Origin: a virus
Length of the DNA: 31,918 bases
Direction: 5' to 3' (one strand)
IMG/VR virus record: IMGVR_UViG_3300031898_000008
Location: 1 to 31,918 of that record
Shown: in pieces, positions 1 to 31,918 of the stretch
Layout: each line of letters starts with the position of its first letter
Position numbering within the stretch: the stretch's first letter is position 1
The notes under the pieces: generated by a model
Told to the model about the DNA's origin: nothing
The model's database searches: none
What the model saw: only the letters and a program-made list of their open reading frames with translations
Program-made: the position numbers and the translations under genes

Positions 1-18
1 ATAATAATAATGATACTA

Positions 19-58
19 TTTTTGTTACATTTTTATCGATAAACCATATATATAATTC
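19..58 (+). promoter_or_regulatory. Promoter of the integrase operon
   Basis: An A/T-rich stretch holds an archaeal TATA-like box, CATATATATAA, at about 45-55. This is roughly 55 bases before the first start codon at 109. A TTGTTACATTT element lies just upstream (about 21-31), and related TGTTAC/GTAACA elements occur at the divergent promoter near 24480-24525 and at the right end near 31774. A strong Shine-Dalgarno site, AAGGAGGAAAG, precedes the ATG at 109. The start of transcription is inferred, not seen. Confidence 0.5.
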
Positions 59-108
59 AATATTCTATAATTCAACGTGCGCAAAAAAGCGCGCAAGGAG
101 GAAAGAAA

Positions 109-234
109 ATGTGTTGCATAAAATGTCCAGAGTATGAGTCATGTAACGATGTGCACTCATACTCTTGTTGTGGATATTGTCAATGGTATAACGTGAAGGA
201 AAGTAGGTGCAATATAGAGGGGGATTCATCTTGA
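109..234 (+). CDS. Cys-rich 41-residue mini-protein
   Basis: This short ORF starts at ATG 109 behind a strong AAGGAGG Shine-Dalgarno site. It encodes 41 residues with seven Cys (positions 2, 3, 6, 12, 20, 21, 24) plus C34 and H16, which fits a small zinc- or metal-binding protein. Its TGA stop overlaps the likely TTG start of the integrase (TTGA at 231-234), so the two are probably translationally coupled. A transcription regulator or excision cofactor would fit the position, but no family is recognised. The RBS, the Cys pattern and the coupling argue that it is real. Confidence 0.65.
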   Translation: MCCIKCPEYESCNDVHSYSCCGYCQWYNVKESRCNIEGDSS

Positions 235-1493
235 GTGAATCCTTAGCTAAAAACGCTTACGTGGAGCAATGGTTACGGAAGCGCGAAGCTAGCACGAAGA
301 GGAATTATCTGGGTGCAATGCATGAATTCGTTGAATTTACTAAGCTTAGTCCAACCGAGTTGATCGAAGCGCGGAAGAAAGAAGTTCAATCGCAAGATGA
401 AGGAATTAAGCGTCATGCGGAAATGCTAGTCGATCAATTTCAGGAATGGTTGATGAAGGAAAGAAAAAACGCGCATAACACGGCAGTTATGAAAGTGATG
501 GCGATTCGTTCATTCTACAAGAAAAACTTTTATCCGTTGCAATTTGCAGAGAGCATCTCGTTTAAACCTTCCCGAGTGAGGGGAATTACACGGGAAGAGA
601 TCAAAACATTATATGATCGTGCGAACGCGGATGAAAGAATGTTAATCTTGTTCCTGAAAGACAGCGGGATTAGCGCGCAGGATTTCGTCGTGTTGAAATA
701 CGATGCCGTTAAGAAAGAATTGGAGCAAGGAGTTTGTCCAATCCATATCAACTTAATGCGAGAGAAAGAAGATGTGGTTTACGACACATTTATCGGAGAG
801 GAAGCAATTAACGCACTTAAACTTTACTTGGAAGATCGCAAGAAAGCAGGGGAAATTTTAACCGACGCATCTCCACTTTACATCGGAAAGACCACGGGGA
901 AAGCAGTTGGAAGCAAAGCATTGACCCGCCGATTTCAACACTTGTTGAAAGAAGCGGGAGTTAAGGGAATTCAACCCGTGCATACATTCCGCAAGTTCTT
1001 TGAAACTACTATGGGCGGAGCGGGAGTTCATCCAATCGTTGCAAAATACTGGATGGGACACAAAGTCGCGAAAACCGATATCGAAGCGAAATATATCGTT
1101 CCGTCGATTGAGCAACAAAGAGAAATGTATCGTAATGCCTATGCTAAATTGAGAATCTTAAGCGAGGTAACAACTCTCGGGGAAACTCAGCAAAAGATTG
1201 AGATCGCAAAACGAGTATTAGCAACGATCTTAGGGGAAGAAACATTGCATAAACTTGAGATCAAGATAGCGCGTATGAAACCTGAGGAGCAACTTGCAGA
1301 ATATGATCGTAAAATCTACGAACTTAAAGAACGTCCTGACGGAATGCTACCCGCAACACCACGCTATATCCCAAAGATTATTGCAGAGGAAGAATTAGAC
1401 ACTTACATAATGCAGGGGTGGGAGTTCGTCAATCAGTTGGTCAAAAGCGGAAAGATAATCGTAAGAAAGCTTGCGTTCAGAACGGAGGAATAA
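231..1493 (+). CDS. Tyrosine recombinase (viral integrase)
   Basis: Site-specific recombinase of about 420 residues that would integrate and excise the viral genome. The N-terminal half is a SAM-like core-binding domain. The catalytic half shows the HxxR box (HTFRK, about residues 251-255), the second His in WMGHK (about 277) and candidate nucleophile tyrosines at about 288, 300 and 304. The usual Arg-I position (TGLR in most family members) reads SGIS at about 145-148, so the first catalytic arginine is not where expected. The C-terminal GWEFVNQLVKSGKIIVRK resembles the tail of integrases from thaumarchaeal/bathyarchaeal elements (recalled, not searched). TTG at 231 is preferred over GTG 207 because AGAGGGGGA lies 6-7 bases upstream and the start overlaps the previous stop. 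Confidence 0.92.
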   Translation: MSESLAKNAYVEQWLRKREASTKRNYLGAMHEFVEFTKLSPTELIEARKKEVQSQDEGIKRHAEMLVDQFQEWLMKERKNAHNTAVMKVMAIRSFYKKNFYPLQFAESISFKPSRVRGITREEIKTLYDRANADERMLILFLKDSGISAQDFVVLKYDAVKKELEQGVCPIHINLMREKEDVVYDTFIGEEAINALKLYLEDRKKAGEILTDASPLYIGKTTGKAVGSKALTRRFQHLLKEAGVKGIQPVHTFRKFFETTMGGAGVHPIVAKYWMGHKVAKTDIEAKYIVPSIEQQREMYRNAYAKLRILSEVTTLGETQQKIEIAKRVLATILGEETLHKLEIKIARMKPEEQLAEYDRKIYELKERPDGMLPATPRYIPKIIAEEELDTYIMQGWEFVNQLVKSGKIIVRKLAFRTEE

Positions 1494-1523
1494 GAGAGGA
1501 ATACATTAAAGGAGGTGAAAAGT

Positions 1524-1925
1524 TTGCCTAAATGTGAAACGTGCGGAAAGGATGTTAGTTCACTCAAAGCAGGATTTGAAATATTTCGACACGAAGGAAA
1601 ATGGTATTGCAAGGAACATTATACCGAAATTCAAGCGCAAAAGAAAGAAGCGGTCGTTGAAAAAAGATTGGAAACGCTTGAAGCAAAAGGAGAGCTTGTC
1701 TTTTCCGAAACGATGACAGACGAGGAAATACGGAAAGGGATCGAGAAAAGTATAGTGGAATTAGCAATGCATGAAGCAGGTTCGGCGTGGATGAGATTAG
1801 GAACTTTGATCTCGATGAATCCGACAGAGCAAATAATAGGAGCAGGATTCAAAGCTTTGATTGATTTAAACAAAATTATCATAAGGCAAAACGAATTGAT
1901 TTTAAGAGAATTAAAGAAATCTTAA
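1524..1925 (+). CDS. Small zinc-finger protein with helical tail
   Basis: About 133 residues from TTG 1524, which follows GGAGGTG by a normal spacing; GTG 1515 overlaps that site and is less likely. The N-terminus has CETCGKD followed by YCKEHY, a Cys2-Cys/His arrangement like half of a LIM or treble-clef finger. The rest is charged and probably helical. It lies 30 bases after the integrase and is the last gene before an oligo-T terminator, so it is probably co-transcribed with it. A recombination directionality or regulatory role is possible, but no family is recognised. Confidence 0.7.
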   Translation: MPKCETCGKDVSSLKAGFEIFRHEGKWYCKEHYTEIQAQKKEAVVEKRLETLEAKGELVFSETMTDEEIRKGIEKSIVELAMHEAGSAWMRLGTLISMNPTEQIIGAGFKALIDLNKIIIRQNELILRELKKS

Positions 1926-1926
1926 A

Positions 1927-1942
1927 TTCTTTTTTTTATTCT
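1927..1942 (+). terminator. Oligo-T terminator after the integrase operon
   Basis: A run of eight T (1930-1937) follows the stop codon at once, as in archaeal intrinsic terminators. It lies in the convergent gap between this operon and the terminase gene on the other strand. The rest of that gap (1943-2009) is A/T-rich and holds the word GTTCGTT twice (about 1969 and 1990). Confidence 0.55.
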
Positions 1943-2009
1943 CTTCGTAATATATTATACCTGTAATAATGTTCGTTACTCTTTTTATATGTTCGTTGTG
2001 AGTGAACGT

Positions 2010-3272
2010 TTATACCCGTAATAGAGTTCCTTCCTCTTCTCTTTCTCTTACGCATTCACACGCAAGCGCAAGCGCGTAAGCTAAATCATCATGTGTTCCT
2101 TCTCGATGCGTGAATTGAAACCCCCCTGTGCGTGTGCGTGTGTATTCGATGCAATTAAGCGCGTTAAGTAAATTGAGATCATGTGGGAGAATCAAGTTTT
2201 TTGTTTCAAGCAGAATTTTAACGTTCGCTAGTAATTCCTCTCTCCGCTTGCTCGTAAGCGTAATTCCACCGCAGGGAAGCTTGAGTTCTCGTGCGTGTTC
2301 GACGACGGGCGCCCCTAGTCCCGTTTGATCGATTAACACTTTTTTAAAGTTGAATTGCTCATGTAAATCCGCGACTTCAACCGTGAATTGTGTATAAGTT
2401 TTTCCGAGTTCGCTTTTGAGATGTTGCACTTGTAATTTACTTTCGGGAGTCCGCTCGATTGCTATAAGCGCGGCGTAATCCTCTTTCCCTCCAACATCGT
2501 AACCCGCATACAATTCTTTTCCAATTGCAAGCGTTGGAGTGTAATCTTGCAGGCAGGTTCGAATCAACGTCATTGGAAAGTATGAGTTCGCGTCATCGAC
2601 AAAGTTTCCAAGGTATTCAAGTTGGAATCTTTCCTCTCCAATTAACGCGCGCTGTTCATCTAAAAAGTCTTTTGAAACAAGTGGACTAACGCTTGACGGA
2701 AGATGATAGATACTCCAATCGGGGTGCGTGAAACATTTATACGTAATGTGGTTTTTATCCCACGGTGACGATAACATCCAAACCGTTCCATTAGTGGTAA
2801 GCAACATTGGAAAGATGACGTTCGTTATTACTTCGTCGTAGATGAATGCCGCCTCATCAACCACCGCGAAATGCACCGTCAACCCTCGCAACGTTGAACC
2901 GAATCTCCCGCTGGGTAAACATAAGATTCTTGAACCGTTCGTAAAGCGGATTTGTGTGCGAGTCTTTCGAATAACCGACCTTTTCAAAACTGAGCTTTCA
3001 ACAAATGCTAAGACTTTATCAAAAGTCTCCATACTTTGTCGCAAAGTCGCGCTAACGATAATCGTCGTCGTGTTGGGATTTGAAACCGCGAAATGGGTAA
3101 CTTTAACCCCCGCACACGTTGACTTTCCGACTTGACGCCCGCAAATCGCAATCAAGCGTTTTGAGGGATCATTCAAAAGTTTCTCCTGATAGTCGAATGG
3201 GATAAAGTTGAGGATGTGTTTTGCAAAGTAAACGATATCGATTTTAAGCTTCTTAAGTTGGTCTTGATTCAT
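2010..3272 (-). CDS. terL: Terminase large subunit (DNA packaging motor)
   Basis: ATPase-nuclease that cuts viral DNA and drives it into the prohead through the portal. In the 420-residue protein the Walker A motif is CGRQVGKS (44-51), Walker B is HFAVVDE (134-140) and the coupling motif is MLSSPW (166-171). The C-terminal RNase H-like nuclease shows the acidic residues in YAGYDVGG (D259), VLIDQTG (D315) and GTHDDLAYA (D395/D396). The start is set at ATG 3272 because it overlaps the upstream stop as ATGA; an upstream start at 3302 has no such support. No small terminase subunit is recognised nearby, and the portal is 20 kb away on the same strand, which is an unusual separation for this virus class. 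Confidence 0.95.
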   Translation of the reverse strand: MNQDQLKKLKIDIVYFAKHILNFIPFDYQEKLLNDPSKRLIAICGRQVGKSTCAGVKVTHFAVSNPNTTTIIVSATLRQSMETFDKVLAFVESSVLKRSVIRKTRTQIRFTNGSRILCLPSGRFGSTLRGLTVHFAVVDEAAFIYDEVITNVIFPMLLTTNGTVWMLSSPWDKNHITYKCFTHPDWSIYHLPSSVSPLVSKDFLDEQRALIGEERFQLEYLGNFVDDANSYFPMTLIRTCLQDYTPTLAIGKELYAGYDVGGKEDYAALIAIERTPESKLQVQHLKSELGKTYTQFTVEVADLHEQFNFKKVLIDQTGLGAPVVEHARELKLPCGGITLTSKRREELLANVKILLETKNLILPHDLNLLNALNCIEYTRTRTGGFQFTHREGTHDDLAYALALACECVREREEEGTLLRV

Positions 3273-3502
3273 TTTTCTTCGCTCTTGCTTTTGTAATACC
3301 ATGCGATAACCGCGCTTAAGATCGGAGTGAAAATTCCTGCGAGATACGCGATATAAACTAGCTCGCGCCCATAAACGATACAGATCGCGATTAGCGCGAC
3401 GAATCCAATTGCAAGTGTTAACGCGAGCAACCCGCGATAATCCATCTCGGTGATCTTGATGGTTTTGGTTTCAATCTTGGATTCTTTCTTAGATTTCTTC
3501 AT
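3269..3502 (-). CDS. Small two-helix membrane protein
   Basis: About 77 residues from ATG 3502. A Lys/Glu-rich N-terminal stretch is followed by two hydrophobic segments (around LLALTLAIGFVALIAICIVY and YIAYLAGIFTPILSAVIAWY) and a charged end. Its stop overlaps the terminase start (ATGA) and its start overlaps the end of the upstream gene. No holin family is clearly recognised, although size and topology would fit one. Confidence 0.65.
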   Translation of the reverse strand: MKKSKKESKIETKTIKITEMDYRGLLALTLAIGFVALIAICIVYGRELVYIAYLAGIFTPILSAVIAWYYKSKSEEK

Positions 3503-3710
3503 TAGGGAAACATCTCGCAACGAACAAATTGATAAAAAGATTCCAAAAATTGAAACTTTCACACATTTTGTGAGATATAGTCCAAGACACATCAAAACTT
3601 TCTAGGTAAAATTCGATCTCATCTTCAATAAATTTTTTATATTTTTTCCACTTAGCTAAATGGAGAATGTGGGTTAAATTGCTTTCTAATATGTTAGTAT
3701 CAAAACTCAT
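3489..3710 (-). CDS. Hypothetical protein
   Basis: About 73 residues, aromatic-rich and probably helical, with no recognised family. ATG 3710 is chosen because it forms a TAATG overlap with the zinc-ribbon gene before it; TTG 3716 is an alternative with AAGGTGG upstream. Membership of a tightly overlapped gene chain supports expression. Confidence 0.5.
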   Translation of the reverse strand: MSFDTNILESNLTHILHLAKWKKYKKFIEDEIEFYLESFDVSWTISHKMCESFNFWNLFINLFVARCFPNEEI

Positions 3711-3868
3711 TAGCAAACTACCACCTTATGAGTAAATCCACAGTAGGGGCAGGTTGATTTGTAAGTTATCGATGATCGTAACGTTTCGACAAGTATAGTA
3801 GTTTCAGGAATGTGGATAGGTTTCCCGCAACCACAACAAGCAATCCACATTTGATCTTTCTTGCTCAT
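3710..3868 (-). CDS. Zinc-ribbon mini-protein
   Basis: A 52-residue ORF with two Cys knuckles, CCGC near the N-terminus (residues 11-14) and CPYC near the C-terminus, typical of a zinc ribbon. Both ends are coupled to neighbours: its ATG overlaps the upstream stop (ATGA) and its TAA overlaps the next ATG (TAATG). A nucleic-acid or protein-binding role is inferred from fold type only. Confidence 0.7.
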   Translation of the reverse strand: MSKKDQMWIACCGCGKPIHIPETTILVETLRSSITYKSTCPYCGFTHKVVVC

Positions 3869-4236
3869 TTATATACGACCTTAACCTTCTTTCCCTGCAG
3901 GATTGGAACTCCGATTGTGCTAACTTCCTTAATCGGTGCTTTCTCGAAGCGTTCAATATTCATGACGCTTGACAGCGGAATTGAAACGATACGCCCGCGT
4001 TTTTCATCGGTGAGTTCATCGTAGAAAATCAGAAAATTTTGCTTGTAAAGTGCTTCCGTTGCAACTCCGATAAACCATCCTACGTTTTTCTTGTAAGTTG
4101 CGAAAAAGGTTGGAGTTACTTTATCAAGATCAATATCAAGAGGTGCGCCTTTCTGTTCGCTTGCATCCAACCAAATAATTTCGATTAAATCTCCGCGCTT
4201 AAGCTTTGAAAGTAATTGTTTGGCGTTGTCTTTCAA
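3865..4236 (-). CDS. Hypothetical protein, SH3-like beta
   Basis: A 123-residue protein from ATG 4236. The sequence opens with a short helix (KQLLSKLKRGDLIEIIW) and continues as beta-rich segments ending in QGKKVKVVYK. The GDLIEIIWLDAS and IPLSSVMNIERF pieces look like a small barrel, but the fold is a guess. It is coupled on both sides by ATGA overlaps. Confidence 0.6.
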   Translation of the reverse strand: MKDNAKQLLSKLKRGDLIEIIWLDASEQKGAPLDIDLDKVTPTFFATYKKNVGWFIGVATEALYKQNFLIFYDELTDEKRGRIVSIPLSSVMNIERFEKAPIKEVSTIGVPILQGKKVKVVYK

Positions 4237-4478
4237 CTTTCAAAAAACCTCTTTAATTCTTTCTTGGGAAGTTTCGAAATTAACGATGCTAAATCTTCCT
4301 TTTCCTCGCGTTCTCCCTCTGTCAATCGATTGAGTTCCGCCATCGCCATAATCATCAAACGCGACCATGTGTTCCGTTCGCTTTGCTTAAGAGATTCGTT
4401 ATAGATTTTCTCCTGTGCAAACTCAATGAACTTGCTCAGGATTTTGATTCTTTCTTCTTTCGTAAGCGGTTCAGGCAT
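4233..4478 (-). CDS. Hypothetical helical protein
   Basis: An 81-residue, highly charged, almost entirely helical protein from ATG 4478, overlapping the next gene by ATGA. No family is recognised. A small terminase-like or DNA-binding role cannot be excluded, but nothing in the sequence shows it. Confidence 0.55.
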   Translation of the reverse strand: MPEPLTKEERIKILSKFIEFAQEKIYNESLKQSERNTWSRLMIMAMAELNRLTEGEREEKEDLASLISKLPKKELKRFFES

Positions 4479-4823
4479 CTAAAAATCCTCCAACTCGGCG
4501 AGAATTTCAATAAGCTTTTCCGTTCGGTTGCGTTGTATTTTCTCAAAAACTTTCGTAAACGCGTTATAGAGATATACGTAAGGGTCTGCAAAGGTTGATT
4601 TTATCATCTCTTCTAAAAATTCATGGCGAAGAGTTTTGAGACATTCCTCAGTTTGATAAATATAAATTATGCTGTCTTTAACTTCTCCAAAAACAGTTTT
4701 ATCATTGACTTTTAGAGTTTGAGGTAGAATAACAACTTTAAGATGTTTTCCATACCCGTATTTACGTTGTAATCGTTTGAGTTCGCGTTCAAGCGAAGCT
4801 TGCAATCCTACAGGTCGAACCAT
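4479..4823 (-). CDS. Hypothetical protein with HEFLEE motif
   Basis: About 114 residues from ATG 4823, which lies inside the end of the resolvase-like gene; a longer reading to 4871 would overlap that gene more. The segment TLRHEFLEEMI resembles the helix of zinc metallopeptidases, but the second histidine of HExxH is replaced by Glu (HEFLE), so catalysis is doubtful. The middle portion is beta-rich (VVILPQTLKV, SIIYIYQT). Function unknown. Confidence 0.55.
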   Translation of the reverse strand: MVRPVGLQASLERELKRLQRKYGYGKHLKVVILPQTLKVNDKTVFGEVKDSIIYIYQTEECLKTLRHEFLEEMIKSTFADPYVYLYNAFTKVFEKIQRNRTEKLIEILAELEDF

Positions 4824-5068
4824 GTGTCTTCCCTCACGTATAACGCTCCTTTCACTCCGAGATCGTAGCATTTCTTTTCGAATTGCTCTCGTTCTTTACG
4901 CGTTAGTTGTTTAATCTTGCATTGAATTAACACGACGCGCCCACTTCGAATCGCGATCAAATCGGCGATCGAATGAGATCCCGCGCTACGCACCACATAC
5001 CATCCTTGACTTTCGAGTTTATGCTTAACCTTGTATTCCCATGATCTTCCACGCGTATAATTAGTCAA
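4808..5068 (-). CDS. hjc: Hjc-like Holliday junction resolvase/nuclease
   Basis: An 86-residue protein of the archaeal Hjc-type PD-(D/E)XK family, which cleaves four-way DNA junctions and branched replication intermediates before packaging. The sequence shows RGRSWEYKVKHKLE (first acidic residue), VVRSAGSHSIADLIAIR (catalytic Asp) and VVLIQCKI in place of the usual (V)ExK; QCK is a known variant in this family. It starts at TTG 5068, overlapping the end of the GNAT reading frame (TTGACTAA). Cellular Hjc is usually near 120-140 residues, so this is a compact version. Confidence 0.8.
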   Translation of the reverse strand: MTNYTRGRSWEYKVKHKLESQGWYVVRSAGSHSIADLIAIRSGRVVLIQCKIKQLTRKEREQFEKKCYDLGVKGALYVREDTWFDL

Positions 5069-5371
5069 TTTTTTTCACCATGTGTCCATTCTTAATTTTC
5101 TTGAATCCCATCTTACTCCAGAATCCGACAGATTCGGAGAGAGAAGATAATTCAATTTGACGAATTCTATTATCTTTCCAAAGTTGCTCTAACATTCGAA
5201 AGAAAATTTTACCGTATCCCTTTTTTGATATTTCTCTTCGATGCTAAACCATGTAATCCAAACTTTTGAATTCTCAAGATTTGCATTACATTCTCCAATA
5301 TCAGTTGTTCCATTCAATAGCAGTTTATAGTCGAAGCTTGACACTGCTATTTTAACTGTGCAAAAAGTCAT
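5061..5371 (-). pseudogene. GNAT acetyltransferase, frameshifted at an A6 run
   Basis: The gene starts at ATG 5371 behind a GAGGAG site and reads in one frame to KVWITWFSIEEKYQK. It then hits a run of six A (5221-5226 on the given strand, as T) and ends at 5189 in an unrelated tail. If one extra A is supplied, or the ribosome slips back one base, the reading continues as KGYGKIFFRMLEQL through SVGFWSKMGFKKIKNGHMV to a stop at 5061. The restored product of about 103 residues has the GNAT acetyl-CoA motif (YQKKGYGK) and the C-terminal WSKMGFKKI element. It may be a broken gene, a sequencing error in a homopolymer, or a slippage-expressed enzyme. Substrate unknown. Confidence 0.75.
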
Positions 5372-5697
5372 TTTGTCTCCTCTCTGAGAATGACGCATAA
5401 AAGCGCGTAACTCGCCAAGTCTAACAACGTATCCCGAATCGACTCCGACTTTATAAGTGCTTGATCTTTATTTGCGAGTTGAACAAGGCGCGACCATTTA
5501 TCGCTCATTCGTATTAAGCAACCTTTCCACGCGGGAATCCCAAATTGCTCAGAAAGTCGTAAATTCGAAAGCGGATCTCCTCCCGCGTAGTCGTGATTTT
5601 TTCTACTATGCAAGTCAGCAATTTCTTCAAGCAATGTATAGAATTTCAGATGTCCAAACTTCGGAAGTTGTGAGAATCTTGTTTCTTTGTCACTCAT
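5368..5697 (-). CDS. DUF1599/Nmad1 MazG-like nucleotide protein
   Basis: A 109-residue all-helical protein matching the DUF1599 (nucleotide modification-associated domain 1) pattern: KNHDYAGGDPLSNLRL, then PAWKGCLIRMSDKWSRL, then ESIRDTLLDLASYALL. Members resemble MazG-type nucleotide pyrophosphatases and are often linked to modified-base gene sets in viruses. It overlaps the deoxyribosyltransferase-like gene before it by ATGA (5694-5697) and the GNAT gene after it by ATGA (5368-5371). A role in trimming the nucleotide pool or handling modified dNTPs is inferred. Confidence 0.75.
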   Translation of the reverse strand: MSDKETRFSQLPKFGHLKFYTLLEEIADLHSRKNHDYAGGDPLSNLRLSEQFGIPAWKGCLIRMSDKWSRLVQLANKDQALIKSESIRDTLLDLASYALLCVILREETK

Positions 5698-6104
5698 TGA
5701 AAAAACTCCTCTCTATTCGAATAAAATTCGTTAGCGCAATACCATAACCACGGATGACGTGGACGTTTCTTGTCCTCACAGATTACGATTACATACTTCC
5801 GTTTTACCCACGCATACATGATTTCCATCGACGTTCCAATGATTCGATAATTTCCCTCAGGAATTAATGCACAAATAATATCACATGAATCAAGGAGGTC
5901 AAGATCACTTTCTATGATATCTTTTGCAAAATTGAAGTTAGGATTCTGATAATATTCTCCATCATATTTAGCTTCTAATTCGGTTTCCTTTTCAAACGGG
6001 TTAATTATCTTAGCACTTGGAAATTTCTGCTTTAATTGTATAATGAACAGTCTTTCTTCTTGTGTTCCTCTAAGTTCGAATGAGTGTGCGAAATAGATTT
6101 TCAT
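5694..6104 (-). CDS. Nucleoside 2-deoxyribosyltransferase-like protein
   Basis: A 136-residue Rossmann-like protein. It begins MKIYFAHS (nucleotide/sugar loop), has DLDLLDSCDIICALIPEG in the middle, the GTSMEIMYAW element carrying the expected catalytic Glu, and HPWLWYCANEF near the end. This is the pattern of the nucleoside deoxyribosyltransferase family, whose members move deoxyribose between bases or cut N-glycosidic bonds in (d)NMPs. It forms an ATGA overlap with the DUF1599 gene, so the two are produced together. In a virus with preQ0 genes it could exchange a base on a deoxynucleotide; that is inference. Confidence 0.75.
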   Translation of the reverse strand: MKIYFAHSFELRGTQEERLFIIQLKQKFPSAKIINPFEKETELEAKYDGEYYQNPNFNFAKDIIESDLDLLDSCDIICALIPEGNYRIIGTSMEIMYAWVKRKYVIVICEDKKRPRHPWLWYCANEFYSNREEFFQ

Positions 6105-6343
6105 TTTAGCAATCTTCTCCGCATAAAGTTGAGGAATTTTCCGCAGATTCCTCCAAGCAACAAGTTGAGCAGGAATCCCATTGACGCGGCGGTGAATGCT
6201 TGAGGAAGCGTAATTTGCACGATGAAAATGTCTTTGAGGAAATGCACGGGAATCCAGAAGAGTTGCAATGCTAACGTATCAATCCAAAATTCCTTATCTT
6301 TTAAGCGTAACGCTAAAATTGTTAAATATAGTTTCAAATCCAA
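6101..6343 (-). CDS. Small membrane protein
   Basis: About 80 residues from TTG 6343, which overlaps the end of the polymerase gene. Hydrophobic stretches (LALQLFWIPVHFLKDIFIV and AFTAASMGFLLNLLLGGICG) suggest two to three membrane segments, followed by a basic end (NFMRRRLLK). A holin-like role is possible; no family is recognised. Confidence 0.55.
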   Translation of the reverse strand: MDLKLYLTILALRLKDKEFWIDTLALQLFWIPVHFLKDIFIVQITLPQAFTAASMGFLLNLLLGGICGKFLNFMRRRLLK

Positions 6344-8505
6344 AGTCGCATCTGTCCTCCAAGAATCGACTCGATGGTTTTACGATCAAGATGATGCAAG
6401 ATTCGCATTGCGATCTCCGCTAAACGTGTTTTATAATACTCGTAGTCGAGATCGTAGGTTTCGCTGATTCCTAACGGTTTGAATCCCTTTCGCGTTTTCA
6501 CATAGTTAACTTCGTTTCCCCAAAGATGTTCGATTTTAGCGGCGTCAAGTTGTTGAATGAGATTAGCATACATCGTCCGTGCTTTGTAATCGCGTCGTTC
6601 TTTCGATAGCTCAACTGTCATTGCGAATTTTTCAAGCGGATGTCGTTTTAAATCTCCGTATTGCACGATAATTGGTTGAAGCTCGCAATTGTCAAGCAAC
6701 GCGTGAGCGAGATCGGTCGCGAAATCGTCGCAAATTTTTGGGAGATGTCTTCCTTTAAACCCGCTTCCGTGAAAGATCAACTGTTTATCTTTGCGCAGGA
6801 TGTAGTTTTTCTCTTCGTAGAAAATGCTATCATCGTATTGCTCGCTTTCAAGCTTGAAATAACTTGAATCGTAAAATTCAGGGATTAAAGAGCGGATGTA
6901 TTCAATTGCTTCCTGTGTGATGCCAACGCCTTGATAGTAAAGTCCATCTGTGTCCACTTCAATCCAATCGACTTCCCTCGTGAATTTCTCGATAATTTGT
7001 TTAACGCAAAATCTTCCAAGCGCGGTTACGAGCGCGGCGATCGGAGCGCATCCTGCACGCGCGTAACGCATTCCGTGAAATCCGTAAATTGAATTCATCA
7101 AAATTTTAATCGCCCATTGGCGCGACGTCACAAGTTCATCTTGCGCTTGATACTTCAACTCTTCGCGCATTCGCATAAACTCGCGTATTTTCAAGCGTGT
7201 AATACTGTCGTGCGTAAGATCGATTGAACATTTTATCTGTCCAATCTTATTGTCGTCGATTTCGATAACTCCGCGTTCAGAGAAATCAATTTTATTTGTA
7301 TAAGGTGTGATCAAAAGCAAGCGCACGGTTTCAGGAGAGAGATTAAACGCGGCACAGATTGAGGGATACAACGATTTATAGTCAATCTTTTTGATTCCCG
7401 CGAACAATCCTTTTTGAAAAAGTTTCGTATAAGCTCCCTGATACGACCTTTTCTCCTCTTTGAAAAATTGGGGATAACGAGTTTGGTTGTCGTGGTCACA
7501 TACGATGTTAAGCTTTGCAAGTTCGCGCATATAGAGCAAGGTCGGAATGTGGGAAGGTGCGCGATCAACAACCAAGTTTAACGGAAGCTTAAGCATCTCT
7601 GCAAGTGCGAACAAGTTTTTGAGATAGTGTTCCGCAAGCAGGTAAGTTAAGCGCGCATCGTTTAAGCAGTATTCACGTAATTGCTCACCTGAAAGTTTTG
7701 AAATATAGTTGCGGTCAACTTCGATAATCTTCTCTTTCGGAAGCAAAGTTTTAGCAACGGTTTTCAATTGCTTATTTTTGATTCCAAGTAACGATTGATC
7801 TTCGTCAACTTCGCGGTAAACGTCGAAATGGATTCGCCCGCTTAAGTCAACGTATGTGCTTTTCCGCTTGCGTTTCATCGCTTTAAATCTCTTTTGGGAA
7901 ATGAGTGGTGGAGAAGAATCACGACCTAGCGCGGGATTAATGCGTAAAAGTTCGCACCGTCTCACAAAGTATGGAATATCAAAGCTTCCCGACGCGTAAC
8001 CCGCGAGAACGCAAGGGTTAACTTGTTTCAACACACGCAAGAAACTTAGAATAATCTCTCTCTCCTCTCCTACCCAGCATTCCTGCAAATCTTTTGAGTA
8101 AAACGAAATTGCACCAATCGGATCGAATTCGACGCGCGCAAACTGCCCTTTCGTCAAGATTTCAAGATCAAAGCTCGCATAAGTCGGAAGTTTACTTTCT
8201 TCACTCAATCCTTGATCGATCACGACACGTTGCACGAAAGGAATATCATCCTCTAAACTTCCGCTCCAGCGTGAATCTTCCAACCAATCGGTTCGTGCAA
8301 ACTCACAACGATACAATTTTGTAAGCTCGAAAGTTGAAAGCACTCGTTTCTCAACTTGCACACATCTAACCGCACGCATCGAACGCTCAGGAGCGTAAAA
8401 GTAAGGGTTAAACGGAGGTTGCACCCTACGCGCTTTCCCTCCTACGCTTACAAGTTCTAGCAAGCATTGATTTCCCGTATTGATTGTTCTTGCTTTAAGT
8501 AGCAT
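6334..8505 (-). CDS. polB: Family B DNA polymerase with 3'-5' exonuclease
   Basis: Replicative DNA polymerase of about 723 residues. Exo I is YASFDLEI (D113/E115), Exo II is YASGSFDIPYF (D176) and Exo III is YCLND (279-283). Polymerase motif A is KIDYKSLYPSI (D375), motif B is KILMNSIYG (K467-Y474) and motif C is EVDTDG (D518/D520), with a KNYIL element later. All catalytic residues are present, so proofreading and synthesis should both work. ATG 8505 is preferred over ATG 8529 because GGTGGAAA lies just before it and the upstream start has no ribosome site. It overlaps the primase gene by about 11 bases, a shared replication operon. Confidence 0.96.
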   Translation of the reverse strand: MLLKARTINTGNQCLLELVSVGGKARRVQPPFNPYFYAPERSMRAVRCVQVEKRVLSTFELTKLYRCEFARTDWLEDSRWSGSLEDDIPFVQRVVIDQGLSEESKLPTYASFDLEILTKGQFARVEFDPIGAISFYSKDLQECWVGEEREIILSFLRVLKQVNPCVLAGYASGSFDIPYFVRRCELLRINPALGRDSSPPLISQKRFKAMKRKRKSTYVDLSGRIHFDVYREVDEDQSLLGIKNKQLKTVAKTLLPKEKIIEVDRNYISKLSGEQLREYCLNDARLTYLLAEHYLKNLFALAEMLKLPLNLVVDRAPSHIPTLLYMRELAKLNIVCDHDNQTRYPQFFKEEKRSYQGAYTKLFQKGLFAGIKKIDYKSLYPSICAAFNLSPETVRLLLITPYTNKIDFSERGVIEIDDNKIGQIKCSIDLTHDSITRLKIREFMRMREELKYQAQDELVTSRQWAIKILMNSIYGFHGMRYARAGCAPIAALVTALGRFCVKQIIEKFTREVDWIEVDTDGLYYQGVGITQEAIEYIRSLIPEFYDSSYFKLESEQYDDSIFYEEKNYILRKDKQLIFHGSGFKGRHLPKICDDFATDLAHALLDNCELQPIIVQYGDLKRHPLEKFAMTVELSKERRDYKARTMYANLIQQLDAAKIEHLWGNEVNYVKTRKGFKPLGISETYDLDYEYYKTRLAEIAMRILHHLDRKTIESILGGQMRLWI

Positions 8506-10660
8506 TTTCCACCGACTCGCTAGGAGCATTTTCGAGTTCTTCGATTTTCCGAATTATTCGAACTGGGATATGAGCAACGACTTCTTTCTCAAGCAATGTT
8601 TTAGATGACGGTTCTAAAAATCTAAAAAATCGTTTTTCATGGATAATTCCGATTTTTTCGAACTCAGAAACCCAGTTCTCGGTTTTCCCGAACAAGTCGA
8701 CAAGGTGAATCTTAACTTCTTTCACTTCGGAAAAAACATCCAAATAATAATTTATTGGGCGTCCCCGTCCGTTTACCTTCATCGATCTTTTTATAAGCTT
8801 GCCTTCTTCTACAAACTTGTTTAACCATTTTCTCGCTCCATCTGCGGATAAAAGTGCAGTCTGCGCGAGTGATTCGCTAGTTAATAGTTTTCCTAGACTC
8901 AAAATCTCTTTACACTTTTTGATAATTTCTTTCGATCTTTTTGAAACCCCTGCAAAAGTTCCAATGATAGCTTCATTTCCATTCTCCCATGCATATAAGA
9001 AATCTTGAGGTAAACATACGATGTGAACATTTCCTGCTTTATCCGTATATTGAGGTCTAACCCTAAAGTTCGTCAGCGCGCTCGCTTCAATTGCTTTACA
9101 AAGCTTCTCCGTATCCCTTCTTACGCGTGCATATTGAGGATTAAGTAACTCTTTCAAAAGTGTCGCGTATGGAATAATAAACTTCTTTGGAGCTTCACTC
9201 TCAATAATTTTAACGGCACATCTTACAACACATTTTTGCTCAGATGTATCCACGCGTTGATCGTTAGGAACTTCTCTTTGAACAAGAATATGATTTCTTA
9301 CAGGTTCATTAAGTTCAAATAGAGTTTCCATTTCCCAGATTCGGTTTTCAAATTCGGGCGGAAGTTCGATTTCGGTTGAAGTAGTAATAATATTTCGAAC
9401 GCTTGTTTCATGTTTCGTCGTTTTGAAAACTCCAGTTTCGGGATCTCTTGCAACAACGAGAACAGTTAACTTTCCCTCGGAAATCGTAAGTTTTAGATCA
9501 TATTCGGCGGTTGATTCTTCCTCTGCTTTACTCTTCATCGCACGCCGTTCCGCGAGATATAAGGTTTGGATTGATTCTGGAAGATAGCGAATCGACTTGT
9601 CGGTTAGTCCCGTTACTTTCGTCCAAGATTCTAATGGAAAACATTTTAACACCGCTTCAACAAGCGCATTTTTTCCTGTTGCAGATTCTCCTGACATTTC
9701 TAAACTTTCCGCGATCAAATTGAGCAAGAACAAAAACTTTCGTTTCTCTTCTTCTCCGATAATTTCTGCGCTTGCATCTGTAACGAATTCAAGTAACGCT
9801 CCGTCTTTCTCTAGCAGTTTGTTTGCTTTCTTGACGACTTCGGGTGAGAACTCTTCGAATTCGCTTTCAGTAAACTTGTAGCTGTAGGGTTCTTTAGGTT
9901 TAAACGCTGATTCAACTATTGTTTTTAACTCGCATTCTTCTAGTGGAGGTTTATTGCTCTTATTCCACTTACGTAATTTTTCAAAGGTTTCTTCCTTGCT
10001 TAACTCTTGCTTGCGATACCATGTCGCTAATCTGATTCCCGCTTCGTTTCTTCCACCTGTTTCAACCCCTTGCAAAATCTGTTTAATGTTTACTTCTTCA
10101 AGCGAAATGGGAATGTCGAAGTGTTGTTTCAATTTAGCGAGAAATTCAAATTTGAAATCTCCTTCCCAACGCTTAATCGGAATTCCGAAAGTAGAAAGCA
10201 GAGTGTAAAACTTTCCGCTTGGATGTTTTGACGGAGGAGCGATAACATATCCTCCTTCACCTTTAACGTCAACTCCTAACTCCGTCAACTTGAAAGATGA
10301 AACGGGAATATCGGTCTTGAAATAAACGTGAACTCCACGAGCAGTTTTAACAACTATTGTATCCTTGCAAACTCCGCTTCCGAGTACTTTCTCAAAAATT
10401 GATTCCTTATCAAAGTCGATCACCGCAAGATTGTCACTGATTGCTCCACAAATAATTCCGACGTTTAATCCCGCTTCAATAAGTTTTAACTCTTCTTCGG
10501 ATGATTTCTCGCGTTGAAATTTCTCCCATGCGACAAAAGGTGCTTTGGTTTCCACGATTACAGGAATGAGATTCAACCCTTGTGCAAGATAATAATTAAT
10601 GTAATCTCGAATCGAAATTCCCGTTCTCTCTTTTCGATCTTGCAGTTTTCTAAGATTCAT
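8495..10660 (-). CDS. Primase-polymerase fused to a P-loop helicase
   Basis: A 721-residue replication initiator. The N-terminal AEP-type Prim-Pol domain shows the metal-binding VIDFDKE (D82/D84), ARGVHVYF (H111) and LGVDVKGEGGYVIAPPS (D131). A helical PriCT-like linker with TGGRNEAGIRLATWYRK (about 201-217) follows. The ATPase has Walker A SGESATGKN (323-331) and a Walker B-like LYLAER (about 367-372). The C-terminus looks like a winged helix (ALLSADGARKWLNKFVEEGK). It would lay primers and unwind DNA for the adjacent PolB. The FolE stop overlaps its ATG start (ATGA at 10657-10660). Confidence 0.92.
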   Translation of the reverse strand: MNLRKLQDRKERTGISIRDYINYYLAQGLNLIPVIVETKAPFVAWEKFQREKSSEEELKLIEAGLNVGIICGAISDNLAVIDFDKESIFEKVLGSGVCKDTIVVKTARGVHVYFKTDIPVSSFKLTELGVDVKGEGGYVIAPPSKHPSGKFYTLLSTFGIPIKRWEGDFKFEFLAKLKQHFDIPISLEEVNIKQILQGVETGGRNEAGIRLATWYRKQELSKEETFEKLRKWNKSNKPPLEECELKTIVESAFKPKEPYSYKFTESEFEEFSPEVVKKANKLLEKDGALLEFVTDASAEIIGEEEKRKFLFLLNLIAESLEMSGESATGKNALVEAVLKCFPLESWTKVTGLTDKSIRYLPESIQTLYLAERRAMKSKAEEESTAEYDLKLTISEGKLTVLVVARDPETGVFKTTKHETSVRNIITTSTEIELPPEFENRIWEMETLFELNEPVRNHILVQREVPNDQRVDTSEQKCVVRCAVKIIESEAPKKFIIPYATLLKELLNPQYARVRRDTEKLCKAIEASALTNFRVRPQYTDKAGNVHIVCLPQDFLYAWENGNEAIIGTFAGVSKRSKEIIKKCKEILSLGKLLTSESLAQTALLSADGARKWLNKFVEEGKLIKRSMKVNGRGRPINYYLDVFSEVKEVKIHLVDLFGKTENWVSEFEKIGIIHEKRFFRFLEPSSKTLLEKEVVAHIPVRIIRKIEELENAPSESVENAT

Positions 10661-11133
10661 TTTATCCTCGCCTTTAACAGTTGAAGAGTCCGCAACATTG
10701 CGCTTTCATTCTTAAACCCGCGCGTTGTAAGTGTGATCGTTTTAGCGCGCTTCTTAACACCACGCGCAAATACGCAGAAGTGCAACGCTTCCACGCGCAC
10801 GATCAAGCGTTTAGGGTTAAGCATTCGCCAAATCGCGTCGCAGATTTGTTCCGTCATACGTTCTTGGAGTTGGAGTCGATGCGCGTAGTAATCCACGATG
10901 CGCGCAAGCTTTGAGAGTCCCGCAAGCTTTTCATTGGGAATATAAACGATACTCACAATTCCGAAAAACGGAAGGAAATGATGCTCACATAAACTAACGA
11001 ATTCAATTGATTTCTCGATGACGGGAGTTGAACGAGTAGAAGCAAAAGTTTTGTTTAATATTTCATGTTCTTGTATTTCATATCCTGATAGAAGTTCCCG
11101 CATTGCTTCCTGAAACCGTCGCGTAACGATCAT
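10657..11133 (-). CDS. folE: GTP cyclohydrolase I (first step to preQ0)
   Basis: A 158-residue enzyme that opens GTP to dihydroneopterin triphosphate, the entry point of both folate and 7-deazaguanine synthesis. The zinc site is intact: SLCEHHFLPFFG (C49, H52) and HFCVFARGV (C120). The core LSKLARIVDYYAHRLQLQERM (split here as LSKLARIV and RLQLQERM) is nearly canonical. Compared with the E. coli enzyme (about 220 residues), the N-terminal extension is missing, as in compact viral versions. It lies with QueE in the replication operon, which argues for deazaguanine rather than folate use. The QueD and QueC steps are not encoded in this window. Confidence 0.95.
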   Translation of the reverse strand: MIVTRRFQEAMRELLSGYEIQEHEILNKTFASTRSTPVIEKSIEFVSLCEHHFLPFFGIVSIVYIPNEKLAGLSKLARIVDYYAHRLQLQERMTEQICDAIWRMLNPKRLIVRVEALHFCVFARGVKKRAKTITLTTRGFKNESAMLRTLQLLKARIK

Positions 11134-11137
11134 ATTT

Positions 11138-11371
11138 TTACTTCCCAGTATAATCTTCCGCGCTGATCATTACGTCGTCAAAAAGAAGATTGAGTTTTTC
11201 AAGAATGTAATGTAAATCAATGTATGAATTGGAAAGTTCTTCAATCAGTGCGATAACACAGTGACATTTCCCAGAATTTTTAATGTCTTCCATCCGTCGC
11301 GCTAAGAGATGAATTCGCTTAAGTAGTTCTAACTGTTCACGCGTGAAACCTATCTCTTCTTGAGCGGGCAA
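11138..11371 (-). CDS. Hypothetical protein between folE and queE
   Basis: A 77-residue helical protein starting at TTG 11371, with GAGGAG at the end of queE as its ribosome site. It has a KCHC pair (about residues 35-38) in the helical region but no HxH or Cys pattern of QueD, so it is not a recognisable 6-pyruvoyl-tetrahydropterin synthase homologue. Its place between two preQ0 genes suggests a related role, but the sequence does not show one. Confidence 0.6.
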   Translation of the reverse strand: MPAQEEIGFTREQLELLKRIHLLARRMEDIKNSGKCHCVIALIEELSNSYIDLHYILEKLNLLFDDVMISAEDYTGK

Positions 11372-11375
11372 TTGC

Positions 11376-12062
11376 TTAAACTCCTCGCTTTAAACCCCAA
11401 AGCAGTTTGTGAACTTGTGGAAGAACGCGCACGTTGGTGAAAGTGAGTCCGATTCTTGCCGCCTGTTCAAGTAACGGGAGAACGTCAAGCGTTGTGAATC
11501 CTTCAGGTTGCAAAATGAGAGGTTGAAACCACGGCATCAACATACGGATAGACATTGCATACTCCAAATCTTGCTCATTCGCGATTACAACCTTAATCTC
11601 CTTCGCGTAGGGAATTAGATCGTGATTTGACCTCATTCCACTTGAAGGGGGTTTCATATCCATACTCACAACATCGCAGAGTTCGAACGCGTCAACGTTC
11701 TTGATAGTTCCGTTAGTTTGAAGTTGAATCCAAAAGGTTTCTTTCTTCAACGCGCGAATTAAATCAGTGATCTCGCTTTGAATGAGAGGTTCTCCGCCTG
11801 TAATACAAATCGCACGGCATACGTGAGCATAAGCGCATTTTCTAATTTCGGCGAGAACTTCCACAAGCGACATCTCCTTTCCTTCATCGAACGCATATTT
11901 TGTATCACACCAAGAGCATCTCAAGTTGCATCCTGTCGTCCTCACGAAAACCTGCGGCATTCCGACGTTCAATCCCTCTCCTTGAATCGAAAAGAAAATC
12001 TCACAAATTTTCCTCGCTTGAACAACTCCTCTAACGGGTGATATGTGCGAGCAAAAACGCAT
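11376..12062 (-). CDS. queE: 7-carboxy-7-deazaguanine synthase (radical SAM)
   Basis: Radical SAM enzyme that contracts carboxy-tetrahydropterin to 7-carboxy-7-deazaguanine, the third step to preQ0. It shows the family start CEIFFSIQGEG, the cluster motif CNLRCSWCD (C45, C49, C52) and the SAM-binding TGGEP (88-92). The 228-residue length is normal. The start is unclear: ATG 12062 has no good ribosome site and lies 94 bases inside the nuclease gene, while the usual family N-terminus would begin near residue 17, where only an ATT codon is available. It pairs with folE in the same operon. Confidence 0.93.
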   Translation of the reverse strand: MRFCSHISPVRGVVQARKICEIFFSIQGEGLNVGMPQVFVRTTGCNLRCSWCDTKYAFDEGKEMSLVEVLAEIRKCAYAHVCRAICITGGEPLIQSEITDLIRALKKETFWIQLQTNGTIKNVDAFELCDVVSMDMKPPSSGMRSNHDLIPYAKEIKVVIANEQDLEYAMSIRMLMPWFQPLILQPEGFTTLDVLPLLEQAARIGLTFTNVRVLPQVHKLLWGLKRGV

Positions 12063-12553
12063 TCATGCTTGATGAACGTTTCATTAAGTCGCGCGTATTG
12101 GAATTTACATTCGCGATCAGAGAAAACGTAAACAACATTTTTGATTTGTTCGAATGCTTTCCGTCGTTGAATTAAACTCTTCCCGCCCCACGGAGGAGGA
12201 TTACCTTTCACTTCAAGAATGAGAACTCCCTTATTGAAAACAATCAAATCCCCCACTGATTCCGTGCGATCTAAGCGCAAGAAATCGACGTTATGAGACT
12301 CCAAAAATTCCATAAGCTTCCAAATTACAAGTTCGTGTGAGAAATCCCAATCCATGCGCTTTTTGAAATCCTCGTAAAATAGGATAGCGTCGTTGATTCC
12401 CCGATTTCTCACCGCATTCAAAACATGATCTATAACCGCGTCGCGAATGCGCCAAAGTAAGCTTCCGCTTGCGCTTTCAATCGTTTCCCGAACCATCATC
12501 GTACGAGATTCAAGAGGTTTTATTCGTTCACGACTAACCCGCATCTTGGACAT
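11969..12553 (-). CDS. PD-(D/E)XK restriction-like nuclease
   Basis: A protein of about 194 residues from ATG 12553, chosen because GGAG-AAGGT stands directly before it; a longer frame up to 12616 overlaps the zinc-ribbon gene. The segment SVGDLIVFNKGVLILEVKG carries the D...ExK nuclease core (D then E-V-K), after a helical N-terminal region. The C-terminal 30 residues overlap queE in another frame. A role in replication or recombination, or against competing DNA, is possible. It is not assigned to a named family. Confidence 0.65.
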   Translation of the reverse strand: MSKMRVSRERIKPLESRTMMVRETIESASGSLLWRIRDAVIDHVLNAVRNRGINDAILFYEDFKKRMDWDFSHELVIWKLMEFLESHNVDFLRLDRTESVGDLIVFNKGVLILEVKGNPPPWGGKSLIQRRKAFEQIKNVVYVFSDRECKFQYARLNETFIKHECVFARTYHPLEELFKRGKFVRFSFRFKERD

Positions 12554-12693
12554 ACCTTCTCCGTCGTTCCGTCGTCGAGAGGTGCAAGAATGAGCGTCGC
12601 TCCGCATTCCATACAAGTCGTTTGCTCTTCGTCGCTTTCCCCTGACAAAAAGAACGCTCGCTTCCTCGGACGTCCCCGATTACGAAAACTCAC
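12520..12693 (-). CDS. AT-hook plus TFIIB-like zinc ribbon mini-protein
   Basis: A 57-residue ORF from GTG 12693 behind GAGGTG. The N-terminus is RNRGRPRKR, a textbook AT-hook core (GRP flanked by Arg/Lys) that binds A/T-rich minor grooves. The C-terminus has CMECG and CPRCGLVVNE, and the second half strongly resembles the end of the TFIIB/TFB zinc ribbon. It could act on transcription from A/T-rich viral promoters. Its end overlaps the start of the nuclease gene. The two-part design is seen directly; function is inferred. Confidence 0.75.
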   Translation of the reverse strand: MSFRNRGRPRKRAFFLSGESDEEQTTCMECGATLILAPLDDGTTEKVCPRCGLVVNE

Positions 12694-12738
12694 TCTTACA
12701 CCTCACTTAAAACGGAAAAAATAGTTCATCACACTTAG

Positions 12739-12969
12739 TTAGTAATCGAGAGTGATGTTCCATTCACCCTCCTCGCTCTTTTGAATAATTTTCTCCTTTT
12801 CAAATCGATTGAGAATTTTACATAATTGAGAGGAGTGAATGCGTAAATTGAAAATTAATTCAGAAAAACGAATGTTTGATTTCTTACGCAAAAAATAGAG
12901 GAAAACTTTAAGGTAGTTAGTTCCAGTTATGCAATATGCAAATTTTTCTAAAAGATCAAGTTCGTTCAG
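12739..12969 (-). CDS. Winged-helix DNA-binding protein, CTG start
   Basis: An open frame of 76 residues that has no ATG, GTG or TTG at its beginning. The first start-like codon is CTG at 12969, which overlaps the upstream stop as CTGA, the same coupling geometry used across this genome. The protein reads as a winged helix: NYLKVFLYFLRKKSNIRFSE, then HSSQLCKILNRFEKEKIIQ and a short beta wing EGEWNITLDY. It is likely a transcription regulator. After it come about 45 non-coding bases (12694-12738) before the AT-hook gene. Confidence 0.6.
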   Translation of the reverse strand: MNELDLLEKFAYCITGTNYLKVFLYFLRKKSNIRFSELIFNLRIHSSQLCKILNRFEKEKIIQKSEEGEWNITLDY

Positions 12970-13163
12970 GTTTCGCTACCGCTATACCTCCGCTTATTGC
13001 TAGGAATAGTGGTAATATAAAGTTGAACTCCACTCCGTTTTTCATAAAGTTTCTGTGCGTCAAGTTTCTTAATGAGTTCATTAAGTTGCTCCGCTATCAT
13101 ACTGATATGTTCTTCTTCGCACATGACGACAACCGCATACCATACGGGAGATTTAAAGGTCAT
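12966..13163 (-). CDS. Hypothetical protein, ACT-like
   Basis: A 65-residue protein from ATG 13163 with GGGATAGGAA upstream. Alternating beta and helix (VWYAVVVMCEEEHISMIAEQLNE and VQLYITTIP, each split here) suggests a small ferredoxin-like fold, but no family is recognised. It ends at the CTGA overlap with the winged-helix gene, and marks the shift from tail genes to regulatory and replication genes. Confidence 0.55.
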   Translation of the reverse strand: MTFKSPVWYAVVVMCEEEHISMIAEQLNELIKKLDAQKLYEKRSGVQLYITTIPSNKRRYSGSET

Positions 13164-13165
13164 TT

Positions 13166-13723
13166 CTAGGTTCCTATCCCTAAAACATCCAAGTAATATG
13201 TGCCTGCATTATTACTTCTCCAACGAATAACGCAACCAGTAGTGCTAATTGATTTCACCATCCAACCAATGTAAGCTCCAACATCTTCTTCGGAATCTTT
13301 ACGCAAAACTGGTATAGCGGCTAAGATTGTTGCGAAGGCATTATCCCAAGTAATGGTAGTATTATAATAGGTGTTGTTGTCCGCAACAACTGAAACAGTT
13401 TTAACTTGAAATCTTAAATCATAGATTGGATCTGCTCCAGCGCCTTGAGCCGTAAGCACGCGTCCGATTGTGCCGTCTGGTATTCTCGCCGTCGGAAATC
13501 GTTCACTGGTAATTTTACTAGCGGGAAGATTGGGAACGCTTGTGAGGGCAAGTAGTTTATCTACTGTATCTCCCGCGTTTCTAATCCTCAAATTCTCATC
13601 GATAACTTTAAGTTTTAAATCTCCAATAGGCGTTGGATCTACGTCGGTTAAGCGCATTGTGTTGATGTGTGTATCGTTTAATCTCGCGGCGGTGATTGTA
13701 TCGCCTGTAACCCATACGACCAT
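13166..13723 (-). CDS. Tail fibre or baseplate protein
   Basis: A 185-residue structural protein from ATG 13723 behind GGAGGATG. It opens with WVTGDTITAARLND, a start seen in many tail fibre and appendage proteins. A proline/glycine-rich stalk (FPTARIPDGTIGRVLTAQG) and a beta-rich C-terminal part with many Asn/Thr follow. The position at the distal end of the tail module fits a receptor-binding or baseplate-attached role. The specific receptor cannot be read from the sequence. Confidence 0.65.
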   Translation of the reverse strand: MVVWVTGDTITAARLNDTHINTMRLTDVDPTPIGDLKLKVIDENLRIRNAGDTVDKLLALTSVPNLPASKITSERFPTARIPDGTIGRVLTAQGAGADPIYDLRFQVKTVSVVADNNTYYNTTITWDNAFATILAAIPVLRKDSEEDVGAYIGWMVKSISTTGCVIRWRSNNAGTYYLDVLGIGT

Positions 13724-13731
13724 TTTCTATT

Positions 13732-14172
13732 TCATCCTCCTTTAAAATTTTTGAATCCTTCAAGTGTTTCCATGTAACCGAGAGAAAGCATCAAAAGCGC
13801 ATACTCACAATACAATTTCTGCGCCGTTTCGCTGAGTTGCTCAATTCCTTTTTTGCATAACTCGTTTGGATTTTCAGTTAGAATGTTTAATCCTTCTTGA
13901 AGATAAAGTTGACTTTCAATACCTGTTAATCGCGTTTTGATTTCTTCTTCCGATTGTAGAAGAGCGTTTTGCAATAATGTTTTTCTCCATTGCTGGAACT
14001 TAGTTGCTTTATCGTGTGAGGTATCGATTTCTCCCATTCCTACTAGCAAAACTTTCGGTGACTTAGATTTTTTACCGAATTGTTCTTTCTGCTTCGTTCT
14101 TAAATTCTCAATTCCGATTATTTGACTATCTATATCCGTAATTTTTTCGTTAATCAAATCGTTGTGTTTCAT
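13732..14172 (-). CDS. Helical protein of the tail module
   Basis: A 146-residue, mostly helical and charged protein from ATG 14172, probably forming a coiled coil (DSQIIGIENLRTKQKEQF; EEEIKTRLTGIESQLYLQEG). It lies between two appendage genes and may be a fibre chaperone or stem protein. No family is recognised. Confidence 0.55.
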   Translation of the reverse strand: MKHNDLINEKITDIDSQIIGIENLRTKQKEQFGKKSKSPKVLLVGMGEIDTSHDKATKFQQWRKTLLQNALLQSEEEIKTRLTGIESQLYLQEGLNILTENPNELCKKGIEQLSETAQKLYCEYALLMLSLGYMETLEGFKNFKGG

Positions 14173-14174
14173 GT

Positions 14175-14738
14175 TTATCCCTTCGAAGCGGTTATCTCGA
14201 ATTTAATAATGTAAGTGATTGACGTTGTCTTAGTTTTAGTCGGAGAAATGTTTGAATGATTGAACATCGTTCCTCCTGTCAAATCATTGAATATTCCACA
14301 ATTTCCCCATGTTCCGTTGCAATCGTTAACTCCGAAAAACGTTTCGTTTGTCAATGTTGATCCGACTCGTGAGCTTGAGGTTATAGGAATGCGTGGCGAG
14401 ATGGGAGTTTCGATCACTTCATCAGAATCTTGAACCTCCGTTGTGCCGCTTCCAACCGCGCAGTGACTAATCTGATTAACTCCGCTCGCACCATAAAGTC
14501 TATCAAGTGCAAGTCGAAGACCAACCGTAACAACCAAGTTATGATTTTGATAAACATCAATCGGAGTTTGCCGCCTGTAATATTCTAAGCAAAGTTTACG
14601 AGCAAGTTTGAATCGCTTAAACAAGCGGTAAAAGAGTTCAACCCAGCGGTTAGGTTGATAACCTAGCAAAGTCAACTTGCCCGTAAGCTTAAACTCTTCT
14701 TTCTTTTCTATCTCCACTTTTGTTTCACCTATGCACAA
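14175..14738 (-). CDS. Tail appendage/fibre protein
   Basis: A 187-residue protein starting at TTG 14738, overlapping the hub gene. The stretch NLVVTVGLRLALDRLYG followed by ISHCAVGSGTTEVQDSD is a pattern common to phage tail fibre and collar proteins (NLVTxxG...ISHxAVGTGT). A glycine/asparagine-rich beta region and a final SITYIIKFEITASKG strand follow. It would be part of the baseplate or side fibres. Confidence 0.65.
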   Translation of the reverse strand: MCIGETKVEIEKKEEFKLTGKLTLLGYQPNRWVELFYRLFKRFKLARKLCLEYYRRQTPIDVYQNHNLVVTVGLRLALDRLYGASGVNQISHCAVGSGTTEVQDSDEVIETPISPRIPITSSSRVGSTLTNETFFGVNDCNGTWGNCGIFNDLTGGTMFNHSNISPTKTKTTSITYIIKFEITASKG

Positions 14739-16402
14739 TCTGCGAATCCCACTCTTGCAGTTCCGACAAGAAACGTTCCCGTATTTTGTTCCGTGATCGT
14801 CAGAACATCTGCAAGCTTGAACGGTTCTTTGAAACTTAGTAATTTGTTGATGATAGCGTTTAACGCATAGTCTTGCTGTTTAAGCTTCAACTCCTCTTTC
14901 TTCAATTCGGCAAGATAGGCGGCGAGATTGGGATCTTCCTCTCCAAGTTCAAGCTTAAGCGTGTAAGTGCTTAACGCGGGTTTAATGTCGTAAGTTACGC
15001 TAAGAACTTTATATTGAACGTTGCTTATTCCCGCGTCGGGAAGGTTGATGATTACAAGCTCGCCTGCTTTGATTTGTGTTAAAGGCGCGATTATATCAAG
15101 TTCTCCCGCAACTCGTAAGATCGACAAGTCCGCAAGTTTCGCGCTTGCAATCTTCCTTCCAACTACGTAATCCCTGATTTTTGCATCCGAGTCTTTAAAG
15201 TCGCGTTGACTATATGAGGAGATACTACTCAAATCTTCCGCTTCAACCACTACGGGATAACCATAATAGGTCTTAAACGCGATTTTCGGAGCGGTAGATG
15301 AAACCGTCCAAGTTTGTCCATCGACACTATAAGCGTAAGTTGTAGTCGTTTCCCCGCCTGTGTAAAGCTTGTAATAATTGCTTGCATCTCCAACCTTCTC
15401 AAAGATAATCCAAAACTTTAACACACCAGGAGCAATCGGGTGAACGTGAGTTGCATCAATGTCAATACTAATTGGATACCATCCTGCGCTTTCAATGTAA
15501 TCCGCTTGGAAGTTTCCAAGCTCCTGTCCGCCCTGAGGAGTTCCATTATTATCGACAATAATCTTGCCTCGTAAAGGTTGAGGAGACCCTACTTTCTCAG
15601 CGTAAATGAAAAGTTTGTTTAAGAAGGATCGGGTCGGAGTCAATTCATCCGCATACCAATAGTCTTTGCTATTCAAAAACGCGGAAATTCCTGTTTGTTG
15701 TTGATCGAGAACTAACTCCTTTCCTCCGAAAATAAATACTTTGTTTTTTACGTCGCGAACTCCTCGTTTTATTGAGCTTGAACCCGCTATGTCCGACTCT
15801 CCGATCACAAGCAAGGATTGGCGCGATTTCTCGCTAAACCAATGCAAATCTTTCGTGGGATCGACATAAAAGTCGCAATCAAAAAGCTCTCCCCATCTTT
15901 GAAATAGCTCGAAAGCATAAACGTAATCAACTACGTAATCTTCTGGAAATGTTGCTCCCGTATCGGTTACGTTAGTTGTGGTTATGTCAGGGAAGTACGT
16001 TGCAATGACATCTTTAACCGCGTCGGAAACTTTGCTATCTTTCTTGTAAACTTCTGCAACTAAGCGATTAAGTAACTGTCCCGTGTAGTCAACACCTGTA
16101 ACAAGCATCCGATTGTTTTTTAATTTTTCATTGAAACTTATTTCTCTGTCGTCAACCTTTCCCGTTAGAATCTTGTTGGTTAACCCATCGATTTTATCCG
16201 CCCAGATTTCTACAAGCAAAGCTTCTTTGATAGAATCTTTATAATGTCCATCTTCGTTGTCGAGTTCGATCAAAAAAGAATCTGCTTTCTGACCGATTCG
16301 ACTAACGACTTGCACTCGTTTAATTGGATAAAGTGCGTTGTCAGGAAGCGTAACGTTGTTGATTTTAACCGTGCTTTGAATGTAATCCGTCAACGCTTTC
16401 AC
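14729..16402 (-). CDS. Tail hub/baseplate protein
   Basis: A 557-residue protein starting with GTG 16402 (GTGA overlap with the tape-measure stop). Its N-terminal half resembles the hub proteins that close the tail tube (gpD/gp27/XkdQ-like): VQVVSRIGQKADSFLIELDN, then LTGKVDDREI and LVTGVDYTGQLLNRLV. The middle has a carbohydrate-binding-like beta insertion (IDATHVHPIAPGVLKFWIIF). The C-terminus has VRVAGELDIIAPLTQI-like strands and a helical linker. Direct position after the tape measure is the standard place for a hub. Confidence 0.75.
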   Translation of the reverse strand: MKALTDYIQSTVKINNVTLPDNALYPIKRVQVVSRIGQKADSFLIELDNEDGHYKDSIKEALLVEIWADKIDGLTNKILTGKVDDREISFNEKLKNNRMLVTGVDYTGQLLNRLVAEVYKKDSKVSDAVKDVIATYFPDITTTNVTDTGATFPEDYVVDYVYAFELFQRWGELFDCDFYVDPTKDLHWFSEKSRQSLLVIGESDIAGSSSIKRGVRDVKNKVFIFGGKELVLDQQQTGISAFLNSKDYWYADELTPTRSFLNKLFIYAEKVGSPQPLRGKIIVDNNGTPQGGQELGNFQADYIESAGWYPISIDIDATHVHPIAPGVLKFWIIFEKVGDASNYYKLYTGGETTTTYAYSVDGQTWTVSSTAPKIAFKTYYGYPVVVEAEDLSSISSYSQRDFKDSDAKIRDYVVGRKIASAKLADLSILRVAGELDIIAPLTQIKAGELVIINLPDAGISNVQYKVLSVTYDIKPALSTYTLKLELGEEDPNLAAYLAELKKEELKLKQQDYALNAIINKLLSFKEPFKLADVLTITEQNTGTFLVGTARVGFADCA

Positions 16403-17544
16403 CTAATCATGGTTTTAATGTCTCGCACGATTGCTCTTCCTTCGAGTAGGTCGCGGGTTTCGTGTGCGTCAAGTTGAAGAACAATTTGAGTAGGAACTTC
16501 GCGTGAGGGAGCTAGCAGTCGTTCAAGTCTTACGCGTTCAAGCGGGATTACTGCTTCCGCTCCCGCTTCACCTAAAAGCGTTAATGTAGGTTCGGTAAAT
16601 ACTCCTCCTAATTGACCTCTTCTAATACCTCCTGTAATTCCTGTCATTGCGGTGCTACTGACAAATGCTGTTGTAGTTGTAGTCGTTGCACCTCCACCTC
16701 CCTCTCCTCCGCCGCCACCACCGCCGCCGCCTCCTGTTGATGGAACTTTCTTTCCTGCTAACTTTTCGAGAGCGTCGATAGCATCTTGGATAAGTTTAAC
16801 GAAATATAAAATAGCATCAATCATCGGTTTGAGATAGTAATCATACCATAATTTCACGGCGGCGAATACCAAGTCTCCAACCTTTTTGAAAAACTCCATT
16901 ACTCCCGTCCAGTCTTTAAATCCCTTTGTAACGTGATAAATCCATCCGACTAACAAGACAATCGCTAGAACAATAAGCATGATTGGATTTGCTAACATAG
17001 AAAGATTTAATCCGTGTTGAGCAATGGTTGCTCCAACAAGCGACGTTTTCAGCATCAGCAGATGGGGAATCATATTGAGAAAGCTTGCCGCGAGAGAGGG
17101 AAGGGTTAAACACGCACTGAAAATTGCTTGATTCTGTTTTTCTTGAGCTTCCCGCAAGTCATCTAATGCTTTCTTTGCTTGCGGACTATCCTTCCCAAAT
17201 TCTTTAACTGCGTCATTATATCTTTGTTGAGCATCTCCAACACGAATGGCGGCGATGTTAATCGTATTGTAAACATTCGTGAGGGTTCTACCCATGCTTG
17301 CGACGCCTTGCATTATTGCAACGCTTTCATACATGGTTTGATGTTGTTCCTTCCACGCCATGACTACGGTTGATTGAGCGCGTCGTTGTTCTAAAAGCTC
17401 GCTTCTAAACTCTTTGAAACTTCGCGTAGTTTCCTCGCTAACTCCCTTTCCTTCCCGCATAACTTGATAAACCGCGTTCATGCTTGCGGTTGCTTCATCG
17501 CGAACAACTAGATCGAATGTGATTGGGAATGACGTTTTAGTCAC
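16399..17544 (-). CDS. Tape-measure protein (short)
   Basis: A 381-residue protein from GTG 17544. Its order is a helical N-terminal part, hydrophobic helices in the middle (PSLAASFLNMIPHLLML; NPIMLIVLAIVLLVGWIYHV), a run of glycines (GGGGGGGGGGEGGGG) and the signature C-terminus TLLGEAGAEAVIPLER, which recurs in tape measures. The tape sets tail length at roughly 1.5 angstroms per residue in known long tails, so a tail near 55-60 nm is expected. The place after two overlapping chaperone genes and before the hub supports the call. Confidence 0.85.
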   Translation of the reverse strand: MTKTSFPITFDLVVRDEATASMNAVYQVMREGKGVSEETTRSFKEFRSELLEQRRAQSTVVMAWKEQHQTMYESVAIMQGVASMGRTLTNVYNTINIAAIRVGDAQQRYNDAVKEFGKDSPQAKKALDDLREAQEKQNQAIFSACLTLPSLAASFLNMIPHLLMLKTSLVGATIAQHGLNLSMLANPIMLIVLAIVLLVGWIYHVTKGFKDWTGVMEFFKKVGDLVFAAVKLWYDYYLKPMIDAILYFVKLIQDAIDALEKLAGKKVPSTGGGGGGGGGGEGGGGATTTTTTAFVSSTAMTGITGGIRRGQLGGVFTEPTLTLLGEAGAEAVIPLERVRLERLLAPSREVPTQIVLQLDAHETRDLLEGRAIVRDIKTMIR

Positions 17545-17707
17545 CTTTCTCGTTTAACGCTTGTCTTTCACGACGTTTATCGCTTGCAATCAGGTAGAGG
17601 AATGCTTCCACGTCGCGAGCAGGAGTGTCATCAACTTCCCTCTCTGTCCAACCGTATTCCTTTCCGAGCAAGTGTTTAACGAAAAGGTCAGATTGTTGAC
17701 TTGTCAT
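17537..17707 (-). CDS. Second tail-assembly chaperone (gpT-like part)
   Basis: A 56-residue ORF from ATG 17707 that overlaps the previous gene by ATGA and the tape measure by eight bases. It reads QSDLFVKHLLGKEYGWTERE then DVEAFLYLIASDKRR. In tailed viruses the two-chaperone pair before the tape measure is often joined by a -1 ribosomal slip. Here a backward slip at GAAAAATGA would fuse it in frame to the upstream protein. It may also be translated separately from its ATG. Confidence 0.7.
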   Translation of the reverse strand: MTSQQSDLFVKHLLGKEYGWTEREVDDTPARDVEAFLYLIASDKRRERQALNEKGD

Positions 17708-18048
17708 TTTTCGTTCTTTCCTGCTTTCTGTGAGGAGTCGGATGATTCGCTTAGTTCTTGCGTCAACGATGATTCCGCTTTCATAAGTTTGGATAAGCTC
17801 AGCAATTTGTCTAAAGGGAGTCGAGATAACTCCAAAATCTTGCTAGTGATCTCGCTAGGTTCTCCAAGTGGAAGCTTGTCCAATTCCTCTTGAGTCATCG
17901 GAGGAGAAATACATCTAAGAATCAAAGAATTCGAAACGCTATCAAAATCTGACTCTTCGGAACCTAGAAGCAGTTTTCTTTCTCCCCAAGTCAAACCTCG
18001 AACGCGAATCACCTTTCCCGTTGAAAGCTTCATAACTTCCTCGTTCAT
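17704..18048 (-). CDS. Tail-assembly chaperone (gpG-like part)
   Basis: A 114-residue protein from ATG 18048. The beta start MKLSTGKVIRVRGLTWGERK is typical of tail-assembly chaperones, followed by a helical, acidic body and a Ser/Lys-rich tail that ends at the A-rich overlap with the second chaperone. It would coat the tape measure before the tube forms. It is coupled by ATGA to the gp10-like gene upstream. Confidence 0.75.
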   Translation of the reverse strand: MNEEVMKLSTGKVIRVRGLTWGERKLLLGSEESDFDSVSNSLILRCISPPMTQEELDKLPLGEPSEITSKILELSRLPLDKLLSLSKLMKAESSLTQELSESSDSSQKAGKNEK

Positions 18049-18404
18049 TGAGTCACTCTCCTAACGATTTCTTCAATGTCTTTTTGAATGCTCGGGAGGA
18101 ATTCATAGACCGCAGGACGTAAGTATGACCTTGCTTGCATCTTTCGCGTTCCATATTCAACAAATCCCGCATAGGGAGCAAGTGCTCCAATCTGAATTGA
18201 AAGTTCGCCAATGTCAGTAATTCCAATCGTTGATTGTAAGAAACCTGTTCTTACTGGAACCGTTTGCTTTGCGCTTACGACGATAGCTCCTGCGCTTCGG
18301 AGCAAAATGTCGTCGATTGACTTTATGATCTCCTCTATTGCTTTGCTATCGATTCGACTCAAGTTTTTTTCTAAATTTTCAACTTTGATCGTAATGTCAT
18401 ACAC
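18045..18404 (-). CDS. HK97 gp10-like tail completion protein
   Basis: A 119-residue protein from ATG 18404. It shows the hallmark VRTGFLQSTI, then APYAGFVEYGTRKMQARSYLRPA, the conserved core of the HK97 gp10-like head-tail/tail-completion family. Its position in the tail gene cluster is also normal. It helps seal or join the tail to the head completion ring. Confidence 0.85.
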   Translation of the reverse strand: MYDITIKVENLEKNLSRIDSKAIEEIIKSIDDILLRSAGAIVVSAKQTVPVRTGFLQSTIGITDIGELSIQIGALAPYAGFVEYGTRKMQARSYLRPAVYEFLPSIQKDIEEIVRRVTQ

Positions 18405-18432
18405 GACGAACCCTTCCCTAAGCGTTTACGAT

Positions 18433-19347
18433 CTACGCGATTGTCTCGATTGTTAACGTCGGAAACTTTGCAGTTAAGCGAACGTTGATAAGGTCGAGTT
18501 CTCGCATTCGGCGATCTGGAGCGGTCAACCATCTACCGTTGCTTAATGTCAAGCGTCGCCCACCCGAACCTGTCGGAATGTCGATGATCATGTTAAATTG
18601 TGTGTCGCTAAGATAGTCGGTGTATTCCGTTGTGGAATCAAAGTCAATGGTGATGCTTGCTTCATATTCGCGCTTGCCTTCCCTAAGTTCCCGCAACAAA
18701 AGCTTATTTGTCGCTTTGCTTCCGAGGCGATGAAGTTCCCGATTGAAAGCGAAGCTAAATTCACTTATCCTATCCATTACGCTTGCGCCTTTATATTGAA
18801 TGTCACAGTCGCTGAATAATATCGGGTTGGTTGTTGGTTTACCTCCGCGCGTAGCAGTTCCGCTTACAAAGTCAACTGTTCCGTAAGTCAACTCCTGCGC
18901 GATAATATCCGCCGTTCCGATGACTTTATCTCCAAGCGCACTTCTAAGCTCGTAAGTTCTCACCTTGCATCCTGTGAGTAATTCATATTCTGGAGTCGCC
19001 AATGCTAACTTTACGCCAAGCGAAAACGGAGCAATCACGTTCGCGGGCGTTAGACCGCTTCCGACTATATGCGTATAGAAATCTGTCCACTCGAAAGCGG
19101 GATTGGAAGACTTTGCTAGTAATCCGTGGAGTATTCTTGCTTCAACGTGTTGCTTAACTTTCTGGAATTCAGTCGCAACTTGAGTTCCTATCCCTATTTT
19201 TTCTTTACGTTCTGTCAACTTGCGTGCTACGTATTCGGTTACAAGCATCGTGGGTTTCCATGTTCCCGATTCAGGTTTAACTCCATATCCCTCTGTTTCG
19301 TCAATCCACATGACCTCTTCAAGTTCGTATCCTGCTCTTGTTGGCAT
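18433..19347 (-). CDS. Major tail tube protein
   Basis: A 304-residue protein from ATG 19347. N-terminal features such as RAGYELEEVMWIDETEGYGV and later beta segments (RLTLSNGRWLTAPDRR and INVRLTAKFPTLTIETIA) match the tube-protein style. It sits between the tail terminator and the gp10-like/chaperone genes, where the tube gene belongs. It would polymerise into the DNA conduit around the tape measure. The 304-residue length suggests extra surface insertions compared with the smallest tube proteins. Identification rests on order plus fold style. Confidence 0.7.
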   Translation of the reverse strand: MPTRAGYELEEVMWIDETEGYGVKPESGTWKPTMLVTEYVARKLTERKEKIGIGTQVATEFQKVKQHVEARILHGLLAKSSNPAFEWTDFYTHIVGSGLTPANVIAPFSLGVKLALATPEYELLTGCKVRTYELRSALGDKVIGTADIIAQELTYGTVDFVSGTATRGGKPTTNPILFSDCDIQYKGASVMDRISEFSFAFNRELHRLGSKATNKLLLRELREGKREYEASITIDFDSTTEYTDYLSDTQFNMIIDIPTGSGGRRLTLSNGRWLTAPDRRMRELDLINVRLTAKFPTLTIETIA

Positions 19348-19364
19348 TTTCTTTTTTCACTCTC

Positions 19365-19829
19365 CTAACTTTTTATATGGTAGTATTCACAATCAATCGT
19401 AAACTCGGTGCGGAGTTCAGGCATCATTTCTATTCCTCTCGCACCGCGCACTAATTCAAGTTCGTCAAGATCGTGAAAATTAGTAAGTTTACCGAACTTT
19501 ACTCCTGTAATCAATTTCTGGTTAGCGTGAATGATGCGCACAATTTCGTTAATCATGTCTTTTCGGAGAGGTATTAATTTTTCAATATCTGTAATCGCGC
19601 TTGACTCCGCTCGCATATAAACATTAACTAAAATGTGTTCGTTGACTTTGTAAAGTAAAAGATCGCGCACTCCAACATTCGCGAGCAAGCGTTTAACTTC
19701 GATAATCTTATCCCTCTTTTGCAAGCGCATCGCAGGGGAAAGCGAGGTTTCAAAATCAATGTTTGCTTTCGCAAGATCGCCTGTTAAACTCCAATTGTCG
19801 GAGAGAAGCGTTTTAATTGTTTCAGTAAT
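19365..19829 (-). CDS. Tail terminator/neck protein, non-standard start
   Basis: The frame is open from about 19910 down to 19365. A conservative ATG at 19730 gives 121 residues (MRLQKRDKII...), but the in-frame sequence before it, TETIKTLLSDNWSLTGDL, is the typical first helix of tail-terminator proteins, so translation probably begins upstream. No ATG, GTG or TTG is available there; ATT at 19829 or ATT at 19856 are the candidates, with GAGAGGGAG at about 19844-19852. A TATA box lies at 19880-19887. The body contains the KLITGVKFGKL and LRTEFTIDCEYYH strands. It would cap the tail tube. Confidence 0.65.
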   Translation of the reverse strand: MTETIKTLLSDNWSLTGDLAKANIDFETSLSPAMRLQKRDKIIEVKRLLANVGVRDLLLYKVNEHILVNVYMRAESSAITDIEKLIPLRKDMINEIVRIIHANQKLITGVKFGKLTNFHDLDELELVRGARGIEMMPELRTEFTIDCEYYHIKS

Positions 19830-19879
19830 ATCCGCTAATGTTTCTCCCTCTCGAATGTTTAATTTAATAGAAAATACTA

Positions 19880-19887
19880 TATTTAAA
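19880..19887 (-). promoter_or_regulatory. TATA box of the tail operon
   Basis: On the minus strand this reads TTTAAATA, the archaeal TATA consensus. Transcription would start about 25 bases downstream, near 19856-19860, almost at the first ATT of the tail-terminator frame, so a leaderless or very short-leader mRNA is possible. It follows the terminator of the upstream unit. Confidence 0.55.
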
Positions 19888-19913
19888 GAATTTTGAAGGT
19901 TTTTAACATCAAG

Positions 19914-19971
19914 AAAAAAACATCAAGAAAAAAAAACATCAAAAAAGAATAGTTAATTTTTATTAACTATT
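19914..19971 (-). terminator. Hairpin and T-run terminator after the fibre gene
   Basis: A 9-base inverted repeat (AATAGTTAA at 19948-19956 and TTAACTATT at 19963-19971) overlaps the fibre stop codon. On the minus strand it is followed by three T-runs separated by CTTGATG-like spacers (A-runs at 19914-19920, 19928-19936 and 19941-19946). The repeated unit ACATCAAGAAAAAA gives a staggered oligo-T array typical of archaeal termination. Confidence 0.7.
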
Positions 19972-21133
19972 AAAGCGCGATTAATTTCGCTCCTAAAACC
20001 GCGCCTGAATCTAATTCAATCTTTCCGAACTGAGCCCGATATGGTTTCCCATTGATTAATGTTAAAGCGTTTGTGAGGAGCGTTTGCATCGTTGTTTCTG
20101 TCGTTGACAATACGGAGTTATCAACGGGTAGGTTATCCGTTTCGTTGAGAAGTCTTGCATACGCAGTTCCACTAATTGCTCTCATATAAACTTCAAAATA
20201 AAATTTGAATTGTGTCCAATTCGCCGCATTATATTGGAATGGTAATCCATAGCTCGTATAAGTTACAACAACAACTTTCACATCACTGAGCTTCGTTAGT
20301 TCTTGGGTTTTTAGGATACGAGCATCCGACGCTTTGTTAATTTCATAAGTTAAAATAATTTTAGCATCTGAAAGCTTAGAAGTTTCTTGGGTTTTTAGGA
20401 TACGAGCATCCGACGCTTTGTTAATTTCATAAGTTAAAATAATTTTAGCATCTGAAAGCTTAGAAGTTTCTTGGGTTTTTAGGATACGAGTATCGCTTAG
20501 TTTTGTGATTTCATAAGTTGTGACAGTAATTCCTTTAAAAGCTCCTACAATAAAAGCGACATCATCTGAAGGTTGAGTCCAAGTAAATGTTATTGATCCC
20601 GCGTTCGCTTGCAATGCGTATTGTGCATGAGTGCTCCATACACCCTCGTCTGTGCTATAAAGTAAAGTTTGATTTCCTGTTCCAACAGAAGTATATCCGC
20701 TACCAAAAACGTCTACGATAGCTTCACCGTTTGCACCAGTAGTTACCGAGAGAGAAGGATTGGCGCCTGTGACGTTAGTTGAGTTATAAACATCAAGAGT
20801 AGCTCCAGTTACCGAAGCATCTACGTAACTTGATGCAATAACGGTTATTGTTAAAGCTCCAGCATTCGGAACACTTACGTTATATGTTCCGATTGAAGGA
20901 TTTGATAAATACCATAATTCAGCAGTGCATTCAGCCGCGCCGATAACGGTTGAACCAACTTGCGTCATGGTAACGCCGTTAAAAGTTGGTGCGCCGCCTG
21001 TTCTTGCAGTAGTGGTTTTTGTGATTATTCCAACTACAAGTAATTTAGTGTTAGTGACGGTAGTATGGGATAAAGTAATGGGATTGTTTGTTTGAGCATT
21101 TATTATTGATTTAGCACCGTATGTGAAAGTCAT
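19970..21133 (-). CDS. Tail fibre/adhesin-like protein with 14-residue repeats
   Basis: A 387-residue beta-rich protein from ATG 21133 (TAATG overlap). The N-terminal 200 residues are Thr/Ser/Gly-rich strands of the kind found in fibre and surface proteins. Residues near 205-290 are six copies of a 14-residue unit of the form TxExxKxSDxxIxx, alternating YE and QE versions. A C-terminal domain (NWTQFKFYFEVYMRAISGTA) could be the receptor-binding head. The gene is the last of the portal operon, before a terminator, instead of being in the baseplate cluster. A head-fibre role is an alternative. Confidence 0.7.
   Translation of the reverse strand: MTFTYGAKSIINAQTNNPITLSHTTVTNTKLLVVGIITKTTTARTGGAPTFNGVTMTQVGSTVIGAAECTAELWYLSNPSIGTYNVSVPNAGALTITVIASSYVDASVTGATLDVYNSTNVTGANPSLSVTTGANGEAIVDVFGSGYTSVGTGNQTLLYSTDEGVWSTHAQYALQANAGSITFTWTQPSDDVAFIVGAFKGITVTTYEITKLSDTRILKTQETSKLSDAKIILTYEINKASDARILKTQETSKLSDAKIILTYEINKASDARILKTQELTKLSDVKVVVVTYTSYGLPFQYNAANWTQFKFYFEVYMRAISGTAYARLLNETDNLPVDNSVLSTTETTMQTLLTNALTLINGKPYRAQFGKIELDSGAVLGAKLIAL
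20301..20490 (-). repeat. 84-bp tandem repeat within the fibre gene
   Basis: Copies begin at 20301, 20385 and 20469, exactly 84 bases (28 codons) apart. The first two appear identical over the full unit, and the third matches for about 22 bases (TCTTGGGTTTTTAGGATACG onward) before diverging. Each unit equals two 14-residue repeats. Near-perfect identity at DNA level shows a recent duplication. Confidence 0.9.
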
Positions 21134-21417
21134 TAGTGTTCCTCTACCGCTCTTTTACAGAAGTAAGCTCGACAGATTTCAGGTCGCTTATCATAAATTT
21201 GACATGTATAAATTCCTTTTTCTTCGTCAAAGACAAGATGAATACAAGGTAGTGGAACTTTAATTTCTAATAAGCCCATGTTCTTTTGCGCATCGCATCT
21301 GTGATAAGTAATCCATTGCGCCAAGTCATCGAGGTTAATGACTTTACCTTCAATAATAACATGGGATAAAGTGAAGAAGGCATTTATGCAACAGTTTCCA
21401 CATCGTTTGCATTTCAA
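21133..21417 (-). CDS. YkgJ-type Cys-cluster protein
   Basis: A 94-residue protein from TTG 21417 (TTGA overlap). It has the CKRCGNCC cluster at the N-terminus, a central Cys and the ending YDKRPEICRAYFCKRA, which together match the YkgJ/UPF0153 zinc- or iron-chelating family. The biochemical role of the family is not settled. In this operon it lies between capsid-related genes and the fibre, so metal-dependent modification of a virion protein is conceivable. Confidence 0.75.
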   Translation of the reverse strand: MKCKRCGNCCINAFFTLSHVIIEGKVINLDDLAQWITYHRCDAQKNMGLLEIKVPLPCIHLVFDEEKGIYTCQIYDKRPEICRAYFCKRAVEEH

Positions 21418-21752
21418 AGGGTTCCGCGTCCGTCAGTGTTTCGCATGATTATTTCGCCGTTAGGATGTAACTCCAAGATTGCTTTAACGTTCTTGCCTTC
21501 AATTGTTGAGTGCCAACCAATAAGAATGAAACTGTAAGAACCTAAAACTTCACCACTTTCACTTACAGATAATCTTGTTCGCTTAACAAGGATAAGGCGT
21601 TGCTCTTTACTTTCAATTATCACGTTTGCTTTTAATTTGTCGTCAAAAAATAAAAGAACTTGACGCACTCTTTCTCTATCAATAAGACTCGGTGTATCCT
21701 GTTGTTCGAAAACTGAACCATCATCATAAATTGCTTTCCAATACCAAGACAT
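21414..21752 (-). CDS. Hypothetical beta-rich protein
   Basis: A 112-residue protein from ATG 21752 with GAGG upstream. It starts WYWKAIYDDGSVFEQQD and continues as beta strands with KVTRTRL-like pieces and AILELHPNGEIIMRN. Similar W-x-A-x-Y-x-DG starts are recalled from uncharacterised viral proteins. It could be a virion accessory protein, but function is unknown. Confidence 0.6.
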   Translation of the reverse strand: MSWYWKAIYDDGSVFEQQDTPSLIDRERVRQVLLFFDDKLKANVIIESKEQRLILVKRTRLSVSESGEVLGSYSFILIGWHSTIEGKNVKAILELHPNGEIIMRNTDGRGTL

Positions 21753-21780
21753 AGGATTGCCTCGGATTGTTGTTTAAATT

Positions 21781-22278
21781 TTATTGTTCGTCGTATTGAA
21801 TTGTGAAAGTTTTTTGATTTACGTTTCCTGGAGGTGTGCTTGTAGTTGTTTTTAGTTGAGATTTCCAATAGTCAGAGTATCCAACTGCTGTTAGAGAACC
21901 AGTTAGTGACCCTGCTATTCCCAAGTTTGCTGAACCTGGATCTGCTATCGGCATTGCTTGATCAGTATAGTCGTCGGTAGTCGGGGTTGCGTATGTTTCT
22001 GGAGAATAACCTGAAGTCTTAAGATTGGTTTGTATGCTTTCTCCCGTTACGTAATTACCTGCACTCTTCCAGATTTGGATGTTATCAATTTTATTGAATG
22101 TACCGCCCGTTACGTGGAGTCGAATATATTTATGATAGCTTCTTTGACCAGCAACTATGGGATAAGTCGCAGGAACAAGGTTTGGAACATCGGCGTTTCC
22201 ATAATTAACGTTGTTGATGTTGTGTGTTACGACTTCACCTGCACCGTTCGATTCGCATATTTCAACTGTTGCAACCAT
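21781..22278 (-). CDS. Probable virion structural protein
   Basis: A 165-residue Thr/Gly/Asn-rich beta protein from ATG 22278, behind AGAGGTGAAAAGG. It contains a RLHVTGGTFNKIDNIQIW strand pair and a KTFTIQYDEQ end, which suggests a jelly-roll or decoration-type domain. Its place between portal and fibre fits a head or neck decoration protein. No family is recognised. Confidence 0.55.
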   Translation of the reverse strand: MVATVEICESNGAGEVVTHNINNVNYGNADVPNLVPATYPIVAGQRSYHKYIRLHVTGGTFNKIDNIQIWKSAGNYVTGESIQTNLKTSGYSPETYATPTTDDYTDQAMPIADPGSANLGIAGSLTGSLTAVGYSDYWKSQLKTTTSTPPGNVNQKTFTIQYDEQ

Positions 22279-22294
22279 TTTTCCTTTTCACCTC

Positions 22295-22381
22295 TTAGAA
22301 TGTTTGTTCTTGCACTAACGCAAAAAAAGTGATGTGATTTTCCTTTTTTTCAGCACCTAACGGATATTTATTTAACGACAT
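22295..22381 (-). CDS. 28-residue peptide
   Basis: A very short ORF (starts MSLNKYPLGAEKKE, ends ALVQEQTF) from ATG 22381. GGAGGT lies six bases before the ATG, and the start overlaps the upstream stop as TAATG. The strong ribosome site and the coupling are the only evidence. Function unknown. Confidence 0.5.
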   Translation of the reverse strand: MSLNKYPLGAEKKENHITFFALVQEQTF

Positions 22382-22680
22382 TACGTGACCTCCAACCAAA
22401 TTGTAAGCGTCCCGCTTGTAGGAGCAACACTGCATTGCGCGGTTGCTAATATAAACGAATGAACTTCCGTAAACGTTTCATAATGTTTAGCTCCTGCTTC
22501 AATCGTGAAGGGATTTCCGACATTGAATTCGTTATTTTCAGTTCTTGCTTTAACCTGTATCGTAACCGCCTGGTTGAGGGTATTTTTAACATAGATAACT
22601 GCTCCTTTCTCTGTCCAAAGTTTCCTAACTTTAGAATCATGTGCGTTAGTATCGCGGATTTCCCTTTCTAAAATTTTCAA
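22381..22680 (-). CDS. Probable virion structural protein
   Basis: A 99-residue protein from TTG 22680 with AGGGG upstream. It folds as an apparent beta sandwich (VIYVKNTLNQAVTIQVKART; TLTIWLEVT). It follows the portal gene region in transcription order and could be a head-completion or decoration protein. No family is recognised. Confidence 0.55.
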   Translation of the reverse strand: MKILEREIRDTNAHDSKVRKLWTEKGAVIYVKNTLNQAVTIQVKARTENNEFNVGNPFTIEAGAKHYETFTEVHSFILATAQCSVAPTSGTLTIWLEVT

Positions 22681-22691
22681 TTATTCAACCC

Positions 22692-22937
22692 CTATGTGAG
22701 AAGTTGAAGGAATCCCGCTTCTTGAAACAAGTTTTCAACTATGCACTTTCCAACAGATTTTATCTGCGATCCCACGTGGGTTACGCAATTTGTTGGAAAT
22801 TCAACTACGCTTTCGCCGACAATTGAATTTCTTTTCAAATCTTTGAACCTCGACCTAGATCGCATCGCACGATGTCGGAATCGGGATTCTAGCGCACAGT
22901 GTTGAAGACTCTTCTCAAGAAGTTTCGATCTTTCCAA
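22692..22937 (-). CDS. Possible small protein after the portal
   Basis: An 81-residue frame from TTG 22937, inside the end of the portal gene, with an internal ATG at 22865 as alternative. The second half (NSIVGESVVEFPTNC; GKCIVENLFQEAGFLQLLT) looks protein-like, but the first part is Arg-rich and odd. The region also carries a strong inverted repeat flanked by direct repeats, so the sequence could be a structured site instead. Treat as tentative. Confidence 0.4.
   Translation of the reverse strand: MERSKLLEKSLQHCALESRFRHRAMRSRSRFKDLKRNSIVGESVVEFPTNCVTHVGSQIKSVGKCIVENLFQEAGFLQLLT
22734..22810. repeat. Nested inverted repeat flanked by direct repeats
   Basis: TTTCCAACA (22747-22755) pairs with TGTTGGAAA (22791-22799). 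TGCG (22765-22768) pairs with CGCA (22784-22787). CCCACGTGGG (22771-22780) is a perfect palindrome at the centre. Just outside, TTCAACTATGC (22734-22744) and TTCAACTACGC (22800-22810) form a direct repeat with one mismatch. The symmetry could serve an RNA hairpin, a protein-binding or packaging site, or arise within a coding sequence. Confidence 0.6.
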
Positions 22938-24117
22938 CTTCTCCCGCTCCTACCGCTTTCTCTATTTCTGTGAGTTCCCATCCTGCTTTCTTCAAGATTG
23001 TTCTTGCTTCTTCACGATCTATAACCCCTCCTTGAACCGCATTTAAAACATCTTCAATTTTTGTTTCTGGAACTTCTGGGATTCCCCAGTTTAAGCGACA
23101 CTCCGCCAACTTGACGTCGTATTTGTGTTGTTGAAGTAATATTTCAAAAACTTCTTTCTCAACTACGCGTTTGACGAATCTTTGAATTGACATAACTTTT
23201 CGTTCCGCGATTTCAATCGCCGCTTTCGCACTTGCTTCTGTAAATCCTGGAGTAGTGAACAATTTTGGAAGCGGAGATTGCAACCCTAGATAATATTGGT
23301 TTACGATGTGATCGATATAATACTCAAACCTTGCGCGAGGATCGAGTGTGACGGCTTTGACGTCCGCGGGTTTATTGTAAACGAAACTTGCTCTTACGCG
23401 AGGGCGAGTTTTAACCTCCTTCCGTGCAAGCTTTAAACTTGCTTCACTCATACCTTCAAAAGTCCAAAGCGTGTCAGGTTCACTGTAACGTTCAAGTATC
23501 TCGACCATTAAGCGTTCTACTTTCGCTTTCATCTGTGAAAGAGCAGGACGGTCTTCGGAGTCGGTTGTTAACGTTTCAAGTAAGCATCGAATGAGTCCCG
23601 TTCCGAACAAGTCTCCTGCGACAGGATTCCATTTGAAGTGAATTACGCGTTCGGGTTCAAGCGGAGTTCCGCCGTAAGTTGCATTTTGCATATAATTGTA
23701 AATCTTTCCAAACTTATCCGCGTTGATCTTATCTATTGAGATTAAAGGAATAAGCTTGACGCTTTGCAGATTTTCAGGTTCGATTTTTTCCCAAAAACTA
23801 TTTCCACATCCGATAGCTTCACGTGCGGTAACTTGCAATAAGTTATCGAGGTTGACTTCCTCGCAAAAGTCATCGATCAACATTTTAACTTTCTCTGCTT
23901 GCGGATATTCTTTGTTAACCGTTGTGTAGAAACCCATTCCCACAACTTGATCTGCCCAGAAATCAATAACCGCTTTCACCGCATAGTCTTTATGATAAAG
24001 CGCAAGCATATCCTCAAAAGAAACTTTGGGAGCGATGCCCATACGAGTTGTTTCATAGGCGGTTAGAAGCGTTGCTTTTGGGGTTAGTTTTAAAGCTTCT
24101 TTAAGTCTTTCAAACAT
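22915..24117 (-). CDS. Portal protein
   Basis: A 400-residue portal that forms the ring at one head vertex through which DNA enters and leaves. It shows AVKAVIDFWADQVVGMGF near residue 50, the GNSFWEKI strand, and the family motif VIHFKWNPVAGDLFGTGLI followed by a helical stem/clip region. A late element, VIDREEARTILKKAGW, is common at portal C-termini. The start at ATG 24117 overlaps the regulator stop. Portal genes normally neighbour the terminase and protease; here the terminase is far away and the protease lies on the opposite strand. Confidence 0.87.
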   Translation of the reverse strand: MFERLKEALKLTPKATLLTAYETTRMGIAPKVSFEDMLALYHKDYAVKAVIDFWADQVVGMGFYTTVNKEYPQAEKVKMLIDDFCEEVNLDNLLQVTAREAIGCGNSFWEKIEPENLQSVKLIPLISIDKINADKFGKIYNYMQNATYGGTPLEPERVIHFKWNPVAGDLFGTGLIRCLLETLTTDSEDRPALSQMKAKVERLMVEILERYSEPDTLWTFEGMSEASLKLARKEVKTRPRVRASFVYNKPADVKAVTLDPRARFEYYIDHIVNQYYLGLQSPLPKLFTTPGFTEASAKAAIEIAERKVMSIQRFVKRVVEKEVFEILLQQHKYDVKLAECRLNWGIPEVPETKIEDVLNAVQGGVIDREEARTILKKAGWELTEIEKAVGAGEVGKIETS

Positions 24118-24439
24118 TATCTTTCTCTCTCACACTTGAGAGAGATTCACAAAGCTTTCCTTCAAAAATCTCTAAGAATTGTTCACCTTTTGGACTTAGC
24201 TCGTATAACTTTGCTCTCCGATTTCCTCTTTGCAATTTCTCTCCGATCTTTTCAACGAGTTCTAATTCATTGCAATATTTGAGATATCTGGAAGCAGATG
24301 TAAAGTCCGCGTTCATTGCTTTACCAAGTTCAAGCAGGTAAGTTCGTCGCATCTGTCGAACTAAGCGTAGAAAGCGAACTAAGTTCTTTAGAGTTGGGTT
24401 ATGAAGTTTAGTCATCGATAGTTCACAAAATAGTTTCAT
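24110..24439 (-). CDS. Winged-helix transcription regulator
   Basis: A 109-residue winged-helix protein starting at ATG 24439 behind AGAGAGAG. The helices are LVRFLRLVRQMRRTYLLELGK and MNADFTSASRYLKYCNELELV (each split by family alignment), followed by the wing GNRRAKLYELSPKGEQFLEIF. It is the first gene of the minus-strand portal operon and lies beside the divergent promoter, so it probably controls that region, perhaps through the GTAACA elements. Its stop overlaps the portal start. Confidence 0.78.
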   Translation of the reverse strand: MKLFCELSMTKLHNPTLKNLVRFLRLVRQMRRTYLLELGKAMNADFTSASRYLKYCNELELVEKIGEKLQRGNRRAKLYELSPKGEQFLEIFEGKLCESLSSVREKDNV

Positions 24440-24558
24440 GAATCTCTCTCTTTTATGTTTAATTGTATCAATAATTCTATTAGTAACATTTATATATTTA
24501 AATTTTATCTAATTAAACGTAACATCTAAAAACGATTCAATGTTTCGAGCGTGTTTGA
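24440..24558. promoter_or_regulatory. Divergent promoter between portal and protease operons
   Basis: The A/T-rich core TTTATATATTTAAATTTT (about 24489-24506) provides TATA boxes for both strands (TTTAAATATATAAA on the minus strand). GTAACA occurs at 24483-24488 and 24519-24524, flanking the core 36 bases apart. They are natural candidate operators for the winged-helix gene alongside. Confidence 0.6.
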
Positions 24559-24744
24559 ATGGATTTATTGAGAATCGCGGGTAAACTTTTCGTTCTATTT
24601 TGTTTGTGGTGTTTTTACGGGGTTCTCGCATTCTTGACTTATAATTTCGTGCTATGGACAGTTGGAGGAGTTTTAATCCTGTTGGGTCTTATTTGTTTGG
24701 CGATATTTTTTGCTCTTTTTACATTCGGTATATTAGGAAGTTGA
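24559..24744 (+). CDS. Small two-helix membrane protein
   Basis: A 61-residue protein with two hydrophobic segments (KLFVLFCLWCFYGVLAFLTY and VGGVLILLGLICLAIFFALF). It is the first gene of the head operon, five bases before the protease. No ribosome site is obvious, so a short leader is likely. Function unknown; a membrane-anchored assembly or lysis role is possible. Confidence 0.6.
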   Translation: MDLLRIAGKLFVLFCLWCFYGVLAFLTYNFVLWTVGGVLILLGLICLAIFFALFTFGILGS

Positions 24745-24748
24745 GAAA

Positions 24749-26518
24749 ATGCCGTGGGAAGAAACTGAAAACTACATCCGTTCAGGACATGGAAACCCTG
24801 ACGACTTTGAACATCTCGTAACCGTAGATAATCAAACCGAAAGATTCGGATGGTTACCTGAAGGTGTTAAAGCGTTATTCGGTAGGAAGAAAGACGGTTC
24901 AATGGGAATTCAATCTTATCTTTTTTCGAAAGAACAAGATTGGACGATGGAGAAAGCGAAAGCGTGGTTTACAGAACATAAGCAAACGATCAAAGAATCG
25001 TTTTCATGGTTGCGTAAAATTCCCGAAGATTCACATAACTTGATTTACGGAGTCGCAGTTTGCGAGGGATTAACGAAACATAAACAACACTTATACACGC
25101 GCGATGAACTAACTCGTGCCGCGAGAACTCTAATCGGGAAACCGATTACGATTGATCATTGGGACGAAGATGTCAATTTCCATCTCCCGAAAGAATACGA
25201 ACAAGAATTCAAAGGAATTAGTTCTCACTATCCCGTTGGAATAGTTTTGCGTGCAGAGGAAGAAGAAGGACGTATTGAATGGATAGGAATTTGCGAGAAT
25301 GAAACTCTCTATAATTTGATTCGTGAAGGAAAGGTTAAAGGTTCAAGCACTTACGCGCTAGCTTTCGATCTTGAACAAGTCAACGGTGTTAAACCTATCG
25401 GAATTGTGTATAAAGACCTCTCATTATTATTGAAGTTTAATCCTGCTAGTAAGGGAACCTGGGTTAAACCATTAACAAATTTCAAACTTGGTTGGATTAC
25501 GTCAAACTCGATAGCTTCACCAATTCCGTTTTCTGTTCCTTTTAGCACGGTTAAAGATTCGCTTTTTGTAAAGGAGGGAGAAAAAACGAAGGAAGAAGAA
25601 TTAAGTATGTTTAAGGAAAAACTTGCGGAGCATGAAATCAGAATCCAAAAACTCGAAGACTTGGCAAAAAATCTGAAAGAACAAGAGTGGACAACTGAAT
25701 ACATAAATGATCTACCCGACGGCGCTTTTGCAATCATTCTGGAAGGCGGAGAAAAAGATGAACAAGGTAAAACTGTTCCTCGCACGTTGCGTAAACTTCC
25801 ACACCATAACGCGCAAGGAGGATTAGATCGAGAACACGTTATCGCCGCAATGCAAGCTTTGTTAGGTGCGAGAGGAGGAGTTGACACGCCCACAGAAGCA
25901 AAGAAAAAAGCGTATGCTCACTTAAGCGCGCATTATCGCGAGCTTGAACTTGAACCTCCCGAATATCACGAAGCGATAAAGGAAGCACAACAGGATACAC
26001 AATCTTCAAAAGAAAATCAAACGTCGGATACTCAATTGAAAGGTGATAACCCGAGCGAAACAAAACAAAAAGACGAATCAGCGCGGAGAGAAGAAGCGGG
26101 AAAGGAACAAAAAACTTCGGCAGAATCAGGACAAAAAGAAGAATCCAAAACAACAGCAACGGAAAAACTTGAAACAAGATCACCGACAACGGAAGAGAAT
26201 AAAGACGAATCAAAGAAGGAAGACGAAAAACCATCAACGGGTAAAGGAGCACCTAAACTTGACGAAGTGGTGGGAACTGAGGAAGCTAAACTCAAAATCG
26301 GCGGCGGAACGGGAAAGATTGAAGAAACTAAGCTAGAGCAGAGAGATCAATCACAGTTACAACAAAACTCACAACAGGGAGAGCAAGGGAAAGCAATCAT
26401 TCAACCAATCAAAGTTGAAGTTCAAACACAAATCGAGAAAACGAAAGAAGAGGATTTGCGATCTCTTGCTCCGAGCGAGGTTTTGCGAGCTAGATATGGA
26501 AGGAATCGGCGATCGTAA
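24749..26518 (+). CDS. Prohead maturation protease fused to scaffold-like tail
   Basis: A 589-residue protein. Residues about 1-85 contain GIQSYLFSKEQDWTMEKAKAWF, a recurring head element. About 90-250 form the serine protease-like domain: GKPITIDHWDED (candidate H137), YPVGIVLRAEEEEGRIEWIG, then LIREGKVKGSSTYAL (candidate S199/S200). A coiled coil (about 290-315) leads to a small domain LPDGAFAIIL...RKLPHH...HVIAAMQALL (about 325-400). The last 190 residues are Glu/Lys/Gln/Thr-rich and probably disordered, as in scaffolds removed on maturation. It would cleave itself and shape the capsid shell encoded just downstream. Confidence 0.82.
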   Translation: MPWEETENYIRSGHGNPDDFEHLVTVDNQTERFGWLPEGVKALFGRKKDGSMGIQSYLFSKEQDWTMEKAKAWFTEHKQTIKESFSWLRKIPEDSHNLIYGVAVCEGLTKHKQHLYTRDELTRAARTLIGKPITIDHWDEDVNFHLPKEYEQEFKGISSHYPVGIVLRAEEEEGRIEWIGICENETLYNLIREGKVKGSSTYALAFDLEQVNGVKPIGIVYKDLSLLLKFNPASKGTWVKPLTNFKLGWITSNSIASPIPFSVPFSTVKDSLFVKEGEKTKEEELSMFKEKLAEHEIRIQKLEDLAKNLKEQEWTTEYINDLPDGAFAIILEGGEKDEQGKTVPRTLRKLPHHNAQGGLDREHVIAAMQALLGARGGVDTPTEAKKKAYAHLSAHYRELELEPPEYHEAIKEAQQDTQSSKENQTSDTQLKGDNPSETKQKDESARREEAGKEQKTSAESGQKEESKTTATEKLETRSPTTEENKDESKKEDEKPSTGKGAPKLDEVVGTEEAKLKIGGGTGKIEETKLEQRDQSQLQQNSQQGEQGKAIIQPIKVEVQTQIEKTKEEDLRSLAPSEVLRARYGRNRRS

Positions 26519-26627
26519 TCATGTATTTACACATGATGGATTGGGACACCATGCCTTAGTTGGGAAAGCTCAAAGAGCTAACAACAAAAAAGGTGAGAAC
26601 AGTTGGCAGATAAATTCACTCACGTAG
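26496..26627 (+). other. Small overlapping ORF and hairpin between protease and cement genes
   Basis: The gap after the protease stop contains the inverted repeat ATCATGT...ACATGAT (about 26518-26537, six-base loop). A 43-codon frame from ATG 26496 runs through the gap with a His/Gly-rich middle (HVFTHDGLGHHALVGKAQRA) and ends inside the next gene. It has no clear ribosome site. It may be a tiny protein, or the hairpin may tune expression of the abundant cement and capsid proteins. Confidence 0.35.
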
Positions 26628-27070
26628 AACTTGGCGAAGCAGTAGTATCAGTATGCAGTCAAAGTTTCAAATGTGAAAGCGCAGTAACTAAAGGTCAAGT
26701 CGTAAAACTTGATACTCATACGGACGACGAACTCGGAAGCGTTTCCCCCGCAGGTGCGGGAGATAAAGCGGAAGGTGTCGCACTTAAGACGGGTGCGGCA
26801 GGCGAATACATTCCAGTCCTTCAAATAGGGAAGGTCAAAGTTACAGGCGGAGGAGCTATCACTTTAGGTGGCAAGATCAAAGCAGGTGCCGCAGGAAAGG
26901 TAGTAGCGGCGGTTACCACGGTGACAATCCCTACAGATTCAACCGCTGTACTAAGCACTAGCGCGCAACCTAGTATGAATGTTGAAGGCGGGTTGGCGTT
27001 CGGTCATGCAGAGCAAACTATTGGGGCAGATGGGGATACTCTCGTTGTTTCAATCAACTGCTTAGGTTAA
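26603..27070 (+). CDS. Capsid cement (decoration) protein, DUF2190-like
   Basis: A 155-residue protein from TTG 26603 behind AAAGGTGAG. Beta segments such as VTKGQVVKLDTHTDDE, GVALKTGAAGEYIPVLQIGKV and GGKIKAGAAGKV match the small Ala/Gly-rich cement proteins (DUF2190 type) that reinforce capsids from outside. It is placed directly before the major capsid protein, the usual order. Confidence 0.82.
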   Translation: MADKFTHVELGEAVVSVCSQSFKCESAVTKGQVVKLDTHTDDELGSVSPAGAGDKAEGVALKTGAAGEYIPVLQIGKVKVTGGGAITLGGKIKAGAAGKVVAAVTTVTIPTDSTAVLSTSAQPSMNVEGGLAFGHAEQTIGADGDTLVVSINCLG

Positions 27071-27080
27071 GGTGGTTGAA

Positions 27081-28022
27081 ATGTCAACACAATATGTCAA
27101 CAAGTTAAAGGAAGCGGTCGAGAAAGATCCTGAACTCGGCGCAAGTCATTTCAGCGACATGATACGGCGAGCGGAGATCAATCCGTTCTTTCAACGCGCA
27201 TTGAAGGAAGGATTATATGCTGATATGTCGCAAGCACTCGGAGAAGTGCACAGTGTTGTGATCGAAGCGGCAAAAAAGATGGCGGTAGGTAGGGATATCA
27301 TGTGGATAGTTCCAACCAGGCAACCGCTTGTAAGATTCTATCTTGCAAAGCGAGGTAAAGCTTGGAGGATAGGTGAAACTAAACCTCTCGCTGTTGGTGA
27401 GCGTTTTTCAAAGACCGATCTTGAATTGAAATATGAATACGCTTACGCCGCCGAATGGACTAAAGACTACCTTGAAGATGTCCCATTCAATGTATTGCAG
27501 AGAAACGTTGCTGATATCGGTCAAATCTTGGAAGAACAATTGACAACCGACATTAAAACGCTTTACGAAGCAGTAGCGGCAGGAAACTTAGCGAGCGGAG
27601 CAGAGATCAGTGCGGAAACCGCGAACAAACTAGCATGGGCGGACTTAGTGAATGCGCGACAAGCGATAGTTAAAGAAGGTTTCAAACCTGACGTTGCAAT
27701 TGTTCATCCCGACCAAATCGCCGACTTGTGGAAGGATGATAAGTTCATCCACGGGTTCTATTTCGGCGAGAAAGTCGATGTTGAGCGTGGAGTACTTGGA
27801 ACGACTTATCTAGGGTTCAAAATCGTCGAATGTGATATCTTCACTGCTACCAAAGTTCATATGCTCGATACGCGCTACGCCGCCGCGTGCATATTACGCC
27901 GCGACTTGCTCACCGAACCCTACGAAAACCCTGCGGAATTAACGTCGGGTGTCATCGGTTCAATGCGCTACGGAATGGGAACGCTACGCACTAAAGCTCT
28001 CGCCAGAATAACGGGCGCTTAA
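27081..28022 (+). CDS. Major capsid protein (HK97 fold)
   Basis: A 313-residue protein from ATG 27081, preceded by AAGGTGG; a GTG at 27072 would add three residues. It has an N-terminal helical stretch and an E-loop-like strand region (WIVPTRQPLVRFYL; LELKYEYAYAAEW). The P-domain has the spine-helix-like DLVNARQAIVKEGFKPDVAIVHP, and the end has FKIVECDIFTATKVHMLD, typical of HK97-type coat proteins. No large delta domain is visible, which fits a scaffold role for the protease tail. A T-run terminator follows. Confidence 0.88.
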   Translation: MSTQYVNKLKEAVEKDPELGASHFSDMIRRAEINPFFQRALKEGLYADMSQALGEVHSVVIEAAKKMAVGRDIMWIVPTRQPLVRFYLAKRGKAWRIGETKPLAVGERFSKTDLELKYEYAYAAEWTKDYLEDVPFNVLQRNVADIGQILEEQLTTDIKTLYEAVAAGNLASGAEISAETANKLAWADLVNARQAIVKEGFKPDVAIVHPDQIADLWKDDKFIHGFYFGEKVDVERGVLGTTYLGFKIVECDIFTATKVHMLDTRYAAACILRRDLLTEPYENPAELTSGVIGSMRYGMGTLRTKALARITGA

Positions 28023-28040
28023 TCGCGCTTGTTATTCCCC

Positions 28041-28055
28041 TTTTTTCTTTTTTTT
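28041..28055 (+). terminator. Oligo-T terminator after the capsid gene
   Basis: TTTTTTCTTTTTTTT follows 18 bases after the capsid stop, on the coding strand. It is a typical archaeal oligo-T signal and may reduce read-through into the accessory genes. The next ribosome site, GAGGAGTGG, begins right after it. Confidence 0.6.
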
Positions 28056-28072
28056 AACGAGGAGTGGTGCTT

Positions 28073-28372
28073 ATGAACGATGTTGCAAAAGTCGGAATGG
28101 CGCGAGGAAAGGATGATCGCCAAGTTGTATGGATGCGTGACCGTCCCTTTGACGAAGTGATTAGTGATAGCGATAAATATTGTCCCTTATGCGGAAAGGA
28201 GATGACTCCTGTAACCGTTGACTTAACTCCGTCAACCTATCACCTCACACGCGCGCCGAGTCAAGAAAAACTGAATCCTGAACACTCGGAAGTAACGGTG
28301 AAAACGCGCTACTATTGCAGTGATTGTGATTATTACAGCGATCAAAAACCAACGGTGGTGAAACTAAAGTGA
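28073..28372 (+). CDS. Zinc-ribbon protein
   Basis: A 99-residue protein from ATG 28073 with GAGGAGTGG upstream. The core has CPLCGKEM and CSDCDYY, 50 residues apart, a long-loop zinc ribbon. The N-terminal part (GKDDRQVVWMRDRPFDEV) is charged. Its end overlaps the next gene by GTGA. A DNA- or RNA-binding role is inferred. Confidence 0.65.
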   Translation: MNDVAKVGMARGKDDRQVVWMRDRPFDEVISDSDKYCPLCGKEMTPVTVDLTPSTYHLTRAPSQEKLNPEHSEVTVKTRYYCSDCDYYSDQKPTVVKLK

Positions 28373-28602
28373 AACTTGACGAACAGATTCAACTTGTCAA
28401 AGTCATGCTTTCTAAGATGGCGGGAAAGGAAGTTCATTGGACGGAGTTTATGAAACTTACACTACAAGAATGCGGAACTCCTGCGACATTTCATCGATTG
28501 CTTAGTTTCATGCTTCGTCAAGGATACATCGTAAGGAAGGAACGCGGAGTTTATGAAATTACCGAGAAAGGACGGAATTTAATGAAAGCATTATCAAGCT
28601 AA
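28369..28602 (+). CDS. Winged-helix protein
   Basis: A 77-residue winged helix from GTG 28369 (GTGA overlap). It shows the helix-turn-helix QECGTPATFHRLLSFMLRQG and the wing YIVRKERGVYEITEKGRNL. It is a likely transcription regulator of the accessory operon. Confidence 0.75.
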   Translation: MKLDEQIQLVKVMLSKMAGKEVHWTEFMKLTLQECGTPATFHRLLSFMLRQGYIVRKERGVYEITEKGRNLMKALSS

Positions 28603-28616
28603 AAGGAGGAGTCGGG

Positions 28617-28856
28617 ATGAGTAAAGAAAAGACAGAAGAAAAACGCCGACCGATCTACACGGTTTATCTAAGCGAAGGAGAAGGTAAAGGAGTTCAACTA
28701 GCAGTTTGGGACAACGGAGTTAGTGTGCAAGTTCGTGAAAAGAAAGGCGATCAATGGTCAACAAGTGCAAGTTTCAATTTTTCACGGCGTCGCTTAGAAT
28801 GGTTTATAATTCAAGCGTTACAAGCGTTGAACGCAATGCCGCGAGAGGAGAAATAA
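28617..28856 (+). CDS. Hypothetical beta-alpha protein
   Basis: A 79-residue protein behind a strong AAAGGAGGAG site. It contains beta strands (PIYTVYLSEGEGKGVQLAVW; VSVQVREKKGDQW) and one helix (LEWFIIQALQALNAM), a layout like small single-stranded nucleic-acid binding proteins. It directly precedes the Cas4-like nuclease, so a replication or repair role is possible. No family is recognised. Confidence 0.6.
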   Translation: MSKEKTEEKRRPIYTVYLSEGEGKGVQLAVWDNGVSVQVREKKGDQWSTSASFNFSRRRLEWFIIQALQALNAMPREEK

Positions 28857-28885
28857 AAACGTCACTTCGCCGCTTGAGTTCCCGA

Positions 28886-29551
28886 ATGCTACGAGTCGAA
28901 CAGGTAGATGCTACGTTAGGGTTTAAAATTACGGAGAATACAGAGTTCACTCAAAAACTTAAGCAAACTCTTTTTTCTCAATTCCAAGAATATCGTGGTG
29001 GAATTCACGTAAGCGACTTAACGTATTGCGTGCGTCAAGCTTACTATCGCCGTATCGACCCTCGCCCCATCAACGAAACCGCGCTGGGTTATTATGTTGC
29101 GGGAAGAGGTCATCATGGAGTTATTCAAGATTTATGTAAACCATTCAACATTGAAAAGGAGCAGAAAATTAAAAAGTTGGGTGTTACGGGAACGGTTGAT
29201 TTGCTCGAAGGAAAACGTCCGATTGAAATTAAAACTACGCGAAGTAGGAAGCTTGAGATTGCAAGTCATTACCTTAAGCAACTCGGGTATTATTGTGTTT
29301 TAAAAGATTACCCTTACGGAACGCTTGTAATCTTTCACTTACTCCCTACTCCTGAAACAGGAATCTTTCGCACTTATGACGTTGACATTAGTTCACGATT
29401 TAATGTAGTGCAAGATGAATTGATCTTTTTGGTTGGCACGCTTAAGTATGCGCTTGAACACCACGATCCTTCACGCTGTCCCCGCACAGGGTTAACGTGG
29501 AAGTGCGATTCATGCGATTATAGAATTCCTTGTTGGGCGAGTAAACCATGA
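28886..29551 (+). CDS. Cas4-like RecB-family nuclease
   Basis: About 221 residues from ATG 28886; a longer frame starts at 28754 inside the previous gene. It has an N-terminal Cys in HVSDLTYCVRQAYYRR, a conserved GRGHHGVIQDL, the catalytic VTGTVDLLEGKRPIEIKTTRS (split: D, then E-x-K) and the Cys cluster CDSCDYRIPC near the end. Four Cys plus the RecB core match Cas4, a DNA end-processing exonuclease with an iron-sulfur cluster. Virus-borne copies are seen in archaeal viruses and may serve recombination or interfere with CRISPR spacer uptake. There are no cas1/cas2 genes nearby. Confidence 0.82.
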   Translation: MLRVEQVDATLGFKITENTEFTQKLKQTLFSQFQEYRGGIHVSDLTYCVRQAYYRRIDPRPINETALGYYVAGRGHHGVIQDLCKPFNIEKEQKIKKLGVTGTVDLLEGKRPIEIKTTRSRKLEIASHYLKQLGYYCVLKDYPYGTLVIFHLLPTPETGIFRTYDVDISSRFNVVQDELIFLVGTLKYALEHHDPSRCPRTGLTWKCDSCDYRIPCWASKP

Positions 29552-29664
29552 TTTCATGCAAGCTTGGAATTGATCAATGCCTCGACTGCTCATTTCTTGC
29601 TTATCATTTATCACCAGAAATCTCTTACTACCTAAAGCAAATGGAGGAGTTAGCGTATGGTTAA
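29548..29664 (+). CDS. Small CxxC protein
   Basis: A 38-residue ORF from ATG 29548, overlapping the Cas4-like stop (ATGA) and ending inside the next start. It holds C4, C11 and C14 (QCLDCS), a partial metal site. Its GGAGGAG end segment doubles as ribosome site for the next gene. Coupling supports expression; function unknown. Confidence 0.5.
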   Translation: MISCKLGIDQCLDCSFLAYHLSPEISYYLKQMEELAYG

Positions 29665-30025
29665 AACAACCGATCCCGAAATTGAAGCAGTAATTCGCGG
29701 TTTGACAGAGGATGAGAAGAAAGAAGAGAAGGAGAAACGTGAGCTTGCTCAATTACTCGCAAAAATTAGAAATGAGGAAATCGTGCGATTAATCGAGGAA
29801 TTCAAGAAAGCGGAAGTCAAGAAAAAAATATTAGAATGCACTAAGCTTCGTCACGAAATTGCACAAGATCAAGTTAAAGTGTTAACTCAATTTTTTAATC
29901 TTTATCTTTCAAAAGCGGACGCGGTCGCCGCACATATCAAGCGGATTTGCGAGGAATACAAGCTTCCGTTACCCGCAGAAGTTCAAGCGTTAGAACAAGA
30001 AGAATCTCCTTCATTCGTAACGTGA
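29657..30025 (+). CDS. Coiled-coil protein
   Basis: A 122-residue, highly charged helical protein from ATG 29657 with GGAGGAG upstream. Long Glu/Lys-rich helices (DEKKEEKEKRELAQLLAKI; IVRLIEEFKKAEVKKKI) suggest a coiled coil. No family is recognised. Confidence 0.65.
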   Translation: MVKTTDPEIEAVIRGLTEDEKKEEKEKRELAQLLAKIRNEEIVRLIEEFKKAEVKKKILECTKLRHEIAQDQVKVLTQFFNLYLSKADAVAAHIKRICEEYKLPLPAEVQALEQEESPSFVT

Positions 30026-30031
30026 TTTTCT

Positions 30032-30121
30032 ATGAGCAACGCAGAGGAAATGATCGATTTTCTTGAGAGATTCTTCAAGAAATATCCTGTAATAAGTTGG
30101 GAATATTTTGAAAATCGGTAG
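30032..30121 (+). CDS. 29-residue peptide
   Basis: A short ORF (ATG 30032) encoding an acidic/aromatic helix (EEMIDFLERFFKKYPVI). Its end overlaps the start of the next zinc-ribbon ORF. The only support is operon packing, so confidence is modest. Confidence 0.4.
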   Translation: MSNAEEMIDFLERFFKKYPVISWEYFENR

Positions 30122-30236
30122 AAAAACAGGATTAGGAAAGGAACAACGCTTCCGATGCTCGATTTGTGGATGTTACGTTGACGATGCAACTGAAACTCGT
30201 TGTCCTGCTTGCAAAAGGAGAGAACTCGGAATATGA
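30108..30236 (+). CDS. Zinc-ribbon mini-protein
   Basis: A 42-residue ORF from TTG 30108 with CSICGC and CPAC knuckles twelve residues apart, flanked by Lys/Arg. Its TGA overlaps the next ATG. It is the first of three consecutive coupled zinc ribbons. Confidence 0.65.
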   Translation: MKIGRKTGLGKEQRFRCSICGCYVDDATETRCPACKRRELGI

Positions 30237-30316
30237 AATGTCCCTACTGTGGAGCGGAGTTAACAGATTCGAGTTTCCGATGTTGGTATTGCGGGAGTAG
30301 GTTGACAGGACTATGA
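30233..30316 (+). CDS. 27-residue zinc-ribbon peptide
   Basis: MKCPYCGAELTDSSF then CWYCGSRL: a complete double-knuckle zinc ribbon in 27 residues. Both ends are coupled by ATGA overlaps (30233-30236 and 30313-30316). It is one of the smallest zinc-binding frames in this window. Confidence 0.65.
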   Translation: MKCPYCGAELTDSSFRCWYCGSRLTGL

Positions 30317-30522
30317 CTAAACTGCTTAGACTCCAATGTTCCCGATGCTCTAAATGGTTCCTTGAAACACAGGTTGAAATCGACGAAAAACGCGGAGTTG
30401 TCACTTGTCAATTTTGCAAGCGAATACTAGATAAACTGAAATTACGAGCAGATGAATACGCGCGCGAGAAAGATCGAACTGAAAGTTTCTTAATGAAAAT
30501 TAAACGCAAAATGGGGAGGTGA
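30313..30522 (+). CDS. Zinc-ribbon protein
   Basis: A 69-residue protein from ATG 30313. CSRCSKWF and CQFCKRIL knuckles (residues 9-12 and 32-35) form a zinc ribbon, followed by a basic helix (EKDRTESFLMKIKRKMGR). It is third in the ribbon cluster, just before the holin-like gene. Confidence 0.7.
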   Translation: MTKLLRLQCSRCSKWFLETQVEIDEKRGVVTCQFCKRILDKLKLRADEYAREKDRTESFLMKIKRKMGR

Positions 30523-30531
30523 AAAAGCGAC

Positions 30532-30825
30532 ATGAACTTATTTTTAACTCCAGGATTCGCGTCGTTCCTCTTAGCGTTAGGTTCAGCGATTTTCTACGCA
30601 CTTATGGGAAAGTTCAAAACTCCTGAGGAATCCTTCAATTGGAGTAAGTTTCTTACATCGATAGCGGTCGGAGCGATCATCGGAATATTCGCGTGGGGTT
30701 GCAACATTCCAGTAACACCCGAATTCGTAATGAGTCAAATCGCCGCTTACGCAGGAGGTGTTGCGCTAGTCGAGTTCGGTATCAAAGGTGTCTTGCGTCG
30801 TTGGTTCCCTCAGTTGAAAGTCTAG
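30532..30825 (+). CDS. Membrane protein, holin-like
   Basis: A 97-residue protein behind GGGGAGGTGAAAAAG. Three hydrophobic segments are visible (ASFLLALGSAIFYALMG, SIAVGAIIGIFAWGCN and MSQIAAYAGGVALVEFGI), ending in a basic KGVLRRWFPQLKV. Size and topology fit a holin, but no lysin gene is recognised, so export or membrane remodelling is equally possible. Confidence 0.65.
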   Translation: MNLFLTPGFASFLLALGSAIFYALMGKFKTPEESFNWSKFLTSIAVGAIIGIFAWGCNIPVTPEFVMSQIAAYAGGVALVEFGIKGVLRRWFPQLKV

Positions 30826-30836
30826 GAGCAAAAGCA

Positions 30837-30980
30837 ATGGATAATATGCTTAAACGAATTCAGGCGCAGTTACTATTCATAGATCAAAGACTCGAATCGC
30901 TAGAACACGACATCGAGTTTTGCTCAAGGGAAATCGAAGCTATAAAAATCAAGTTAGCAAGATGTGGAATTGAGTTTTGA
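30837..30980 (+). CDS. Short coiled-coil peptide
   Basis: A 47-residue helical peptide from ATG 30837 with TAGGAGC upstream (RIQAQLLFIDQRLESLEHDI). Its stop overlaps the next gene by TTGA. A small oligomerising partner is likely; function unknown. Confidence 0.6.
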   Translation: MDNMLKRIQAQLLFIDQRLESLEHDIEFCSREIEAIKIKLARCGIEF

Positions 30981-31351
30981 TCGTAGAAATTCCTTGCGAA
31001 TATTCAGGGAAACGACCATACAAATTTTTTCCCATAAGATATTTTAGCAAAACCGAAGACGGAAAGCATACATGGTTGCGAGTAACAAAGCGACTCGATT
31101 ACAAAATAAAGTTACCCAAAAAGAACATTGATTTTGCGTTTGTGGCAGTAGAAACCCCTCAAAGCGAGAATGCAAAATATTGGTTCCTATTAAACGACAA
31201 TCTTGTTTTACGGGCGGGAGAATATGGCGGATTTGACATGTATGGCGATAAGCCAGAATTTCTCCGCGAAAACGAGCAAGTCTTTTCAATCGTCCCAATA
31301 AATTCATTTTACTTGCGAAGCGTCATGGTTTACGTCGTTCTTCTAAAATAA
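30977..31351 (+). CDS. Hypothetical protein
   Basis: A 124-residue beta-rich protein from TTG 30977 (TTGA overlap). It has several strands (FAFVAVETPQSENAKYWFLL; VFSIVPINSFYLRSVMVYVV) and many charged loops. No family is recognised. Confidence 0.6.
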   Translation: MIVEIPCEYSGKRPYKFFPIRYFSKTEDGKHTWLRVTKRLDYKIKLPKKNIDFAFVAVETPQSENAKYWFLLNDNLVLRAGEYGGFDMYGDKPEFLRENEQVFSIVPINSFYLRSVMVYVVLLK

Positions 31352-31369
31352 TCGAACGTCGCGATCTAA

Positions 31370-31471
31370 ATGGATTATGTTTGTGGTTTTTGCGGGGAAC
31401 ATTTCGAAACGTTGCAAGAAATGCGCAAGCATCAAGCACGGTGTCAGGGAAGCTATAAACGGATTGCTTAA
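31370..31471 (+). CDS. C2H2/C2HC zinc-finger peptide
   Basis: A 33-residue ORF from ATG 31370 (CGFCGEHFETLQEMRKHQAR, then C). Cys-x2-Cys, then His-x3-Cys spaced as in a classical zinc finger. The overlapping frame from 31377 lacks this pattern, so this frame is preferred. DNA binding is likely. Confidence 0.65.
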   Translation: MDYVCGFCGEHFETLQEMRKHQARCQGSYKRIA

Positions 31472-31586
31472 GGTTGCAAACGAATTCACACTTTTGGAGG
31501 TTCACGAAAACGAGTTTGCAATTTTCAAACCTGTAAAGAAAGAGGATAAACTTGAGAGATCAATTAACAGGAGATTTAACGGATAG
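31464..31586 (+). CDS. Possible small protein
   Basis: A 40-residue frame from TTG 31464 that begins within the end of the zinc-finger gene and ends within the next gene. The sequence (VANEFTLLEVHENEFAIFKP) looks protein-like, but the start is not well supported. A -1 type fusion with the zinc finger is another possibility. Confidence 0.35.
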   Translation: MLKVANEFTLLEVHENEFAIFKPVKKEDKLERSINRRFNG

Positions 31587-31731
31587 AGTAAACCAAGCAA
31601 TCAAGCACCGTCGCGACCTTAAACCCGCCGATCTCATGGTTATCATTGGTTATATCTCCGCATTATGGAGGCAAGGAGTTTACACTAGCGCACACGCGTT
31701 GACCAAAATACAAAAATTGCTAGAAGGTTAA
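31552..31731 (+). CDS. Hypothetical helical protein
   Basis: A 59-residue protein from TTG 31552 with AAAGAGGA upstream (TDRVNQAIKHRRDLKPADLM, then IIGYISALWRQGVY). It is the last viral gene on the right before the non-coding boundary. Function unknown. Confidence 0.6.
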   Translation: MRDQLTGDLTDRVNQAIKHRRDLKPADLMVIIGYISALWRQGVYTSAHALTKIQKLLEG

Positions 31732-31846
31732 ACGCTTAACGCTATTGAGCGCTTATAACTAAAAAAGCGAGAATGTAACAAATTTGTTAAAAATATAATA
31801 AAAGAGTTACAAAAAACTTGACCCCGAGCAAGACGCGAAACCAAAG
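31732..31846. other. Non-coding right boundary of the provirus
   Basis: An A/T-rich gap of 115 bases between the last viral gene and guaA. It holds an imperfect hairpin (TTAACGCTATTGAGCGCTTA, 31736-31755), the palindrome AACAAATTTGTT (31777-31788) and AATGTAACAAA (31772-31782), the exact reverse complement of TTTGTTACATT at the left end (21-31). An attachment site may lie here or in the guaA end. No matching direct repeat is seen in the first 108 bases. Confidence 0.5.
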
Positions 31847-31918
31847 CTATTCGAATTCAATTGTCGCCGGAGGCTTATCCGTAATGTCGTAGAGGACTCG
31901 CACAACCGAAGGTAGCCT
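31847..31918 (-). CDS. guaA: 3' end of host GMP synthase (partial)
   Basis: The minus strand reads LPSVVRVLYDITDKPPATIE and ends in FE plus stop. This is the C-terminal signature of GMP synthase, where VxYDITxKPPxTIEWE closes the dimerisation domain that helps bind XMP. Only the last 23 codons are inside the window. It marks chromosomal DNA and the right edge of the provirus. Confidence 0.88.
   Translation of the reverse strand, partial: RLPSVVRVLYDITDKPPATIEFE

Follow-up and report, generated by a model that had tools for sequence, protein, structure and literature searches.

A gene of the NDT/DNPH1 family recurs in viral que/dpdA clusters and lies in one gene run with FolE, QueE and PolB in an archaeal-type tailed virus

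A gene of the NDT/DNPH1 family recurs in viral que/dpdA clusters, a link for which no description was found in the literature searched and which is more secure than the pathway proposed below. One member of this family is encoded in the stretch of viral DNA analyzed here (IMG/VR record IMGVR_UViG_3300031898_000008, positions 1 to 31,918; hereafter the window, meaning all 31,918 nucleotides), where positions 5368-12062 are a single run of genes linked to replication in a tailed virus of archaeal type. Since relatives of the protein are found inside known guanine-modification clusters, this virus may have a new way of placing an altered guanine in its DNA. The explanation that we tentatively prefer overall, with a probability of roughly 0.38, is that FolE and QueE would feed a base into a pathway in which DUF1599 and an NDT-like protein acting on dNMPs prepare a nucleotide that PolB inserts.

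The run comprises eight genes, all on the minus strand, in the order QueE, a short ORF, FolE, PrimPol, PolB, a membrane ORF, NDT and DUF1599 from right to left. By their coordinates, neighboring genes from QueE to DUF1599 are separated by 4 bp or less or overlap throughout. QueE (11376..12062) matches phrog_2076 (E=3.5e-41) and the PDB QueE entry 5tgs (E=4e-28) and carries the CxxxCxxC motif, while its match to TIGR04349 (E=8.6e-43) is below the cut-off of that family. FolE, a GTP cyclohydrolase I (10657..11133; PF01227, E=2.2e-49; PDB 1wm9, E=2.8e-32), has both zinc/catalytic motifs, CEHH and HFC. An earlier note on this DNA had called FolE and QueE clear, and the family, PDB and motif matches bear this out. 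Between the two, with a 4-bp gap on either side, lies a 77-aa ORF (11138..11371) that had no family match in family and profile searches. The end of FolE overlaps by 4 bp the start of a primase-polymerase (8495..10660) with Prim-Pol (PF09250, E=4.8e-17) and PriCT_1 (PF08708, E=1.1e-10) domains and a C-terminal extension, and this is followed by the family B DNA polymerase PolB (6334..8529; PF00136, E=3.7e-24). An 80-aa ORF (6101..6343), which from its sequence is probably a membrane protein and which had no PHROG match, overlaps both PolB and the gene for the DmtZ/DNPH1-like NDT-superfamily protein (5694..6104). The latter overlaps DUF1599 (Nmad1; 5368..5697; phrog_1485, E=1.1e-18; PF07659 just below cut-off) by 4 bp, so that the same note was also right to place an NDT-like gene overlapping DUF1599 in one strand block with PolB.

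Membership of the 5694..6104 product in the NDT superfamily is settled by profile and predicted fold. Pfam gave a sub-cutoff match alone (PF05014, E=5e-5). An NDT profile (A4) searched against the PDB matched transferases and hydrolases both, with T. brucei NDT at E=4e-8. An AF2 model made with an alignment of 19 sequences (pLDDT 88.5, pTM 0.83) was matched by Foldseek to NDTs, DNPH1 (E=8.8e-5), CMP N-glycosidases and a designed phosphodeoxyribosyltransferase (4hx9, E=2.4e-4), with 7o62 at E=1.2e-6. Tyr4, Pro36, Gly90 and Glu94 are invariant in the 19-sequence alignment, and the catalytic Tyr, Asp and Glu of NDTs are present as Y4, D67 and E94. Six residues before the catalytic Glu, classical NDTs have an Asp, which we take to be Asp92 in the L. 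leichmannii numbering, and Rcl and BlsM have a Ser. The window protein has Ile88 at this position and most of its homologs, including those in que clusters, have Ser. A classical nucleoside NDT was rejected because this Asp is missing. Pro36 aligns with a proline of transferases, and Rcl and CMP N-glycosidase have no proline there. Judged by the active site, the predicted substrate is a dNMP and not a nucleoside, and we propose that the protein would be a dNMP N-glycosidase or a deoxyribose-5-phosphate transferase.

DmtZ is a dNMP hydrolase/deoxyribose-5-phosphate transferase that swaps bases on DNA building blocks; it pairs the proline of the transferases with a 5' pocket free of acidic residues, a mix that the window protein shares, and its active-site set is Tyr6, Pro57, Asn77, Val98, Gly99, Glu103 and Trp124 (PMC12884076). 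The equivalents in the window protein are Y4, P36, D67 (Asp for Asn), I89, G90, E94 and W119. The DmtZ of Gordonia phage Ghobes, gp53, carries all of the residues named for DmtZ in that paper, and a single BLASTP comparison of gp53 with the window protein gave 24% identity over 76 residues (E=8e-7). In GenBank this gp53 (L150 42692-43177) bears the annotation deoxyuridine triphosphatase.

Scans of viral contigs with single NDT, FolE and PolB proteins found nothing, so alignments were used as queries instead; a first QueE alignment of 6 sequences yielded no usable pattern. When viral contigs were scanned with three NDT sequences, 29 loci were recovered, two of them in records that had supplied seeds. 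QueE and QueD were both present in 7 of the 29 NDT records, namely the two seeds G029 and G053 together with G058, G075 and G076-G078, the last three of which appear near-identical. Because PF01702 is a poor detector of DpdA in phages (1/50), PHROG families were used for it instead. The gene order is QueE-QueC-QueD-FolE-DpdA-NDT in contig L127 and QueE-(GAT)QueC-QueD-NDT-FolE...DpdA in L128. Contig L062 has three overlapping genes, for a TIM-barrel protein, NDT and QueD, and then QueE, and in L104, L120 and L126 NDT adjoins a DpdA of phrog_887. G029 has NDT, the full pathway and DpdA in one record.

In a collection of named phages the subfamily was found in eight distinct phages. Its setting is QueE-x-QueC-QueD-NDT-FolE...DpdA in Aminobacter phage Erebus, QueE-x-NDT-QueC-QueD-FolE...DpdA in Rhizobium phage RHph_X3_2 and QueC-FolE-DpdA...NDT in Edwardsiella phage ZHS; it is also present in HRTV-29, for which DpdA is reported as encoded. 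A que cluster lies within a few kb of NDT in three of the eight, and at the background QueE frequency of 0.54% (275/50,697 records) the chance of this is P ~1e-5, a rough value since the query was taken from a que cluster and the phages are related by descent. The que/dpdA-linked NDT members fall on several branches of a tree with DmtZ as its root, and the window NDT stands beside those of G029 and G051 with local support of about 0.8. Only 2 of 50 QueE-bearing viral contigs had an NDT match.

In G029 (archaeal-type; L099 14210-15119) NDT begins 1 bp after a phosphoribosyltransferase (PF00156), and the complete preQ0 genes, among them one for a FolE2/MptA-like protein, and DpdA are elsewhere in the record, away from NDT. 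TIM-barrels of phrog_15826 (L062 8109-8744; L109 10389-11090) adjoin an NDT-like gene and have a weak cross-match to phrog_887; they are possibly an unrecognized branch of DpdA. L004, listed as Acinetobacter phage MD-2021a, has the bacterial gene order cysU-cysW-cysA, dapD, queE, queC and so may be a bacterial contig.

In the pathway that we tentatively prefer, FolE and QueE would raise the supply of a 7-deazaguanine base (CDG/preQ0), and the host would carry out the steps of QueD and QueC; preQ0 is made by archaea for tRNA archaeosine. DUF1599 would convert a dNTP, most simply dGTP, to a dNMP, and the conserved active-site residues suggest that the NDT-like protein would act on this dNMP via a covalent Glu94-deoxyribose-5-phosphate intermediate. 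Its action would end either in release of the base or in transfer of the sugar phosphate to the 7-deazaguanine base, which would yield 7-deaza-dGMP. Kinases would then take this to the triphosphate for insertion by PolB, whose gene is the second one upstream of NDT. That a DmtZ-like enzyme builds 7-deaza-dGMP for insertion by PolB, which would be a DpdA-independent route acting before polymerization, and that the family is an unrecognized accessory of que/dpdA clusters, we consider plausible but less likely than not.

The preferred pathway is favored by the eight-gene run with its short gaps and overlaps and by the presence of the subfamily inside que/dpdA clusters of unrelated phages and of the IMG/VR contigs L127, L128 and L062. 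The Tyr, Pro, Glu and Trp shared with DmtZ, together with the lack of an Asp six residues before the Glu, point the same way, as does the repeated coupling of NDT to small dNTPase-like genes. For this coupling there is a precedent acting before polymerization, with another base, in the DmtZ and dNTP pyrophosphohydrolase of Z-phages (PMC12884076). Against the pathway count the scarcity of NDT among QueE-bearing contigs, the Ile of the window protein where que-cluster homologs have Ser, and the lack of QueD and QueC in the window. 7-Deazapurines, which are without N7, are generally poor partners for N-glycosidic exchange, which counts against it as well; DpdA and TGT do insert 7-deazapurines despite the missing N7. 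The earlier note had a deoxyribosyltransferase build a deazaguanine deoxynucleotide before polymerization, and this idea is partly supported by the contiguous block, the DmtZ precedent and the link of the subfamily to que/dpdA genes, with the predicted substrate becoming a dNMP and not a nucleoside.

For DUF1599 a MazG-like fold is suggested by an AF2 model (pLDDT 69) whose Foldseek matches, including DCTPP1, HisIE-type proteins and YpjD, all had E>2, and we propose that the protein may be a MazG-like dNTP pyrophosphohydrolase. NDT recurs with a small dNTPase-like gene, which is DUF1599 in the window and in G051, a PF18909 dATP/dGTP diphosphohydrolase in L111 and DUF6378 in HRTV-29. DUF1599 is also widespread in phages without annotated que neighbors, such as crAss-like, Pelagibacter, Methylophilales and Geobacillus phages. 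It is therefore not evidence for deazaguanine, and as a marker of DNA modification it is weakened. The Geobacillus gene that precedes DUF1599 was considered as an NDT and rejected. The archaeal-type virus L016 has in its record a DUF1599 56% identical to that of the window, along with QueD, a multi-helix transporter-like ORF, QueE, FolE, QueC and a DpdA-like TIM barrel; its PolB is interrupted by an intein-like insertion.

A search of a sister virus for the same gene set, as had been suggested, returned PolB, NDT and DUF1599 and no que or dpdA gene. In this virus, G051, NDT overlaps PolB by 4 bp, DUF1599 is 59% and PolB 37% identical to the window copy, and none of FolE, QueE, QueD, QueC and DpdA was found in the record. 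This counts against the preferred pathway and, with the wide occurrence of DUF1599 in phages without annotated que neighbors, would be expected if NDT and DUF1599 formed a general module for the dNTP/dNMP pool or for salvage, and FolE and QueE separately raised preQ0 for host tRNA archaeosine or a host DpdA. NDT relatives also adjoin a dNMP kinase (BDU-MI-1), a dCMP deaminase and dGTPase (L114) and the phosphoribosyltransferase of G029, and the NDTs that are frequent in haloviruses have been assigned to pyrimidine metabolism (PMC8651126), which likewise counts for a pool function. Such a function leaves unexplained why the subfamily is found inside que/dpdA clusters of several lineages, and it does not account for the fused order of the window genes. 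We regard it as the main rival and a serious possibility, if short of an even chance.

Among the other viruses with que genes and NDT, all of those examined for DpdA (G058 was outside that check) have a DpdA-type protein, so NDT is not seen in its place. This too weighs against the preferred pathway and, together with the G051 module free of que genes, leaves the earlier suggestion that the NDT-like protein takes the place of DpdA unsupported. Since NDT co-occurs with DpdA, its role in deazaguanine clusters could be the salvage or clearing of dGMP and not insertion. The NDT-like protein might then be a one-way, DNPH1-like dGMP N-glycosidase that breaks down ordinary dGMP, such as that from degraded host DNA, and leaves intact 7-deaza-dGMP, which for want of N7 would resist cleavage. 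The pool would be biased, or guanine/preQ0 base recycled, where DpdA or another enzyme modifies guanine. With DpdA present an inserting enzyme is not needed, the PDB matches of the L062 homolog are the hydrolases BlsM, Rcl/DNPH1 and MilB, and most homologs have, like Rcl and BlsM, a Ser six residues before the Glu. We nevertheless judge a one-way hydrolase unlikely in the window, where the invariant Pro36 aligns with the transferase proline absent from Rcl and CMP N-glycosidase, and where no DpdA was found.

The record, a linear virus contig of 31.9 kb, may be incomplete. Pfam searches of it for QueC, QueD and TGT (PF01702) were empty, with working controls, nor did nine DpdA-type/TIM-barrel, three QueD and two QueC proteins find a match by tblastn. 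The absence of QueD, QueC and DpdA/TGT from this possibly incomplete record, reported before from the letters, is thus confirmed, and PF01702 and the nine proteins found no dpdA-like gene elsewhere in the element. PurZ was not among the family matches of the 20 window proteins covered by a general family scan. Elsewhere in the record are an integrase, a portal gene, a capsid gene and an Hjc-like nuclease, and the terminase is nearest to that of Halogranum tailed virus 1 (31.9%). We infer an archaeal host. At the right end (31847-31918, minus strand) the sequence can be read as the final 23 codons of guaA (RLPSVVRVLYDITDKPPATIEFE), and with the integrase at the left end a provirus-host junction at guaA is possible. 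No direct repeat of the contig ends was found, and searches of genome contigs for the host by terminase and by a guaA C-terminal pattern gave no match. That QueD, QueC and DpdA complete a standard post-replicative DpdA route from an unseen piece outside the contig, as the full pathway and DpdA-like TIM barrel of L016 and the unmeasured completeness of a linear contig would allow, is improbable, since the contig, with its integrase and guaA tail at opposite ends and its terminase, portal and capsid genes, looks near-complete.

The window shares FolE and QueE with the viral preQ0/G+ pathway of phages 9g and CAjan, which includes DpdA (PMC6884629), and differs from it in having an NDT-like gene and in that QueD, QueC and DpdA were not found. 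It resembles the DpdA-less deazaguanine viruses, the Campylobacter phages and halovirus HVTV-1 (PMC6884629), in having part of the preQ0 pathway without DpdA, but modification is reported in those viruses and is a prediction for the window virus. A modified-dGTP route for the Campylobacter phages and "undetected 2'-deoxyribosyltransferases" had already been suggested (PMC6884629). With DpdA-less viruses, the route and such enzymes all in that paper, the novelty is smaller than first claimed. By what means some viruses have deazaguanine DNA although they lack DpdA is an open question (PMC6884629), for which the NDT-like protein offers a specific candidate enzyme that can be put to the test, and the NDT/DNPH1-family genes in the que/dpdA clusters of the named, cultured phages Erebus, RHph_X3_2 and ZHS can be tested directly there.

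Among enzymes, DNPH1/Rcl, MilB and BlsM share with the window protein the fold, the catalytic Tyr/Asp/Glu and the lack of an acidic residue at the 5'-hydroxyl-binding position, but differ from it in that it has a proline of the transferase type and an Ile for the conserved Ser. Compared with DmtZ, the window has Asp67 for Asn77, DUF1599 in place of DutZ/DUF5664, and a proposed 7-deazaguanine base where that of DmtZ is 2-aminoadenine. The two are alike in belonging to the NDT superfamily, in their shared active-site equivalents, in being encoded with a dNTP pyrophosphohydrolase (a proposed one in the window) and in their context of phage DNA metabolism.
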